From assembly GCF_030547005.1 (NCBI RefSeq), contig NZ_JAUOPN010000012.1, positions 62,001 through 126,000 on the forward strand: a DNA stretch of 64,000 bases. The letters run 5' to 3'. This document shows, in pieces, positions 1 through 64,000 of the stretch. The notes below the pieces were generated by a model. The model saw nothing but the letters and a program-made list of their open reading frames with translations. It did not search any database and was not told the origin of the DNA. Within the stretch, counting starts at the first letter, position 1. Each line of letters opens with the position of its first letter. Position numbers and translations under genes: made by a program. This DNA is from Maribacter sp. 1_MG-2023 (lineage in GTDB: Bacteria; Bacteroidota; Bacteroidia; Flavobacteriales; Flavobacteriaceae).

Positions 1-28
1 AATAGCATTAGAAAAATTAGATAGTGTC

Positions 29-1333
29 TTATAGCCATAGGTAAAGAATTGATAATGCATTTATAATTAATAACACTGGGTTTATTTTCGATTTTTTGCC
101 AACAAAGAGCTTGAGTAAAGTATATATTAGAAAGCCAAAAATGATTCCTGTGGTTATGCTGTAGGTTAATGGCATTAGTATCATGGTAAAGAAAACCGGA
201 ATAGCTTCATCTGCCGTATTCCAATCAATTTTGGTTAACGGTTTCATCATAAAAGAACCTACTAAAACCAATGCAATAGAACTGGCTATACTTGGAACTA
301 TGGATAACAATGGAGAGAAGAATAGAAACGGTAAGAAAAGAATGCCAGCAGTAATTGCTGTAAGTCCCGTTTTACCACCTTCTCGAATACCAACAGCAGA
401 TTCTATATATGCAGTACCTGAGCTCGTGCCTACCAAACCTGAAAATATGGTGGTAATCGCGTCAACCATTAAAGATTTTTTTAGATTTTTTGGGTTTCCG
501 TCTTCATCTTTATAGCCAGATGCTTCTGATAAACCTACGAATGTAGAAAGACTATCGAATAAATCTGTAAATGCAAAAACAAAGATGACTGGTAAAAATG
601 CATATTTAATAGATCCTAATAAGTCAGCTTTAAATAATAAGCTGAAGTCTGGCATCGAGAAAACTCCTGAGTAATTAACAATAGTAGGGATACCATAATT
701 TACAATAGAGGCGTCTCCCCACAATCTACCAATTGGCCAGGCAAGAATAGTAGTTAATAGTATACCTATAATCATAGCTCCCGTAACCCTTTTAGCTATT
801 AATATGGCAGTAATGAGTAGTCCTACTAAAAAAGTAAGACACATAGGCTCTTTAAGTGAACCCAGACCAACTAAGGTAGCTTTGTCATCAATAATAAAAC
901 CTGCATTTTGGAAACCTATAAAAGAAATAAAAAGTCCAATACCGGCGGCAATAGCAAATCTTAGGGAGTGTGGTATGGCAAGTACAATTTTATCCCTGAC
1001 TTTAAGAACGCTTAATAATAGAAATAAAATACCTGCCCAGAATACGGCACCTAAGGCAGCTTGATAGCTCAAACCTAAGCCTAATACGGCGGTATAGGTA
1101 AAAAAAGCATTTAAACCCATTCCTGGTGCGATAATAAAGGGATTCTTTGCATATAACCCCATCATAATACTACCAAAGGCACAAACTAGAACCGTTGAGG
1201 TTACCGCTGCAGAAAAGGGCATACCGGAAGCAGAAAGAATTGATGGATTTACAATAATGATATAAAATGTTGCTAAAAATGAACTAATACCTGCTAGTAT
1301 TTCAGTTCGTATAAACTTACTTCTATCTTCCAT
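29..1333 (-). CDS. NCS2-family purine (adenine/guanine/hypoxanthine) permease, AzgA/PbuG type
   Basis: Inner-membrane proton-coupled nucleobase importer. The 434-residue product has about 12 hydrophobic segments, the usual size for the AzgA branch. Visible signatures are an APGMGLNAFF stretch near residues 70-79 and an LFDSLSTFVG stretch near residue 260, which match the conserved substrate-site helices of AzgA-like purine permeases (family knowledge). The start is an ATG followed by a short charged stretch (MEDRSKF). It stands alone; the next gene on the same strand ends about 150 bases upstream of it. Purine rather than uracil specificity is inferred from the AzgA-like motifs; the exact base cannot be read from sequence. 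Confidence 0.9.
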   Translation of the reverse strand: MEDRSKFIRTEILAGISSFLATFYIIIVNPSILSASGMPFSAAVTSTVLVCAFGSIMMGLYAKNPFIIAPGMGLNAFFTYTAVLGLGLSYQAALGAVFWAGILFLLLSVLKVRDKIVLAIPHSLRFAIAAGIGLFISFIGFQNAGFIIDDKATLVGLGSLKEPMCLTFLVGLLITAILIAKRVTGAMIIGILLTTILAWPIGRLWGDASIVNYGIPTIVNYSGVFSMPDFSLLFKADLLGSIKYAFLPVIFVFAFTDLFDSLSTFVGLSEASGYKDEDGNPKNLKKSLMVDAITTIFSGLVGTSSGTAYIESAVGIREGGKTGLTAITAGILFLPFLFFSPLLSIVPSIASSIALVLVGSFMMKPLTKIDWNTADEAIPVFFTMILMPLTYSITTGIIFGFLIYTLLKLFVGKKSKINPVLLIINALSILYLWL

Positions 1334-1486
1334 GAAAATTAAAATAGTAAGAAAAGAAGCATTTTACACGTATCGTTGACGGAATCTTAGAACATTTTTC
1401 GAATCATCATTTATAACTATATATTTTAGGGATTAAAGCTATTAGTGAGTCAATAATTATTGATTTTAAAACGTACAACAGTCTAT

Positions 1487-2230
1487 TTAACCTATGTCAG
1501 CCTTAAACCAAATATCAAGAGATGTTTCTGCTGGTCTATCATTTTGCTGTGATGGTCCACCTTGAGATCCGCCGCGACCACCGCCGCCTTGACCTCCACC
1601 GGGACCGCCCTGGCCTCCTCTACCACCACCTCCACCGCCTTGACCACCACCGCCAAAACTGATGTTTGAATCTTTATCTTTAGATTCTTTTTCCCTTTTA
1701 GGTGTTACGATACCAATGGATAGTTTAGAGAAGTTAGCGTCGCTAATTTCCTGTTTAGGAATGATTAGTTCGTACTGAAGTTCTTTGCTATCTTCATTAT
1801 AATTATAAGTAATGGAAACCCCTAGTTTGTTTAAGTCTAAATGAAACTCTTGTACCAAATCTAGGTTGGTGAATTCAGCCTTTTTTGGCATTTCGGAGAC
1901 CAACTTAACTAAATCAGGCCCTCTTCTTTCATCTTGGTCTAGCTCCTCTCTATTAACATTTTCTCTATCGTTTCTATTTGGGCGTTCAGGAGGTGCAATG
2001 TTAATTGGATATTGTACCGAGACATTCTTTTTTCGCTTGCCCTTAACATCAAAATACACATAAAACCCTTTATGTAACATAGTAAGCATTGTTGCTTGGT
2101 CTACAGTGCTTAATTGTACGTGAACATTTTCGTCAGCAATAAAACTGCTGTAAGTGATGTTGTCTTCTGTATTTTGCGCCTGGCTTGTTGCTAGTGCTAA
2201 AACTATCATTACTTGAAAATATAATCTCAT
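1487..2230 (-). CDS. Secreted protein with glycine-rich C-terminal region, function unknown
   Basis: 247 residues. A signal peptide is visible at residues 1-18 (cleavage near SQA-QN). Residues 20-190 look like a folded domain with alternating hydrophobic strands and a charged linker rich in Arg, Asn and Asp near 80-105. Residues about 190-230 are almost only Gly, Gln, Arg, Ser and Pro in GGQGG/GGRGG units, and a short ordered tail follows (LDIWFKADIG). The Gly-rich part is probably disordered or adhesive. I do not recognise the family. The DNA here is much more GC-rich than its surroundings because of the Gly codons, so this need not mean transfer. Confidence 0.75.
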   Translation of the reverse strand: MRLYFQVMIVLALATSQAQNTEDNITYSSFIADENVHVQLSTVDQATMLTMLHKGFYVYFDVKGKRKKNVSVQYPINIAPPERPNRNDRENVNREELDQDERRGPDLVKLVSEMPKKAEFTNLDLVQEFHLDLNKLGVSITYNYNEDSKELQYELIIPKQEISDANFSKLSIGIVTPKREKESKDKDSNISFGGGGQGGGGGGRGGQGGPGGGQGGGGRGGSQGGPSQQNDRPAETSLDIWFKADIG

Positions 2231-2410
2231 ACTTAAATACTATTGTTTATTATGGTTTCAAACTTAGCACTAATGCTAAAGCAAGATGCAAAGTTTAAGT
2301 GGCTCTACAGTAGCTCTCAGTGAACGTATCATATTTGCTGGTAAATGAATTAGATTTTCACTTTTACTAGCCGATAACTATCGTTTTAGTAATCAAAACA
2401 ACTGTGCTAA

Positions 2411-2438
2411 TTGATACTTTAAAAAAGCAATATCTTTG
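2411..2438 (+). promoter_or_regulatory. Bacteroidota-type promoter of the nitroreductase gene
   Basis: TTG at 2411-2413, 17 bases, then TATCTTTG at 2431-2438, matching the Bacteroidota -33/-7 pattern (TTG and TAnnTTTG). The -7 element covers the alternative TTG start at 2436, so translation should start at the ATG at 2475. Confidence 0.6.
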
Positions 2439-2474
2439 AGAGTAGAAAATGTAATACAAACAACACTTAAAAAA

Positions 2475-3167
2475 ATGGCAACCGAATCTCATATATCTAT
2501 AAACGGACATACGCATGTACTCTATAAAGAAAATGCCTTGTCTCAACAGGAACTTATAAAACAGAGCGAAGAATTTTATAGGCTTTTAGATGAACGAAGA
2601 TCGGTAAGGGAGTATGCAGATACACCTGTGCCAAAAGAAGTGATAGAAACGTTGATTAAAACGGCTTCTACAGCACCATCAGGTGCGCATAAACAACCAT
2701 GGACATTCTGTGCGGTATCTAACCCGATATTGAAAACAAAGATTAGAGAAGCCGCGGAAGCAGAAGAGAAAGAAAGCTATGAAAGTAGAATGAGCGACCG
2801 TTGGTTGAAAGATTTAGAACCGATGGGTACGAATATGTACAAACCGTTTTTAGAAGATGCCCCATGGCTTATTATCATTTTCAAAAAAGTACATAATCTA
2901 GATACTAATGGTGAAAAAGTAAAAAATTATTATGTAAACGAATCTGTGGGTATTGCTGCAGGTATGTTAATTACAGCAATACACAATGCCGGATTGGTTA
3001 CACTAACACATACTCCGAGTCCGATGAACTTTCTAGCAAAGTTATTGGGTCGGCCAAGTAATGAACGCGCATTTTTACTGTTGCCAGTTGGTTACCCCAA
3101 GACACCAACCTATGTGCCGGATATTGAAAGAAAATCATTAGATGAGGTTTCTAAATTCTATGAGTAA
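2475..3167 (+). CDS. Nitroreductase-family FMN oxidoreductase (iodotyrosine-dehalogenase/BluB-like branch)
   Basis: About 230 residues from the ATG at 2475. An in-frame TTG at 2436 is open but lies inside the promoter. The fold signature is the N-terminal RRSVREY motif and the TAPSGAHKQPWTF segment, which contacts FMN phosphate and the flavin in nitroreductases. The late GYP segment before the C-terminus is also typical. The SGAHKQPW spacing resembles the iodotyrosine deiodinase/BluB side of the family more than NfsB (inference). It probably reduces a small electrophile or aromatic with NAD(P)H in the cytoplasm; the substrate is unknown. It is transcribed alone and followed by a hairpin terminator. 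Confidence 0.85.
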   Translation: MATESHISINGHTHVLYKENALSQQELIKQSEEFYRLLDERRSVREYADTPVPKEVIETLIKTASTAPSGAHKQPWTFCAVSNPILKTKIREAAEAEEKESYESRMSDRWLKDLEPMGTNMYKPFLEDAPWLIIIFKKVHNLDTNGEKVKNYYVNESVGIAAGMLITAIHNAGLVTLTHTPSPMNFLAKLLGRPSNERAFLLLPVGYPKTPTYVPDIERKSLDEVSKFYE

Positions 3168-3188
3168 TACTTTAAGTAAAGATATTTT

Positions 3189-3224
3189 AAATCCTATTTA
3201 ATAATAGTTTAGATAGGATTTTTT
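3189..3224 (+). terminator. Rho-independent terminator after the nitroreductase
   Basis: AAATCCTAT (3189-3197) pairs with ATAGGATTT (3213-3221), with an AT-rich loop and a run of T after the right arm. Confidence 0.65.
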
Positions 3225-3328
3225 GGTTGTAATTGATTTTAGATTTTAAATATTTGATTATCTACGATTTATACACATTTTGAGATGAATTAATTTAAAT
3301 CTGAAAGTATGGGTAGTTTTATAAAACA

Positions 3329-3359
3329 ACAAATCCCCATTAAAATAATGAGGATTTGT
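3329..3359 (-). terminator. Terminator of the hxlB-hxlA operon
   Basis: Inverted repeat ACAAATCC...GGATTTGT with one internal mismatch, 35 bases after the hxlA stop. On the minus strand it is followed by a T-rich stretch. Confidence 0.55.
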
Positions 3360-3394
3360 GTTGCTGTAAAAGTGTAACTATCGTCTTCTACTAC

Positions 3395-4024
3395 TTAAGC
3401 CATTGCCAATGCTTGTAATTCTTTGGCAGCTTTAGCAGGATCTTCTGCACCATAGATAGCTGCACCAGCTACTGCAACCGTTACGCCAGAGTTTTTAACC
3501 GCGGTAATACTGCTTAAATTAACACCGCCTGCAATCGAAACTGCCACTCCTGCTCTAGTTGCTTCATCAATTAATACTTGAATAGAGTATCCGTCTTCAG
3601 CTTGCTCATCTAAACCAGCATGCAATTCTACGAACTCAGCACCTAAAGCAATAGCTTCTTGTGCACGTTTTACTCTATCTTTTACTCCGATAGTATCTAC
3701 AACTACACCTTTACCATGTGCTTTTGCTGACTTTACTGCACCTGCAATTGTTGAATCGCCAGTTGCACCTAAAACTGTTATATAATCCGCACCAGCACCG
3801 AAAGCCATGTTAGCTTCTAGTTCACCAGCATCGGCAGTTTTAAAATCAGCCAATACCAATTTATCAGGAAAAGCATCTTTCATCTTTCTAATACCTGCTA
3901 AACCTTCACTTTTAATAAGCGGTGTACCTAACTCAATTATATCTATATACGGAGCAACTTTTGTTGCTAATGCAATAGCGTCATCAATGTTTAATAAATC
4001 TATTGCTACTTGTAATCTTGCCAT
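3395..4024 (-). CDS. hxlA: 3-hexulose-6-phosphate synthase
   Basis: Joins formaldehyde and ribulose 5-phosphate to give D-arabino-3-hexulose 6-phosphate, the fixation step of the ribulose monophosphate pathway. The 209-residue length is normal. It is a one-domain TIM barrel of the OMP-decarboxylase superfamily: the AIDL motif is at residues 7-10 and the D-x-K-T-x-D motif at 60-65, followed by AGELEA as in known Hps enzymes. The related 3-keto-L-gulonate-6-phosphate decarboxylase is the main alternative, but the partner hxlB directly upstream decides for Hps. Second gene of the operon, 50 bases after hxlB. No methanol or methylamine oxidation gene is in view, so formaldehyde detoxification or use of formaldehyde from demethylation is more likely than methylotrophy (inference). 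Confidence 0.9.
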   Translation of the reverse strand: MARLQVAIDLLNIDDAIALATKVAPYIDIIELGTPLIKSEGLAGIRKMKDAFPDKLVLADFKTADAGELEANMAFGAGADYITVLGATGDSTIAGAVKSAKAHGKGVVVDTIGVKDRVKRAQEAIALGAEFVELHAGLDEQAEDGYSIQVLIDEATRAGVAVSIAGGVNLSSITAVKNSGVTVAVAGAAIYGAEDPAKAAKELQALAMA

Positions 4025-4074
4025 AATATTCTATTTAAAATGTTATTAATTTGTATCTATTTTTCTATTCGTGA

Positions 4075-4659
4075 TTATTCCATATTCGCATGACGTTTCC
4101 ATAATTCAGAAGCAGAACTACCGTCAAGATCCCAAAGCGTTTGTATTAATGCATCAAATACCAAAAGCAACGATTGTTCAAAAAGGCTACCAGCATATTG
4201 TTGAGAAACATTTTCGTCACGCTCTTGCTTTTGTGCAGCAGGTATTAATACTGTTTGTATTGATAACTCAGCCAATGGAGAACTACTATTAGTTGTAATA
4301 CAGACGACATCTGCACCAACTTTCTTCGCAGTTTTTGCAGCATTTACAATACCGCCAGTTGTACCAGATCCAGAACCTGCAATTAACACATCCCCTTCTG
4401 TAATTGCTGGTGAAGTGGTTTCGCCTACTACATGAACACTATAGCCTAAGTGCATTAAACGCATAGCGGCGGCTTTCATCATTAGCCCTGTTCTACCAGC
4501 GCCCATTATAAAAATATGCTTAGCATTGGTTATAATAGGAATCAGTGCAGCTACTTCTTCATAATTTATGGCATGTACTAGTTTTATGTGCTCATTTATA
4601 ATGATATTCATAGCACTTTCAACCAACTGGGTATCTTTGTTTTTAAGTAAATTTTCCAT
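4075..4659 (-). CDS. hxlB: 6-phospho-3-hexuloisomerase
   Basis: Converts arabino-3-hexulose 6-phosphate to fructose 6-phosphate, completing formaldehyde assimilation. 194 residues, one SIS sugar-isomerase domain: GAGRTG at residues 53-58, AMRLMHLG at 65-72, VGETTSPA around 78-85 and the SGSGTT phosphate loop at 96-101, all as in PHI enzymes. First gene of the operon. A -7-like element lies upstream, and a divergent AraC regulator starts 226 bases away, which makes local control plausible. Confidence 0.9.
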   Translation of the reverse strand: MENLLKNKDTQLVESAMNIIINEHIKLVHAINYEEVAALIPIITNAKHIFIMGAGRTGLMMKAAAMRLMHLGYSVHVVGETTSPAITEGDVLIAGSGSGTTGGIVNAAKTAKKVGADVVCITTNSSSPLAELSIQTVLIPAAQKQERDENVSQQYAGSLFEQSLLLVFDALIQTLWDLDGSSASELWKRHANME

Positions 4660-4699
4660 AATTACTGTGTAATTTTTTACTGCTTCATTAATTCGAGTA

Positions 4700-4707
4700 C
4701 AAAGTTA
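4700..4707 (-). promoter_or_regulatory. -7 promoter element of the hxlB-hxlA operon
   Basis: Minus-strand TAACTTTG fits TAnnTTTG and lies about 40 bases before the hxlB start. A clear -33 TTG at good spacing is not obvious. Confidence 0.45.
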
Positions 4708-4885
4708 TAGCCGTACTTATCCTATTACTTATACAATTTGATAGATGTGTGGTACAATCTGCCCATAACACAAATATCAATGGTATTATTTTCTATTTTT
4801 GTGGTACATTTTGGAAATGACTGAATTATAACATGTAATAATTACTTGTTGAAAATGACTATTGAAGTGCTAAAAAGATAGAATT

Positions 4886-5728
4886 ATGCTGAGTGATCAA
4901 GTATTATATATTAAAGATTTAGGCAACTGTCCCCCAGCCTATTTAAATGACCCTGCCAGAAGAGATTTCTATGAAATTGTATGGTTGGTTAATGAGGATG
5001 CGCTTCATGAACCACAGCATGATTTTCAAACTTTAAAAGGGGATTGGATTTATTTGATTCCCCCTCACAGGGTTCATCAATTGAATAAAGCAGGAAAAAA
5101 CGGAGTGCTCATTTCCTTTAAGCAAGAATTGTTGGAAGGTGATTTAAAGGAGTTTTTGTTAGATGTTTTTAGAATTTTCAATATTCAAGGAGAGTTTTCT
5201 TGTTTACAGGTAAATGAAGAGACCAGTAAAGGATTGGCTACCGTTCTGCAATTGCTAAAAGATGATTACAATAAAGAGACTGTAAACTTAATCATGGTGA
5301 AAGCACTTTTAAAAGTTTTTTTATTGAAGTTGATTCATTTAAAAGAACAACATTTTACACTTCAAGATATTAATGAAAAGCGTGTTTATGAGTTTATGCT
5401 TTTGCTTGAAAACAATTATAAAGAAGAGCGTAATGCCAAGTTCTATGCAGAGCAATTGGGTATTAGCGCAAAACGATTGAATCAGATATTGAAAGAAAAG
5501 CTAGATAAAACCGGAGTACAATTAATTCATGATCGATTAATTCTAGAAGCCAAAAGACAGATTATACATAGTGAGAGTACGATAAAGGAAATTGCGTATA
5601 ACCTAGATTTTAAAGATCACTCCTATTTTAGTCGTTTCTTTAAACAACACGCAGAACAAACTCCGCAAGAGTTTCAGAATAAAGTAAAAGAGCATGTTAT
5701 CTCGCATGATAATACCTTGTATAGTTAA
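4886..5728 (+). CDS. AraC-family transcription regulator, candidate regulator of hxlBA
   Basis: 280 residues. The N-terminal half (about 1-150) has the cupin-like pattern of AraC sensor domains (DWIYLIPPHRVHQL near 50-63). The C-terminal 100 residues contain the double helix-turn-helix: first helices around YAEQLGISAKRLNQILKE, second around IKEIAYNLDFKDHSYFSRFFK with the conserved TPQEF end. Divergent from hxlB with a 226-base shared upstream region, the usual layout for a local regulator. The effector is unknown; control of hxlBA is inference from position. Confidence 0.85.
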   Translation: MLSDQVLYIKDLGNCPPAYLNDPARRDFYEIVWLVNEDALHEPQHDFQTLKGDWIYLIPPHRVHQLNKAGKNGVLISFKQELLEGDLKEFLLDVFRIFNIQGEFSCLQVNEETSKGLATVLQLLKDDYNKETVNLIMVKALLKVFLLKLIHLKEQHFTLQDINEKRVYEFMLLLENNYKEERNAKFYAEQLGISAKRLNQILKEKLDKTGVQLIHDRLILEAKRQIIHSESTIKEIAYNLDFKDHSYFSRFFKQHAEQTPQEFQNKVKEHVISHDNTLYS

Positions 5729-6099
5729 CGTATTTCAAAGTTGTTTGTATACTTGGTTTTGCCTTTTACTTAATAATCGATATTTTAATGCTTCAAGGAT
5801 TGCCAGTAAATTTTAATTTTGATTTTTACCGAATAGCTTCTTAATTCACTTAAAAGTTGATATTTTCATAACTAAGCCTAAAATTTAAAGGGTAAATAGG
5901 TATTAAGAAATACTCTTTTTACAATAAATCATCAAAACAATTACGGTTTAGGCAAGAATTATTTCAAAGTATACTTAATTCTATAGAATTAGTTATTTAA
6001 CAATTTGATTATTAGAAGTGTATTTAAAAAGGAGGGCTCTATTATAGCTTTAATCTTTGTATATTGACTACTAAATAATTAAATAATTCAACCGGTTTT
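5729..6099 (+). other. Intergenic region before the TRAP operon
   Basis: AT-rich, no convincing coding sequence. A weak -7-like sequence, TAATCTTTGT at 6051-6060, lies about 40 bases before the dctP start and has one extra base relative to TAnnTTTG. No other structure recognised. Confidence 0.4.
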
Positions 6100-7083
6100 A
6101 TGGTTTTTAAAAAGTTTCGGATTATTTTTTTTTACTGTCTTCTAATAAATTTATTAGGTTGCAGGACAACAAATCAAAACAACTTTGTTTTAAAAGCAAG
6201 TCTTTTAGTAAGCGAAGATCATTCTTGGCATAAAGCATTTATATTTTTTGGAGAACGCTTAAAAGCTGAATCTAATGGTCGTTTACAATTAGAAACTTTC
6301 CCCTCTGAACAGTTGGCTAAAGAGGTAGAAGCTATACGAATGATTCAGACGGGCGTTCTGGATATGACCACTACCAGTTCATTACTTAGTAACTGGACAG
6401 AAATTATGACATTTTGCGAGTTGCCTTTTTTATTAAAGAGTCCAGATGACGTTGAAATATTAATGAATGGACCTTTAGGTAAACGTATTTCTCAAGAAAT
6501 GCAAGAAATTACAGGCTTAATACCACTTGGATATTTTCAAGCAGGTGTTCGCCAACTTACTTCTAATAGACCAATAAAACATCCAGATGATTTACAGGGA
6601 TTAATTTTGAGAGTGCCCAATGTGCCATCTTTTGTAACCGCATGGGATGCCTTGGGGGCAAAAACAACTCCGATGGCATTTTCAGAAGTATTTACTTCAT
6701 TACAACAAGGAACTATAGATGCACAAGAAAATCCATTAGCACTAATTAAAGTATCAGGATTTTATGAAGTTCAAAAATACGTGAACCTTACGAACCATGT
6801 AGTAAGCTGGACCTACCCAGTTATTGGAGAGAAATCATTTAATAAGCTTCCGAAAGATTTACAAAATATTTTTTTAAAAACATCAAAAGAGATGATTGAT
6901 TATCATCAAACCTTATTTCTAGAAAATGAAAAGAAAATACGGAAAGAATTAGAAGCTAAAGGTATGATTTTTGTTGATGTTGACAACGAGGCATTTGTAC
7001 AAAAATGTGGTACCACCATGTATGATATTCTTTCACCAGAAATGCAGATAATATATAATTCAGTTAAAGAAGATTTACCTTGA
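6100..7083 (+). CDS. dctP: TRAP transporter solute-binding protein (DctP family), lipoprotein
   Basis: Extracytoplasmic receptor of a tripartite ATP-independent periplasmic transporter, which normally takes up carboxylates or sugar acids. 327 residues with a lipoprotein signal ending LLGC (Cys21), so the receptor is membrane-tethered. DctP hallmarks: a segment ending in FPSEQLAKE near 67-75, the LRVP motif with the substrate-carboxylate-binding Arg near residue 170, and a QGTIDAQENP segment near 207-216. The stop TGA overlaps the TTG start of the next gene. The ligand cannot be predicted with confidence. Confidence 0.9.
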   Translation: MVFKKFRIIFFYCLLINLLGCRTTNQNNFVLKASLLVSEDHSWHKAFIFFGERLKAESNGRLQLETFPSEQLAKEVEAIRMIQTGVLDMTTTSSLLSNWTEIMTFCELPFLLKSPDDVEILMNGPLGKRISQEMQEITGLIPLGYFQAGVRQLTSNRPIKHPDDLQGLILRVPNVPSFVTAWDALGAKTTPMAFSEVFTSLQQGTIDAQENPLALIKVSGFYEVQKYVNLTNHVVSWTYPVIGEKSFNKLPKDLQNIFLKTSKEMIDYHQTLFLENEKKIRKELEAKGMIFVDVDNEAFVQKCGTTMYDILSPEMQIIYNSVKEDLP

Positions 7084-7532
7084 AATCACTAATTAAAACT
7101 TTTAGAAAATTGATGATATGGGGTACAATTACCAGTACTTTATTATTTATAGGGATTACATTGATTCAAATATATGGTCGGTTTTTTATGGTCAAGGCAC
7201 CTTCTTGGTCAGAAGAAGCAGCAAGGGTAGCTTTTATTTATGCGATTGCTTTTGCGTCCGGTTTAGCGGTTAGGGGTTCTTATTACGTCGATTTTGGTTT
7301 CTTGGCTCAAAAACTAAAACCTCGTTTACAAAAACGGCTTACTTATTTTGTTTGGGGTGTAACTGTTATATTCATTATTCTTTTTACCTATTACGCTATA
7401 GATTTTTTAATGTTGGGATTAATAGAAAAATCGCCAAGTTTAAAATTTAAAATGGCCATATCATTTTCAGGAATAGCGATCATGGGACTTTCCATTTTAG
7501 TACATCTATTAGATCAAAAACCAAAAAATTAA
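7080..7532 (+). CDS. dctQ: TRAP transporter small permease (DctQ family)
   Basis: 150 residues with four hydrophobic helices, the normal DctQ topology. The conserved SWSEEAARVAFIYA segment is at about residues 41-54. The start TTG overlaps the dctP stop (TTGA), a tight translational coupling; an in-frame ATG 11 codons later is a second possibility. DctQ links the receptor to the large membrane subunit. Confidence 0.9.
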   Translation: MKSLIKTFRKLMIWGTITSTLLFIGITLIQIYGRFFMVKAPSWSEEAARVAFIYAIAFASGLAVRGSYYVDFGFLAQKLKPRLQKRLTYFVWGVTVIFIILFTYYAIDFLMLGLIEKSPSLKFKMAISFSGIAIMGLSILVHLLDQKPKN

Positions 7533-7542
7533 TATCGAACTT

Positions 7543-8820
7543 ATGATTACAATTCTTTTTGTGGTTTTTGTTGTATGCCTCCTATTACGATTTCCAATAG
7601 CATTTTCACTTGGTATATCATGTATGGTATTTTTGATATTTAATGGGACAGATTTGATTGTAATGCCCATGAAAATGTATTCTGGTATAGATGTTTTTGT
7701 TTTGTTAAGTATACCAGGGTTTATTATAGCAGGTAATTTAATGAACCAAGGTGGGTTAACCGCAAAAATCATTAGATTCTGTAATCATTTAATAGGTCAT
7801 GTTCCTGGTGGGCTTGCATTGGCAAATATTGGGTCTTCTATGCTATTTGCGGGTATTTCTGGCACAGCTATTTCAGATACTGCAAGTATAGGTTCGGTAA
7901 TGATACCCGCTATGAAAAAAGAGGGTTATGATGCAGACTTTGCTTGCGCGGTTACCGCATCTTCCTCTACCGTTGGTCCAATTATACCACCAAGTGTACC
8001 AATGATTATAGCTGCAACCTTAAGTGGTCTGTCCGTTGGTAAATTGTTTTTAGCCGGTGCATTACCTGGTTTATTATTGGGTGTGGCAATGTTAATTCTT
8101 ACGTATTACATTGCTAAAAAAAGAAATTATCCCAAGCACGAGCGTAGTTCTTTGAAAGAAATTTTTAGAGGATTCATAGATACCTTTTGGTCATTATTAA
8201 TGACTTTTATTATTCTTTTCGGAATAATAGGAGGTGTATTTACGCCGACTGAAGCCTCAATTATAGCAGTACTTTATGCCTTTGTAGTGGGCGCATTTGT
8301 GTACAAGAAATTGAATTTTAAAAGAACTATGGCAATTATTATTGATGCCATGAAAACGTCTGCGAGTTTAATGGTCCTTATCGGTTTTGCTAACTTGTTT
8401 GGTTATATATTGGTTTCAGAAAAAGTACCTCATGAAATATCTAATATGATTTTGGGTTTTTCGGATAATAAATATGTAGTTCTTCTACTTATAAATATTC
8501 TCTTGATTCTTGTAGGTACCTTTATGGAGACGATAGCGGCATTACTTATTCTATTCCCAATTTTATTAAAAATTGCTATAAGTGTTGATGTAGATCCAAT
8601 TCACTTTGCAATTATTGCACTATTGAATTTAATTATTGGTTTAACGACACCTCCTCTAGGGGTTTGTTTATTTGTAGCATCTGGTATAGGGAAAGTACCT
8701 TTAGAGAAAGTAAGCATCGCCAATTTACCTTATTTGGGTATTAGTTTCTTAGTACTTATTTTAGTTACTTTATTTCCACAAATAACCTTGTTTTTACCTG
8801 AACTTTTGATGGCTGATTAG
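7543..8820 (+). CDS. dctM: TRAP transporter large permease (DctM family)
   Basis: 425 residues, about 12 membrane helices, normal for the sodium-coupled DctM subunit that carries the transport path. Recognisable features are the Gly-rich FAGISGTAISDTASIG segment near residues 104-119 and the PPSVPMII segment near 149-156. It follows dctQ by 10 bases, completing a P-Q-M operon with three separate genes. No catabolic enzyme follows, so the neighbourhood gives little on the substrate; the nearby hxlAB could be functionally linked but nothing in the sequence shows it. Confidence 0.92.
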   Translation: MITILFVVFVVCLLLRFPIAFSLGISCMVFLIFNGTDLIVMPMKMYSGIDVFVLLSIPGFIIAGNLMNQGGLTAKIIRFCNHLIGHVPGGLALANIGSSMLFAGISGTAISDTASIGSVMIPAMKKEGYDADFACAVTASSSTVGPIIPPSVPMIIAATLSGLSVGKLFLAGALPGLLLGVAMLILTYYIAKKRNYPKHERSSLKEIFRGFIDTFWSLLMTFIILFGIIGGVFTPTEASIIAVLYAFVVGAFVYKKLNFKRTMAIIIDAMKTSASLMVLIGFANLFGYILVSEKVPHEISNMILGFSDNKYVVLLLINILLILVGTFMETIAALLILFPILLKIAISVDVDPIHFAIIALLNLIIGLTTPPLGVCLFVASGIGKVPLEKVSIANLPYLGISFLVLILVTLFPQITLFLPELLMAD

Positions 8821-9165
8821 TGTCACTCAATTGTTATTTACTTTTTAGTATTTAGAGTTTAATTCTATACACGACACATAACAAATATTACATATTGCTT
8901 TAAATTTATGAAAGTGAATTATTTTTAAAGTACACAATCATAGTTTCATCTATACCTTTAAATTTTCTGGATATCTAAATACAATAATACGTTGTTGCCT
9001 ATCTATTATCAATTTGATAAAATCTTATCTATTTCAGGATAAATATTAGATTTAATTAGACGATTTTAAAAAATAATTAAAATAATAACAACAAATACTT
9101 GAATTCATTAGGATATTATTAAAAAATAGCTTAAATTATAACAACGATAAAAACAAAGACAATAT
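8821..9165 (+). other. Intergenic leader region before the sigma factor gene
   Basis: 345 AT-rich bases without a supported gene. Long A/T stretches from 9040 to 9165 precede the sigma factor ATG. I could not identify a firm promoter motif or structured RNA. Confidence 0.4.
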
Positions 9166-10026
9166 ATGAGGCAACTGAAGATCACTAAGCAAATTACAAA
9201 CAGAGACACTAAATCATTAGAAAAGTACTTTCAAGAAATATCAAAAATTGATTTGATTACCGCAGATGAAGAAGTGGAACTAACTAGAAGAATACGCGAA
9301 GGAGATCAAAATGCCCTAAATACATTAGTAAACGCCAATCTGCGATTTGTAGTTTCTACGGCTAAACAATATCAAGGTAGCGGATTACGACTTTCAGATT
9401 TAATCAACGAAGGAAATATTGGTTTAGTGAAGGCTGCAAAACGTTTTGATGAAACCAGAGGTTTTAAGTTTATATCATATGCCGTATGGTGGATCAGACA
9501 ATCAATACTATCATCGATTTCAGAACAGTCACGGATGGTACGTATTCCACTGAATAAAATTGGTGAAATCAGTAAGATAAATAAAGTATACTCTACACTA
9601 GAGCAATCTTTACAAAGACCACCAAGTACTACGGAAATAGCGAGAGAACTTGATATGAGTAGCACGCAAGTAAAACTTGCTTTAAAAAATTCAGGGAGAC
9701 ACTTGTCTATGGATGCCCCTTTTCAAGAAGGAGAATCATCTAATTTATATGATGTGGTTAGCTCTAAAGATGCAAACAGACCAGATGCAGGTATGATGAT
9801 GGATTCACTTAAAACTGATCTTAATCAAGCGTTAAATACATTACCAAGCAGAGAAAGTGAAATAATTAAGCTCTATTATGGTATTGGTGAGAGTCACCCA
9901 AAAAGTTTAAGTGAAATTGGAGAACTTTTTGACTTAACAAGAGAGCGTGTTAGACAACTTAGAGAAAAGGCAGTACGTAAATTGCGTAACAAGTCTCAAA
10001 ACGAAATGTTGAAAGCATATTTGTAG
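9166..10026 (+). CDS. RNA polymerase sigma-70 factor, RpoD family (possible second copy)
   Basis: 286 residues, the short Bacteroidota RpoD form without a long region 1.1. Order: region 1.2 (about 15-50), region 2 (about 55-125, with GFKFISYAVWWIRQSI), region 3 (about 130-205) and region 4 (about 222-280, LTRERVRQLREKAVRKLR helix-turn-helix). The N-terminus MRQLKITKQITNR is the phylum's RpoD start. Several positions that I recall as nearly fixed in the housekeeping protein differ: SISEQSRMVRIP instead of the usual ALAEQSRIVRLP, and QLREKAVRKL instead of QIKEKAIRRL. It may therefore be a group 2 paralogue (inference). It ends in an unusually long terminator. Confidence 0.85.
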   Translation: MRQLKITKQITNRDTKSLEKYFQEISKIDLITADEEVELTRRIREGDQNALNTLVNANLRFVVSTAKQYQGSGLRLSDLINEGNIGLVKAAKRFDETRGFKFISYAVWWIRQSILSSISEQSRMVRIPLNKIGEISKINKVYSTLEQSLQRPPSTTEIARELDMSSTQVKLALKNSGRHLSMDAPFQEGESSNLYDVVSSKDANRPDAGMMMDSLKTDLNQALNTLPSRESEIIKLYYGIGESHPKSLSEIGELFDLTRERVRQLREKAVRKLRNKSQNEMLKAYL

Positions 10027-10043
10027 CCCCGTTACTTTACATA

Positions 10044-10090
10044 TATCAAATAGAAAAGCCGACTTATAAAGTCGGCTTTTCTATTTGATA
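10044..10090 (+). terminator. Very long perfect hairpin terminator after the sigma factor
   Basis: Left arm 10044-10063 is the exact reverse complement of right arm 10071-10090 (20 bp, 21 with the next T/A pair), loop of about 5. It begins 17 bases after the stop codon. Confidence 0.85.
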
Positions 10091-10500
10091 AAAAATTAAA
10101 TGGTGATTCAATTTATTGATATTTAGTATTCTAATAATATATGAGCGAAAATTTTTCTTCTATATTGCTTGGCTGCTGCTAAATAATTTTAAAGCATAAC
10201 GAAATAGTATTTTTTACTGTTTTTTAAATTATTCTTGAACAGAATTATGAACTATTGAATATTCTATTATCTAGTCCTTTCTTTTTTGCTATTATATATT
10301 AAAAAACTGAACGTGCTTTAAATCCAAGAAATAGCATTTGCTGTATTTACGGTAATTCAATATTAATTATAGTAATATTTTTCTTACAATACTAATTAGG
10401 TAATATTTAGCGTTTAAGTAACATTATTTAGTTGTTTTTCACCTTAAAACAATTTTCAATTGGTTAAAATATTTCTTAAATTCATGTTAAAATAGTTATT
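10091..10500 (+). other. Intergenic region before the histidine kinase
   Basis: About 410 strongly AT-rich bases. No ORF with protein-like composition, no clear promoter motif and no repeat found. Confidence 0.4.
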
Positions 10501-13134
10501 ATGTATGTTGTCCTTTCTACTCTAATACTATTGTTGATAGTGTCTACATGTATTCTTCTTTTATTCAATTTAAGAAATAGATTAGGTTTAGCTCCACTAT
10601 ATATTTTACTAGGTGGCATACAATATTTTCAAATTAATATTGATTACATAGAACCATATATGATTTTGGGAGAATTTCCAGTATTTCCACAATCTATTGT
10701 ATTGTTTAGTGCTATGTTATTTGCTGTTTTATTAATTTATATAAAAGAGGGTGTCGAAAGTGCTAGAATATTAATTATTGCAATTCTTATTTCAAGTGCT
10801 TTCATTATTGGTTTATTTGAAATCGCAGCTATTCAAGATTATTTTATAAGAAATACTAATAGAACTGGCGATGTAAATTTCACTTTATTTCCCAATTTAA
10901 ATTTTAAAGTATTTTTCATTGGAACATTTCTGTTATTTTTTGACTTTATCTTATTAACTAGTATTTATCAATTTTTGATTTCTAAGATTGATAAAAAACA
11001 TTACTTTTTAATACTTCTTTTATCACTTTGGTCCGTACTCATTTTTGATGCGTTTGCATTCCATACAGTACTTTTCTTTGGTACTTCGAAATACACAGTT
11101 GCTCTAATAGGTAATTTTATTGCAAAAACATTATCTGCAGTAATCTTTTCGTTAATACTGTTTCTTTATTTAAAGTACATAGATAAAGTTTTCGAAACCA
11201 CTTCATTTATAGCCAATCAAAACCGCGAAGTCCTTTCAATTTTAAATTATAAAAAAAAATACCTTGATCTTAAAGTTGAAAAGAAAATTAGTGAGAAGAA
11301 GATTAGTGCTCAGTATGAGAAAACCTTAACCAGTATCTCTGATGGCATCACAACTTTAGATACTAATTGGTGTTATACCTACGTCAATAAACAAGCAGGG
11401 AAATTTGTGGGTAGAACCCCTGAAAGTTTGATGGGCAAACATATATGGAGCGAATTTCCAGAGGTAGTCAGCCTTCCTTTTTATAATGCCTGTTTAAACG
11501 CCTTTAAATCTCAAAAAGCACATATTTCAGTAGAATACTTTTCTTCTTATGGTAAATGGTTTGAAAATAGAATATACCCTACCCCAGATGGGTTGACTAT
11601 TTATTTTACAGATATTACAGAGAAAAAAGTAATAGAAAAAGCCTTAGTTGAAAGTGAAGCTTTTAATAAAGGTATTCTATCATCGTTAACGGCTCATATT
11701 GCTGTAATCGATAAAACTGGCGAGGTTTTGGCCGTGAATAAAGCTTGGAATGATTATTCTGTAAACAATGGCGGACACAATTATGAAAGTACCTTAGTAG
11801 GAAGCAATTACATAGAAGTATGTAAGCATGGGATATCTGAAGGAGATGAATTGTCGCAAAATATATTGGATGGATTAATGTCTGTTCTCAACCAAAAGAC
11901 ACGACATTTTGAAATAGAATATCCATGTCATTATAAAGATGAAAAGCGTTGGTTTACAATGCATGTAGAGCCCTTTGGTACTGAATTGGATAAATTGGTT
12001 ATATCACATAACAACATAACCCAACTTAAAATTACTGAAGAGAAGTTAGAACGTACAAATTTGAAATTAAAGGAAGCCCAAAGAATGGCTAAACTTGGTA
12101 ATTGGGAATATAACCCTATAACCAAGGAAATCTTTTTCTCAGATGAAATTTATCAAATTTTTGAATTGGACAAAAATTCACCTCAAAATTTATATAAAAG
12201 GTATAAATCAAAATGTATTCTCGAAAATGAAAATGCTATTGATGAATTGGTATCGAATGCAATTAAAAATGAAACCGGATATACTATTGGGTACTTTATA
12301 AATTCAAATGAAATTAGCCAAAAATATATTCAGGAGGTTGGTGAAATAGTAAAAGATGAAAATAGTAATGTAATATTAAAAGGCACTATACAAGATATTA
12401 CTAAAGATAAATTGATAAGTGATGAATTAACTCAAAGCAACGAAGAGTTACTTAAAATTAATACTGAATTAGATCGTTTTGTGTATAGTGCGTCTCATGA
12501 TTTAAGATCTCCATTAACTTCATTACAAGGCTTAATCCAAGTTCTTGAAATGCAAATAGATACTTCTGGAAAAGTTGATAAAGAACCTATTAACTTAATG
12601 ACCCAAACCATAGATAAAATGGATAAGTTCATAGCTGACATTTTAGATTATTCATTAAATACAAGAACAGAGTTAGCACATGAGAAAATTAATTTTGAAT
12701 CGCTTATAAAATCTAGTTATGAAGATTTAAAATACATGGACCTCGATTACAAACCAAAGCTTACTTTGGATATAAAGCAAACTGTAGATTTTCTTTCTGA
12801 CCCAAAACGCATATCAATAATATTAAATAACCTAATATCAAATGCCTTTAAATATCATGACAAGAACAAAAAAAATCATTTTCTAAATGTCTTCATTACA
12901 GTCGATGATAAAAATGTTATAATTGATATTGAAGATAACGGTATAGGTATCAAAGAAGAGTACATTGATAAAGTATTCGATATGTTTCATAGAGCTACTA
13001 CGTTATCTACAGGCTCAGGAATGGGACTATATATCGTAAAAGAAACAATAGAGAAACTAAAAGGCTCTATACATATAATATCTGAATTTGAAAAAGGAAC
13101 TAAATTCAGTATCATATTACCTAATTCCTTATAA
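10501..13134 (+). CDS. Membrane PAS-domain sensor histidine kinase
   Basis: 877 residues. Residues 1-225 hold about seven hydrophobic helices, a membrane sensing module rather than a large periplasmic domain. Two clear PAS domains follow (about 270-380, with an ITTLDTNWCYTYVN core, and 385-510), then a third PAS-like segment (about 520-645). The HisKA dimer domain carries the phospho-acceptor His666 in SASHDLRSP. The ATP-binding domain occupies about 760-877 with an N-box near NNLISNAFKYH, then EDNGIGI and a late Gly-rich GSGMGLYIVKE. The receiver gene follows 13 bases after the stop, so the two probably form a phosphotransfer pair. The signal is unknown. Confidence 0.9.
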   Translation: MYVVLSTLILLLIVSTCILLLFNLRNRLGLAPLYILLGGIQYFQINIDYIEPYMILGEFPVFPQSIVLFSAMLFAVLLIYIKEGVESARILIIAILISSAFIIGLFEIAAIQDYFIRNTNRTGDVNFTLFPNLNFKVFFIGTFLLFFDFILLTSIYQFLISKIDKKHYFLILLLSLWSVLIFDAFAFHTVLFFGTSKYTVALIGNFIAKTLSAVIFSLILFLYLKYIDKVFETTSFIANQNREVLSILNYKKKYLDLKVEKKISEKKISAQYEKTLTSISDGITTLDTNWCYTYVNKQAGKFVGRTPESLMGKHIWSEFPEVVSLPFYNACLNAFKSQKAHISVEYFSSYGKWFENRIYPTPDGLTIYFTDITEKKVIEKALVESEAFNKGILSSLTAHIAVIDKTGEVLAVNKAWNDYSVNNGGHNYESTLVGSNYIEVCKHGISEGDELSQNILDGLMSVLNQKTRHFEIEYPCHYKDEKRWFTMHVEPFGTELDKLVISHNNITQLKITEEKLERTNLKLKEAQRMAKLGNWEYNPITKEIFFSDEIYQIFELDKNSPQNLYKRYKSKCILENENAIDELVSNAIKNETGYTIGYFINSNEISQKYIQEVGEIVKDENSNVILKGTIQDITKDKLISDELTQSNEELLKINTELDRFVYSASHDLRSPLTSLQGLIQVLEMQIDTSGKVDKEPINLMTQTIDKMDKFIADILDYSLNTRTELAHEKINFESLIKSSYEDLKYMDLDYKPKLTLDIKQTVDFLSDPKRISIILNNLISNAFKYHDKNKKNHFLNVFITVDDKNVIIDIEDNGIGIKEEYIDKVFDMFHRATTLSTGSGMGLYIVKETIEKLKGSIHIISEFEKGTKFSIILPNSL

Positions 13135-13147
13135 TAAAAAATTTGCT

Positions 13148-13546
13148 ATGAAGTTAAAGGAGATAATGCTAGTCGATGATAATTCTATAGATAATTACGT
13201 TTCTAAAATTGTTACTGAAAAAGAAAATATTGCAGAGACCATCACTGTAAAGTCTTCAGCAATAGAAGCTTTGGAATATTTGAAAACTAAAGCCGATAAT
13301 TTTCCTGAACTTATATTTTTAGACATTAAAATGCCCATTATGGATGGGTTTGGATTTTTACTTGAATTTTCAAAATTTACAGTCGATAAAAAAGCAAATT
13401 GTGCTATCGTAATGTTAAGCTCCTCTATAAGTAATGAAGATATGGAAGCAGCTAGTAATGACCAACATGTTATAGATTATTTGTCAAAACCTCTCAATAA
13501 AGATAAATTAACTAAGGTGTTGGATATACTAATTCAAAAGAAATAA
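13148..13546 (+). CDS. Single-domain response regulator (CheY-like receiver)
   Basis: 132 residues from the ATG at 13148; an upstream in-frame TTG at 13088 lies inside the kinase gene and is unlikely. Receiver features: acidic pair Asp10-Asp11, phospho-acceptor Asp59 in LIFLDIKMP, Ser in MLSSS, and Lys in LSKPL. There is no output domain, so it should pass phosphate on or act by protein contact. Directly downstream of the histidine kinase. Single-domain receivers of this kind beside PAS kinases are common in Flavobacteriia. Confidence 0.88.
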   Translation: MKLKEIMLVDDNSIDNYVSKIVTEKENIAETITVKSSAIEALEYLKTKADNFPELIFLDIKMPIMDGFGFLLEFSKFTVDKKANCAIVMLSSSISNEDMEAASNDQHVIDYLSKPLNKDKLTKVLDILIQKK

Positions 13547-13732
13547 TATTAAAAAATTTTTTGATATTTTCTGATTTTCGAAAAGCTATCCGTAGTATAG
13601 TTTTCACAGACTTCTATTAAGAAAATTAGATAAAAAAACCACCAAATTCGTATTACTAAAAAAGTATCTATAAACCGATATTTACACGTAGTTTAGCCGC
13701 TATCTAAGCTATTTAAATACCTCTATTCATCT

Positions 13733-13837
13733 TCAAAACCTATTATTTAACCAAGCATCTAAAGGTTGACCACCAAAATAAACATACCAGGTTAAATAGA
13801 GTGCAGCACTATCAGGTTCTCCATAACTAATAAATCG
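13733..13837 (-). pseudogene. Possible gene remnant directly behind the DEAD-box helicase
   Basis: Reading through the helicase stop at 13838-13840 in the same frame gives 34 sense codons before the next stop. The translation looks like genuine protein (SYGEPDSAALYLTWYVYF, then GGQPLDAWLNNRF, rich in Trp, Tyr, Gly and Pro) and unlike AT-rich noise. It has no start codon of its own. It could be the end of a lost gene, or an old C-terminal extension cut off by a new stop. I do not recognise the family. Confidence 0.35.
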
Positions 13838-15166
13838 TTATTGTTTAGAATCCTCAGATTTTGAATTTGTGGTTGCATTTTGAGCTAGGTAATTCGCTAA
13901 TATTTTCTCCACTAATTCTTCTTTAGTCAAGTGATGAAAAATGGTTCTTACCTTAGTTTTGAATTCTTCAGATACTTCGCGATTAGGCTTGGTTTTAAAG
14001 ATTTTTTTAGCCCAAAGCAATGTGTTGTTCTCTTCTATACTCTGTGCATCTGCCTTTTGGTATTTTGAAAAAGAAATACCTAATTCTTTTTCAAAATTAA
14101 ATACTTCTGCAACTTCTTCTTTTTGTAGAATGGTTAATGAAAGTCCCTTCGCCCCTGCTCTAGCTGTTCTACCACTTCGATGAACATAGGCATCGTATGT
14201 ATCAGGTAAATGATAGTTAACTACGTACCCAAGTTCTTTTACATCGATACCGCGCGCAGCTAAATCGGTAGCGACCAATATATCTATATGCCCATCTCTA
14301 AACTGACCCATTATACGATCACGAATTCCTTGAGATAAACTACCGTGCAAAGCACCTGATGAAAATTTATTTATAGCTAATTTTTTAGCCAACTTGTTTA
14401 CTGCCGCTTTTGTTTTACAGAAAATGATGCCACGTTGCCTTTCTTTTGTATTTAAAAAGTGCATAAGCACATCTAATTTTTCAATAGGCTCAACTACCAC
14501 ATATTTATGATCAATACCTTGATGACCAAGTGTAGACATATCTGCCTCAACATGAACTACATGTTTAGACATGTAATTTTGAACCAACTGTTTAATTGCG
14601 CCAGACATGGTAGCAGTGAATAATAAAGTACGGCGAGATTTTGGAATGCCTTCAATTATAGTATCTAAATCTTCTTTCAGGGCAGTTACCATTTCATCGG
14701 CTTCGTCTAAAATTAAGTACTTTAATTTTTTAATGTCTATAGCCTCGCGTTTTACCAAATCAACTAAACGACCAGGCGTAGCTACTACAATATGAGTATC
14801 CTCTTTTAAGCGTTCTATTTGAGGTTTTATAGGTATACCACCGCATACTGAAGCAATAGATATCGCCGGACTATGTTTGGCATATGAAATTAGGTTGGCG
14901 TGTATTTGTTGTGCCAATTCTCTTGTTGGCGCTAAAATAACAGCTTGTACTGCTGTATTTTCTGTATTGATTAATTGAAGTAATGGTAAGCCAAACGCAG
15001 CTGTTTTTCCAGTTCCTGTTTTTGCTAATGCAACAAGGTCATCTTTTTTATTTAGGACAACAGGAATACATTTTTTCTGTATATCTGTAGGTACAGAAAT
15101 TTGTAATTCCTTTAAACTCTGTTGAATTTCAATATTGATTCCTAAATCCGAAAATTGGCTTGACAT
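13838..15166 (-). CDS. DEAD-box ATP-dependent RNA helicase
   Basis: 442 residues with both RecA-like domains complete: Q motif (VPTDIQ near 25-30), Walker A AKTGTGKT at 48-55, PTRELA, TPGR, DEAD, SAT (LFTATMSG), and in domain 2 the ARGID and HRSGRTAR motifs. The C-terminal tail of about 70 residues is charged and specific to this branch. Probable roles are ribosome assembly or mRNA turnover in the cytoplasm (family knowledge). A consensus -7 element sits 15 bases before the start. See the possible readthrough remnant after its stop. Confidence 0.9.
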   Translation of the reverse strand: MSSQFSDLGINIEIQQSLKELQISVPTDIQKKCIPVVLNKKDDLVALAKTGTGKTAAFGLPLLQLINTENTAVQAVILAPTRELAQQIHANLISYAKHSPAISIASVCGGIPIKPQIERLKEDTHIVVATPGRLVDLVKREAIDIKKLKYLILDEADEMVTALKEDLDTIIEGIPKSRRTLLFTATMSGAIKQLVQNYMSKHVVHVEADMSTLGHQGIDHKYVVVEPIEKLDVLMHFLNTKERQRGIIFCKTKAAVNKLAKKLAINKFSSGALHGSLSQGIRDRIMGQFRDGHIDILVATDLAARGIDVKELGYVVNYHLPDTYDAYVHRSGRTARAGAKGLSLTILQKEEVAEVFNFEKELGISFSKYQKADAQSIEENNTLLWAKKIFKTKPNREVSEEFKTKVRTIFHHLTKEELVEKILANYLAQNATTNSKSEDSKQ

Positions 15167-15180
15167 AAAATAATTTTATG

Positions 15181-15188
15181 CAAAGATA
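15181..15188 (-). promoter_or_regulatory. -7 promoter element of the DEAD-box helicase
   Basis: Minus-strand TATCTTTG, an exact match to TAnnTTTG, 14 bases upstream of the ATG, which implies a very short leader. Confidence 0.5.
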
Positions 15189-15287
15189 GGTACAGTTTTA
15201 CTGGGTAAGGGTATTAACGACAAAAGGTTATAATTAAAGTAATTAAGATTTTTTAAGAGTAATGGGTTTTAATCAGGATATAATAAT

Positions 15288-15328
15288 AAAAAGCTTGCAT
15301 CATAATTAATGATACAAGCTTTATATAA
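15288..15328 (-). terminator. Terminator after the metalloprotease gene
   Basis: AAAGCTTG-C-ATCAT / ATGAT-A-CAAGCTTT hairpin with one internal mismatch. On the minus strand it is followed by a T-rich run. It sits about 40 bases past the protease stop. Confidence 0.65.
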
Positions 15329-15365
15329 GTAATGCTACTGAGTAAAAACTAATATTAGTTAAGCA

Positions 15366-16406
15366 TTATTTTTTAACGTTTACAAAACCTCTTAAAGGAA
15401 CTAATTCTTCCATTTTAGCAATATTTAAACCTGGATTTTCAGCAGTACCTTCATCACCTAAATCACTAAGGTCAACACCTGCTGTACCACGTGGTAAGTC
15501 ATAAGACTCGCCAACAGAAGCAGAACCGTAACCAAGGTCTCTCATTGACCCCGCTGTAATTCTACTTAAAGGATTTTCTCCAAGATTTAAGAATCCTGTC
15601 ATTAGTTCATTATTTAGAGTAGCTTCTCTCCAATGACCCAAAGCAGTACCAGGGCCACCCATATTCTCAATAGGTAATTCATCCGTTCCACCTTCGGCAT
15701 TCCAAAATACGTTTGCTTTTTTACCTGTAAAGTAAGGGTTGCTATCAGGACCAGCTCTTAGCGTTCTATCAAATCCGAAAGGAGCTGTATTCCAAAGCGT
15801 ACCTATACCTAATACATGACCCATCTCATGAACGATAACTTCTTCGAACAAATCAATCTCTTCAAGGAAGTCTAAATCTTCAACATCAAAGAACATAACT
15901 CCTGTCAAAGATAGAAAGTCATCTGTTCTTACGAATTGTGGACCTGCCTGACCAAGAATGCCTCCTGGTCCATCAATAGGAGCTAACGCTACTTCAATAA
16001 CCAAATCATCGATAGCATCAATATCTGGGAAACCTGCAAAAGCTGAAGGTATTGGACCAGCAACATCTGGCACATCCTTAATAATAATTCTTTCCCAGCG
16101 AGCGGCTGCAGCTTCAAATACTTCCACTTGCCTTTCCGTAGGAGGTAATAAATACTTCAATGTAATGTTGTAACGACCTTTGGTAGCATTACTTGATTTT
16201 GCCGTTTGCAAATCTGTAACTCCAAGATCATCTATAATAATAGGTGTATTAGTGGGCGCTTTTAATTTGATTTCTAAAGATTTCACTTCTTGTGTTTCTT
16301 CTACATCAGATGCCAATTTATCCTCGGTGCAAGAAGTAAATAGCATTGCGCCAAATGTACAACCTAAGGCTAAAATTTTGCCCGTTTTTTTAATCGTGTT
16401 CTTCAT
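15366..16406 (-). CDS. Secreted zinc metalloprotease lipoprotein, leishmanolysin (M8)-like
   Basis: 346 residues. The lipoprotein signal ends LFTSC (Cys26 region) and is followed by Thr-Glu-Asp, an acidic start that resembles the Bacteroidota surface export tag. The catalytic motif HEMGH is at residues 193-197, followed by VLGIGTLW. There is no third His at the matrixin position. Instead a GHWRE segment about 65 residues later and an ELMTG turn fit the leishmanolysin pattern of a distant third zinc ligand and Met-turn. It probably degrades extracellular protein. Transcribed alone, with its own terminator. Confidence 0.85.
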   Translation of the reverse strand: MKNTIKKTGKILALGCTFGAMLFTSCTEDKLASDVEETQEVKSLEIKLKAPTNTPIIIDDLGVTDLQTAKSSNATKGRYNITLKYLLPPTERQVEVFEAAAARWERIIIKDVPDVAGPIPSAFAGFPDIDAIDDLVIEVALAPIDGPGGILGQAGPQFVRTDDFLSLTGVMFFDVEDLDFLEEIDLFEEVIVHEMGHVLGIGTLWNTAPFGFDRTLRAGPDSNPYFTGKKANVFWNAEGGTDELPIENMGGPGTALGHWREATLNNELMTGFLNLGENPLSRITAGSMRDLGYGSASVGESYDLPRGTAGVDLSDLGDEGTAENPGLNIAKMEELVPLRGFVNVKK

Positions 16407-16534
16407 ATCAATATAGTGTTTAATGTTAAATATTTATGTTATAGTTTAAAGATAATGTTTATGTTTTGTTAAATTTAACATAAAAAAAGCATAATAACAA
16501 TTGGTAGAATATAATAAACTGACTTTATTTTTCT
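16407..16534 (-). other. Upstream region of the metalloprotease
   Basis: AT-rich leader with TTTATG/TTAAA repeats; no gene. It separates the protease start from the decayed patatin copy. Confidence 0.4.
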
Positions 16535-16868
16535 GCCAGCTTCTCCACCTATCCACTACTTCTTTGTACCATATATCCCCTTTAATTAGAGATAAATCAT
16601 TAAAGCGCACTACTTGAGCTCTACAGGCTAATTATATAAATGTCCGGTTTTCCAGACATCGAAATATTTAATCAATGATTAAATTCCTTCATTTTTAATG
16701 AAGTCCATTGCTAACTTATACAAACAGATGAACCAATGGAATGGTTGATGTTTCAGTTTGTTCATCAATATGAATAAAAGTCGTTAAGATTATAATTTGC
16801 TAGATAAGTAATATCCTAGAAGCTACTTGCAAAAACATCATAGCAATATAGTTTGCAGTCACATCAAT
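16535..16868 (-). pseudogene. Decayed duplicate of the 3' end of the patatin gene
   Basis: About 330 bases align without large gaps to 17662-17997, the last 110 or so codons of the intact patatin gene at 17654-18865. Shared stretches include TCCACCTATCC, TTGATGTTTCAGTTTGTT (one base different) and AAAACATCATAGCAATATAG. The copy carries many substitutions and in-frame stops, has no start and no N-terminal half, and cannot be functional. The 189-residue secreted protein gene lies between the two copies, which points to an old local duplication followed by loss. Confidence 0.85.
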
Positions 16869-16959
16869 CTATCTATTAATGATATAAATTATCTGAAGTA
16901 GAAAACACATTAATTTTGATTTATATAACCTTTTAAATATTAGGTTTCAAATCAAATAT

Positions 16960-17529
16960 TTAATCAATCCAACCCCACGGAGCTTCTGGTTCTTCAATTG
17001 GGTTAGTGATGTCCATTACTACTTTAAAGACTCGGTCAATGCCAAGTCTTCTTAAATTATAAGTAAAGGTAGTATCGTTTAATGTGATCCACCAAACATT
17101 GGTAGCAGCACCAGGTATCATTTTTTGAGTTGCGACATTTGCTGGAAAAAACTGAATATCTTCTTTACCCGCATTACTGGCTGTACCACCGTAAAAATTG
17201 ACATCATCTTCGGTACCATCTTCATGTCTATGGTCATGCTTTAAAGTAAGAATGTCATTATCTTTAGTTATAACCCATGTTCTAGATTTATCGTCTCCTA
17301 CATAAAACGGAATTTTAATTTCGTTATCACTACAAGATCTAACATGCATAACAAGTTTTTTACCACCAAAATTTTCATCTTCTTCAGGTAAAGCTAAACT
17401 ACCTTCATATGCTTTACCGCAATGAGATTTTAAAGTGTTCCAAAATACTTCAGAAGGGCTAATTTCTTGAGCAATAAGTGGTAATGCAAATAAAAAAGTT
17501 ATGATGTAAAGTTGCTGTTTTAGTGTCAT
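16960..17529 (-). CDS. Small secreted protein of unknown function
   Basis: 189 residues with a signal peptide (about 1-20, cleavage near IAQ-EI). The mature part has two Cys (SHCGKAY and RSCSD) that could form a disulphide, a His/Asp-rich HDHRHEDGTEDD segment near residues 96-107 that could bind metal, and an acidic Pro-rich end (EEPEAPWGWID). I do not recognise a named family. It lies between the intact patatin gene and its decayed copy. Confidence 0.75.
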   Translation of the reverse strand: MTLKQQLYIITFLFALPLIAQEISPSEVFWNTLKSHCGKAYEGSLALPEEDENFGGKKLVMHVRSCSDNEIKIPFYVGDDKSRTWVITKDNDILTLKHDHRHEDGTEDDVNFYGGTASNAGKEDIQFFPANVATQKMIPGAATNVWWITLNDTTFTYNLRRLGIDRVFKVVMDITNPIEEPEAPWGWID

Positions 17530-17653
17530 GGTGTTGAGTTATCTAGTTTCTCAAAAATAGGCAAAAGCATTGATAAACTTTACTACAATAACTAAGCTGA
17601 CTATTTTATAAAGAGTTTTAGTTCTAGGTAGGGGATTTTTAATAGGGAGATTA

Positions 17654-18865
17654 TTAAGTAGCTTCCCAACTCCTCCACCTATCCATCCCCTCTTGATACC
17701 ATTTATCACCTTTAATAAAAGATAAATTGTTATTACGTTCCACTTTAAATTCTATTGGTTGATTATATAATTGTCCGCTTTTCCAAGCATTAAAACAATT
17801 AATCAACGTTTCAATTTCCTCATCTTTGGTTAGGTCCATATCTAATTTATATAAATCTTGAACTAAAGGAATTATTGATGTTTCAGTTTGTTTATCATAA
17901 TGAATTAAGGGCGATAAGCGTATAATTTGCTCGTTAAGTAATTTGTTCGTAGCTACCTGTAAAAACATCATAGCAATATAGTTGGCCGTATCTGGTGGTT
18001 GGTATAAAATAGTTTTTGCTTGGTGTAATACCGTTTCTTTAAAGAAGTTGAATTGCGGTTTCCATTTAGAGAAAGCAAATTTCTTTCTTCTAAAAATTAG
18101 TGCAATCTGTTTCCAATCCCAAAAATTTTGTTTCGCTTCAGACGACATTAATGAATTACTGGTGCCTAGAGATATAATCTGAACCGTTTTTAAGTCTACA
18201 CCTAGTTTATGGGCTTCTATGATTCCGGCTAAAATAGGGTTATTGAATCCGCCTAGGGCACCATCCCATAACTCATAATATATTTCACTTTGCTTAGCTT
18301 TAAAACGTGCCGGAAAATCGAAATATTGAACAGGAGCATTAGATGAGCCGTTTATAGCTTGAGTTAATCTAACAGAATCATATCCTTCAGGATTTGTTGA
18401 AAACGATTTAAAGAATTTAGCTCTGTTATTTAATGCATCATACGTAGCAACCACTATTTTCAGTGATGCTTTGCCAATAAGATTTGGCAGCTCATCCATC
18501 TGAATTTTATCAATCTCTGGAAACAGATTTTCAAAAGCTTCCTTTTTTTTGGTAGCACTATATTTTGGTCCAAATCCTGCATTAAAAAGTCCCAAATAAT
18601 CCACAGGAAAATAACGATCTTTGAAAGAGTTCTTATGAAAAATTTGCTCTCTATTTTGCTTTTCTTTAAAAAGGGAGATTGCCTTATCTAGAGTATAGTT
18701 TTCTGCAAGAGCCGCTAACACAATACTTCCGCCCGAATTGGCTATAACGAGGTCAAACTTTTTTAATATTTCGCGACCTTCAATATTACCATATCTATCT
18801 TTTAGGGTAAGTAGTTGAATAATAGCCCAGCTTCCGCCGCCATCTAACGATAGAATTTTATACAT
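17654..18865 (-). CDS. Patatin-like phospholipase/acylhydrolase
   Basis: 403 residues, longer than RssA-type patatins. The oxyanion loop is DGGG at residues 8-11, the Ser nucleophile is Ser44 in ANSGGS (a variant of GxSxG with Ala at the first place), and the catalytic Asp is Asp201 in DGALGG (DGA type). It should be a cytoplasmic lipid acylhydrolase on membrane phospholipids (family knowledge). No cyclic-nucleotide synthase gene is nearby, so a CBASS effector role is not supported. A degenerate copy of its last third lies about 0.8 kb downstream. Confidence 0.85.
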   Translation of the reverse strand: MYKILSLDGGGSWAIIQLLTLKDRYGNIEGREILKKFDLVIANSGGSIVLAALAENYTLDKAISLFKEKQNREQIFHKNSFKDRYFPVDYLGLFNAGFGPKYSATKKKEAFENLFPEIDKIQMDELPNLIGKASLKIVVATYDALNNRAKFFKSFSTNPEGYDSVRLTQAINGSSNAPVQYFDFPARFKAKQSEIYYELWDGALGGFNNPILAGIIEAHKLGVDLKTVQIISLGTSNSLMSSEAKQNFWDWKQIALIFRRKKFAFSKWKPQFNFFKETVLHQAKTILYQPPDTANYIAMMFLQVATNKLLNEQIIRLSPLIHYDKQTETSIIPLVQDLYKLDMDLTKDEEIETLINCFNAWKSGQLYNQPIEFKVERNNNLSFIKGDKWYQEGMDRWRSWEAT

Positions 18866-19065
18866 TTAGTATAGTTATTTAGAATAACAAGTTAAGAGAT
18901 TCAATATAAAATTGAAAAGGACGGGGAACTACCTATATACTACTTCTTAAAGTTATAGAAATAAGAAATACCATGTTTGCAGAATGTGCTTAGTTTTTAT
19001 AAGGATATTATGTTTTTTTAATTACTATTTCTGCCTTACAAATTAAAGTTCTGTTAATAAAAAAG

Positions 19066-19079
19066 AATGAACGTTCATT
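19066..19079 (+). promoter_or_regulatory. TetR-type operator, perfect 14-bp palindrome
   Basis: AATGAACGTTCATT is its own reverse complement. It ends 5 bases before the -7 element at 19085 and 31 bases before the tetR ATG, the position expected of an autorepressor site. A one-base variant occurs at 40031. Confidence 0.75.
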
Positions 19080-19084
19080 TTCTA

Positions 19085-19092
19085 TATCTTTG
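19085..19092 (+). promoter_or_regulatory. -7 promoter element of the tetR operon
   Basis: TATCTTTG matches TAnnTTTG. It includes the alternative TTG start at 19090, so the ATG at 19111 is the likely start. Confidence 0.6.
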
Positions 19093-19110
19093 TACTCTGA
19101 AATAATAAAA

Positions 19111-19695
19111 ATGGCAGCACTTCAAAAAAGTATAGACAAACGAAACGCATTGATAAATGCCACTATAGAATTGGTAAACAATGACGGTTTTCATGCGACA
19201 CCCATGAGCAAGATTGCAAAAATGGCATGTGTCTCTCCGGCGACTATATATCTCTATTTTGAAAATAAGCAAGATCTAGTGAACAAGACCTATATCGAAG
19301 TTAAGACTAGCTACACAGCCTATGCATTTGCTACTTATAATGAGACTATGTCTGTTGAAGAAGGTTTTGAAGTAATTTGGAAACGTATTGCGGAGTTTAA
19401 ACTTAAAGAAAGTGCTAATGCAATGTTTCTTGCACAATGCGATAATACACCGATGATAGATGAAGAAAGCAGACAAGAGGGTATTAAGCATTTACAGCCT
19501 TTGCTCGATTTGTGGGCGCGTGGTAAAAAAGAAGGCATTATAAAGCCTTTATCAGATTATATGCTGTATGCTTATTCAATTAACCCGCTTTCTTTTCTAA
19601 TGATTACGCAAATTCGCGGTTCGGTAAAAATGGATAAAGAAGAATTAGAACAAGCATATCAAGCAGCTTGGAGCAGTATTAAGGTATGTGAATAA
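19111..19695 (+). CDS. TetR/AcrR-family transcription regulator
   Basis: About 194 residues from the ATG at 19111. The N-terminal helix-turn-helix is typical: NATIELVNNDGFHATPMSKIAKMACVSPATIYLYFENKQDLVN covers residues about 10-52, given here only as landmarks: GFHATPMSKIA, then VSPATIYLYF. The C-terminal ligand domain is all-helical and not conserved enough to name a ligand. It heads an operon with a TIP30-like reductase, a nitroreductase and a YqhD-like aldehyde reductase, so it probably senses an electrophile, aldehyde or quinone (inference). The palindromes at 19066 and 40031 suggest autoregulation and a second target operon. Confidence 0.9.
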   Translation: MAALQKSIDKRNALINATIELVNNDGFHATPMSKIAKMACVSPATIYLYFENKQDLVNKTYIEVKTSYTAYAFATYNETMSVEEGFEVIWKRIAEFKLKESANAMFLAQCDNTPMIDEESRQEGIKHLQPLLDLWARGKKEGIIKPLSDYMLYAYSINPLSFLMITQIRGSVKMDKEELEQAYQAAWSSIKVCE

Positions 19696-19696
19696 G

Positions 19697-20368
19697 ATGA
19701 AAAAGACGGCAATTATATTAGGGGCATCGGGTTTAACAGGTGGGTTATTATTAGAAAAACTACTTATCGATGACAGGTACGAAACGATTAAATTATTTTC
19801 TAGATCGAGAATAGAAGGGCTACCAATCAAAGTGCAACAGTACATTGGTAATCTTTTGGAGTTAGAAAAATTCAAAAATGAATTTACGGCAGATGAAGTG
19901 TATTGTTGTATAGGCACCACAGCCAAAAAGACGCCAGATAAAACAATGTATAAAAACATTGATTATGGTATACCTGTAGCTGCAGCGACATTAGCTAAAG
20001 AAAACGGTATCCCAACTTATTTAGTAGTGTCTGCAATGGGAGCCAATAAAAAAAGTAGTGTGTTCTATAACAGAACTAAGGGAGAAATGGAGCAAGATGT
20101 TGTCAACCAAGGCATTCCAAATACTTCAATACTAAGACCCTCATTAATTGGAGGTGATAGAGAAGAACAAAGGGTTTTAGAAAAAATAGGCCTGGTACTA
20201 TTCAAAGTTATTCAGCCGCTATTTATTGGTACACTGAAAAAGTATAAAATTATCAATGCAGAAAGCATTGCTCAGGCAATGTTGAATTTAGCAAATACAA
20301 CGAGTAATACCGATGTTATCATAACATCAAACGATATAGAACAATTAGCAAAACGTAACTTAAAATAA
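19697..20368 (+). CDS. NAD(P)-binding Rossmann protein, TIP30/HTATIP2-like oxidoreductase
   Basis: About 223 residues from the ATG at 19697, one base after the tetR stop. The GASGLTGG dinucleotide loop at the N-terminus, the CCIGTT segment near 75 and the SAMGA...YNRTKGEME stretch near 118-137 are characteristic of the atypical SDR branch with human TIP30 and flavobacterial relatives. Probable NADPH-dependent reductase or redox sensor; substrate unknown. Second gene of the tetR operon. Confidence 0.85.
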   Translation: MKKTAIILGASGLTGGLLLEKLLIDDRYETIKLFSRSRIEGLPIKVQQYIGNLLELEKFKNEFTADEVYCCIGTTAKKTPDKTMYKNIDYGIPVAAATLAKENGIPTYLVVSAMGANKKSSVFYNRTKGEMEQDVVNQGIPNTSILRPSLIGGDREEQRVLEKIGLVLFKVIQPLFIGTLKKYKIINAESIAQAMLNLANTTSNTDVIITSNDIEQLAKRNLK

Positions 20369-20378
20369 AAAGATTAAA

Positions 20379-21011
20379 ATGGAATTATTAGATAAATTAA
20401 ATTGGAGATATGCCGCTAAGGCAATGAACGGAGAAAAGGTAGCTGAAGAAAAAGTAGAACGTATTTTAGAGGCAGCTCGCCTTGCTCCTACTTCTAGTGG
20501 GTTACAACCGTTTGAAATTATAGTGGTTAAAAATCAAGATATCAAAGAACAGATTAGACCTGTAGCTTGGAACCAGTCTATGATTACAGATTGTTCTCAT
20601 CTACTGGTTTTTGCAGCTTGGGATAATTATACCGAAGATAGAATCAACTATATGTTCGATTTAACCAATGAAATTCGTGGTTTTAAAAACGAAGGATGGG
20701 AAAATTACCGAAAAATGTTGTTAGATATGTATCCTCAGAAAGATCCTGAAGAAAACTTTAATCATGCTGCAAAGCAAGCTTATATCGCATTTTCTCAATC
20801 GATCGTTGCTGCGGCATTTGAAGAAGTAGATGCTACACCTATAGAAGGTTTTGATCCAGCTGCTGTAGACAAAATTTTAGGCTTACGCGAAAAAGGATTG
20901 CGCAGTGCAGTGCTATTACCATTGGGGTATAGAAATGAAAGTGAAGATTGGTTGGTGAATTTAGTAAAGGTTAGAAAACCAATGGAAGATTTGGTAACTG
21001 TTATTGAATAA
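20379..21011 (+). CDS. Nitroreductase-family NAD(P)H oxidoreductase (NfsB-like)
   Basis: 210 residues. The LNWRYAAKAMNG start, the ARLAPTSSGLQPFE flavin segment near 30-43, and the GLREKGLRSAVLLPLGYR end near 167-184 are those of the NfsB/YdgI group. FMN-dependent two-electron reduction of quinones, nitro compounds or other electrophiles. It follows the TIP30-like gene by 10 bases in the tetR operon. Asp/Ala replacements near the usual substrate loop do not point to a specific substrate. Confidence 0.88.
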   Translation: MELLDKLNWRYAAKAMNGEKVAEEKVERILEAARLAPTSSGLQPFEIIVVKNQDIKEQIRPVAWNQSMITDCSHLLVFAAWDNYTEDRINYMFDLTNEIRGFKNEGWENYRKMLLDMYPQKDPEENFNHAAKQAYIAFSQSIVAAAFEEVDATPIEGFDPAAVDKILGLREKGLRSAVLLPLGYRNESEDWLVNLVKVRKPMEDLVTVIE

Positions 21012-21052
21012 GCGGTCATTAATGCAAGTGAACAATAAAAAATAAAAAGAAA

Positions 21053-22210
21053 ATGAATGATTTTGAATTTAAAAATCCGACTAAAATTATTTTTGGTAAG
21101 GATACGATAGATAAATTAAATCAAGAAATATCTGAAGATGCTAAAGTACTTATGCTCTACGGTGGTGGTAGTATTAAGAAAAACGGAATCTACGATCAAG
21201 TAATGACTTCATTGTCAGGCATTGAGGTAGTTGAATTTGGTGGTATACCTGCCAACCCTGAGTATGCAATTTTGTTGAAAGCTTTACAGCTTATTAAAGA
21301 TGAAAAAATCACTTATTTATTAGCAGTTGGTGGTGGTTCTGTAATTGACGGAACTAAATTTTTATCTGCAGCAGCAGTATATGATGGAGATACCCCATGG
21401 GATATTTTAACGAAAAACATTAGAACCAAAAAAGGTATGCCATTTGGTACCGTTTTAACTTTACCGGCAACAGGATCAGAAATGAATTCTGGTTCGGTTA
21501 TCACTAGAGCAGAGACTAAGGAAAAACTAGCTATGGGCGGACCAGGATTATTTCCTGAGTTTTCAATATTAGACCCTCAAGTAATAAAATCAATTCCTGA
21601 GCGTCAATTGGCAAACGGAATTACAGATGCTTTTACACATGTATTAGAACAGTACATGACTTACCCAATTGATGCATTGTTACAAGACAGGTTTGCGGAA
21701 AGTATTTTGCAAACGCTAATTGAAGTGGCACCTAAAGTATTAAAAGATCCAACGGACTATAAGCCAGCTGCAGATTTTATGTGGAGTTGTACTATGGCGT
21801 TGAACGGATTAATTCAAAAAGGAGTTCCGGGCGACTGGGCAGTACATATGATGGGTCATGAGTTAACGGCATTATTCGGTATTGATCATGCACGTACTTT
21901 AGCTGTAATCGCACCAAGTCACTATAAGTACAATTTTGAGGCTAAAAAAGAAAAATTATCGCAGTACGGTGAACGTGTTTGGAATATTACCGAAGGTAGT
22001 ATAGACGACAAGGCATATGCTGCAATAGAGAAAACCGAGGCATTCTTTCATGAATTAGGTATCGATACCAAGTTGTCAGATTATACCAAAGATTATGAAG
22101 GTACTGCCGAAGAAATTGCAAAACGTTTTACAAACCGTGGATGGAAATTAGGTGAGCGTCAATCTTTAATGCCTGAAGATGCGCAGAAGATTGTGAAAAT
22201 GGCTTACTAA
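21053..22210 (+). CDS. yqhD: Iron-type alcohol dehydrogenase, YqhD-like NADPH aldehyde reductase
   Basis: 385 residues, the size of E. coli YqhD. The FKNPTKIIFG start, the nucleotide-binding GGGSVIDG near 95-102, the metal-ligand region DAFTHVLEQYM near 191-201, and HELTALFGIDHARTLA near 266-281 match YqhD closely, including the QYGERVWNI segment. It reduces short and lipid-peroxidation-derived aldehydes to alcohols with NADPH (known for YqhD). Last gene of the tetR operon, followed by a terminator. The symbol is used by similarity. Confidence 0.88.
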   Translation: MNDFEFKNPTKIIFGKDTIDKLNQEISEDAKVLMLYGGGSIKKNGIYDQVMTSLSGIEVVEFGGIPANPEYAILLKALQLIKDEKITYLLAVGGGSVIDGTKFLSAAAVYDGDTPWDILTKNIRTKKGMPFGTVLTLPATGSEMNSGSVITRAETKEKLAMGGPGLFPEFSILDPQVIKSIPERQLANGITDAFTHVLEQYMTYPIDALLQDRFAESILQTLIEVAPKVLKDPTDYKPAADFMWSCTMALNGLIQKGVPGDWAVHMMGHELTALFGIDHARTLAVIAPSHYKYNFEAKKEKLSQYGERVWNITEGSIDDKAYAAIEKTEAFFHELGIDTKLSDYTKDYEGTAEEIAKRFTNRGWKLGERQSLMPEDAQKIVKMAY

Positions 22211-22229
22211 GCTAAATAGATTTTTTTTT

Positions 22230-22264
22230 AAAGGGCTGTCTAATTTTAGACAGTCCTTTTTTTA
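22230..22264 (+). terminator. Terminator of the tetR-yqhD operon
   Basis: AAAGGGCTGTCT pairs with AGACAGTCCTTT (one G-T pair), followed by a run of T. Confidence 0.8.
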
Positions 22265-22349
22265 TCTACGGCTGTGCCAATTACAAATAGAATTTGATTT
22301 TGAATTCTGGAAGGAAGAACAGTCAAAAACCAATATCTTCGCGCGCATT

Positions 22350-23249
22350 ATGTGGATGTACCTCGGACTTTTAGCAGCGCTTTTTTTAGGATTACACAAC
22401 TTATGTAAGAAACATGCAGTACAAGGCAATGATGCTTTTTCTGTTTTACTAGGTACTTTGATAACAGGTTTTTTATTGTTTTTACCCTTGTTTTTTGGTT
22501 CTAAATATTATCCGGAGGAATTACAGGCATTAGAATTATTTGTATCCGATATTTCATTGAAAACACATGGCTTTATCATAATCAAATCTATGATTATGGC
22601 ATCATCATGGGTATTGGCTTATCAAGCTTTAAAGCATTTACCAATTACCATTGTAACACCAATACGTTCTGCTGGTCCGTTTTTCACTTTTATCGGTGCG
22701 ATTTTAATATATCAAGAGCGCCCTAATTTTTTGCAGTGGATCGGCTTCTTTTTAATTATATTTTCTGTTTTTCTATATTCCAAAATCGGAAAAAAAGAAG
22801 GCATAAACTTTAAGAACAATAAGTGGATATTTGCCATCATAGGAGCTACCTTTTTAGGGGCTTCAAGTGGCTTGTACGACAAGTTTTTAATACAAAGTTT
22901 AGCGTTGAACCCACCTACCCTGCAATTTTGGTTCTGTACCTATACTATGTTAATTATTGGTATGGTAGTACTTATTACACGTTCCACAAACCCGAATTTA
23001 AAAGGCTCTTTTAAATGGCGATGGACCATACCAATGGTGGGTATATTATTGCAAACTGCAGACTACTTCTATTTTAAAGCGTTACAAGATCCAGATGCAT
23101 TGATTATGTTGTTATCTGCTATTAAGCGAAGCCAAATATTGATTGCTGTAGTCGTTGGTGGTTTTATCTTCAAAGAACACAACAAACGTAAAAAGCTCGT
23201 ACCTCTAGCAGGTATTATGCTTGGTGTCTTTCTTATTCTTTATTCATAA
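22350..23249 (+). CDS. EamA/DMT-superfamily transporter
   Basis: 299 residues with ten hydrophobic helices arranged as two EamA repeats (about 1-145 and 155-299). Pro and Gly-rich helix ends such as ITIVTPIRSAGPFF near residues 103-116 are typical of the drug/metabolite transporter group. An inner-membrane efflux or metabolite carrier; the substrate cannot be inferred. Single gene. Confidence 0.85.
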   Translation: MWMYLGLLAALFLGLHNLCKKHAVQGNDAFSVLLGTLITGFLLFLPLFFGSKYYPEELQALELFVSDISLKTHGFIIIKSMIMASSWVLAYQALKHLPITIVTPIRSAGPFFTFIGAILIYQERPNFLQWIGFFLIIFSVFLYSKIGKKEGINFKNNKWIFAIIGATFLGASSGLYDKFLIQSLALNPPTLQFWFCTYTMLIIGMVVLITRSTNPNLKGSFKWRWTIPMVGILLQTADYFYFKALQDPDALIMLLSAIKRSQILIAVVVGGFIFKEHNKRKKLVPLAGIMLGVFLILYS

Positions 23250-23317
23250 GAAATTGTATTGCTTTCTTGTTATAAGAAATTAGAGCGCTATAATACGGTA
23301 AGCCCGTTGGTAGGCTG

Positions 23318-23325
23318 TATCTTTG
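23318..23325 (+). promoter_or_regulatory. -7 promoter element of the degenerate helicase gene
   Basis: TATCTTTG, 46 bases before the ATG; a TTGG lies upstream but at shorter than usual spacing. Confidence 0.45.
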
Positions 23326-23371
23326 CAAACTTATATATTCTTAATAAACGTAGAATTTTATAAAACATATT

Positions 23372-23983
23372 ATGTCTTTTAAAAAACTGAATCCATACAT
23401 ACTTGAAACTTTAGAAGAGTTTTCTATAGAAGAACCAACAGCATTTCAAAAGAAAAGTATTCCTATTATAAAAAGCGGTGCAAATGTATATTGTACGGCA
23501 GCAAAGGACAGTGGCAAAACAACCACCTTGATTTTGACAACCTTACAAAAATTAAAATGTAAGGCAGAAGGTAATGCACCTAGAGCTGTTGTAGTAGTTC
23601 AGAATAAAGAAAAAGTACTTGAACTTTATGATGAATTTTTGAGGTATACCAAATACTGTTCGTTACGTGTATATGCAAGTTATAAAGAGCTACATATAGA
23701 CATTCAAAAATCAGAAATATTTGAAGGTATAGATATATTGATTACGACCCCTACTACCCTACACAAATTGTTTTTATTAAATGGTGTAAGTACTTCACAA
23801 TTAAAAATATGTAGTATTGATGATGGTGACTTTTTAATCCAGAAATCAGACTACACAGCAATGATTACTGTTGCACAGAGTATTATGAAATGCCAATATG
23901 TGATATATTCAGAAAAAATGCACCCTAAATTAGAACGTTTTGAAGATTATTTCATGGAACGTGCCAGTCATGTGAAGTTATAA
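23372..23983 (+). CDS. One-domain, degenerate DEAD-box helicase-like protein
   Basis: 203 residues covering only the first RecA-like domain of a DEAD-box helicase. The Q motif (EEPTAFQ, residues 20-26) and a changed Walker A (AAKDSGKTT, 43-51) are present, but motif Ib is TPTTL instead of TPGR, motif II is SIDDGD (148-153) instead of DEAD, and SAT is absent. The second RecA domain is missing, with no trace downstream before the convergent patatin gene. The frame is intact and has a promoter, so it may be a maintained pseudo-helicase rather than a fresh truncation. ATP binding is possible, RNA unwinding is not expected. Confidence 0.8.
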   Translation: MSFKKLNPYILETLEEFSIEEPTAFQKKSIPIIKSGANVYCTAAKDSGKTTTLILTTLQKLKCKAEGNAPRAVVVVQNKEKVLELYDEFLRYTKYCSLRVYASYKELHIDIQKSEIFEGIDILITTPTTLHKLFLLNGVSTSQLKICSIDDGDFLIQKSDYTAMITVAQSIMKCQYVIYSEKMHPKLERFEDYFMERASHVKL

Positions 23984-23994
23984 AATAAGCTTTA

Positions 23995-24762
23995 TTATTT
24001 CTTTGAATACCCCTGTTTCTTTAGTGCATCAATAGTGCTATTATAGCCAATATCAAAAATGGCATCTATAGACCTCATATCAAATGTAGCATATTCACAA
24101 AGCTCTTCTGGTGATATGATTAGTTCACATTCTGGAAACTTAGCAATCGATTCAGAGGCAGATTTTATTTTATAGGCTCTGTCTAAAACATTATAAGAAT
24201 GTTTTAAGTCCTTTATTTTAATAGCCTTTAGAGCATTTACATAGCTACCGATTATTTTGTCGCATGATGGTTTTAAAGGTTCAATAGGAAAATTGTTTAA
24301 CACACCACCATCTACATAGAATGATCCATCAATATTAATTGGAGAAAAAACACCAGGGAAAGTTGCAGAAGCAAGCACAGGTTTTATTAATTCTCCTTTT
24401 TTAAAAATCTTTAATTCGCCTTTAATAATATCGGTAGCCGTAATAAATAATTCTTTAGGTAATGATTCAAAAGAATCATGAGGAAAGAATTTTTTAAACT
24501 CATCATAAAACTTCTCGGTGTCTAAAAATCCGGGTTTATTACGAGCGAATTTCTTGGCATGAAAAATCGGGATTACTTTAAAGAACTCTAAAATATCTTC
24601 CCATTTTACTCCGCCGGCATATAAGGCACCAACAATAGCACCTGCACTTGTGCCAGATATATGAGTTGCATAAACACTATGCTCTTCTAAGGCTTTGATT
24701 ACACCTATATGGGCTACTCCCCTAATGCCTCCGCCTGATAGTACTAATCCGGTATTTATCAT
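23995..24762 (-). CDS. Patatin-like phospholipase, RssA/YchK type
   Basis: 255 residues, compact patatin. Oxyanion loop SGGGIRG at residues 9-15, catalytic Ser39 in GTSAG, catalytic Asp151 in DGG. All active residues are intact, unlike the variant motifs of the longer patatin at 17.7 kb. Likely cytoplasmic lipase/acylhydrolase. It lies 30 bases after the DUF6134 gene and is probably cotranscribed. Convergent with the degenerate helicase gene. Confidence 0.9.
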   Translation of the reverse strand: MINTGLVLSGGGIRGVAHIGVIKALEEHSVYATHISGTSAGAIVGALYAGGVKWEDILEFFKVIPIFHAKKFARNKPGFLDTEKFYDEFKKFFPHDSFESLPKELFITATDIIKGELKIFKKGELIKPVLASATFPGVFSPINIDGSFYVDGGVLNNFPIEPLKPSCDKIIGSYVNALKAIKIKDLKHSYNVLDRAYKIKSASESIAKFPECELIISPEELCEYATFDMRSIDAIFDIGYNSTIDALKKQGYSKK

Positions 24763-24792
24763 AATTTATGTTCTTATTACCTTTTAAAATAA

Positions 24793-25410
24793 TCATTTTT
24801 GAGCAATAATGTCAAATTTTATTAATCCTCCATTAATTTCAGCCTTTTCTAAAAAGCCATTTTTATAGTAGTAAATATTCTCATGATTTTTAGAATTTAT
24901 CTTTTTATAGGAATGATTGCCTAAAGGTATGATAGTGTTAAAACTTCCGTCTTGTTCAGAATAACATCGCTTGACATTTATAGGTTCATCAAAATATAGC
25001 AATATGGTGGCGTAGTTGATATCCTCTTCTACCACTAATTCATTTTTGTCATTCTTAGATATTTGGTAATAATCAATTTCCCAATTGGTAAGAATATCGG
25101 CATAGGGTTTATCATTAACATCTATAAGTACGTTTGCCCTTTTTAATTTATCATTTTCATAGGTAACATTATATAAATAATTTACATCTATTTCTTTGAT
25201 GATCCTTGTGTTTATAGTAGTTACACTTTGGTAATGAACTTTAGAATCTTTAATGGTCTTTGATGCCTTTAAACTACCGATCACATTGTCTTTATGTATA
25301 ATATCAAAGTAAAATGTATTTTTTATTGGCGCTACGTCTTTATCTGAAAAACCAACAGTACCTAAAAAAAGAAGTGCAAAAGCTATAACAAATTGATTAA
25401 TTGGAGGCAT
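24793..25410 (-). CDS. DUF6134-family secreted protein
   Basis: 205 residues with an N-terminal hydrophobic signal (about 1-22). The body is beta-rich with the repeated layout of DUF6134: a FDIIHKDNVIGSLKASKT start, a long run of strands carrying Tyr and Asn, and a conserved end in which lipid-carrier-like strands close the fold. Periplasmic, function unknown; a lipid or apolar ligand carrier is conceivable, given the adjacent patatin (inference). Confidence 0.7.
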   Translation of the reverse strand: MPPINQFVIAFALLFLGTVGFSDKDVAPIKNTFYFDIIHKDNVIGSLKASKTIKDSKVHYQSVTTINTRIIKEIDVNYLYNVTYENDKLKRANVLIDVNDKPYADILTNWEIDYYQISKNDKNELVVEEDINYATILLYFDEPINVKRCYSEQDGSFNTIIPLGNHSYKKINSKNHENIYYYKNGFLEKAEINGGLIKFDIIAQK

Positions 25411-25520
25411 CTTAAAATGTTTAATAAATTTAGAAATGTATTCCGGGAACCAATGTAAAAGTAAGTAATTCGGTTTTTCTTGAACCTAACCAATATCATG
25501 TTTTATAGATTGAAATAAAA

Positions 25521-25552
25521 AAAAGGCTTACGAAGTAATTCGTAAGCCTTTT
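25521..25552 (-). terminator. Terminator after the DUF6515 gene
   Basis: Perfect 14-bp stem AAAAGGCTTACGAA / TTCGTAAGCCTTTT with a 4-base loop, and a T run on the minus strand. Confidence 0.85.
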
Positions 25553-25575
25553 CATTTTTAAAACTAAATTATATG

Positions 25576-26166
25576 TTACTCCATATCAATGATCCCAACC
25601 ACTTCATAAGCTCTAGAACCATCTATTTGTACTTTTTCATAAAGTATATTAGAATATTCATAATATGTTAAGCCGTCAATAGTTACTTTTTCATATCCAT
25701 CTGGTAATTCGTAAACAATAGTTCCTATTTCAGGATCTACGACTTCGTACCCAGCATTTGATTCTACGTAGAAGGTACCACCAACATTAAAGTATAAATG
25801 ATTGTTGTAATTGATTCTTGCATAATTTGGAGGTAAGTTATTTATTCTAAACCCAATCTTAGGTGCAATTGCAATATATCTACCTCGAGATTGCGTGTAA
25901 TACCTGTTATTAGCGTAGTAGTAATTTTGACCATTATGTTTAACAACACTTCTATTTGGTACATTTCTAACCGAAACTACTTTTTTAGTAGGCGTTCTAT
26001 ATTGAACTTTTTTACTAGAAACTCTTCCTGGTGTTTTAGTAACAGTTGTAGTTCTTGTAGTTGTTGTTTTTGTTGCTGTTCTTTTACGTGTTTGTGCTGT
26101 GCTAGGTAAAGCAAAAGCTATTAGAAATAAACCTAGTACTGCGTATGTTTTAGTATTTGTTATCAT
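25576..26166 (-). CDS. DUF6515-family exported protein
   Basis: 196 residues. Signal peptide about 1-24 (cleavage near STAQ). A basic Thr/Arg/Lys-rich linker (TTTTRTTTVTK) follows to about residue 60. Residues 70-196 form tandem short units of the type NGQNYYYANNRYY and GLTYYEYSNILYE, each about 30-35 long, ending in PEIG/VVGI turns, as in DUF6515. Probably an envelope or extracellular protein; no enzyme motif. Confidence 0.75.
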   Translation of the reverse strand: MITNTKTYAVLGLFLIAFALPSTAQTRKRTATKTTTTRTTTVTKTPGRVSSKKVQYRTPTKKVVSVRNVPNRSVVKHNGQNYYYANNRYYTQSRGRYIAIAPKIGFRINNLPPNYARINYNNHLYFNVGGTFYVESNAGYEVVDPEIGTIVYELPDGYEKVTIDGLTYYEYSNILYEKVQIDGSRAYEVVGIIDME

Positions 26167-26345
26167 TGTCTTGAATTTAAAAGGTTATACTTTTTTGCGT
26201 TCAGTACTTTGACATATGAATTAAATAATGGTTTAATCTACTATCCTACAATTAAATTAGAAATCGACGGGTAGGTAAATTTTATCTATGAATCTCGGGA
26301 TTCTATAGAAGTAGAAAATTTATTATTTAGATATAAAAATGGAAA

Positions 26346-28250
26346 TTAGTTAGAATTCGGATTATCATCTTGCTGATTCTCTAATACTTTTCTAATAGAT
26401 TCACTGTCCCAATGATTGCCATATTCAATAATGCCTCTTTTGAAATCTTCTTCTAACAATCTTTGCTGCTCTTCTAATTCTTTACGAGCTTTAAAAATAT
26501 AGTTCTCTTCTCCTTTTGGTTCAGCGGCCAATCTTCTTAAACTTGTTTCATCATATTTAATAAAATTCTGTACCTGTTGGTTTAAGGTATATTTTCTAAA
26601 GCCAAGCTTGCTCAATACATCTTTGGCCAATGATAAAGATGTATCTAGAGATTCTCTATAAATATTTTCGAAGCCCATATTCAAATATTCATAGGCATCA
26701 TACCGATTTTGAGCACGAATCATGAGTTCAACATTCGGGTACTTTTCTTTTACCATTTTTGTAATTTCTTTGGTAACACTAGGGTTGTCAATTGCGCAAA
26801 TTAATACTTTAGCTTGTGCAATACCTGCAGATTCTAATAGATCTATACGTGTGGCGTCGCCGTAATATACTTCAAACCCCATTTTACGAAGAAAGTCAAC
26901 ACGGTTAGAATCTTGATCTAGAATAGTGGCTTCTATACCATGAGATCTTAGAAAACGACCAACCGTACTACCAAAATGACCGAAGCCGACTAGAATAACA
27001 TTTTGCGATTTAGCAATGTGATCCATTGGTCTTTTAATAGATTCTTTTGTTCCAATTTTAGGTAGAATCAATCGTTCGTTTATGATACTTATAATTGGTG
27101 TTAAGGACATTGTTAATGCTGTAATTACCAGTAAAATATCCATTTGTTCTTGTTCTAGAATATTCAACTGAAAAGCAAATGAAAGAAGTACGAAAGCAAA
27201 TTCCCCAATTTGTGCCAAGCCGAAGGTCAGTAATAATTTCTGATCTAGTTTCATTTTAAATACCGTACCAATAACAAATAGAACCAAGGCTTTAATTAAA
27301 ATGACGGCAATTAATATTCCGCCGATGGTCAATGGCATTTTGGCAATAACCACAAAGTTTATGGATGCTCCAACGGCAATAAAAAACAATCCTAATAGCA
27401 AGTTTTTAAAAGGTTCTAAGGTACTTTCTAGCTCATGTTTATATTCGCTATTAGATAGCACTACTCCACCTAAGAATGCTCCTAAAGCAGGCGATAGTCC
27501 TACATATTCCATTAAAAAAGAAATACTGAATACTATTAATAACGCAGAAGCAATTAATAGTTCTCGTACCCCAGTCTGTGCTACCTTTCTTAACATCGGT
27601 ACTATTAAATACTGCCCTGCACCTATAATCAATGCCACAGATAATATAATTGCGAGTGTTTGATAGCCCATTGGTAAACCATCTAAAAGATTACTACTTG
27701 CGTCATGGGTATCGGTAGTTGCCGCCACATTTGTATTTGAAAGTAACGGAATGGCACCCAACATGAAGATGACGATAATATCTTGGAATAATAGTATAGA
27801 AAAGGCAGAATTACCAAAGGTAGTATCCATTAATCCTTTCTCTTTTATGGTCTGCATGGCAATTGCAGTAGATGATAGCGCTACCGCCATAGAAATAACC
27901 AAAGCTACTTTCCAATCAAAATCTAATAATATAAAAAAGAGATATGATAGTACCATGGTTGCACCAACCTGTAGCCCGCCTAAACCAGCAATAGACTTTC
28001 GCATATTCCAGAAATTCTTTGGCTCAATTTCAAGTCCGATTAAGAATAGCATAACCACAACTCCGAATTCAGCAAAATGAAGAATATCTTGACCTTCTTC
28101 ACCTATAAACCCTAATACATATGGTCCTATAATTACACCTGCCATTAGATAGCCGATAACAGAACTGAGTCCTAATTTTTTCGCAATAGAAACACAAATG
28201 ATTGCTCCTAATAGGAAAACAATTGCCTCAAATAATAAGCTGCCGGTCAT
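26346..28250 (-). CDS. KefB/KefC-type cation:proton antiporter (CPA2) with NAD-binding regulatory domain
   Basis: 634 residues. Residues 1-385 form the 12-13 helix CPA2 exchanger with a LIGLEIEPKNFW segment near 71-82 and the QDIIVIFMLG segment near 152-161 that carries the ion-site acidic residue. A TrkA-N (RCK) Rossmann domain starts near residue 415 with VGFGHFGSTVG. In the E. coli system the pair KefC-KefF expels potassium and acidifies the cell on electrophile attack (known). The KefF-like gene lies directly upstream on the same strand, which supports that role here. Confidence 0.9.
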   Translation of the reverse strand: MTGSLLFEAIVFLLGAIICVSIAKKLGLSSVIGYLMAGVIIGPYVLGFIGEEGQDILHFAEFGVVVMLFLIGLEIEPKNFWNMRKSIAGLGGLQVGATMVLSYLFFILLDFDWKVALVISMAVALSSTAIAMQTIKEKGLMDTTFGNSAFSILLFQDIIVIFMLGAIPLLSNTNVAATTDTHDASSNLLDGLPMGYQTLAIILSVALIIGAGQYLIVPMLRKVAQTGVRELLIASALLIVFSISFLMEYVGLSPALGAFLGGVVLSNSEYKHELESTLEPFKNLLLGLFFIAVGASINFVVIAKMPLTIGGILIAVILIKALVLFVIGTVFKMKLDQKLLLTFGLAQIGEFAFVLLSFAFQLNILEQEQMDILLVITALTMSLTPIISIINERLILPKIGTKESIKRPMDHIAKSQNVILVGFGHFGSTVGRFLRSHGIEATILDQDSNRVDFLRKMGFEVYYGDATRIDLLESAGIAQAKVLICAIDNPSVTKEITKMVKEKYPNVELMIRAQNRYDAYEYLNMGFENIYRESLDTSLSLAKDVLSKLGFRKYTLNQQVQNFIKYDETSLRRLAAEPKGEENYIFKARKELEEQQRLLEEDFKRGIIEYGNHWDSESIRKVLENQQDDNPNSN

Positions 28251-28310
28251 ATTGGTTGGTTTATTAGTAATGTATTTGTAGACAATACTTGGGTAATGAA
28301 ATTATTGGTT

Positions 28311-28841
28311 TTAAGTTTGTAGCCCGTCTATAAATGAGCTGTATTGTGCTCCATAAACCTCTAGTTCTTCATCTGTTAATTTGTATGTGCCCATCACGGT
28401 AAAGGGTTTGTTATAGTTCATTAAACATAAATTAGCAGTTTGTTCAAAAGGTCTTAAAAACTCTGTTATGGTATAGCTATTGTTTCCTTGGGTACAATAT
28501 AAATCTTTACTATCACCTGTGGTAATAGCGTTTAAGCAAATTTTAGAGGATAATGCTCTACCCTTAGGTCCGTACGCCCAATTAAACTCCAGCACCATAT
28601 CTATCCATTGTTTCAATAACGGCGGACAGCTGTACCAATACATTGGGTGATGCCATATAATAACATCATGTTCTTTTAACAATTTCTTCTCGAAAGGCAC
28701 ATCTATATGAAAATCTGGATACTCTTCATACAAGTCATGAAAAGTAACGCCCTCTTTATTTTTTATATGATTTACTAAAACCATATTCGCCCGAGATTTT
28801 TCGTACTTAGGATGAGCAAATAAGACAAGAACTTTTTTCAT
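28311..28841 (-). CDS. KefF-like NAD(P)H quinone oxidoreductase (flavodoxin fold)
   Basis: 176 residues, flavodoxin-like quinone reductase of the KefF/YwrO/MdaB group. LVLFAHPKYEKSRAN at the N-terminus binds FMN phosphate, and WHHPMYWYSCPPLLKQW near residues 63-79 is the conserved active-site loop. KefF is the ancillary activator of KefC and reduces quinones. It is 60 bases upstream of the antiporter gene on the same strand, so a kefF-kefC operon is likely. Confidence 0.88.
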   Translation of the reverse strand: MKKVLVLFAHPKYEKSRANMVLVNHIKNKEGVTFHDLYEEYPDFHIDVPFEKKLLKEHDVIIWHHPMYWYSCPPLLKQWIDMVLEFNWAYGPKGRALSSKICLNAITTGDSKDLYCTQGNNSYTITEFLRPFEQTANLCLMNYNKPFTVMGTYKLTDEELEVYGAQYSSFIDGLQT

Positions 28842-28876
28842 ATTTCAGTAAGTTAAAGAAAGATTGCTAAAGCTGC

Positions 28877-29503
28877 TTATTGTTTGGTAACCAGATTAAA
28901 AGAAATTTTTATTCCTTCTATGATCATACCTGTACCAATAATGGCAATGATTAAACCCATAATTTTACCAATTACCGAAATAACATTGTAGCCCACTAGC
29001 TTAACGATTAAATTACTTAATCTAAAGGTAAAATAAGTTAGTAAACTCATGAAAGCAAAAATCGCAATAACTATAGTTATATGAACAGGTTGAGCACTAG
29101 ATACAAAGTTCATAGCTGTAACAATAGTACCAGGGCCAGCTAAAATAGGAATGGCCAATGGCGAAACTGCAATATTTTCATCAATATTTACATGTTTAAT
29201 GTTTTTAACACTAGACTGTTTTGATTGCAGCATGTCAAAACCGATATAGAATATTAAGATACCACCTGTAATTTTAAAGGCAGGAATGCTAATATTAAAT
29301 AATTCGAATATATATTTTCCTAAAAGGACAAATACCAGTACAATAATAAAGGCAATAATATTTGCTCTTTTATTGATATCAGCCTTTGTTTTTTCATCTG
29401 CCCCTTGAGTCAAAGACAGAAAAACCGTCATGTTAGAAATTGGGTTTGTAATGGCAAAGAAACCAGTAAAAACAGCAATAGAAAATGTAATTAAATCATC
29501 CAT
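28877..29503 (-). CDS. MarC-family integral membrane protein
   Basis: About 208 residues from the ATG at 29503 (a TTG four codons earlier is also open). Six hydrophobic helices, with the conserved GFFAITNPISN near residues 12-22 and the LAIPILAGPGTI segment near 110-121 that define MarC/YhgN. The function of the family is unsettled; it is not an antibiotic pump by itself. It lies 35 bases before the kefF-like gene and may be cotranscribed. Confidence 0.88.
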   Translation of the reverse strand: MDDLITFSIAVFTGFFAITNPISNMTVFLSLTQGADEKTKADINKRANIIAFIIVLVFVLLGKYIFELFNISIPAFKITGGILIFYIGFDMLQSKQSSVKNIKHVNIDENIAVSPLAIPILAGPGTIVTAMNFVSSAQPVHITIVIAIFAFMSLLTYFTFRLSNLIVKLVGYNVISVIGKIMGLIIAIIGTGMIIEGIKISFNLVTKQ

Positions 29504-29708
29504 TATTTTGAGCAAAATTTAATCGTGCAAGAACTTGATTTCTTGCTAAAATTGCAAGGATATTTTGAATATTTTTAGAATTATCAGAAATGGAGTTAAG
29601 CTAAGAAAATTTTATATTAATCTCAGCTGAGTAATGAATTTTATAGAATATTTTTAGTCTAAATACTATTTTAAACTTAAAATTAATTTATTAGTATTTA
29701 CTACATTT

Positions 29709-30824
29709 TCACTTCTCTACTTCAAACAAGATAAATTGATTAAGCTGAGGACCATAAAGGCTAAAATTATTATCGGCTACTACGACTAATGATTGATTAC
29801 CATTTTCAAAATTAGGACCAAAAGTAATTCCTTCAATATTGTCAACAATTCCGTTTGTTAAGTCTTTACGAATATCCTCAAAATTGAACAGAAGACTTTT
29901 GGTAACTTGGGTATAGCTAGCACCTTTTAAACTATTGATACTGCTTACATCGGTAGCTTTGCTAGCATCTACATCGTAAATTTTAACGGTATTACCTCCG
30001 TCAGCGTATCCCATAGAATACGAACGTTCTAAAACAAAAAACTTATTTTTATTATATTCTAGGATCTCTACAATACCATTCAATTCAAACGCAGACCCGT
30101 TAATAGCTGGTCTTGACACTTTATCTAGCTCATAAACTATTTCCTTTTCAAAATGCCCTGTTTCTCTATTTATAAAAGCGATTCTTACAGGTGAATCTGT
30201 GTCTTCTAAAGTTGGTTCTACTCCATCTTCTTTCAACGGTAATTCCATCGCAACCCAGTATCCTTTTTTATCGTAACTCAATGTTATACCCTCAAAAACA
30301 CCATTATGGTGAGGACCAAAATTTTCATCTGTATTAGGTAAGTAACGTTCAGCTAAAATAAACTCCTTAACAAATATTCCGTTGGAATCTGCAACTTGTA
30401 CAAAAGGTTTTAATCCATCTTTTATGTTCCCTTCACTTGTCCAAATAAAAGCACTATTATCATATCGAATAGATTCGGGATCGACCATTCCTTTAGATAA
30501 ATTATTTCCATTTTCGTCTTTAAAGTGAGTTACTGCTGTAACCTGAATAGTATTAAATCCTTTTAAATCATATGAAACGATTGCCTTATAAAACCTTGGA
30601 GAATCATTATCATCACTTATAGCATACCAGGTGCCATTTGCATAATCGATACCAGATAATCCTCCTACTCTAGTATTTTCAAATGTGGTTTCGTCTGATA
30701 AAATATATTCATCAACAAAACGTAATTTAAGACTGGTTTCAATCTTAGTAGTGTCATTTTTAGTACCGCATGAAATCACCAATAATACTGTGAACACCAA
30801 TAAATTTCTAGCTAGTTTACTCAT
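29709..30824 (-). CDS. Lipoprotein with phytase-like esterase domain (PF13449 type)
   Basis: 371 residues. The lipoprotein signal ends LLVISCG (Cys19). The body is a beta-propeller-like domain with GGLSGIDYANGTWYAISDDN near residues 52-71 and a late NIEGITFGP segment, as in the family annotated as esterase-like activity of phytase. Calcium-binding Asp/Glu are plentiful. Probably acts in the periplasm or at the surface on a phosphate or carbonate ester; the substrate is unknown. Confidence 0.8.
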   Translation of the reverse strand: MSKLARNLLVFTVLLVISCGTKNDTTKIETSLKLRFVDEYILSDETTFENTRVGGLSGIDYANGTWYAISDDNDSPRFYKAIVSYDLKGFNTIQVTAVTHFKDENGNNLSKGMVDPESIRYDNSAFIWTSEGNIKDGLKPFVQVADSNGIFVKEFILAERYLPNTDENFGPHHNGVFEGITLSYDKKGYWVAMELPLKEDGVEPTLEDTDSPVRIAFINRETGHFEKEIVYELDKVSRPAINGSAFELNGIVEILEYNKNKFFVLERSYSMGYADGGNTVKIYDVDASKATDVSSINSLKGASYTQVTKSLLFNFEDIRKDLTNGIVDNIEGITFGPNFENGNQSLVVVADNNFSLYGPQLNQFILFEVEK

Positions 30825-30936
30825 TTGATTAATCTATAGTTGCCCATATTAACAGTGGTAAAATTACTCTTAAATCACTGTTCGTGTTTAAGTTCTGAAC
30901 GTTTCAATACTTTTATATTACCAAGCAAGAATTTTT

Positions 30937-31029
30937 TTATTCCATTACTATAAAAGTAATCGGAGTTGTATCTTGAAGTGAGTTAACATCTTCAGTTGGA
31001 AAATTCTCTTTATATCCTATTACTTTCAT
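30937..31029 (-). pseudogene. N-terminal remnant of a zinc-type alcohol dehydrogenase-like (quinone reductase) gene
   Basis: An ATG at 31029 opens a 30-codon frame reading MKVIGYKENFPTEDVNSLQD before it breaks down and stops. This closely matches the first residues of the MDR-family zinc-type alcohol dehydrogenase-like proteins (usually MKAIGY...ENSL.D.ELP), which are about 335 residues long. The rest of the gene is gone. It starts 12 bases after the nitroreductase stop on the same strand, so it was probably the second gene of that operon. Identification is from memory of the family start. Confidence 0.6.
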
Positions 31030-31041
31030 ATTAGATGAATG

Positions 31042-31701
31042 TTATATTACCGTAAAAAGCTCGTTTTCTGGTAGTCTAGATTTAGGTGTTTTTTCTGTAG
31101 AATTGAAATCACACTCAGCTCTATAGCCTAAAGAAACGGCTACTAATGAAGTAAACCCTTTTTCTCTTAATCCGAACTCTTCATCTAATGCTTTCATATC
31201 AATACCTTCCATTGGTGTAGCATCAATACCTAGACTAGCAACACCTAATAAAAAACTTCCTATATTAAGATATACTTGCTTTTCCATCCAATGTTGAAGA
31301 TCTTTTAAATCGTATTTATGAATACCTGCAAATGCTTTAACAGCACCTAAGAAGCCGTTTTTAATATCTTGGTTAGGAAATCTTCCGCTTTCATCTTCTG
31401 TATCTGCAATATGCTGATAGTAGGCATCATCTGCATCAATTTTTGAACAAAATAAAACAACAGCTGAAGCATTGGTCACTTTTGGTTCGTTAAAACTAAA
31501 AAAACCTTGAGTTCCTTTTGCTATACGTGCTTTACCTTCTGTAGTTTCGGCAACTATAAAATGCCAAGGCTGAAGGTTTACACTTGAAGGACTCATTCTT
31601 AACAAGTTTTTGACTTCAGCCATATCATTATCAGATATTTTCTTGCTTGTGTCATATTCCTTAGTTGTATATCTCCAATCTAATGTTTCTTGTAAATTCA
31701 T
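31042..31701 (-). CDS. NfsB-like oxygen-insensitive NAD(P)H nitroreductase/dihydropteridine reductase
   Basis: 219 residues, close in size and layout to E. coli NfsB. LDWRYTTKEYD at the start, RMSPSSVNLQPWHFIVA near 35-51 for FMN, KQVYLNIGSFLLGVASLGIDATPMEG near 140-165 (only landmarks cited: YLNIGSFLLG and DATPMEG) and FGLREKGFTSLVAVSLGYR near the end. Reduces nitroaromatics, quinones or pteridines with NAD(P)H. A -7 element lies about 40 bases upstream. The following gene in the operon is reduced to a remnant. Confidence 0.9.
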   Translation of the reverse strand: MNLQETLDWRYTTKEYDTSKKISDNDMAEVKNLLRMSPSSVNLQPWHFIVAETTEGKARIAKGTQGFFSFNEPKVTNASAVVLFCSKIDADDAYYQHIADTEDESGRFPNQDIKNGFLGAVKAFAGIHKYDLKDLQHWMEKQVYLNIGSFLLGVASLGIDATPMEGIDMKALDEEFGLREKGFTSLVAVSLGYRAECDFNSTEKTPKSRLPENELFTVI

Positions 31702-31739
31702 CTTTTTAAATTTTAATACCGTTGATTCTTATTTTAAAA

Positions 31740-31747
31740 CAAAGATA
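31740..31747 (-). promoter_or_regulatory. -7 promoter element of the NfsB-like gene
   Basis: Minus-strand TATCTTTG, exact TAnnTTTG match, 38 bases before the ATG. Confidence 0.5.
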
Positions 31748-31911
31748 TATACACAAAACACTAAAGTAAGAGTACAAAAAAAGGAGATTAAGGTAAAAAG
31801 AAAGGTTTTAAGAGGGTAAATCTTAAAAAATTGCCAAAATGAACCAAATTCTGATAGAAATAACTGTTTAGTATACCTTAATTTTAGAATTAAACCTCTA
31901 TTAATACAAAC

Positions 31912-32211
31912 CTAGTTAGTAAGTTCTGTCATCTTGTATGCGCTAACATTTTCTAATTTATCTTTAGAAACCAACCTGTATGCTGCAATATGCTCACTTT
32001 GCGAGTGTTTGGCCAAATAATCTTGATTTACCCATTTTTCGTGAAACAAGAACAAATTCGGGTTATCGTTGTCTTGATGTAAGTCGTAAGCAATACAACC
32101 TTCCTCCCCTCTAGTGGGACCGACAAGTTTTAACAATTCAGCTTTTATTTCTTCTCTAAATTCTTCTTTTACTAAAATATGAACGACTAAGGTTAGATAA
32201 GATTTTTTCAT
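31912..32211 (-). CDS. Antibiotic-biosynthesis-monooxygenase-fold (ABM) protein, copy 1
   Basis: About 99 residues from the ATG at 32211; an upstream ATG at 32223 is open, but the paralogue at 34965 begins at the equivalent of 32211 (MKKSYLT versus MRKSYLT). The ABM fold shows as an N-terminal strand with ILVKEE, then EEGCIAYDLHQDNDNPNLFLFHEKW and a final short strand; landmarks CIAYDLHQD and FHEKW. The family includes quinol monooxygenases such as YgiN and many uncharacterised proteins. Paired, like its paralogue, with a royal-jelly-like protein gene. Confidence 0.85.
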   Translation of the reverse strand: MKKSYLTLVVHILVKEEFREEIKAELLKLVGPTRGEEGCIAYDLHQDNDNPNLFLFHEKWVNQDYLAKHSQSEHIAAYRLVSKDKLENVSAYKMTELTN

Positions 32212-32272
32212 AAGATGTTTCAAATTGGTTATAACGTTTGAAAGTCAAATGTAAAGATTGATGCCGAATAAA

Positions 32273-32886
32273 TTAACCAATCCATCTAAAGGTTAGGTTA
32301 ATTCTTGGGGCTATAGGTTTTTTTGTTTCCAGTTTTCTTGGGTAGCACCTTGCATCAATAGAAGGCTACCATTTGCCAATGGAATGTCTATACGTCTTAA
32401 ATCTGTTTTTGATACGTGTTTTAATTGAAAGGGTCTGGTTGCACCAAAGGTAACAGAAGCAATTACGGTATGATGTCGTTGATCTCCCTTATAATCTTGA
32501 TGCCAAACTACACTATCTTTTCCGTCGCGACAATAATTGAGCAAACAGCGTGTAAATTTAATAGGTACTTCCTTTTCTATACGTTCTTTAATAAAAAGTA
32601 AATCAGCATTCCATAAGTGCATTTTACTCTTTGTGTTCGTATATTTAACCTCCTTGGTAACATCTCCAAACCAAGCAGTTAACCTAGGATAATCAACCTC
32701 TTTACCGTGAATGGTAATTTGCTCTTGCTGCCAAGGTGTATTTTGAAGTAAGCTAGCATACAACTTATTACTTTCTTCTAAACTGAAGAAATTCTCAAAT
32801 AAAGTAACATCGGCTCCTGGTAGATCAAATTCTATTTTACGGACTTCATTTGTGAAAAATAGGTCTGTTTGACTAAATAAATCCAT
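32273..32886 (-). pseudogene. AlkB-like 2-oxoglutarate/Fe(II) dioxygenase, frameshifted near the C-terminus
   Basis: DNA alkylation-repair dioxygenase of the AlkB/ALKBH2 type. The frame 32311-32886 gives 191 residues: the HxD iron motif WHQD is at 129-131. Normally a WxHQ.PK stretch supplies the last iron His, and a PRINLTFR end binds 2-oxoglutarate. Here the frame ends at TWK-like NWKQKNL and a TAG, while the expected KPIAPRINLTFRWIG continues in another frame at 32318-32273 up to its own stop. The junction is a run of seven A. The missing part is about five residues plus one base, including the iron His. A -1 slip at A-AAA-AAC would restore the tail but not the His. Confidence 0.75.
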
Positions 32887-32897
32887 CTCTTTTCTAA

Positions 32898-33995
32898 TTA
32901 TCTAAATGAAACGCCCTCTACAAAAGGTTGAAATCTAAAGATATAAAAGGGTTTGGTGGCAACGCTTTTACCTTCATTGAAGGCAGAACCTCTGTTTACC
33001 TGAGCTGCAGATACATACATGTAACCATCTACATGATTATAGCTTACACCATCCGGCCAAACCATATTTTCGTCTTGCGCCATAGTTTTTACACTTCTAT
33101 CTTTTGCTAGTACCACAGCGACTCTATTTGTTTCTATAGCAGTTAGATATAGGTTACCGTCTTTATCGATACTCATACCGCCATTATTAGGCTTTTCAGA
33201 ATACGTTTCAATTCTACTGTCGAGCTCATCTTCGGATAAATTTTCGTTTACCAAATCAACCGTTTTAACTCTATAAATTTTAGTTCCGTTCAATGGGCCG
33301 TAATAGATATACTCAAAATTGGCATCGGCGGTTATACCGTCATTACCAATCAGCAAATCTTTACCGTCAACAGCTAAATGTTCACCATTAATAACAGTAG
33401 GAGTATTTTCTGGTGAAGTTGTACGTGTACCTTCTAAAACACGTCGTGTTTTACCGGTTTTCATATCAACTACAATAAAAGCCCCTTTACTACCATTTCC
33501 CCCATTACCAATACCTTCATCCGCTATAATAAAATATCCGTTTTTAGTATCTACAACCATATCATTTGGTTGTGATTCTTTTGGCGCAGATGATTCAGGT
33601 AAATAGTAGATACGTTCCAATTGATTGGTAATCATGTTCCAACCGACAATTTTTGGAGTAACATTATTACGCTGTGTCATATCTAGCATCCAAATAATAC
33701 CGTTTTCATCATTTCTAATGCCTAATACATTGCTTAAATAATTATCGTCTGTATCTCTAGGTGTGTTCCATGCTTCATTGGGGAATGGTTTACTCTCCTT
33801 AGTTTTGGCATCCATAATCTTAACTCTGATTACAGGTTCAAAAAAAGGATGTTGGCTGTATACCAAATCGCCATTATTAGTAAATGTTATGTTCCCCACG
33901 GCTTCATCTGTTGTGGTAAAAACTTCAGCTTCTGTTTGTGCATTTGCCGTCATGCCTGTTAAAATTGTAGTCAAAATAAATATATGTTTTTTCAT
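32898..33995 (-). CDS. Secreted Yellow/major-royal-jelly-like protein, copy 1
   Basis: 365 residues with a Sec signal peptide (about 1-19, cleavage at ANA-QT). Repeated strands with ...GIRNDENGIIWMLD, QPNDMVVDTKNGYFIIAD and GGMSIDKDGNLYLTA match the six-bladed propeller of the major royal jelly/Yellow family, which also resembles SMP-30 lactonases. No catalytic residue can be assigned. It is 12 bases before the broken AlkB gene. A paralogue lies at 35283-36338, and both copies have an ABM gene downstream. Likely periplasmic. Confidence 0.85.
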   Translation of the reverse strand: MKKHIFILTTILTGMTANAQTEAEVFTTTDEAVGNITFTNNGDLVYSQHPFFEPVIRVKIMDAKTKESKPFPNEAWNTPRDTDDNYLSNVLGIRNDENGIIWMLDMTQRNNVTPKIVGWNMITNQLERIYYLPESSAPKESQPNDMVVDTKNGYFIIADEGIGNGGNGSKGAFIVVDMKTGKTRRVLEGTRTTSPENTPTVINGEHLAVDGKDLLIGNDGITADANFEYIYYGPLNGTKIYRVKTVDLVNENLSEDELDSRIETYSEKPNNGGMSIDKDGNLYLTAIETNRVAVVLAKDRSVKTMAQDENMVWPDGVSYNHVDGYMYVSAAQVNRGSAFNEGKSVATKPFYIFRFQPFVEGVSFR

Positions 33996-34008
33996 TGTGT
34001 GTTCTTTT

Positions 34009-34788
34009 TTAATGGTGATTTTTCAACAACCGTTTTGTTACTTCATCTATATTTTTACCTTCTCTTGAAACCTTATAGTCTAATTCTGCAATAATGTCAT
34101 TAGTGAATTGTAAACCATCTAATTTTTGCAGATGAGTTTTGGTGAACATATTTTCTTTGTCTTTGCGTAGCAATAAGACAGCTTTGTCAACACTACCTAA
34201 TAGACCTTTAGGTTCTTTTAGTTCTCTTATTTTGTATTTATAGTGTAAAAATTGAGGTTTCCAAAGAGGGATAATTATCCATTCTTTCTTTTCAACCGCA
34301 TTTTCAAAAGCACTGAAACAATCTTCTTCAGTACCTGTATGAAATGAATATTCTGCGTCATTAAGTCCGTAAACATTCATCATCTGAATAGAAAAACGCG
34401 TAATGCCTGCACCTGGGTTTATCCCTTGGATATCCTTTTTAATTTTTGATACTACAGTTGGTTTCAGCAAATCTGCAATCTTTGAAACCTCTTTTTCTGG
34501 CACATAATCTGGCACTCCCTAAAGAGCATACGGTTTATAGTGAAGTCCTAATTCTACTAAAGGAACTGCTTTTTCGACCTCATTTTTATAAATACCGTGA
34601 CTGGAAGGCAACCATGCCGAAGCCAACATATCTACATCGCCTGCTTTTAATCGCTCAAAATTCTCTTCGTGAGGTGAATATGTGCGTTTTACGGTAAAAC
34701 CTATTTCTTCCAATGTGTTGGCTACCAAAGAGGCCGCTATACGATGAAAAGACAAATCGGTTACGCCTAAATTTATTGTTTTCGACAT
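34009..34788 (-). pseudogene. Glycine-betaine-type substrate-binding protein (OpuAC family) interrupted by an in-frame TAG
   Basis: Two open segments, 34519-34788 (89 residues) and 34009-34515, lie in the same frame and are separated by one TAG at 34519-34521. Joined they give a normal-sized OpuAC domain of about 259 residues: DLSFHRIAASLVANTLEE at the start, then KPYAL-stop-GVPDYVPEKE, then GINPGAGITRFS. Family members usually have Trp before GVPDY, so TGG to TAG is the simplest explanation. No signal peptide is visible, and no OpuAA or OpuAB partner is next to it. A one-base sequencing error would also explain it. Confidence 0.8.
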
Positions 34789-34925
34789 CTGTTATAATTT
34801 TAAAAATGAAACATGAAATTGCACCTTTAATCTAGATAGAAGTAGCTTATAAAAGAAAGACAATTTACTTACCTAAATCTGTACAATTACATATGGTTAC
34901 TGAAAAAATTTTTAGTTTTAAACAA

Positions 34926-34955
34926 AAACACACGCAGTAATACTTGCGTGTGTTT
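34926..34955 (-). terminator. Terminator after ABM copy 2
   Basis: AAACACACGCA pairs perfectly with TGCGTGTGTTT over 11 bp, 10 bases after the stop, with a T-rich tail on the minus strand. Confidence 0.8.
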
Positions 34956-34964
34956 AAAAATTTA

Positions 34965-35264
34965 TTAGTTCCCTATTTCCGTCATTTCATTTAATATAAA
35001 CTCTTCCACTTTGCCATCAGTTACTTTCATATAATGGGCCAAATATTTATTATCCATATGTTTTTGCCATAACTCACGATTAACCCACTTTTCATGAAAT
35101 AAGAAAAAATTAGGATTTTCATTGTCTTGGTGAAGGTCATAACTAATATTACCTTCCTCAGCTCTAGTAACATCTAACAGTTTAAGTAATTCTGCTTTTA
35201 CAAACTCTCTATGCTCTTCTTTTACTAAAATTCTTGCTATTATTGTCAAATATGATTTTCTCAT
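34965..35264 (-). CDS. Antibiotic-biosynthesis-monooxygenase-fold (ABM) protein, copy 2
   Basis: 99 residues, clearly paralogous to the product at 31912-32211: both share ILVKEE near residue 10, a YDLHQDNENPNFFLFHEKW core and a C-terminal EMTE/KMTE end. No cofactor motif. It follows the royal-jelly-like copy 2 by 18 bases and is closed by a terminator, so these two genes form one operon. Confidence 0.87.
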   Translation of the reverse strand: MRKSYLTIIARILVKEEHREFVKAELLKLLDVTRAEEGNISYDLHQDNENPNFFLFHEKWVNRELWQKHMDNKYLAHYMKVTDGKVEEFILNEMTEIGN

Positions 35265-35282
35265 GATGTTTTGTTTTATAAA

Positions 35283-36338
35283 TTACTTTACTAATTCTGT
35301 TTTAACTACTAAATAAGGGCCTTCACTATCATCTTTTCCATTGTTCATAGGTGGTATTCTATTTAATTGATCAATTGTAGCGTATAAAAATCCATCGTTA
35401 GCTACATAAAGACCATCTGGCCAAGATTGCCCTTCAGGAATTTTTGCTAAAGGGACATAAGCTTCTTTAGTAGATAGCCCTATTTCCCCATCTGTTACAT
35501 TAGTTACATACACATTTCCGACAGCATCTACTGCCATGCCGTCTGAGTATGATTTTTTACCATATGTTTCTATAGAATTTACTAGTTCTTCATCGCTACC
35601 AAAGTTAGCTGCAGGTACCCTATACATGGTGTTGCCGTGTAAGGCTCCAAAATATACCCAGTTATATAGTGGATCAATAGCTATTGGATTTAGCGCGAAA
35701 CCACCTTCCATTTCTGGCATCAATGATGGATGACTCTGTGCCATTCTCTTAGCTTCCCCATTCTCGGTATTGATTACAATAAATGCAGGCTCAGGCGCAC
35801 TTTTTAAATCACCCTGGGTCATATCTGCAATTATCACACGGTTGTGTTTTTCATCAATCACAAAATCCTGTAAAAAACTAGCCGGTTTTACTACGTTTGC
35901 CGGAATTTTTATAGTCTTAACTAATTTTTCTGACTTAGTATCCCAAATCACAAATTGCTTGTTTCCCATATCCAATAACCAAAGATTGTCATTGCTGTCA
36001 GCTCTTATGCCAATAACTGCCTTAAAAACCGAGTTTTCTCCAGTCGCATATTCGGCGTTTGGGTAAGCCTTACTTTTACCATTTTTGTACACTTCAAAAA
36101 CTTTAGTGTCAGGTGACATCATAGGGTTCATGGTAACAAATAATCTGCCATTACCAGTTAAAGCTAGATTACCAGGTCTTATGGTATCACTAGCAAAAAT
36201 AGTTTCTACAGTTTTTACTTCTTGTGAAACATTTTCCGTTGGCGCTGATTCTTGAACGGTCACCTCTTTTTTCTCGTTTGCAGATTTACACATTACCATC
36301 ACAGATGATAATGCTGTAAGCAATAGTATTCTTTTCAT
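35283..36338 (-). CDS. Yellow/major-royal-jelly-like lipoprotein, copy 2
   Basis: 351 residues. The N-terminus MKRILLLTALSSVMVMCK looks like a lipoprotein signal with Cys17, unlike copy 1, which has a plain Sec signal. Propeller strands as in copy 1: GIRADSNDNLWLLDMGN, LQDFVIDEKHNRVIIAD and GMAVDAVGNVYVTN. Divergent from the AraC gene at 36.5 kb, which is its likely regulator. A -7 element lies 37 bases upstream of the start. Confidence 0.85.
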   Translation of the reverse strand: MKRILLLTALSSVMVMCKSANEKKEVTVQESAPTENVSQEVKTVETIFASDTIRPGNLALTGNGRLFVTMNPMMSPDTKVFEVYKNGKSKAYPNAEYATGENSVFKAVIGIRADSNDNLWLLDMGNKQFVIWDTKSEKLVKTIKIPANVVKPASFLQDFVIDEKHNRVIIADMTQGDLKSAPEPAFIVINTENGEAKRMAQSHPSLMPEMEGGFALNPIAIDPLYNWVYFGALHGNTMYRVPAANFGSDEELVNSIETYGKKSYSDGMAVDAVGNVYVTNVTDGEIGLSTKEAYVPLAKIPEGQSWPDGLYVANDGFLYATIDQLNRIPPMNNGKDDSEGPYLVVKTELVK

Positions 36339-36374
36339 ATCTCTATATTTAAAAGTTAATATTTAAGTGCAAGA

Positions 36375-36382
36375 CAAAGTTA
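36375..36382 (-). promoter_or_regulatory. -7 promoter element of the royal-jelly-like/ABM operon
   Basis: Minus-strand TAACTTTG, a TAnnTTTG match in the region shared with the divergent AraC gene. Confidence 0.45.
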
Positions 36383-36501
36383 TTGGCAGACCACCTCTTT
36401 TAACTTGTATACCTAAAGGATATTTATGTATATTAAAAGGTTAATATGTTGTTATTTACCTGATTTTATTTGAATTACTTAAATATACTGAAATTCTTAT
36501 C

Positions 36502-36541
36502 AAAATTGACTCAAATGCAATTAAAATTGACTCAAATGCAA
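36502..36541 (+). repeat. 21-base tandem duplication over the AraC start
   Basis: AAAATTGACTCAAATGCAA occurs at 36502-36520 and again at 36523-36541 (period 21). It creates two equivalent in-frame ATGs at 36515 and 36536. Confidence 0.85.
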
Positions 36542-37432
36542 GTATTAGAAGTGTATAAACCTTTTGAAATACAAGAAATTGAATTGTCTGAGTGGAAACA
36601 ACGCCCGGTTAAGAACAATTTTTTCGAGTTTGTATTGATAAAAGATGGCGAAGGCACACAATGCATAAACTATAACGATTATGTCTATAGCAAGAATACT
36701 ATGTTTTTGTTACCACCCTTAAAATGTCATTCGTTTACTATAGAAAAACCTACCAAATTTGTATTTCTAAAATTTACCGATTCTTTTTTTAAAAGTGCTA
36801 ATAGATTAAGTATTGATAGAAACGAGTGGTTTAAAGAAGCTTCATATGTTTTATCTAATTATAACCAATTACCTGGAGATATCATCAAAAATGAATTGGA
36901 TCGAAATTATTTAGAAAATCTTATTAATATGATTCTTCAAGAATCTAGAAATTACGGTGAAGAGTCTGTAAACCTAGTTACCAGTTTAATGACCAGCATC
37001 TTAGAGATTTTAATACGCAATATTAAAAAAAGTAGCTACTTTGAATTACCAAAGAACAACTCTGATGAAAGAATTACTAAAATGCTGACTTATATAAATA
37101 CCAATATTGACAAGACTGAATTATTGAAAGTTGAAAATTTAGCCGATGTTTTTATGATGTCACCTACGTATGTAAGCGAATATTTTAAAAAGCAAGTGAG
37201 CATGTCTTTGCGAGAATATATCATTAAGGCAAAACTGAAGTTAGTAGAGATTCGCCTTTTAAATTCAGATTACACATTAACACAAATTGCAGATGATTTA
37301 GGTTTTACCGATGTAAGTCATCTTTCAAAAACTTTTAAACGTTACGCTGGCACTTCCATTCGTGAGTTTAAAAATAATGGAGAATATATGTTATTGAAAC
37401 GAAATTCTTGCACACCAACCGCAAGTGTTTAA
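36536..37432 (+). CDS. AraC-family transcription regulator
   Basis: About 298 residues from the ATG at 36536; a second ATG at 36515 comes from a tandem duplication, and an in-frame TTG lies at 36470. N-terminal cupin-like sensor half, C-terminal pair of helix-turn-helix motifs: VENLADVFMMSPTYVSEYFKK and LTQIADDLGFTDVSHLSKTFKR (landmarks LADVFMMSPTYV and IADDLGFTDVSHLSK), ending GTSIREFK. Divergent from the royal-jelly-like/ABM operon. It probably controls that operon or the SDR-ALDH genes downstream (inference). Confidence 0.88.
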   Translation: MQVLEVYKPFEIQEIELSEWKQRPVKNNFFEFVLIKDGEGTQCINYNDYVYSKNTMFLLPPLKCHSFTIEKPTKFVFLKFTDSFFKSANRLSIDRNEWFKEASYVLSNYNQLPGDIIKNELDRNYLENLINMILQESRNYGEESVNLVTSLMTSILEILIRNIKKSSYFELPKNNSDERITKMLTYINTNIDKTELLKVENLADVFMMSPTYVSEYFKKQVSMSLREYIIKAKLKLVEIRLLNSDYTLTQIADDLGFTDVSHLSKTFKRYAGTSIREFKNNGEYMLLKRNSCTPTASV

Positions 37433-37449
37433 ACAATCTTTTTTTTTAA

Positions 37450-37749
37450 TTAATCGTGTTGCCGACGATATAGAGGTGTCGATAATTGTCTGTTTTCTAC
37501 TTTTTTTTTGGGTCTAGAACAACTTAATGCATTGCTGTACATGCTATCATACAGCTTACGGTCATATATTAAATGACCACTGAATACCCTACCCAATTAT
37601 TAACGATAGCATTTATCATATTGCTAGTGTAATTACTTGTGTACTTGCTAGGAGGTTCTATTTCGTTGGTTTTTTTGACTCGTAAAGTTTCAATCTTACC
37701 TCATTCCCATATCCGTCAATACTTCATTTAATCTAGCTAAAAGAGTCAT
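37450..37749 (-). pseudogene. Possible decayed gene in the AraC-SDR gap
   Basis: On the minus strand three overlapping open pieces in shifted frames read like protein: MTLLARLNEVLTDMGMR (37749-37696), then EPPSKYTSNYTSNMINAIVNN and WVGYSVV, then IYDRKLYDSMYSNAL through a basic stretch to QLSTPLYRRQHD with a stop at 37450. They would join into about 95 residues with two frameshifts. I do not recognise the family, and chance frames in AT-rich DNA are not excluded. The rest of this 359-base gap has only homopolymer T tracts near 37440 and 37500. Confidence 0.3.
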
Positions 37750-37791
37750 TTCATACCTATTAACTTGTCTTCAAATCAAAATTAATACACT

Positions 37792-38532
37792 ATGAAATTA
37801 GAAGATAAAGTAATTATAATAACGGGAGCATCAAGCGGAATTGGCAAAGCAACAGCAATAAAACTAGCCGAAAATGGAACTAAGGTTGTTTTAATGGCGA
37901 GAAGCGAAGATGAGTTAAACGACCTGAAATCTAACATAATTAAAAAAGGAGGAGAAGCTTTAGTAGTAGCCGGCGATGTAACAAAGAAAGCAGATTTCGA
38001 TAATGTTGTTTCTAAAACTAAACGCGAATACGGTAAAATATCAGGTTTAATAAACAACGCAGGATTAATGCCTTTATCATTTGTTGAAAAACTTAAAACT
38101 GACGAGTGGGATAAGATGGTAGATGTGAATATAAAAGGAGTCCTGAACGGGGTTGCTGCAGTATTACCAGAGCTAAAAGCGAATAAAGGCGGTAATATCA
38201 TTAATATTTCTTCAATGGCTGCAAATAGATATTTTCCAGGTGGTGCAGTGTACTGTGCAACCAAATCTGCAGTGAAAATGTTTTCAGAAGGACTGCGTCA
38301 AGAATTGGCACCGAAATTCGGAATTAATATCACCTCTATAGAACCTGATGCAGTCGCTACTAATTTGACAAGCACCATTAGTGATGAAGATATTAAAGAG
38401 ATGATGAAAGAAATGCAAAAGATGGAAACCTTAGAAGCAGAAGATATTGCTAACAGCATCTACTATGTTTTAACGCAACCTAATAGAGTAAACATCAATG
38501 ATGTGTATTTGGTACCAAGTGAACAACAATAA
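37792..38532 (+). CDS. Short-chain dehydrogenase/reductase (classical SDR)
   Basis: 246 residues, classical SDR. TGASSGIG cofactor loop at residues 11-18, NNAG near 89-92, catalytic Ser in NISSM near 139 and YCATK (Tyr153/Lys157 region). An Arg shortly after the second strand (MARSEDEL) suggests NADP(H). Similar to the YdfG/sepiapterin-reductase-like group that reduces 3-hydroxy acids or small carbonyls. It lies 20 bases before the ALDH gene, so they form an operon. Confidence 0.9.
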   Translation: MKLEDKVIIITGASSGIGKATAIKLAENGTKVVLMARSEDELNDLKSNIIKKGGEALVVAGDVTKKADFDNVVSKTKREYGKISGLINNAGLMPLSFVEKLKTDEWDKMVDVNIKGVLNGVAAVLPELKANKGGNIINISSMAANRYFPGGAVYCATKSAVKMFSEGLRQELAPKFGINITSIEPDAVATNLTSTISDEDIKEMMKEMQKMETLEAEDIANSIYYVLTQPNRVNINDVYLVPSEQQ

Positions 38533-38552
38533 ATAAAATTTAAAAACAAATT

Positions 38553-39953
38553 ATGTCTACGACAATTAAACAAGATACATTCAAAACAATTAACCCTACA
38601 ACAGGCAAAGAAATAGCTTCTCATACCTATATGACAGATGACCAGGTGGAGGAAAGCATCCAAAAATCTCAAAAAGCATTTTTGAAATGGAAAATGAAAT
38701 CCATTGAAGAACGCGGCGAGATTATAAAATCTATAGGTAAAGAATTACAGAATTATAAGAAGGAATTGTCAGAATTAATGACCGATGAAATGGGTAAACT
38801 ACTTTCTCAAAGCGAGCATGAAGTCGACCTTTGTAAATCAATTTGCGATTATTCTGCAGAGAACGCTCCAGAATTTTTAAAAAATGAAGAAAGAAAATTA
38901 TCTGATGGAGGAAGAGGAATTATAACCTATTCACCCATGGGAATTATATATGGTATTCAACCATGGAACTACCCAAGTTATCAAGTATTAAGATATACTA
39001 TTGTTAACTTAATGGCTGGTAACAGTATTTTGCTAAAACATGCATCTAACGTTACAGGTACGGCAAAATTATTGAAATCTATATTTGATACAGCTGGTCT
39101 ACCTGAGAATTTATTCAATGTCATGGTTATTGATCATGAGCAGTCTAATGCGATAATAGAACACAAATTAATTAGAGGTGTTACCTTAACCGGCAGTCCG
39201 GTTGCAGGAGAAAAAATTGGCGAATTGGCTGGTGCACAATTGAAAAAGACAGTATTAGAATTGGGTAGTAATGATGCCTATTTGGTGTTAGATGATGCAG
39301 ATATTGATTTGGCTGTAGAAAAGAGTGTTATGGGGAGAATCTACAATAATGGAGAGACCTGTATAGCCGCAAAACGATTTGTTGCTACAGAAAAAGTGTA
39401 TGACGAGTTTAAAGAGAAATTCGTAAAGGCTATGGATGCCTTAAAAGTAGGTGATCCCAAAAAAGAGGAAACGGAACTAGGACCAATGGCTCGTGAAGAT
39501 TTGAGAAAAAAAATTCATGAACAACTTGAAGAAAGTGTAGATAAAGGAGCAGAAATATTATGCGGCGGAAAAATTCCTGAAGGGGATGGTTACTTCTACC
39601 CTGCCACGGTTTTAGGCAATGTAACGCCAGGTCAACCAGCATATGATGATGAGCTATTCGGACCGGTTGCTTCATTAATTAAAGCAAAGGACAATGAAGA
39701 TGCTATGCGTATCGCTAATGATAGCAGATTTGGATTAGGCGGCGGAATCTTTTCTAAAGATGTTGATAAGGCAATTGAATTGGCAGAGAAACATTTTGAT
39801 ACGGGAATGGTATTTATAAATTCCTTCGGATTAGCAGAACCTTCAATGCCTTTTGGCGGAGTAAAAGATTCTGGTTACGGTCGTGAACATGGCGGATTTG
39901 GAATGAAAGAGTTTGTAAATGTTAAGTCCATCGTTATTATGGATAATAAATAA
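38553..39953 (+). CDS. NAD(P)-dependent succinate-semialdehyde dehydrogenase-type ALDH (YneI/Sad-like)
   Basis: 466 residues, complete aldehyde dehydrogenase. Catalytic Cys270 in NNGETCIAAK and general-base Glu236 in LELGS are present, as are the GIQPWNYP cofactor segment near 135 and the PFGGVKDSGYGRE end near 431-443. Short N-terminus and motif pattern fit the YneI/GabD-like succinate-semialdehyde group. It oxidises an aldehyde to the acid in the cytoplasm. Cotranscribed with the SDR upstream and followed by a strong terminator. Confidence 0.9.
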   Translation: MSTTIKQDTFKTINPTTGKEIASHTYMTDDQVEESIQKSQKAFLKWKMKSIEERGEIIKSIGKELQNYKKELSELMTDEMGKLLSQSEHEVDLCKSICDYSAENAPEFLKNEERKLSDGGRGIITYSPMGIIYGIQPWNYPSYQVLRYTIVNLMAGNSILLKHASNVTGTAKLLKSIFDTAGLPENLFNVMVIDHEQSNAIIEHKLIRGVTLTGSPVAGEKIGELAGAQLKKTVLELGSNDAYLVLDDADIDLAVEKSVMGRIYNNGETCIAAKRFVATEKVYDEFKEKFVKAMDALKVGDPKKEETELGPMAREDLRKKIHEQLEESVDKGAEILCGGKIPEGDGYFYPATVLGNVTPGQPAYDDELFGPVASLIKAKDNEDAMRIANDSRFGLGGGIFSKDVDKAIELAEKHFDTGMVFINSFGLAEPSMPFGGVKDSGYGREHGGFGMKEFVNVKSIVIMDNK

Positions 39954-39962
39954 AAGCAATTA

Positions 39963-39994
39963 AAAAGGGGCAGTCATTTGACTGCCCCTTTTAT
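39963..39994 (+). terminator. Terminator of the SDR-ALDH operon
   Basis: Perfect 13-bp stem AAAAGGGGCAGTC / GACTGCCCCTTTT with a 4-base loop, 10 bases after the ALDH stop. Confidence 0.88.
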
Positions 39995-40030
39995 ATAATA
40001 TAGTTGCATTTTTATAAACCTTTGTTAAAA

Positions 40031-40044
40031 AATGAATGTTCATT
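40031..40044 (+). promoter_or_regulatory. Second TetR-type operator upstream of the CurA-like gene
   Basis: AATGAATGTTCATT differs from the perfect palindrome at 19066 by one base (position 7). It ends 11 bases before a -7 element at 40056, nearly the same geometry as at the tetR operon. Confidence 0.65.
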
Positions 40045-40055
40045 CTTTTTTGTAA

Positions 40056-40063
40056 TATCTTTG
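40056..40063 (+). promoter_or_regulatory. -7 promoter element of the CurA/DJ-1 operon
   Basis: TATCTTTG, exact TAnnTTTG match. It implies a leader of about 115 bases before the ATG at 40186. Confidence 0.5.
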
Positions 40064-40185
40064 AACTGTCTAAGAAATATAGATTATAAATTTGCTATTA
40101 GTTATATAGAAGCAAACTAGAAATAGTACTTATTATCACATAACTCTATAGACAATAATTTAGTATAGAATTTAAATAGTAACTT

Positions 40186-41184
40186 ATGAATAAGTCCATT
40201 AATTTAAAAAAACGTCCGGTAGGTACTCCTACTCTTTCTGACTTTGAATTTGTTGAAACTGATGTTAATCCTAGTATTACTGATGGTCAACTATTGTTAG
40301 AAGCCAAATATATTTCTGTTGACCCATATTTAAGAGGTCGTATGAGCGATGCTAAGTCGTATGTACCACCATTTAATTTAGATGAGCCCATAAGCTCTGG
40401 TGTGGTTGCTGAAGTTATCGAATCTAACAACGGCAAGTTTAAGAAAGGTGATTTTGTATCAGGATTATTACAATGGAAAGAAAAGCAGGTTTCAACAGGT
40501 GAAGGCTTGCAGAAAATAGATAAAAGTAAGGCTCCACTTAGTGCATATTTAGGTATCGTCGGCATGACGGGCTTAACAGCTTTTTTAGGTCTTCACGAAA
40601 TAGGGAAACCAAAAAAAGGTGAAACTTTAGTTGTTTCAGGTGCTGCAGGAGCCGTTGGTAGCGTTGTAGGTCAAATAGGTAAAATTCTCGGACTTAAAGT
40701 AATAGGTATAGCTGGTACAGATGAAAAGATTGATATGTTGAAATCTGAATTCGGATTCGACCATGGTATCAATTATAAAACTACCAAGGATATGAATGCT
40801 GCTATTAAAGAAGTAGCACCAAACGGAGTTGATATATATTTTGACAACGTAGGCGGACCAATTTCTGATGCGGTATTATTCAATATCAATCAGTTTGCAA
40901 GAATTATTAACTGTGGTGCTATTTCAGTCTATAATAAAACAGAAATTCCGATGGCAGTAGCTGTACAACCTTTCTTAGTTAAGAATAGTGCACTAATGCA
41001 AGGTTTTATAGTTTCTAATTACGCAGACAAATTCCCAGTAGCCATGAAGCAATTATCTACTTGGTTGGGTGAAGGTAAATTAAGATATAAAGAAACCATC
41101 GTTGAAGGCTTTGAGCATACACCACAAGCGTTCTTAGATATGATGGATGGTAAGAATAAAGGAAAAATGATAGTTAAAGTCTAA
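40186..41184 (+). CDS. NADPH-dependent oxidoreductase of the CurA/YncB (prostaglandin/curcumin reductase) MDR group
   Basis: 332 residues, zinc-free medium-chain reductase. VDPYLRGRM near residues 46-54 and the cofactor loop GAAGAVGSVVGQ near 151-162 are characteristic, as is the GFIVSNYADKFP segment near 267-278. Such enzymes reduce the C=C bond of alpha,beta-unsaturated ketones and aldehydes such as curcumin or 4-hydroxynonenal with NADPH (family knowledge). First gene of a two-gene operon with a DJ-1-like protein, under a promoter carrying a TetR-type site. It fits electrophile defence. Confidence 0.9.
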   Translation: MNKSINLKKRPVGTPTLSDFEFVETDVNPSITDGQLLLEAKYISVDPYLRGRMSDAKSYVPPFNLDEPISSGVVAEVIESNNGKFKKGDFVSGLLQWKEKQVSTGEGLQKIDKSKAPLSAYLGIVGMTGLTAFLGLHEIGKPKKGETLVVSGAAGAVGSVVGQIGKILGLKVIGIAGTDEKIDMLKSEFGFDHGINYKTTKDMNAAIKEVAPNGVDIYFDNVGGPISDAVLFNINQFARIINCGAISVYNKTEIPMAVAVQPFLVKNSALMQGFIVSNYADKFPVAMKQLSTWLGEGKLRYKETIVEGFEHTPQAFLDMMDGKNKGKMIVKV

Positions 41185-41229
41185 ATACAAGACTTATTAT
41201 AAATCAATAACTTAAAAACAAAAAATAAA

Positions 41230-41907
41230 ATGAAAATATTATTCGTATTAACCTCTCATGATCAATTGGGAGACACAGGAAAGAAAACAGGATTTTGGAT
41301 AGAAGAGTTTGCAGCTCCATATTACGCACTTTTAGACAAAGGTGCTGAGATTACAGTAGCTACTCCAAAAGGTGGTCAAGCACCAATTGATCCAAGTAGT
41401 GATTCAGAAGACGCTCAGACAAAAGATACAAAGCGTTATAAGGAGGATAAAGATGCGCAAAGCGTTATAAACAATACCAAGAAATTAGTAGAGGTAAATG
41501 CATCTGATTTTGATGCGGTATTCTACCCAGGTGGTCACGGACCGTTATGGGATTTAGCGAACGATGCGACATCAATTAAATTGATTGAAACATTTAATGA
41601 GCAAGAGAAACCAGTTGCATTTGTATGCCACGCGCCTGCAGCATTAAAAGGTGTTAAAGGAACTGATGGAAATCCTTTAGTAAAAGGAAAAAAAGTAACT
41701 GGCTTTACCAATACAGAAGAAGCGGCAGTGCAATTAACAGATGTTGTTCCTTTCTTAGTAGAAGACATGCTACAAGAAAATGGCGGAATCTATTCTAAAA
41801 AAGAAGATTGGGCAGCATACGCAATTCAAGATGGTAATTTAATTACAGGTCAAAATCCTGCATCATCTGAATTGGTTGCAGAGAAGTTATTGGCAGCTTT
41901 GAAATAG
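41230..41907 (+). CDS. DJ-1/PfpI-superfamily protein, Hsp31/glyoxalase III-like
   Basis: 225 residues. Nucleophile Cys133 sits in the elbow FVCHAP, with PGGHGPLWDL upstream and a Glu in the N-terminal third, giving the Cys-His-Glu arrangement of Hsp31-like proteins. Known activities in this group are conversion of methylglyoxal to lactate and protein chaperoning or deglycation. It is 45 bases after the CurA-like gene, and the pair fits reactive-carbonyl stress. No signal peptide, so cytoplasmic. Confidence 0.9.
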   Translation: MKILFVLTSHDQLGDTGKKTGFWIEEFAAPYYALLDKGAEITVATPKGGQAPIDPSSDSEDAQTKDTKRYKEDKDAQSVINNTKKLVEVNASDFDAVFYPGGHGPLWDLANDATSIKLIETFNEQEKPVAFVCHAPAALKGVKGTDGNPLVKGKKVTGFTNTEEAAVQLTDVVPFLVEDMLQENGGIYSKKEDWAAYAIQDGNLITGQNPASSELVAEKLLAALK

Positions 41908-41925
41908 CATTCAGAATATTAAATG

Positions 41926-41958
41926 AAAAAGCCCGTAAAATTAATTTACGGGCTTTTT
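41926..41958 (+). terminator. Bidirectional terminator between the DJ-1-like gene and the SCO1 gene
   Basis: Perfect 14-bp stem AAAAAGCCCGTAAA / TTTACGGGCTTTTT, 5-base loop, with T runs on both strands between convergent genes. Confidence 0.9.
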
Positions 41959-41983
41959 GTGTTTACTACTTAATCAATCTCTA

Positions 41984-42658
41984 TCAACGCTCTTTTAATA
42001 GGGCTTTTATATCGGTAATCAATTGCGCTATAGAAGCTCTATTCAATCCGTTATAAATACCGCGTATGTGCTTATTTTTATCAATGAGCAAAAAGTTTTC
42101 TGTGTGTAGAAAATCATTGATATCCTTAGGTATGCCTAAATCATTTTCTACAAAATATTCGTTTCTTCCTAAATTATAAATTTCGTTCTTATCACCAGTA
42201 ACTAAGTGCCATTTAGAATCTATTACTCCGTTTTTTTCGGCATATGTTTTAAGTACGGATACAGAATCTATTGAAGGAGTTACTGAATGTGAAAGAATAG
42301 CTACTTCATCATTTTCTAAAAAAGCCTCTTGTACCTTTGTCATATTATTCGTCATCTTAAGACAAATTCCTGGGCAGGTAGTAAAAAAGAAATCAGTAAT
42401 ATAAATTTGATTTTCGAAAGACTTCTGGGTCAATGTATCTCCTAACTGATCCACCAATTTAAAATCAGGAATTTTGTGAAATTGTTTTTCTTCTTCAGTA
42501 TTCGGAGTTATCCAATGTGGGGTAAATGATTCATCATTATAATAAGGCAAGTGCTCTACCCTACTGGTCTCTTTAACCTGTATGTTCTCTTTTTTTACTG
42601 TTTGTTTACAAGCAGCAAAAAGAAGTATAACAACTATAGAAAGTATTGTCTTGTTCAT
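41984..42658 (-). CDS. SCO1/SenC-family copper-binding lipoprotein
   Basis: 224 residues. The lipoprotein signal ends FAACK (Cys17), without the acidic surface-export tag, so it should face the periplasm. Thioredoxin-like fold with the copper ligands Cys95 and Cys99 in TTCPGIC and His185 in HTENF. SCO proteins deliver copper to cytochrome oxidase or other copper proteins, or act as redox sensors. The ATG overlaps the preceding gene's stop by 4 bases. No cytochrome oxidase gene is near; its partners here are YHYH and CotH proteins. Confidence 0.9.
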   Translation of the reverse strand: MNKTILSIVVILLFAACKQTVKKENIQVKETSRVEHLPYYNDESFTPHWITPNTEEEKQFHKIPDFKLVDQLGDTLTQKSFENQIYITDFFFTTCPGICLKMTNNMTKVQEAFLENDEVAILSHSVTPSIDSVSVLKTYAEKNGVIDSKWHLVTGDKNEIYNLGRNEYFVENDLGIPKDINDFLHTENFLLIDKNKHIRGIYNGLNRASIAQLITDIKALLKER

Positions 42659-43275
42659 AATAATTCGTTTTCTGATCTAATTACAACTTCATCTTCTAAT
42701 TGATAGCAAGAATTTGCTCTACGTAATCCAAAAATACGTCCGTTTTTAGCTTCATAGTTCACATACAAAGTTCCGTTTTTTAACCACGCTTTTTGTAATC
42801 CCTCTTCTCTACCGTTAACCAATTGCCGTTCTTTTGCCAATTGACCATCTGCGTACCATTTCTTTTCTACTCCGTTCATGTTTCCATTAGCATAGTTAGC
42901 TTCTTGAGCTAATTGCCCATTCTCCCACCAACTTTTATACGAACCTTCTAGACGATTATTTTTATAATGAAATTCAACTCGTAATACACCGGTATCTGAC
43001 CATCTTTGTACAACGCCTTCTCTTTTACCTTTTACAAAACCCACCTTTTCAGCTAAAGTTCCATTTTCATGTAAGGCTATTGAATAACCATCATAAGGTG
43101 AGTTTTTGTAATACCAAGTTCCTTCCAATTGATTTAGCTTTAATTCTTCTTTAAATTTAGTTTCTTGCTTAATCACTATTGGTTCTTCAACCAAAGCTTT
43201 ATGCTCAGTTGTATTTTTACAACCAACTTGAAAAATTAGTATAAAACAAATAATATGGAAGTGAACTATTCTCAT
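42655..43275 (-). CDS. YwqK-like repeat lipoprotein (MORN-related)
   Basis: 206 residues. Lipoprotein signal ending QVGCK (Cys19). From about residue 50 on there are five to six units of about 22 residues of the type NGxLxxxxxYxNGxxxGxxKxW, as in the YwqK/MORN_2 family. Databases often label YwqK an antitoxin, but no toxin gene is here and this one is exported. Probably a surface or periplasmic scaffold. Its stop overlaps the SCO1 start, and it lies 2 bases after the YHYH gene, so the genes are cotranscribed. Confidence 0.82.
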   Translation of the reverse strand: MRIVHFHIICFILIFQVGCKNTTEHKALVEEPIVIKQETKFKEELKLNQLEGTWYYKNSPYDGYSIALHENGTLAEKVGFVKGKREGVVQRWSDTGVLRVEFHYKNNRLEGSYKSWWENGQLAQEANYANGNMNGVEKKWYADGQLAKERQLVNGREEGLQKAWLKNGTLYVNYEAKNGRIFGLRRANSCYQLEDEVVIRSENELL

Positions 43276-43277
43276 TC

Positions 43278-44066
43278 TTAATATCCTTGGTAAGGACCTG
43301 CAAATGCAAGGTATGATCCTGTTGTTGAATAAATTTCATTTATAATATGGTAATGATATTCTTCTTCACCATCAGTATACTGAGTAGTAGAAGTGTGCCC
43401 CCCAGAAGCATCTAGATCTGAAGGATAATCACCTGTAGAATTACATTTACGACCATAAAGAAAAACACCGTCTAATAAAACACCTACTAATTTTTCATCA
43501 TCATCTGAAAACGCAACGGGCTCTAAATGATAATGATATACCCCAGGACCGATATGAGCTCCCGTCCAATCTAAACTAGCAGCTGCTTGATCTAGTGCAC
43601 CACCACCTTCTTGGTCATTAAATAATGAAGAACCACTTACAGCGATACCAATAGTACCTAATTCTGTTTCAATTGTACTGCCGGTTAAATTAGGTGTTGC
43701 ATCTACTCTAATAGTTGTGGCATTATTATTACTTGACATAATACTTGGGGTTTTGTTAACGTCAGGTTCTTCTCTATACAAAGCATTACCTTCACCCCAA
43801 TAAATTGTTTCATGATTAGGTAACCCTGTAGTTTCTATAACAACTTCAGAGCCATCTAAATAAACAGTTACAGCATCTGAATTAAATGCAGCATAGGCAG
43901 CATGTAATTCTGTTACGACTTCTTCAGAATCATCGTCATCATTATTAGCAATGTCTTCTGTAATGTCATCATCAACACTGTCGCTACTACATGCAATTAA
44001 GGTAATGAACGATAATGCCAAAACAAATGACACTTGGGAAATTCTTTTTAGACTATTTTTTTTCAT
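43278..44066 (-). CDS. YHYH-domain lipoprotein, copy 1
   Basis: 262 residues. Lipoprotein signal ending LIACSSDS (Cys26), followed by a long Asp/Glu/Asn stretch, the surface export signal type of Bacteroidota. The domain has VYHYHLEP near 169-176 and EEYHYHIINE near 233-242, plus a GVLLDGVFLYG segment between them, the layout of YHYH proteins. The regularly placed His pairs suggest metal binding (inference). Two YHYH genes flank the gene at 44184. Confidence 0.85.
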   Translation of the reverse strand: MKKNSLKRISQVSFVLALSFITLIACSSDSVDDDITEDIANNDDDDSEEVVTELHAAYAAFNSDAVTVYLDGSEVVIETTGLPNHETIYWGEGNALYREEPDVNKTPSIMSSNNNATTIRVDATPNLTGSTIETELGTIGIAVSGSSLFNDQEGGGALDQAAASLDWTGAHIGPGVYHYHLEPVAFSDDDEKLVGVLLDGVFLYGRKCNSTGDYPSDLDASGGHTSTTQYTDGEEEYHYHIINEIYSTTGSYLAFAGPYQGY

Positions 44067-44183
44067 AATATTTAATTTGAGCTTGATTTCAGCGATTCAA
44101 CACTACAATACTACTAACTAAGTGCATACCAGATTTTAGAAATCAGTGAATTACACGTTCTATTAAGTGAATCTGGTTTTAGA

Positions 44184-44822
44184 TTAAGATGAAACATTTT
44201 CACTCACAGATTTTTCTTTCAACAGAAAAATATTTTTTATCAATAGACCTAAACATGTGATACCTATTAAACCCAAGATGATTAACGAAGGAGATACTCC
44301 TGCATTTTGTTGACTCGGTTCAACGAACTTATTTCCATTAACTTTTAAATTTATAGTATGGTCATTGTCATTATTTAAAATGAATTGATCTTTACTGAAG
44401 CCATCTTTAAAAATGAACAAAGCACTTTGACTTCTACCAATATCTTTAAAAGTTTCATTTTTTACGCTTAAGGATTGTAAATCTGAAGGAATACCAAATA
44501 CTTCAAACACTACTTTTGTCTCATGACCTAGTTTAACCATTGCTTGACCTAATGTAATTTTTGAACCATCATTGAAACTAATATCCAAATTGTTTTTAAT
44601 GTGCTCCAATACCATTTGTTGAAACTCCTCGGGGGTTTTATACGGAGTTTCTGCAAAATGTGTTCGTACTTCTTGCTGAAAAGCGGTTAAAGAAGAACTG
44701 ATCTGTAGCACCCAGGTGTTGTTTTCCTTCTCAACTAGCATAGTTGTAGAGGCATCTGGGTTGTGGGCATAACCTAGCAATGAAAATAGCCCGGTTATAT
44801 AAATTAGGATATACTTTTTCAT
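44184..44822 (-). CDS. Exported, C-terminally membrane-anchored protein, possibly HupE/UreJ N-domain-like
   Basis: 212 residues. Signal peptide about 1-19, first mature residues HNPD (an N-terminal His as in metal-handling proteins). A periplasmic domain of about 150 residues follows, then one membrane helix (SLIILGLIGITCLGLLI) near 178-194 and a short cytoplasmic tail. The N-terminal layout loosely recalls the extracellular domain of HupE/UreJ-type membrane proteins or DUF6702; I cannot assign it firmly. Sandwiched between two YHYH lipoprotein genes. Confidence 0.7.
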   Translation of the reverse strand: MKKYILIYITGLFSLLGYAHNPDASTTMLVEKENNTWVLQISSSLTAFQQEVRTHFAETPYKTPEEFQQMVLEHIKNNLDISFNDGSKITLGQAMVKLGHETKVVFEVFGIPSDLQSLSVKNETFKDIGRSQSALFIFKDGFSKDQFILNNDNDHTINLKVNGNKFVEPSQQNAGVSPSLIILGLIGITCLGLLIKNIFLLKEKSVSENVSS

Positions 44823-44832
44823 AATAATATTT

Positions 44833-45894
44833 TTAGTTTACGTAAGCACCTTTTAATCCATCAATAAAGTTGTTGTTACCTGCAGCATCTACATGGTAAT
44901 GGTAACCTCTAGTATCATCAGAATGTCCTCGTAGTTCATCCAAATCAGTAGCATCGACACCGCTGCTATCAACCAATTCATAAATTCCAAATCCATCCAA
45001 AGCATAACCAATTAAGGCAGCATGCCCGTCATCTTGCGCTACTTTAGTACTAAAGCCCGTTGCTGCGTGGTAATGATAACCTTGGTGAACGTTAATATGT
45101 CCGCCAGCATCATCAAAGGGAGCTAAAGTATAGGCACCAAGAATATTATCAACTGGCGCCGGAGCAGAAAATTCGATACCATTTAAAGCAACACCACGTG
45201 TTGATGGAGCTGTTGTTGTTCCTGGATCTCCAGGGCCACCACCTGTGGTAGTAAATAGTACAGGAGTATCTTGTGAAACCGGAGTAATAGGAATAGTCCA
45301 TGTTTGCGTTAAATCAGTGATATAGGAAGGTAGACATTCAACACAGAAGTTCTCATATTCTTCTCCTACATCAGGGTTGGCGGCATTTTCACAATCTTCT
45401 TGGGTATCGGTAATATAAATATCTCCGTTGGCATCGTACATTAACCAATTTGGATCATTATAGAATGTTGCCATATTTTCAACGAAAGCACCATCTACAT
45501 CGTATACTTCTCCATCTTCTAGCCAAATACCCCCTGTTGAAGCGTCATCTTCAATATTACCAGGGCACCATGGTCCCATTTCATGATCTCCAGGTAGACT
45601 GGTCGTAACTATTTGATAACAATCTGTTTCAGTACCGTCAGATAAAGTACAGGGCACAGTTGTAATAGTTACAGAGCCATCGGTAATATAAAAATAAGAA
45701 GCATCAACACTTACTGTTTTTATATTTTCATCAGTGGTGTCATCGTCAGTGCCATCGGTAACTGTATCGTCTTCATCTTCAATTACCGAATCATCTGTAG
45801 ACGAAGAGTCATCGTCACTACAACTTACAAAGGTTATAGCGGTAAAGGCAAAAAGAAAGTAAGCCAAAATCAAGTATTTATTTTTATGGATCAT
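44833..45894 (-). CDS. YHYH-domain lipoprotein, copy 2
   Basis: 353 residues. The lipoprotein signal ends TFVSCSDDD (Cys25): Ser-Asp-Asp-Asp after the Cys is the classic flavobacterial surface export tag, followed by a 35-residue acidic linker. In the domain, GYHYHAATG near 270 and RGYHYHVDAAG near 334 carry the His pairs, with the ALDGFGIYE segment between. Four further Cys (for example CTLSDGTETDC, CENAA) may form disulphides. Longer than copy 1 by an N-terminal extension. Ten bases before the anchored-protein gene. Confidence 0.87.
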   Translation of the reverse strand: MIHKNKYLILAYFLFAFTAITFVSCSDDDSSSTDDSVIEDEDDTVTDGTDDDTTDENIKTVSVDASYFYITDGSVTITTVPCTLSDGTETDCYQIVTTSLPGDHEMGPWCPGNIEDDASTGGIWLEDGEVYDVDGAFVENMATFYNDPNWLMYDANGDIYITDTQEDCENAANPDVGEEYENFCVECLPSYITDLTQTWTIPITPVSQDTPVLFTTTGGGPGDPGTTTAPSTRGVALNGIEFSAPAPVDNILGAYTLAPFDDAGGHINVHQGYHYHAATGFSTKVAQDDGHAALIGYALDGFGIYELVDSSGVDATDLDELRGHSDDTRGYHYHVDAAGNNNFIDGLKGAYVN

Positions 45895-45930
45895 AATTTT
45901 ATGTATTAAATTGTTATTATTTTAAAGTGA

Positions 45931-46683
45931 TTAGGGTCTGTTCAACTCTTGATTCAACTTTGTGGCAATTGTTTCTGTTTTCTGTCTTAAATTCTTTGCA
46001 ATAGTCAATTGTCCTTTAGTTTGCAATAGTCTATCTATGATACTGTTTTGATACTCTCTATTTACTAGTAATTCGGTATAGTTAGATTGATTGCCATATA
46101 CTTTCATTCTATTGTAGTTATAGCTATTTTGAGGCAGAATTTCAATTAATGAAATATGCTTTTCTATAATGGGTTTTAACCTATTCGATATAATACTTTC
46201 AATTTTATCTTGTTGATTATCAAAACTATCCAATTCATTAGGGTAAGCAGCAATCAATTGTTTAAGAGAATCACTATCAATAAATTCAAATTTGTTAGTA
46301 ACATTTATCGAGTTAATAGCTTCATCGCGCACTATAGTTCTCTCATAGTTTAAATTCACTATTAAGGCTTTAGCCTCTTGTGATAATTCATTGGTAGGAA
46401 TACCCAAATAATTAATAGTATTCTGAAGCTTTTGTATACTATTTGTATATTTTACAATGGCACTATCTAGAACAATTAAATTAGTATCCAGTTCTTGACT
46501 TAAACTTTTATATATTTTTAGTTCAACGATTCTATTCTTCTTGATTTCATTAATGCTGTTTATTTTCCATGCAATTAAAAGCCCAACAACAATTAACAAC
46601 ACTTCACCAAGGGCATAAATAAAATAACTTTTGAATTTTTCTAAGTCTATTAATTTTCGTCTAACTTTTCTGAATAATACCAT
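45931..46683 (-). CDS. DUF6090-family membrane protein
   Basis: 250 residues. One membrane helix near residues 22-42 (ALGEVLLIVVGLLIAWKIN), then a charged, coiled-coil-prone helical body to the C-terminus: the standard DUF6090 layout. Function unknown. It is 36 bases upstream of YHYH copy 2 and separated from the CotH gene by a hairpin. Confidence 0.85.
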   Translation of the reverse strand: MVLFRKVRRKLIDLEKFKSYFIYALGEVLLIVVGLLIAWKINSINEIKKNRIVELKIYKSLSQELDTNLIVLDSAIVKYTNSIQKLQNTINYLGIPTNELSQEAKALIVNLNYERTIVRDEAINSINVTNKFEFIDSDSLKQLIAAYPNELDSFDNQQDKIESIISNRLKPIIEKHISLIEILPQNSYNYNRMKVYGNQSNYTELLVNREYQNSIIDRLLQTKGQLTIAKNLRQKTETIATKLNQELNRP

Positions 46684-46724
46684 TGAAAGTTATTATATAA
46701 TCTGTCGTAAGACTGTTTGAAAAT

Positions 46725-46752
46725 AAAGCTCCATGATTTCTCATGAAGCTTT
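46725..46752 (-). terminator. Terminator or attenuator between CotH and the DUF6090 gene
   Basis: AAAGCT-C-CATGA / TCATG-A-AGCTTT, 11 paired bases with one mismatch, loop TTTC, T-rich afterwards on the minus strand. It may split the cluster into two transcripts. Confidence 0.6.
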
Positions 46753-46774
46753 GAGCTAACTTCAACAACAATTA

Positions 46775-48238
46775 TTATCTATTTAAGTAACTATTTACGG
46801 CCGCAGTTCTACTTGTGGCATGTGCATTTAGTTCATTTACTGCATTTTGAAAATCTGTACTAGAATTTAAAAATGTATACCCATCAATTTCAGAAGTTGC
46901 ATAAGGCTCTACTAGTGCAGAATAAGTAGCATACAATGCTTGTACCGTTGCTTCGTTAAACGGACCTTCAATAACTTCTTGAACGTAGGCATCATACTTT
47001 GCTTGGTAAACATCATCAGTATACAAGTATGATATTAATGGCCATTGCGATGCTGTAATATTTGAGAAATCTAACTCTGCAGAACCTTGTTGTTTCCCAG
47101 CTTGTAAAGCTTCATTATTGTCCCATGGTATCCACGTTAACTTACTGTTATCTGGATTATTATATAGATAGTAGTTGTGAGACATTCTACCATAAGTATC
47201 CCAATTTTGTATAACGGTATTGGTAGCCAAGTATTTCAAGAACACATCCGTATCAAGCGTAGCATCTAAATTTGTTCTCCATGCTGCAGCATCTGTTGTT
47301 CTTGACGCATCATGTAGAATATTTAAAAGACTTTCTACATCAGTAAAATCAGCATCATCTTCATTTGTTTTTTTAACATACTCATCTTCATCATAAGTAC
47401 CTGCGGCAAAAGTAGCGGCATCACCATCTGGCTTATACAAATTTCCGTCATCATCAGAAAACTGCTCATCTATTACGGTATCATCAACTTCTTCAACAAG
47501 GGTGTACAATCCGAAATAAATAGGACCATCTCCATGATCAACATAAACCGTGTAAAATGCAGTGTTTGAAACGGCTAACCCTGCACTGCGAAACACATCT
47601 GCAGCCACTTTTTCGCGAAGCATTGATTTATCGTCAAAGTTATTTTTAAGACTTAACTTCTTAAATCCATAAAAGCGTTGATTGTTTATTTGAGGATAAT
47701 CATCTTCATACTCGTCAAAATCTAGTTTAAAGGAAAGTTTTAAGTTCCCAGCTTGCCAAGTAGATTGTAAGCTAGAGTTTCCTTTAAATCGAACACCAAC
47801 TCTATACCATTCTATACCTTCATAGAATACTTCTGCAGGAACAAATATAGGATCCTCATCAGTTGATGTAGTGCCCACTGGTCCGCCTCCTTGGTTAGAT
47901 CCGCCAAAAGAACCATAAAGAGATGTCATGTTATCTAACATACTATCCCAACGCTCTTCGGTTATAACAATATCAAGGCGTTTTACAGCATTATCTTCAA
48001 ATACCTCTTCAAAATCTGGGTCGGCGTCTTTACTGTGTGTTGCCGTGGTCCAATCTGTAGCCTCAAAATCGGTATCGTCAACAGTTGTACTAACTTCTTC
48101 CTCTTCTACAATTTCTTCATCATCCTCGTCAGTAGTTGTTATCGTGTCATCATCGCTACAAGCAATAAAAACAGAAATAAATAAGAAAAACAACATCTTT
48201 TCAATTGGAAAAACAGACTTGATATCTTTATAACTCAT
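46775..48238 (-). CDS. CotH-type atypical protein kinase, surface lipoprotein
   Basis: 487 residues. The lipoprotein signal ends FIACSDDD (Cys27), again with the acidic surface tag and a linker of Asp, Glu and Thr to about residue 65. The CotH domain follows: RLDIVITEERWDSM near 88, an RFKGNSSLQS segment near 150, a FYGFKKLSLKNNFDD segment near 190, and the kinase core QNWDTYGRMSHNYYLYNN...KLTWIPWDNNEA (landmarks NWDTYG and IPWDNN) near 345-380. CotH of Bacillus is a protein kinase on spore-coat proteins (known). Its substrate here is unknown; the EF-hand protein encoded just upstream could be a calcium-dependent partner. Confidence 0.88.
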   Translation of the reverse strand: MSYKDIKSVFPIEKMLFFLFISVFIACSDDDTITTTDEDDEEIVEEEEVSTTVDDTDFEATDWTTATHSKDADPDFEEVFEDNAVKRLDIVITEERWDSMLDNMTSLYGSFGGSNQGGGPVGTTSTDEDPIFVPAEVFYEGIEWYRVGVRFKGNSSLQSTWQAGNLKLSFKLDFDEYEDDYPQINNQRFYGFKKLSLKNNFDDKSMLREKVAADVFRSAGLAVSNTAFYTVYVDHGDGPIYFGLYTLVEEVDDTVIDEQFSDDDGNLYKPDGDAATFAAGTYDEDEYVKKTNEDDADFTDVESLLNILHDASRTTDAAAWRTNLDATLDTDVFLKYLATNTVIQNWDTYGRMSHNYYLYNNPDNSKLTWIPWDNNEALQAGKQQGSAELDFSNITASQWPLISYLYTDDVYQAKYDAYVQEVIEGPFNEATVQALYATYSALVEPYATSEIDGYTFLNSSTDFQNAVNELNAHATSRTAAVNSYLNR

Positions 48239-48265
48239 GTGTAAAATTTTAAGGATTAATGTAAA

Positions 48266-48547
48266 TTAGTCTCTAGATCTTCTTTTTGGTTTAGGAGCGT
48301 TATCTAATTCTTCCTTAGAAAGAAAACCATCTTCATTCGCATCAATCTTATCAAAATCATCTTTTAAAGGTCCTTTTACTTCTTCTTTAGAAAGTTGACC
48401 GTCTTCATCTTTATCCATTTGCTTTAAAAGCTCAGTAGTCGTTGGTGGTTCTTTTCTATCTCCTTTAGACTGTGCATTTGCGGTAACGGTTCCAAAAGCA
48501 ACCAACATGGCAAATAATAATCCTGTTTTTAATGTAATACGTTTCAT
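48266..48547 (-). CDS. Small exported EF-hand protein
   Basis: 93 residues with a signal peptide (1-26, cleavage ANA-QS). Two canonical EF-hand loops: residues 45-56 (DKDEDGQLSKEE) and 69-80 (DANEDGFLSKEE), both with acidic or polar ligands at 1, 3, 5, 9 and Glu at 12. A calcium sensor or buffer in the periplasm or outside. First gene of the CotH unit, 27 bases upstream of CotH, and divergent from the LytS-like kinase gene. Confidence 0.9.
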   Translation of the reverse strand: MKRITLKTGLLFAMLVAFGTVTANAQSKGDRKEPPTTTELLKQMDKDEDGQLSKEEVKGPLKDDFDKIDANEDGFLSKEELDNAPKPKRRSRD

Positions 48548-48737
48548 ATGTTTTAATTTTAATAATTAATATTCGAGAACAAAGATGTAAGAATCTTTAA
48601 TGTAATATGAGCGCATTAAGTGTTTACCGTTTACTTTTAAGTGAATGCTATGTTATAAACAGCGAACTCTTTAGAATCACCTATTTATACCCTTGTTTAC
48701 GGGGTTTGTTTGAATTTTTATTCCTTTTATTTGCAAC

Positions 48738-49835
48738 ATGAACAGACATAAGAATTTTATATTTCACGTAGCGCTTTGGTTACTGATTTGGTCAACTGCT
48801 TGGATTTTTAGTGGCAGTGATATTCAATTTGCAGCGGAAAATGGAATGGCGCTCGTGTTTCAGATTTTAGTAATTGCCATATTAATCTATTATACGGTTC
48901 CACAATTATTACTTAAGAAAAAGTATATAGCATTTACTGTAGTCTCTATAATTACGGTTTTTGTAGTCACCCTAATATTAACTAATGTTGTTCCAGATCA
49001 GATACTAGGACCAGAAAATACCATAGGTCAGGCACCTGGACCTAGATTAGGACCGAGACCCGAAGGGCTTGGACCAGGGTCAGGACCTAGATTTGAGAAT
49101 GGACCACCATTAGAAAGTAACCGAAGACCTCCATCACGTTTTTTTATTAATTTATTATTGATTGCAATTGCCTACGTGATTGCTACGCTTGTGGAGATAT
49201 TTCTATTAGCTCAGCGCAAAGAAGAGGAAATCGTAATCAATAAAAATGAAGCTTTACAGACAGAATTAAAGCTGTTGAAGTCACAGATCAATCCGCATTT
49301 TTTATTTAATGCCTTAAACAACATATATGCATTATCTGCAATAGATTCTGGAAGAACACAAAAGAGTATTAGTTATTTGTCTGATATGCTTAGGTATGTT
49401 TTGTATGAGTGTGAGCAAGAAATTGTCCCGCTTTATAAAGAGATAGATTATATTGAAAATTATATAAAATTGTTTTGTCTTAAGAGTAGTAAAACATATC
49501 CTATAACTACTACATATTCTATAGAAAATCAGAATATTCAAGTTGTGCCCATGTTATTGATTCCTTTTTTGGAAAATGCCTTAAAGCATAGTAATATTGA
49601 AAAAGTAACAGGCACCTTTATTAATCTGAAAATTAATGCTACCGAAAATAGTCTTGATTTTGAATTAGAGAATAGTAAACCTGAATTTAAGATAGTAAAG
49701 GATGATGTTGGCGGTATTGGGATAGATAATGTAAAGAAACGTTTGACAATTCTATATCCAAACCGTCATGAATTGGTCATAAATGAAACCACAGAGGCTT
49801 TTAAAGTGAATTTAAAACTGCAGTTGAATGAATAG
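48738..49835 (+). CDS. LytS/YehU-type membrane sensor histidine kinase
   Basis: 365 residues. Three N-terminal helices (about 8-95), then a Gly-Pro-Arg-rich insert of about 35 residues near 96-132, a fourth helix near 136-158, then the His_kinase domain with His187 in NPHFLFNALNNI and the ATP-binding domain (VPMLLIPFLENALKHS near 270-285). The insert lies between helices and is probably periplasmic. It pairs with the LytTR regulator 8 bases overlapping downstream and is divergent from the EF-hand/CotH unit, which it probably senses for (inference). Confidence 0.9.
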   Translation: MNRHKNFIFHVALWLLIWSTAWIFSGSDIQFAAENGMALVFQILVIAILIYYTVPQLLLKKKYIAFTVVSIITVFVVTLILTNVVPDQILGPENTIGQAPGPRLGPRPEGLGPGSGPRFENGPPLESNRRPPSRFFINLLLIAIAYVIATLVEIFLLAQRKEEEIVINKNEALQTELKLLKSQINPHFLFNALNNIYALSAIDSGRTQKSISYLSDMLRYVLYECEQEIVPLYKEIDYIENYIKLFCLKSSKTYPITTTYSIENQNIQVVPMLLIPFLENALKHSNIEKVTGTFINLKINATENSLDFELENSKPEFKIVKDDVGGIGIDNVKKRLTILYPNRHELVINETTEAFKVNLKLQLNE

Positions 49836-50502
49836 TATAAATTGTATAGTCGTAGATGACGAAGAATTGGCACGAGCCTTACTAATAACTTATATAGAAA
49901 AGTTAGATTTTTTGAATTTGGTAGGTGAGGCCGAAAATCCGTTAGAGGCTTTACAATTAATGAAAGAACATGATGTAGATGTTTTGTTCTTGGATATTCA
50001 AATGCCCGAGATAAAGGGTACGGATTTTGCTAAAATGGTAGATTCTAACACTAAGATAATTTTCACCACAGCGTACTCTCAATACGCTTTAGAAGGATAT
50101 GAATTAAATGCAGTAGATTATCTATTAAAACCTATTACGTTTGAACGCTTTGTTACTGCCGTAAATAAGGTGAAAACCAATAAAACAGTAGAAAAGTCTG
50201 AATCATTTACTATTAAATCTGGTTATGATTTGCACAAAGTGAAATTTGAAGATATTCAGTATATCGTAAGCGATAGCGAGTATGTTACATTTCATATGGC
50301 TGATAAGAAAATTATAAGCAATCAACGTTTAAAAGCCTTAGAACAAGAGTTACCAAGTTCTATGTTCATGAGAGTGCATAGATCATATATCATTAATAAG
50401 AACAGTGTAACAGGCTTAAAGGGTAGAGATTTACTGCTTTCAGATGTTATTATACCCGTAAGTGACTCATACTATGATGTAGTAAAAGATGAACTGTTTT
50501 AA
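49828..50502 (+). CDS. LytTR-family response regulator
   Basis: 224 residues. Receiver with Asp10-Asp11, phospho-acceptor Asp56 in LFLDIQMP and Lys in LLKPIT, then a LytTR DNA-binding domain (about 130-224, with FMRVHRSYIINKNSV). LytTR proteins bind direct repeats upstream of targets. The start overlaps the kinase stop by 8 bases. The nearest candidate target is the divergent EF-hand/CotH promoter. Confidence 0.92.
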   Translation: MNSINCIVVDDEELARALLITYIEKLDFLNLVGEAENPLEALQLMKEHDVDVLFLDIQMPEIKGTDFAKMVDSNTKIIFTTAYSQYALEGYELNAVDYLLKPITFERFVTAVNKVKTNKTVEKSESFTIKSGYDLHKVKFEDIQYIVSDSEYVTFHMADKKIISNQRLKALEQELPSSMFMRVHRSYIINKNSVTGLKGRDLLLSDVIIPVSDSYYDVVKDELF

Positions 50503-50690
50503 TTACTAATCCTTTTCATTTTTATACTATCCAATTATTCAAAATTTTTAAAATTCTTGAAGAACACCTAAGTGTCTAATTTTAAGTAGACTATACTCAT
50601 CACCTTTAAATTGTGAATATCTATTATGTTTTTTAGCTTTTCAAACTATGACTAAGAAGTATATTTAGCACCCCAAAATAAAAGGAAATT

Positions 50691-51248
50691 ATGAGCGCAA
50701 CTTGGTACGAGTGTAAAATAAAATATAGAAAGCTAGACGAAGCTTCAGGAATGTTAAAGGTAAAAACAGAACCTTTTTTGGTTGATGCCATTTCTTATAC
50801 CGAAGCCGAAAGTAGAATTACTGAAGAGATGTCAGTTTACTTAAGCGATACAGAAGAAATTAAAATCACCAATATTAAGGTCGCTAATTTTGCCGAGATT
50901 CATCCGTTCGAGAATTCAGATAGATGGTTTAAATCTAAAGTGTCTTTAATTGCTTTTGATGAAGAAAGTGGTAAAGAACGTAAAACGAACATGTATTTAT
51001 TGATACAGGCGAATGACGTAAAAGAAGCTTATGATAATACGATTAGTGTAATGAAAGATACCATGGGTGAATACTCGGTACCTTCAATAGCAGAATCGCC
51101 TATTATGGATGTGTTTCCCTATTTCTCTGGTGAAGAAGATGATATGGAACGAGTAGAGAAATTCAATGTTTTAAAAGATTCAGTTCCGGTTGATAATTCA
51201 ATGGATGAAGAATTAGAAATGAGTGACGCAATGTCAAGTGAAGAATAA
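50691..51248 (+). CDS. DUF4494 protein
   Basis: 185 residues. The start TWYECKIKYRKLDE with ...VDAISYTEAESRI near 30-42 and the DRWFKSKV segment near 82-89 match DUF4494, a cytoplasmic family widespread in Bacteroidota and without known function. The last 50 residues are acidic and rich in Met, Asp and Glu. Followed by a strong terminator; single gene. Confidence 0.85.
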   Translation: MSATWYECKIKYRKLDEASGMLKVKTEPFLVDAISYTEAESRITEEMSVYLSDTEEIKITNIKVANFAEIHPFENSDRWFKSKVSLIAFDEESGKERKTNMYLLIQANDVKEAYDNTISVMKDTMGEYSVPSIAESPIMDVFPYFSGEEDDMERVEKFNVLKDSVPVDNSMDEELEMSDAMSSEE

Positions 51249-51275
51249 GCGCAGTTAGATATTTAGTTTATAAGA

Positions 51276-51304
51276 AACGAGGACCAATTAGGTCCTCGTT
51301 TTTA
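51276..51304 (+). terminator. Terminator between the DUF4494 and GreA-like genes
   Basis: Perfect 11-bp stem AAACGAGGACC / GGTCCTCGTTT, 5-base loop, T run; it lies between convergent genes and may serve both. Confidence 0.85.
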
Positions 51305-51330
51305 TTCATAGCAGATTATAATTTACTTTA

Positions 51331-51834
51331 TCACGTGTACGATATCTCCATAATTTCGAACACGCGTTCTACTTTACCTAGTTGTAATGTTGCAGTATCG
51401 CCAATATGTTTAGAGATTAATATTCGAGCAATAGGAGATAGAAATGAAATTCTACCCTTCGCTATATTTGCTTCATCAACACCAACTATTTGAAATTGTT
51501 GTGATGTTTCAGCATTATTGATTATAACTGTAACTGTCGCACCAAAACGCACTTCATTCTGAGGTTGTTCGTTTAGTGTTACAATTTTAGTACTTGAAAT
51601 TCGTTCATTCAACAATTGTAATTTAGCATTAATCAAATTACTCGCAATACGTCTTTCTTTCTCATTGTCGTGTTGTAAAGAATCTTTTTCTACTGATAAG
51701 GCATTTCTTTCTTCCAACAAATTGTTATACCCTATTTTGGTGACATAATTAACTGCTCCGTTGGGTAAATCTGCCCTTGGCGGCACCATTGGTATTTCTT
51801 CCTGATCTTCTTCTTTAACAAACCCTCTGCTCAT
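51331..51834 (-). CDS. GreA/GreB-family transcription elongation factor
   Basis: 167 residues. Residues 35-78 form the antiparallel coiled coil that enters the polymerase secondary channel; residues about 85-165 form the FKBP-like C-terminal domain (VRFGATVTVI, ISFLSPIARIL). An N-terminal extension of about 30 residues (charged, Pro-rich) is unusual for GreA. The tip acidic residues cannot be assigned safely. Role: rescue of stalled polymerase, or a Gre-like regulator. Confidence 0.85.
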   Translation of the reverse strand: MSRGFVKEEDQEEIPMVPPRADLPNGAVNYVTKIGYNNLLEERNALSVEKDSLQHDNEKERRIASNLINAKLQLLNERISSTKIVTLNEQPQNEVRFGATVTVIINNAETSQQFQIVGVDEANIAKGRISFLSPIARILISKHIGDTATLQLGKVERVFEIMEISYT

Positions 51835-51968
51835 TATATACTTATTTCAAATAAAATTAAAACATATGTACAGATAGCATTAATGACATTAATTAAATAA
51901 TTGTCTCAAAGAATATTTTCAAAAAAATCTATAAACTTACGAAGGGCTAATTATTAATAAATAGGAAA

Positions 51969-54968
51969 CTAGAATGCTACCTGTTCTTTAATAGCAGTAA
52001 ATTGCCGTTGAAGATCTTTTAGACGCTCTACTTCTTCATTACCAGGTACTTTATCTGCACCTCCAACTATATAAGATAAATATGCAATTTGAGGCACTAG
52101 CATTTGCTGTGGATAAGCTCCTTCATCATTCTTGATTTCTTTTAATGTTTTTTCTAAAGAAGCTTTTTTGTCTCCTGTTGTTTTCTTGATTTCTTTCTCT
52201 AATTGCGATTGAAATTTTCTAGCCTCGGTCAGTAGCGCTAACACTTTGTTTTCAAAAACTAAATGTTCTTTTATAATTGTTTCATCGATACCTTCTTCAG
52301 CTAATCTTGGATCAACCAGAATTTCAAAAGGTTGCTCAAATGTTTCTTTACCTACTATAAGTTTTGCCGTGTAAGTTCCTGGCAATACTATTGGTCCATT
52401 TTTGTAGCTTCTAGATTCCTTGTCGCTCCACGCTCCTTTTTGGCGCATATCCCATTGAAATCTATTAATACCTTTTTTGGTTTCAAGCTTTGTATCAAAG
52501 TAACTAAAAGTCATACTAAGCCCCATGTTTTCAACTTCTTCCTTATTTGATTTAATCTTTGTAGAATCACTTAAAATAGAAGCGACAGACTGTTTGTTAG
52601 CGTTTAAAATTTCTAATTGCACCTCACTTTTAAGTTCCTTTGGCAAGTAATAATCAATTAATACTCCGGTTGAAGGATAGTCAGGAAAACCTTTTGCTCT
52701 TCTTGGTGTACGATATCTAATCGTATTATCTGGTTTGAACAAAACAGGAGTATCCGAAAGTGTCGCAATATCTGTATTTCTTAAGGAGGTAATATTATCT
52801 AATACCCAAAAACCACGTCCCATAGTACTTAAAACCAAATCTCCTCTTTTAATAATGATATCGGTAATTGGTGTTACCGGTAAATTTTGCTGAAAAGATT
52901 TCCAATCTTGGCCATCGTTTAAAGAAACGAACATGCCGTATTCAGTACCTGCATATAAGATTCCCGCCGTTTCAGGGTCTTCACGTAATACTTTAGCGGT
53001 ATAGTCAGACGGAATTCCGTTTGTAGCAGTACTCAATAATTCCCATGTTTTACCATAATCTGCCGTTTTATAGAAATATGGGGTAGTATCACCTAATAAA
53101 TGTCTATCTACAGATATATATGCTGTCGCAGGATTAAATTGAGAAGGTTCAATAGACTCCACTCTACCACCTTTAGGCATTTTCTTAGGCGTTACGGTCG
53201 TCCAAGTTTGTCCGCCATCTTGAGTCAAAGAAACCACACCATCATTTGATCCTGTCCAGATCAAATCTTTTTTGATTTTTGATTCTCTTATGGAATATAT
53301 AGTACTGTAATATTCTTCACCTGTAATATCTCTGGTAATCGGACTGCCGGAAATCACTTGCTTATCAGCTTCAAAAGCTGTTAAATCAGGAGAAATGGTT
53401 TCCCAAATAACTCCGTCATTTCTTGTTTTATGCACAAATTGAGACCCCATATAAACAACATCTGGATCATGTGGTGAAACATGAACAGGAGCTACACGCT
53501 GAAAACGATATTTTAAATCTTTAGGATTATGACCGTAAATATTAGAAGCACCAATAGAATATTCCCTACCTACTCCGGTAATTTTGTTATAAACGCTAAA
53601 GCGACCTTTACAGTTGTTATAAACGATATTATGATTGCCCGGTTTTGGTATTGACGGACCAGTTTCACAACCACCCACCTCAATCATAACTTGAGTACCC
53701 TGAGCAGAAGTTCCACTAGGTGCTGAACTTGGTATCGCTATGGTGGTATTATCTTGCTGAGCACCATAGATCCAATAAGGATATTGATCATCGACAGAAA
53801 CTTGGTATATTTCTGCTGTTGGTTGATTGAATTGCGATGACCATGTTTTACCACCATTATGAGAAACATTAGCACCACCATCGTTACATTGAATTAATAA
53901 ATCTGGATTATTAGGGTTTAACCATATATCATGATTATCACCGTGTGGAACCGACATCGTTGTCCAATTTTTTCCGCCATCGGTAGATTTTAATAATGGG
54001 TTGGCATTTGAATACACTATATCAGGATTGGTAGGGTCTAATTCTATATTAATATAATAGAAAGGTCTATTGACCAACCCTTTATGATTAGATGTCTGTA
54101 CAAAAGTCTTACCTTGATCTACAGATTTGTATACACCGCCTTGATCACCAGGTGCTTCAATTACAGCATAAAGAATACTTGAATCAATAGCAGAAACGGC
54201 TAAATCTATTTTACCTATTAATCCTTGCGGTAAACCTGTTTCTAGTTTAATCCAGTCTTTACCACCATTTACAGACTTATAAATACCGCCTTCTTTGTTT
54301 TCTCCTCCAGATATGATAGTCCAAGGTGTACGTTGTGCTTTCCAAGCAGCAGCATAAACAACATTAGGGTTTCCGGGTAATAGCTCTAAATCTGCAAATC
54401 CGGTTGTGTTAGATATGTGTAGCATCTTTTCCCAAGTAACACCACCATCAATCGTTTTATAGATACCACGTTCTTCATTTGCTTTGAACGCATCGCCAAT
54501 TGCTGCAACCCAAACTATATTACTATTGGTAGGGTCAATTTCTACAGCTCCAATTTGTCCTGCTTTTGCTAATCCGATATGATCCCAGGTTTTTCCGGCG
54601 TCTATAGATTTATAAACTCCTTTACCACTAATAATATTACTACGAAGTCCGTCAGAACCAGTTCCAACATAAACGATATTAGGGTCATTGACGGCAACTT
54701 CAATACCACCAATAGAGGCCGTATCAAAAAAACCGTCAGAAACATTGTTCCAAGATGTACCATAATCATCGGTTTTCCATACTCCAGCACCAGAAGCGCC
54801 TAGGTAAAAAGTACCCGGTAAAACAGGTGTACCGGTAACAGTGGTAACACGACCACCTCGTGACGGACCAATAGTACGATACTCCAATGCTGAAAAATCT
54901 TGAGAAAAAAGGGATGAAGAAATGCATACAAACGATGCAACGGTTAGGTAACGAAAGAACGATTTCAT
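51969..54968 (-). CDS. Large secreted sortilin/VPS10-like BNR-repeat protein
   Basis: 999 residues with a signal peptide (1-22, SSLFS-QD). Residues 25-720 form a ten-bladed-type beta-propeller with many BNR/Asp-box units (SxDxGxTW: KTDDYGTSW, SIDAGKTW, STDGGKNW and others). The C-terminal 250 residues begin with an FnIII-like strand region and end in a coiled coil (EKEIKKTTGDKKASL). Families called glycosyl hydrolase or sortilin-related have this layout, but no sialidase catalytic Arg triad is evident, so enzyme activity is doubtful. Secreted, possibly adhesive; a single gene. Confidence 0.87.
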   Translation of the reverse strand: MKSFFRYLTVASFVCISSSLFSQDFSALEYRTIGPSRGGRVTTVTGTPVLPGTFYLGASGAGVWKTDDYGTSWNNVSDGFFDTASIGGIEVAVNDPNIVYVGTGSDGLRSNIISGKGVYKSIDAGKTWDHIGLAKAGQIGAVEIDPTNSNIVWVAAIGDAFKANEERGIYKTIDGGVTWEKMLHISNTTGFADLELLPGNPNVVYAAAWKAQRTPWTIISGGENKEGGIYKSVNGGKDWIKLETGLPQGLIGKIDLAVSAIDSSILYAVIEAPGDQGGVYKSVDQGKTFVQTSNHKGLVNRPFYYINIELDPTNPDIVYSNANPLLKSTDGGKNWTTMSVPHGDNHDIWLNPNNPDLLIQCNDGGANVSHNGGKTWSSQFNQPTAEIYQVSVDDQYPYWIYGAQQDNTTIAIPSSAPSGTSAQGTQVMIEVGGCETGPSIPKPGNHNIVYNNCKGRFSVYNKITGVGREYSIGASNIYGHNPKDLKYRFQRVAPVHVSPHDPDVVYMGSQFVHKTRNDGVIWETISPDLTAFEADKQVISGSPITRDITGEEYYSTIYSIRESKIKKDLIWTGSNDGVVSLTQDGGQTWTTVTPKKMPKGGRVESIEPSQFNPATAYISVDRHLLGDTTPYFYKTADYGKTWELLSTATNGIPSDYTAKVLREDPETAGILYAGTEYGMFVSLNDGQDWKSFQQNLPVTPITDIIIKRGDLVLSTMGRGFWVLDNITSLRNTDIATLSDTPVLFKPDNTIRYRTPRRAKGFPDYPSTGVLIDYYLPKELKSEVQLEILNANKQSVASILSDSTKIKSNKEEVENMGLSMTFSYFDTKLETKKGINRFQWDMRQKGAWSDKESRSYKNGPIVLPGTYTAKLIVGKETFEQPFEILVDPRLAEEGIDETIIKEHLVFENKVLALLTEARKFQSQLEKEIKKTTGDKKASLEKTLKEIKNDEGAYPQQMLVPQIAYLSYIVGGADKVPGNEEVERLKDLQRQFTAIKEQVAF

Positions 54969-55137
54969 TTAGGTTTGAATAATAGTTTGGTTAAGACCTA
55001 AAGTTACTTAAACCATTATGCAAAACATACGTTCAAGATGATTTTTGCGATTTTCTTAATATGACCATTACATATTGAGGTTTGATCTAATCTCGTTGCA
55101 GAAATTTATATAATATACTGTTATGATAGTGTATTAT

Positions 55138-55974
55138 CTACTTGTCAGTATCTTTAAGCTTATCATTTTCCCAAATGCCACTTATGACAGAGCCTTCTTT
55201 CTTGTGAAAAATACCTTTGCCATTTCGCTTGTCGTTTTTCCACTGTCCTTTATATTTTTCACCGTTAGGCCAAAAATAAGTGCCTTCACCATTTCGCAAG
55301 TCATCTTTGTAACTACCAATGTAATATTCACCATCAGGCCAGTAAAATGTTCCATTGCCCTCGCGTAGATTGTCTTTCCATTCACCTTCGTACCTACTAC
55401 CCGTTTCAAGTACGGCAATACCAACACCATTGGCTTTATTATTTTTTACCTGCCCAACATAATGCAAATCAGTACCTTTTTTACTAGTAAAACTAAGGTA
55501 TTCACCAAACGATTTGTTATTAAGCTGCTTTCGCATATTACTTAACTGAACGCGGGCTTTTTCTAATGCAAAACTTAAAGAATCGATACTTCTAATTTCA
55601 CTTTGCGCAACTGGGTCAATAGCAATTGAATCGATGGAAGTTTTTTCGGTTTCCTTATCAGTAGCATTTACAATATTGTTTTGCATTAACTTTTGAGCAA
55701 GAGCAATACGTAATGGAATAACAGCGTTCAACTCTTCGTGATTTTGAAGTGTAGTATTGTAAGATTCAATAGCTTTATTATAATCACCTTTCATTAAAAC
55801 AGAGTCGATTGCAACTAACTCCTTATTGCCGGTTACAAGAACATCTAACTCCTTTTTTGCCTTGCTACTCTCTCCTATTTCATTTTGAAGCGTACTTGAC
55901 TTGATACCAAAATAAATTGCCAATGCGGATATGATGGCTAACAGACCGTACAATGTTACATCTCTTTTTTTCAT
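55138..55974 (-). CDS. MORN-repeat protein with N-terminal membrane anchor
   Basis: 278 residues. One membrane helix near 9-25, a coiled-coil/linker part to about 165, then four to five MORN units of 23 residues (YEGEWKDNLREGNGTFYWP, YIGSYKDDLRNGEGTYFWP and others; landmarks EWKDNLREGNG and DDLRNGEG) to the end. MORN repeats bind lipids or act as scaffolds. Last gene of a three-gene envelope cluster with the DUF2490 protein and a 652-residue exported protein. Confidence 0.85.
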   Translation of the reverse strand: MKKRDVTLYGLLAIISALAIYFGIKSSTLQNEIGESSKAKKELDVLVTGNKELVAIDSVLMKGDYNKAIESYNTTLQNHEELNAVIPLRIALAQKLMQNNIVNATDKETEKTSIDSIAIDPVAQSEIRSIDSLSFALEKARVQLSNMRKQLNNKSFGEYLSFTSKKGTDLHYVGQVKNNKANGVGIAVLETGSRYEGEWKDNLREGNGTFYWPDGEYYIGSYKDDLRNGEGTYFWPNGEKYKGQWKNDKRNGKGIFHKKEGSVISGIWENDKLKDTDK

Positions 55975-55996
55975 AGTGTGTTTTTGCTCTATGGTA

Positions 55997-56830
55997 TTAA
56001 TCTGTTAAGTGAATTTCTGGAAGCTTGTTTTTTACCTTTCTGAAATCTGGAGAGAAATATACGTGAAAACGCATCGCCCAACTTTGCTTGTAATATCCGC
56101 CGTTCTTTAGATCTTGACCTTGTGAATACATTGCACCGGCAGCAACGGTCAATCTTGGTGTAAGAATATAACCTAACGTTGTTGTTAATCGTAAATCTTC
56201 CATAGGACTATCGACAACGGCTTTTCCACTTTGCATAATTAATTCAGCCTCAGGTGCAACATATAATGTCTTAGGTTTTAGCTTGTGATCGTTCAACGGA
56301 ATTTTCATTCTAAACATATACCTCCATCGGTTTCTAAATATGTATTCACTATTCTCCACAAAACTTTGTGTCCAACGATGTTCAATACGAATACGGTGAT
56401 AAATCATCATACTAGCCAATGACTGCGCAAACTGATACTGATGCCAAATACGCCATTCAGGCACTAAATTTCGGTCCGTAGAGGTTTCGTCTGTATTGAA
56501 GTTTAAACGTAATACTCCGCCTAAACGAACATTAAAATATTTCGAGTGTATATATCCAATGGCATGTCTATTATAAACTTGAGCTACTTGCCCGAAAAAT
56601 GGTGTAGCTTCCGTTTCAAATAACCTAAGGTGTGTTTGTGCGTCCCAAAATAAGCGTTTGCTTATTCTAATATTCCCGTAAGTATTGATCCAGGTTTTGG
56701 TACCTAAATCTTTATACTTCGAATATTCTGGCAATTCTACTGCTTCCTTTTCTTGCGCTAATCCTTGAAAAAATAAGGCGAAAAGCATTAAAAAAGAAAG
56801 CTTTACGATATGTCTACGAAACGTTTTCAT
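55997..56830 (-). CDS. DUF2490-family outer-membrane beta-barrel protein
   Basis: 277 residues with a signal peptide (about 1-25, GLAQ-EK). Alternating strands with aromatic girdles and the segment RIWHQYQFAQ ... IYHRIRIEHRW are typical of DUF2490, predicted to be an outer-membrane barrel of about 10-12 strands. Transport or scaffold role unknown. Three bases separate it from the 652-residue gene upstream, so they are cotranscribed. Confidence 0.82.
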   Translation of the reverse strand: MKTFRRHIVKLSFLMLFALFFQGLAQEKEAVELPEYSKYKDLGTKTWINTYGNIRISKRLFWDAQTHLRLFETEATPFFGQVAQVYNRHAIGYIHSKYFNVRLGGVLRLNFNTDETSTDRNLVPEWRIWHQYQFAQSLASMMIYHRIRIEHRWTQSFVENSEYIFRNRWRYMFRMKIPLNDHKLKPKTLYVAPEAELIMQSGKAVVDSPMEDLRLTTTLGYILTPRLTVAAGAMYSQGQDLKNGGYYKQSWAMRFHVYFSPDFRKVKNKLPEIHLTD

Positions 56831-56833
56831 AGG

Positions 56834-58792
56834 TTATTGCTTTGTAGTGTTTTGTACATTCAACATCTCTAATACGGTAACAGGGTCTCTTTCTTTTTTG
56901 AGCTTTCGTTCCAGCTTTTTGGTGTCTTGATTTTTAAGTTCTAGAACCTTTTTGTACGTAGCCGTAATAGTGTTGTTTAAATCTTCAATAGTCTCACATG
57001 ATATATGTTGTTCTATTTCAGTTAAGAAGTAAGGTTCTAAAATTTTGGAGTAAGCTGAAGTGATTTTCTTTTTAATATCCTCATCCATCAATGTTGCCAT
57101 AAACGGATTCCATATACGATCGGTATAACTTTCTTTTATAGCCGTATGGTATACTGGCATTTGCGAAATTGTTCTTGATAAATCGTTTAAATTGTCAAGA
57201 CATCCAACCGTATTTCTAGCAGCAGCTAATCTGTTTTGAGCAGATTTTACTTTTGAGTAATCGTTCAACGTAGTACTAGCAAAAAGTTTAATCTGATGTA
57301 AAGAATTGGCATATTTTAGTGAAATACTATCGTTTATCGCTTCAATAAAAGTTACTAATAAATCGTTCTGTGATATGATTTCTTCTTCTAAACTCGCTAA
57401 CTCATTCTGCCGTTTTTCCTGAGCCAGCGATTCCTTTACTTCATTCGCAATAGCTAATATTCCGTCATAACCCATTTTAGCAACGGCTTCAATATTCTCG
57501 ATATTTGAATTTTCGAAATTGATTAAAGCGGTAGATGGAATCGAATACAATTTAGATGCTTCAACACTATCTATTTTGATTTTAATATCCATTTCAGATC
57601 TTGGCATTCCGGTAGGAAACACATGGTTTACTAGTTGCTCTGGCGATGTATATTCTAAAATTTTTAAAGAATCATAACTTACAATTTCTTGAATAGGTTT
57701 TAAGAAATTTTCCTTCAATTGAAGTACCGTATTATATTGATATGCTGTATTATTATCGGATAATTTTAGGATATTCAATTGTGAATTATGCAAGATAGAT
57801 TCGCTTAACTCATGTGCTTTTTTATAATAAGATACAATACTATCAACTTTAGTAACCTCTAATGAATCAAGAGGGTAATAAGGAACCTTAACTTTCAACT
57901 CTGGTAGAAACTTTGATTTACCCAATTCAGATAATATCTCATCTACTTCTTGATAACGTGCTGCATTTTGTTTTAAAAGTTCTGGTAGACTATTATGATG
58001 AAGAATATCAACATCTACTTGCGAAAGTTGAATTTCTAAAGCTTTAATATAACCCGCATTTAGATTGATGATTTTAGTTTGACCGTTATACCCTTCATAA
58101 GCCTTTATAGTTTTATGATCACTTTCATCATCTACTCTAATAGACTGTAATAGACCATCTTTAAAATACCAACTTTCAGATTGGTCCATACCATTAGAAG
58201 GAAACAACGACCACTCGTCATGCGCCAAACCATCACGCAGAAATCTACCTACAAGTGTATAGTTTTCATTATTGATACTAAAGTTTTGCTGTGGTACACC
58301 GTTATCGAAAGAGATAACACTTTTAAATAAGGTCTTAGATATCTCAGAATTTTCTATTTCTTCTTCTAAAATAGTCCATTTACCATTGGGCTTGCCCATT
58401 TTAATTTTACCAATAGCAGATTTCTGAATTCCACTAACTAGAACACGGTATTGATAATCTATTACTTCAGACTGACTTTTAGAATTGAATTCTCCGAATT
58501 GAAATTTCCATGGTCCGTTAGCAGTACCGTTTACGAAAGAACCCTTAAATTGAAACGAATAATCTTGCTTCTCTAAGAGCTCTTGAAGATTGGAACGTAA
58601 TACTGTAAAATCGCCATCAAGAACAGTGTCGTTCTCAACAAGTTTGTAAGAGTAAGTTGCTTTACCGTCATACTTACCTATTTGTAAAGGTCCGTTATAC
58701 GTTTGAGTTTCTTGAGCATTCATTGGAATAGAAATTCCGACGATAATAAATGCAAGAAATTGTAGTAATACTTTGGTAGTTAGCCTAATCAT
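56834..58792 (-). CDS. Exported protein with MORN/YwqK-like repeats and a long helical region, function unknown
   Basis: 652 residues with a signal peptide (about 1-26, cleavage NAQ-ET). Residues 30-240 hold repeated units such as IGKYDGKATYSY, FVNGTANGPWKFQF, KMGKPNGKWTI and FLRDGLAHDEW, resembling YwqK/MORN repeats. Residues 240-652 are mostly helical, with little Gly and many Leu, Lys, Glu and Ser, and probably coiled coils. First gene of the envelope cluster. I cannot assign a role. Confidence 0.75.
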   Translation of the reverse strand: MIRLTTKVLLQFLAFIIVGISIPMNAQETQTYNGPLQIGKYDGKATYSYKLVENDTVLDGDFTVLRSNLQELLEKQDYSFQFKGSFVNGTANGPWKFQFGEFNSKSQSEVIDYQYRVLVSGIQKSAIGKIKMGKPNGKWTILEEEIENSEISKTLFKSVISFDNGVPQQNFSINNENYTLVGRFLRDGLAHDEWSLFPSNGMDQSESWYFKDGLLQSIRVDDESDHKTIKAYEGYNGQTKIINLNAGYIKALEIQLSQVDVDILHHNSLPELLKQNAARYQEVDEILSELGKSKFLPELKVKVPYYPLDSLEVTKVDSIVSYYKKAHELSESILHNSQLNILKLSDNNTAYQYNTVLQLKENFLKPIQEIVSYDSLKILEYTSPEQLVNHVFPTGMPRSEMDIKIKIDSVEASKLYSIPSTALINFENSNIENIEAVAKMGYDGILAIANEVKESLAQEKRQNELASLEEEIISQNDLLVTFIEAINDSISLKYANSLHQIKLFASTTLNDYSKVKSAQNRLAAARNTVGCLDNLNDLSRTISQMPVYHTAIKESYTDRIWNPFMATLMDEDIKKKITSAYSKILEPYFLTEIEQHISCETIEDLNNTITATYKKVLELKNQDTKKLERKLKKERDPVTVLEMLNVQNTTKQ

Positions 58793-58913
58793 TCCGCAAA
58801 AAAACGAAAATAGATTCAGACTAGTAAATTAGAAACGTATAAATTTTAACTTTTTATTAAACGTTTCTAAACAATTGAGAATGAAGCAATAAAAGCTTTT
58901 AAACGTTGTGATA

Positions 58914-60467
58914 TTACCAATCAATTGGGAAGTAATCCTTTAAAAATTTACCACACCAATGTTTGCCCGTATTGATACCGTCAAAAAGTGGATCCATTAC
59001 TCTAGCAGCACCATCAACAATATCTAAAGGCGGTTGAAAATCGTGTACTTCTTGCTTCTTCTTAGCCAATTCTGCAGGGTCTTCGTCAGTTACCCAACCC
59101 GTATCGACTGCATTCATGAAGATTCCGTCTTTTGCCAATTCACCAGCAGCAGTATGCGTTAACATGTTCAATGCAGCCTTCGCCATATTGGTATGTGGGT
59201 GACGAGATTCCTTGAAGAAACGGTGGAATTTACCCTCCATCGCAGTTACATTAATAATATGTTTCTGACCAGTGTTCTCTTTCTTCATCAACTCTGCCAA
59301 TCGATTACATAACACAAATGGTGCTACGGAATTCACCAACTGAACCTCAATCATTTCAGTGGTTTCTATCTCGCCTAATTTTAAACGCCAGCTGTTCGTT
59401 TTTCGTAAATCTACCTGTTGTAAATCGGCATCTAATTCACCCGTAGGGAATACTTCTTGCGCAACTAAGGCATTATCAAAACTATACGGAATTTGAGATA
59501 GTTTCGCAGAAGCTCGTAAACCGATACCAGGTTCTGGTCCGTGCCAAGTAACCGGCATGTTTTGATTTGGAGAAGCTTTAGAGCTGAATGATTTTAATTC
59601 ATCTAAACAACTTTCATGGTCGCTTAAAACCATTTGGGCAAACTTTGGCAATGAAGAAAACTCACGTTCTTCATTTTCCATTAAGTGATGGTAGAAACCT
59701 GCGGGTCTACGTACCGTTTGTGCCGCGTTGTTTATTAATATATCGAGCTTGTCATATTGCTGCTCAATAAAATTGCAGAATATTTCAACACTAGGGATGT
59801 GGCGTAAATCTAAACCGTGAATTTTAAGTCTATGCCCCCACTCCATAAAATCTTCCTCTTTAGAAAAACGAAGCGCAGAATCTACAGGGAAACGTGTGGT
59901 AGCTATAACGGTAGCTCCACCACGAAGTAACATTAACGTAATATGATAACCAATTTTTAAGCGAGATCCGGTAATAACCGCAACCTGACCTTTTACATTG
60001 GCATTCTGGAATCTTTTCGCATAATTGAAATCACCACAATCTGTACACATGGTGTCGTAAAAATGATGCAGCTTAGTAAACTCAGCCTTACAAACGTAAC
60101 AATTACGAGGTGTTGTTAGTTCTGGTAAATCTTTACTTGCCAATTCAGCAGCGGGTAGTAATTTTGGAGCAACAAATACATGAGCTTCACGTGCGCTTCT
60201 TATACCTGTTTCTTTACGAGCATGCTTATCGCGAACAGCTTGCTTTCTTTTTTCGTTACGTTTGGCATCCTTTACCCTTTTAGCGAACTCTTGCTTGTTT
60301 GGGCGAGATAATTGACCAGCAACTTTAATTAAGGCAATTCTTCTATCTTCAGGAATTTCAAATATTTGATTGGTATCTGTTACCAAACGATTTAAAATTT
60401 CAATACAACTTTCAATCTCAGTTAAATCGATTTCAGTTTCGTTCTCGTGTTGTTTATCCTTCATCAT
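58914..60467 (-). CDS. SDR oxidoreductase fused to a zinc-ribbon and basic N-terminal region
   Basis: 517 residues. Residues 1-115 are helical and Arg/Lys-rich. A zinc-ribbon follows with Cys123, Cys126, Cys141 and Cys144 (CYVC and CTDC). The SDR domain starts near 160 with TGSRLKIG at 166-173, then NNAAQT near 247, and a long insert near 270-345. At the place of the catalytic YxxxK the sequence reads TNMAK, so the Tyr is Thr; Ser/Thr in NVTAMEG precedes it. It may bind NAD(P) without classical SDR chemistry. RNA or nucleic-acid binding by the basic zinc-ribbon part is possible (inference). Confidence 0.85.
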
Positions 60468-60483
60468 ACTACCTTAAAAAGGG

Positions 60484-60491
60484 CAAAAATA
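60484..60491 (-). promoter_or_regulatory. -7 promoter element of the zinc-ribbon SDR gene
   Basis: Minus-strand TATTTTTG fits TAnnTTTG, 17 bases before the start. Confidence 0.4.
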
Positions 60492-60501
60492 CTAACTATG
60501 A

Positions 60502-61803
60502 TTAAAGTACGGTAATACGCACTTTTTTCTTTTTTAATCTGGAGTTGTTTAACTCGTTTACAAGTTTATCTGATTTGCTTTTAGGCACTGCTACAAAAGC
60601 GCAATCTTGTTTTAGTTCAATGTCTCCTAATTCTTCTCTGTTCAAACCACCTTGTTTAAAGAAAAGTCCCGCAATATCACCTTTAGATATTTTATCTTTT
60701 CTACCACCAGAAATAAATAACGTTTCCCAAAAAGGGTCCCCTAACCTATTGGTTTTACCGATGCTAATTGGTTTTGAATTTGAAATAAACCCTGGTAACG
60801 ATTCTTGATCCCATTTTATAACATAGGCAGTTCCTGTTGCATTTACACGAGCAGTTCTACCATTACGATGCGTGAACTCTTCAATACGTTGTGGTAATTC
60901 GTAATGAATGATAAAATTTAATTCAGGAATATCAATACCTCTACCAGCTAAATCAGTTGCAACTAAAATACGACTGCTACCATTTCTAAATTTAATTAAA
61001 GCACGTTCGCGGTCTTTCTGTTCCATACCACCAGAAAAGCACTCATGTAGAATATTTTTCTGACTTAGAAACAAACTAACAGTTTCAATACTATCCTTTA
61101 AATTACAAAAGATAATACCTGGTTCTTCTCCAATATATTTTAAAAGTTGAACTAATGTTTTCAACTTATCTTTTTCTTCAGAGATAACTGTGCTAATGGT
61201 AAGTTTTGAAGGTGTATCTTTCTTAAGATAATTGATTCTTCTAGGGTTTTCCATTCCAACAAACTTGGGAATTTTAACAGCTTCCGTTGCAGAAGTAAGA
61301 ATACGCTTTTTAAGATTTGGTAAATCCGCAAGAATTTCAGTCATCTCCTCTTCAAATCCGACTTCTAAAGACTTATCGAATTCGTCAAGAATTAAAGTTT
61401 TAATATGCTCTTTGGTAAAACGATCTGCCATAAAATGGTCAAGAATTCTACCAGGTGTTCCAACTAAAATTGCAGGAGTATGTTTTAGCTCTATCTTATC
61501 TCTGGACATTGCCCTACCACCATAAATGGCATTCACTTTGAAACCAGTACCCATATTACGAATAACCTGTTCTATCTGAATAGCCAATTCGCGAGAAGGA
61601 ACTAAAATCAATACCTGAACTTCAGGATCGTTATGGTCCATAAAATCTAAAACCGGTAAAAGAAAAGCCAAAGTTTTTCCTGTACCGGTCGGAGAAAGTA
61701 AAATGGTATTATTCGATGATGAGATAGCATCTAACGCACTCTCTTGCATCGGATTTAACGCATCAATATTCAATTTTGATAAAATCTCTTTTTGATTTTT
61801 CAT
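60502..61803 (-). CDS. dbpA: DEAD-box RNA helicase with DbpA-like C-terminal domain
   Basis: 433 residues. Walker A SPTGTGKT at 37-44, PSRELA, TPGR, motif II DEFD instead of DEAD, SAT (LTSATEAV), and domain 2 with LAGRGID and HRNGRTAR. The last 75 residues (ISKGDIAGLFFKQGGLNREELGDIEL region; landmarks GDIAGLFFKQG and VPKSKSD) match the DbpA RNA-recognition-like domain that directs E. coli DbpA to 23S rRNA hairpin 92. A role in large-subunit ribosome assembly is likely. The symbol rests on that similarity. Confidence 0.85.
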   Translation of the reverse strand: MKNQKEILSKLNIDALNPMQESALDAISSSNNTILLSPTGTGKTLAFLLPVLDFMDHNDPEVQVLILVPSRELAIQIEQVIRNMGTGFKVNAIYGGRAMSRDKIELKHTPAILVGTPGRILDHFMADRFTKEHIKTLILDEFDKSLEVGFEEEMTEILADLPNLKKRILTSATEAVKIPKFVGMENPRRINYLKKDTPSKLTISTVISEEKDKLKTLVQLLKYIGEEPGIIFCNLKDSIETVSLFLSQKNILHECFSGGMEQKDRERALIKFRNGSSRILVATDLAGRGIDIPELNFIIHYELPQRIEEFTHRNGRTARVNATGTAYVIKWDQESLPGFISNSKPISIGKTNRLGDPFWETLFISGGRKDKISKGDIAGLFFKQGGLNREELGDIELKQDCAFVAVPKSKSDKLVNELNNSRLKKKKVRITVL

Positions 61804-61834
61804 GCGTTTTTGATAACCATTAATTTATATACGA

Positions 61835-62281
61835 TTATGCCTCTTGAAGGTCACGTTTCGATTTTCTGTACAAATAATTTGGGAAAATTGTTCTTTTCGC
61901 GAATCTGTTCAGCTTGTTAGAATTGATCATTTTCTGAAAAATAGGCTTCGTTACACCGAAGTACTCATACGTAGCACCATCAACGAAAGTAACTTCTAAA
62001 ACTAAACCATTATGCTGAAAATCAGCAACACCAGAGTTTATAGACTCGTTGTATACTTCTTTATTAGCTTCTTTGGTTTCAGGAGCGATACTTACCAAAA
62101 AGTGGTATCCGTCAATAATACGACGACTTTGAACTTCAGCTTCTTCTCTTTTTTCATCACCTTCTTGAAACTTGTCTGGGTGCCATTCTTTAACTAAGCC
62201 TCTATACGTGGACTTAAGTGCTTTAAGTTCAATCTCTTTTTCAACCCCGAAGAGTTTCTTGTATTCATTAATGCGCTTCAT
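61835..62281 (-). CDS. J-domain protein with C-terminal KTSC domain
   Basis: About 148 residues from the ATG at 62281; a TTG eight codons earlier is open but lies on the promoter. Residues 4-65 form a short J-domain with the WHPDK (HPD) motif that stimulates Hsp70. The C-terminal 60 residues (YEYFGVTKPIFQKM ... NRFAKRTIFPNYLYRK) resemble a KTSC domain. Probably a small Hsp70 co-chaperone adaptor in the cytoplasm. Confidence 0.85.
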   Translation of the reverse strand: MKRINEYKKLFGVEKEIELKALKSTYRGLVKEWHPDKFQEGDEKREEAEVQSRRIIDGYHFLVSIAPETKEANKEVYNESINSGVADFQHNGLVLEVTFVDGATYEYFGVTKPIFQKMINSNKLNRFAKRTIFPNYLYRKSKRDLQEA

Positions 62282-62302
62282 AATACAGCTTTTTTGCGGG
62301 TG

Positions 62303-62310
62303 CAAAACTA
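62303..62310 (-). promoter_or_regulatory. -7 promoter element of the J-domain protein
   Basis: Minus-strand TAGTTTTG fits TAnnTTTG. It overlaps the alternative TTG start at 62305 and so favours the ATG at 62281. Confidence 0.5.
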
Positions 62311-62377
62311 CATCTTTATTTTGACGTGAAAGCTTGAAATTCAGTAATAAAAGAAAAAAATAACCTCTCGTTGATAG

Positions 62378-63772
62378 CTACTCGTTATTCAGACCTTTTT
62401 CAAGAACCGATTTGATACCCGCTAAATTTTCAGAAAATTCCATCATTTGGGAAAGTACTTGTGCCATTTCATTAGCATTACCAAATCCTTTTAGCTTATT
62501 GTTCTTTACAAATTGTTCTTTAATAGCACTCCAACGTATATCTTCTTCTGTTGAAAGGTTTCCTATTAACTCATTGTACTTTAGTAAATTAGCTTCAGCA
62601 GATCCTGTCAAGGTTTGTGCTTCGTTTTCATAATGAGAACGTAACATGGTGTTTAGTTCTTTTTCGTTCATGATAGGTACAATTTGAGCCACTAATTTAT
62701 TCATATCTCTATAAGAGCCTTGAAGTTTAAAAGAAGGCTCTGTACGATATTCGTCTTGCATTGCAGCACTTTTAATGTATGTTGCATTTACTTTCAACAA
62801 AACGTCTCTAACCCGTAGTACTTTTTCAAGTACCTTTTTATATTCTTCAACTTCTTGACTAGAATGGTTACCAATAAGTTGACCTTCGTCAGATTTAGAT
62901 TCTATTTGTTCTACCAATGTATACACATCGTCAAATTCCTTACTTGCCAATTGCTGCAAAATAGGATTTGCGGTAAGTGAATTTTCAATTAAACTTAGTC
63001 TGAACAAGTGTTCTGTTTCGCCAATAATATCACCAAGGTTGTAAATATCGGCACGGTTGGCTAACATATCTGGAATTTGAAATTTTTCTCCGCTTTCCGT
63101 ATATGGATTACCTGCCATTATTACGCAGAATTTTTTACCACGTAAATCGTATGTTTTAGGCTGACCTTCGTATACACCTTCTATTTTACGAGTACCATCT
63201 GATAAGGAAATGAACTTTTGTAAAAATTCTGGATTACAATGCTGAATATCATCAATATATAGCATCACGTTATTTCCCATTTCAAAAGCAAGATTCAATT
63301 TTTTAAGTTCTTCACGAGCAGCACTGTTCTTTGCAGAAGCAGGGTCTACATTGGTAACCTCATGACCAATTGCCGGTCCATTTATTTTAACGAAAATTAA
63401 ACCAAGTCGGTTTGCTATGTATTCCATCAAGGTGGTTTTACCATAACCTGGTGGCGATATCAAAAGCAACATACCCATTCTATCGGTACGTTTGTTTGCA
63501 CCTACCGTACCTAGTTGTTTCGCTAAATTGTTACCGAAAATTGGAAGATATACTTCATCAATTAATTTATTACGTACGAAAGACGTAAGCACTCTTGGCT
63601 TAAATTCTTCTAACTTTAAATCAATTTTTAGCTTTTCGGTTATTTCGTGTTTTGTCTTTTTAAACTTTAAAAATGCGGGGACTTCATCTGAAACAAATAA
63701 ATTCATTCTAGAAATAAAATCATGATAATTGAACGAATAAACTCCTTCAACAATAGTTTCATGAAATGATAC
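62378..63772 (-). CDS. AAA+ ATPase, C-terminal part of a larger (DNA repair ATPase-type) protein, 5' end missing
   Basis: The first ATG is at 63706 (442 residues), but the same frame runs on upstream to 63772 with protein-like codons (SFHETIVEGVYSFNYHDFISR), and then meets a stop. Walker A SPPGYGKTT is at residues 84-92, Walker B MLYIDDI near 147, and a sensor GNPYTESGEKF near 202. From memory, flavobacterial proteins with this C-terminus are about 1,600 residues long and start with coiled-coil domains, so roughly two thirds would be absent. The break coincides with the break of a + strand gene fragment. Activity of the remaining part is uncertain. Confidence 0.75.
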   Translation of the reverse strand, partial: VSFHETIVEGVYSFNYHDFISRMNLFVSDEVPAFLKFKKTKHEITEKLKIDLKLEEFKPRVLTSFVRNKLIDEVYLPIFGNNLAKQLGTVGANKRTDRMGMLLLISPPGYGKTTLMEYIANRLGLIFVKINGPAIGHEVTNVDPASAKNSAAREELKKLNLAFEMGNNVMLYIDDIQHCNPEFLQKFISLSDGTRKIEGVYEGQPKTYDLRGKKFCVIMAGNPYTESGEKFQIPDMLANRADIYNLGDIIGETEHLFRLSLIENSLTANPILQQLASKEFDDVYTLVEQIESKSDEGQLIGNHSSQEVEEYKKVLEKVLRVRDVLLKVNATYIKSAAMQDEYRTEPSFKLQGSYRDMNKLVAQIVPIMNEKELNTMLRSHYENEAQTLTGSAEANLLKYNELIGNLSTEEDIRWSAIKEQFVKNNKLKGFGNANEMAQVLSQMMEFSENLAGIKSVLEKGLNNE

Positions 63773-63953
63773 TTATGTTTTACGTGCCGAGCACAAAAAT
63801 GTAGATGATGTAGAATTACAACCTAAAGAAATAAAAGAGATGTGGCGTGTTAGATACGTGTTCTATCACAGATTACCAGAGACCAACTTTAATCTAGAAG
63901 AGAAGTTATTTCAATTAGAAAAAGATTTCGATAGACTTAAAAATGAGCGGTAA
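63765..63953 (+). pseudogene. 3'-terminal fragment of a truncated gene on the plus strand
   Basis: An open frame of 62 codons without an upstream start encodes YVLRAEHKNVDDVELQPKEI, then MWRVRYVFYHRLPETNF and a coiled-coil end (LEEKLFQLEKDFDRLKNER), followed by TAA and at once by a hairpin terminator. It looks like the end of a real gene. Upstream is a TGA at 63762 and then the minus-strand ATPase, so its 5' part is missing. A short protein starting at an internal ATG (63840) is a weaker alternative. Family not recognised. Confidence 0.5.
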
Positions 63954-63955
63954 TA

Positions 63956-63987
63956 AAAAAAGCTCTTCCTTTCTGAAGAGCTTTTTA
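63956..63987 (+). terminator. Terminator behind the plus-strand gene fragment
   Basis: AAAAAGCTCTTC pairs with GAAGAGCTTTTT, loop CTTTCT-like, T run; it begins 3 bases after the TAA. Confidence 0.8.
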
Positions 63988-64000
63988 TTAAACTTGAAAG

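Follow-up and report, generated by a model that had tools for sequence, protein, structure and literature searches.

Eight minus-strand genes that face a LytS/LytTR pair in Maribacter sp. 1_MG-2023 raise the question of whether a CotH protein, an EF-hand protein, two YHYH proteins, and a SCO1 protein work together as one system at the cell surface, and what controls them. A sequence-only reading had proposed a calcium- and copper-linked machine of this kind with its own two-component system. The window is the whole stretch of DNA that was analyzed, 64,000 nucleotides in length, and its ORF list contains the ten ORFs at the coordinates and on the strands that this reading had given. In Pfam, the SCO1, MORN, CotH, EF-hand, and both YHYH proteins score above cut-off, as do the His_kinase, Response_reg, and LytTR domains of the regulatory pair, and the ten-gene set, which includes the pair, is real. 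Most of the gene labels are thus sound, but those of DUF6090 and of the "anchored protein", here called DUF6702-like, lie below the Pfam cut-off. The features are as follows.

41984..42658, minus strand: SCO1/SenC lipoprotein (Pfam SCO1-SenC, 2.9e-23)
42655..43275, minus strand: MORN-repeat (YwqK-like) lipoprotein (Pfam MORN_2, 2.7e-16; 4-bp overlap with the SCO1 start)
43278..44066, minus strand: YHYH2 lipoprotein, the core gene (Pfam YHYH, 6.9e-8)
44144..44171, minus strand: second LytTR-type direct repeat (exact genome match, 77 bp before the YHYH2 start)
44184..44822, minus strand: DUF6702-like exported protein with a C-terminal hydrophobic anchor (Pfam DUF6702 below the gathering score, 16.8 of 24 bits)
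44833..45894, minus strand: YHYH1 lipoprotein (Pfam YHYH, 7.9e-11)
45931..46683, minus strand: DUF6090-like membrane-anchored protein (Pfam DUF6090 below the gathering score, 17.3 of 23.5 bits)
46775..48238, minus strand: CotH lipoprotein of the atypical kinase family (Pfam CotH, 8.5e-71; catalytic positions kept)
48266..48547, minus strand: exported EF-hand protein (best Pfam match 8.9e-11; two canonical loops, DKDEDGQLSKEE and DANEDGFLSKEE)
48639..48666, minus strand: first LytTR-type direct repeat (exact genome match, 91 bp before the EF-hand start)
48738..49835, plus strand: divergent LytS-type histidine kinase (Pfam His_kinase, 1.7e-23)
49828..50502, plus strand: LytTR response regulator (Pfam Response_reg, 3.7e-23; LytTR, 9.4e-20)

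Read by eye and with a lipobox pattern, export signals are predicted for all of the minus-strand proteins except the DUF6090-like one, as had been claimed. The SCO1, YHYH2, YHYH1, and CotH proteins have lipoboxes and the MORN protein has only a near-lipobox, while the EF-hand and DUF6702-like proteins have a signal peptide without a lipobox and the DUF6090-like protein has a single hydrophobic stretch at its N-terminus.

The SCO1 protein, encoded by the last gene in the operon, aligns with solved Sco1 proteins at its CPGIC motif and at the distal His; with its Pfam score above cut-off and its CxxxC kept, it has the defining features of the SCO1/SenC family. SCO1-centred copper delivery to cuproenzymes is a known system. 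The kept CxxxC and His are what the window SCO1 has in common with it, but here it is YHYH and MORN lipoproteins that constantly accompany SCO1, and no oxidase genes were found among the neighbours given to Pfam. The two YHYH (PF14240) proteins score 33.1 and 42.7 bits against a cut-off of 25, with matches that span approximately the first 60% of the profile. An alignment of 61 rows shows H85, D166, H171, H178, H180, D199, and D219 of YHYH2 to be invariant, and among the matches listed its closest relatives come from Maribacter; YHYH1 in relatives often adjoins a DUF6702-like gene. A YHYH domain in jumbo phage tails is predicted to be a metal-dependent hydrolase (PMC7824862), and the family is also covered in PMC11992049. 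The phage and window proteins have conserved His and Asp residues in common, a proposed metal site, but the window proteins are lipoproteins of a cell and have SCO1 and MORN as partners.

The CotH protein aligns with the solved Bacillus CotH 5jd9 (E 9.5e-12), and all 31 CotH proteins that were aligned retain its D347, N355, W372, and D373, two copies shorter than 350 aa having been left out of the alignment. A Pfam CotH match together with kept catalytic residues predicts an atypical kinase. Family and catalytic residues are shared with the Bacillus CotH spore-coat kinases; the window protein differs in being a flavobacterial lipoprotein whose gene has a regulatory box in common with the YHYH genes.

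We use the label DUF6702-like, and no stronger one, because the window protein is sub-threshold and two of the six homologues examined pass the cut-off (at 29.2 bits). By eye, the predicted signal cleavage site carries an Ala-His pair in all 26 homologues of a set chosen by profile, which includes the window protein and at least two pairs apparently from the same species; three more rows, chosen by a string containing Ala-His, were left out. Most of the 26 also have a second His. An N-terminal His after signal cleavage is a defining trait of the DUF6702 "metal sequesterases", and in the window protein it falls at the predicted site; this Ala-His is the likeness between the two. Franco Cairo et al. 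2025 (PMC12537917) describe a purified DUF6702 protein that binds Ni, Co, and Cu, and in the DUF6702 passages of that study the neighbours named are M1 peptidases and HAD proteins, with no YHYH among them. The putative metal link that had been proposed for this cluster is strengthened by the Ala-His and by the metal binding of that DUF6702 protein. For the DUF6090-like protein, a homologue in locus L034 gave no DUF6090 match in Pfam.

How much of this gene set stays together in other genomes was examined at two levels. In a family sample of 199 genomes searched by profile, YHYH is present in 57 and CotH in 70 (68 above its cut-off), and among the 31 genomes having both, CotH lies within 10 kb of YHYH at 13 of 44 places compared to 0.38 expected. 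From family genomes we mapped 55 stretches, two of which belong to the window's own genome. A search of named loci with the YHYH2 alignment gave at least 533 relatives, of which the best 80 were used; we take their genera all to be Flavobacteriaceae, and they overlap in species with the 55 stretches. Counting presence anywhere in loci of up to 21 kb, and bearing in mind that these best 80 of at least 533 were chosen by YHYH2, we found SCO1 in 80, YHYH2 in 78, and MORN in 71. The EF-hand gene is present in 66 of the same 80, the DUF6090-like gene in 31, CotH in 30, YHYH1 in 17, the DUF6702-like gene in 15, a sulfatase in 9, and VTC-like and DUF4956-like genes, presumptive labels that we gave from the look of the sequences, in 7 each. 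MORN and SCO1 follow directly downstream of YHYH2 in 69 of the 78 best loci with a called YHYH2, and in the other 9 SCO1 is present but no MORN was called.

In a class sample, 55 of 295 genomes match the YHYH2 alignment at 1e-10. We fetched 17 regions and read their neighbours; 15 of them, drawn from 14 genomes in 11 other families, contain the strong matches (E 3e-55 or better). As for the other two, L236 is a distant YHYH2 match whose partners are absent and L237 belongs to the window's own family. SCO1 lies beside YHYH2 in 13 of the 15 outside-family regions, the contig edge following MORN in the remaining two, and 10 have calls for both MORN and SCO1. CotH and EF-hand genes were found in 1 of the 15. 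Given these family and outside-family counts, YHYH2-MORN-SCO1 is the core, with CotH and EF-hand as narrower partners; the EF-hand, CotH, DUF6090-like, and YHYH1/DUF6702-like genes are accessories found mostly within Flavobacteriaceae. The objection that these families would not co-occur beyond close relatives failed for the YHYH-MORN-SCO1 core, since that trio is also present elsewhere in the class; CotH and EF-hand seldom accompany it there. The view of the cluster as one linked system holds and the mechanism proposed for it is supported in part, but CotH and EF-hand are accessory to it. No publication linking CotH with YHYH, SCO1 with YHYH, or YHYH with "Flavobacteri" was found in the literature searched, which most subscription journals and preprints lie outside.

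LytTR regulators recognize a direct repeat with a period of about 21 bp upstream of the regulated gene. An alignment of the region between the kinase and EF-hand genes (22 of 25 sequences, three with other lengths being left out) yielded TTCRCTK half-sites in a 21-bp repeat; the textbook LytTR half-site has no match in the window. An exact search of the 4.27-Mb genome for TTCRCTK-N14-TTCRCTK gives two matches, both in this cluster; 21 bp closer to the EF-hand gene than the first repeat there is a third, degenerate half-site. With one mismatch allowed, there are 43 genome matches compared to 32 for the reversed control. The pair consists of a LytS-type kinase and a receiver-LytTR regulator, as in the LytS/LytTR family, and the 21-bp repeats lie upstream of genes as LytTR targets do, making them candidate sites. 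That the genome's only two exact boxes are in this cluster argues for the two-component control that had been claimed for it.

The box is also found at relatives of these genes. Allowing up to one mismatch, 25 of the 31 LytTR-type loci among the best 80 of at least 533 have intergenic boxes, 45 in total, of which 44 point towards the operon; in 35 ECF-type loci, described below, there are no intergenic boxes and two inside genes (615 kb and 717 kb scanned, respectively). Of the 14 loci that lack both regulators nearby, three (L103, L106, and L123) have the box as well. Across the 199 genomes, exact TTCRCTKAA-N12-TTCRCTK gives 22 matches in 19 genomes compared to 10 for the reversed control, and 9 of the 22, the window's own among them, are at YHYH, EF-hand, or CotH genes. 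Stand-alone CotH genes have the box 70-71 bp before their start in G014 and G001 (exact) and in G129 (one mismatch), while that of G002 lacks it. The box therefore ties CotH to YHYH in trans, preceding three of four stand-alone CotH genes. It also lies 188 bp before a Cthe_2159 lipoprotein gene (L169), whose product has an N-terminus like those of proteins inside the clusters, and 72 bp before a PAP2-like lipoprotein gene (L170). Four of the remaining 11 boxes were viewed: three are inside genes and one is 47 bp before another LytS gene.

Other loci have a different regulator beside the operon. Among the best 80 of at least 533, a trio of ECF sigma, anti-sigma-like, and Spy-like genes adjoins it in 34, divergent LytS/LytTR in 30, neither in 14, and both in none, with two loci lacking a called focal gene; a looser rule gives 35 ECF, 31 LytTR, and 14 neither. 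In the 15 outside-family regions, ECF and Spy-like genes occur in 6 and an adjoining LytS-LytTR pair in 1 (L231). A gapped-word search of ECF-type loci yielded CAAGT-N15-CATCTAAA, which typically precedes the start codons of EF-hand and YHYH2 by some 27-29 nt. Tolerating at most one mismatch, we found intergenic copies in 35 of 35 ECF-type, 5 of 14 neither-type, and 0 of 31 LytTR-type loci (best 80 of at least 533). Fisher p values for the two cis-element contrasts are 7e-13 and 2e-19; they are descriptive, because these loci are relatives of one another and also supplied the motifs.

Exact CAAGTTT-N13-CATCTAAA has 67 matches in 27 of the 199 genomes compared to 2 for the reversed control, and by coordinates 53 of the 67 are within 10 kb of a YHYH match. 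The other 14 divide equally into 7 within called ORFs and 7 in intergenic DNA. Of the intergenic ones, five precede sulfatase, MauG-type di-haem peroxidase, PAP2-like, CotH, and CHU_C genes, and two precede ECF genes in a YHYH-less genome. The PAP2-like gene is thus preceded by the LytTR box in one genome (G026) and by the ECF promoter in another (G148), the two proteins being 66% identical. The LytTR box and the ECF promoter are mutually exclusive, and the sets of genes that they reach overlap.

The Spy-like protein occurs in 26 of the 199 genomes, 25 of them YHYH-positive (YHYH being in 57 of 199; hypergeometric 5e-15). The family has no match in the window's genome, and among nine genomes with LytS/LytTR beside the module only G076 has one, which is weak. 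Of four Spy-like copies compared to Metal_resist (PF13801), one hit it at 7e-6, just below the gathering score; the best score was 26.7 of 29.2 bits. CnrYXH-type systems combine an ECF sigma factor, an anti-sigma factor, and a periplasmic metal sensor, and the ECF, small anti-sigma-like, and Spy/CnrX-like exported set in 34 of the best 80 of at least 533 loci resembles them; its targets, however, are YHYH-MORN-SCO1, EF-hand, and CotH instead of an efflux pump.

In a quick tree built from 79 rows of YHYH2+SCO1, 14 of them without a regulator label, the label changes 8 times compared to 22 in shuffles, and at least 3 of the 8 changes are forced by well-supported branches. These changes and the mutually exclusive cis-elements look like one regulon under two unrelated regulators. 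Regulation by LytS/LytTR thus holds for the window cluster, but across relatives it is one of two alternatives.

That the exported set is one functional system is very probable, this being the simplest reading because the set is kept under shared control by two regulator types. It is somewhat more doubtful, though still the reading that we favor, that the window holds a conserved and co-regulated envelope module, built on a YHYH2-MORN-SCO1 core, in its LytTR-controlled form, and that the module works in the following way. Its gene content, its conservation, and the cis-elements that YHYH and CotH genes have in common are observed directly. LytS would sense some envelope signal; among 32 kinases, a Gly/Pro-rich loop in its sensor part varies and metal ligands are not conserved there. 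The LytTR regulator would bind the TTCRCTK direct repeats, with their 21-bp period, at the two promoters and turn on the YHYH1, YHYH2, and CotH lipoproteins and the EF-hand, DUF6702-like, and SCO1 proteins at what we infer to be the cell surface. The DUF6702-like protein would probably capture a transition metal via its N-terminal His, the YHYH proteins would be metal-dependent enzymes supplied or kept active by SCO1 (and the DUF6702-like protein), and CotH may phosphorylate secreted partners. A metal role is plausible from the SCO1 ligands, the invariant YHYH His and Asp residues, and the DUF6702-like Ala-His. Whether the YHYH enzymes receive metal from SCO1 and the DUF6702-like protein is close to an even question, leaning slightly to no, and it is rather unlikely that CotH acts on those enzymes.

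The set could also be a co-regulated module without metal supply, in which YHYH proteins are surface hydrolases, SCO1 is a thioredoxin-like thiol-disulfide enzyme, and both take part with CotH, PAP2, sulfatase, arylsulfotransferase, VTC, and Cthe_2159 in remodelling or scavenging surface polymers that bear phosphate or sulfate. We give this perhaps one chance in a few. By Pfam matches and regulatory sites, sulfatase, PAP2-like, Cthe_2159, and arylsulfotransferase genes are accessory or co-regulated, the genes that we presumptively labeled VTC and DUF4956 are among the accessories, and the hydrolase prediction for phage-tail YHYH (PMC7824862) fits. However, sulfatase (9) and VTC-like (7) genes are rare in the best 80 of at least 533 loci compared to SCO1 (80), and the DUF6702-like Ala-His fits metal capture. 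Fam20C-like secreted phosphorylation, with CotH acting calcium-dependently on the EF-hand protein and acidic surface lipoproteins and SCO1 incidental, is improbable: the kept catalytic residues (31 of 31), the sequence similarity of CotH to Fam20C described in PMC12189002, and the box common to CotH, YHYH, and EF-hand genes favor it, but 50 of the best 80 of at least 533 loci keep YHYH-SCO1 without CotH within the locus. An accidental grouping of unrelated surface genes around a two-component pair would accommodate gene content that differs among loci, but it is already contradicted by the excess CotH-YHYH proximity, the two exact boxes both in this cluster, the CotH genes linked in trans, and the mutually exclusive cis-elements, and is most improbable.

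For the envelope module that we favor, it appears that in marine Flavobacteriia an exported set is switched on as a unit by either of two unrelated regulators. In a bolder form, which we regard as unlikely but worth stating, this would be an undescribed class of surface system in which a secreted Fam20C-like kinase, CotH, acts in a single pathway with calcium-binding proteins and with YHYH metalloenzymes serviced by SCO1, the regulon being kept while the master regulator was swapped repeatedly, ECF sigma for LytTR or the reverse, with target promoters rewritten each time. YHYH, a family of unknown function, gains constant partners and two readable promoter signatures, and therefore its regulon, metal, and enzyme activity become testable in marine Flavobacteriia.

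The ECF-controlled form of the YHYH module occupies one conserved genomic location in many relatives (L042, L044, L049, L053 and other loci). This site is flanked on one side by a divergent RsmB-like gene and on the other by a YCF48-like gene, beyond which lies a second ECF sigma locus, and the accessory gene content between the RsmB-like and YCF48-like genes differs among relatives. At L053 (9685-10815), EF-hands are fused to the C-terminus of a full-length YHYH protein. Elsewhere, at locus L081, the CotH gene within the module is degraded (about 7505-7855; G168:C1:3111504-3111854) and contains three in-frame stops; the same genome, G168, encodes a 767-aa CotH at another location, with an ECF promoter (L188).

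The genome from which the window derives carries further YHYH genes. An additional YHYH1/DUF6702-like pair is located at a contig edge (L069, C23:1-2000), where no exact LytTR box is found and where the edge may have cut off the promoter. Another YHYH gene, of the full-length type, lies outside the window cluster (L070, C12, about 317278-317916). In the surrounding 20 kb, none of the other window-cluster genes was recognised, except for one weak response regulator match.

Elements of the module are also observed in genomes without a YHYH match. One of them, at L189 (7128-9079), retains an apparently reduced module that consists of the ECF trio and its promoter together with an EF-hand gene and the YCF48-like gene. 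At L171 (6247-6274), the same LytTR-type box as in the module lies 47 bp upstream of another LytS/LytTR pair. The YHYH operons of L103, L106 and L123 possess LytTR-type boxes with no LytS/LytTR pair adjoining them, which suggests that these operons are controlled in trans.
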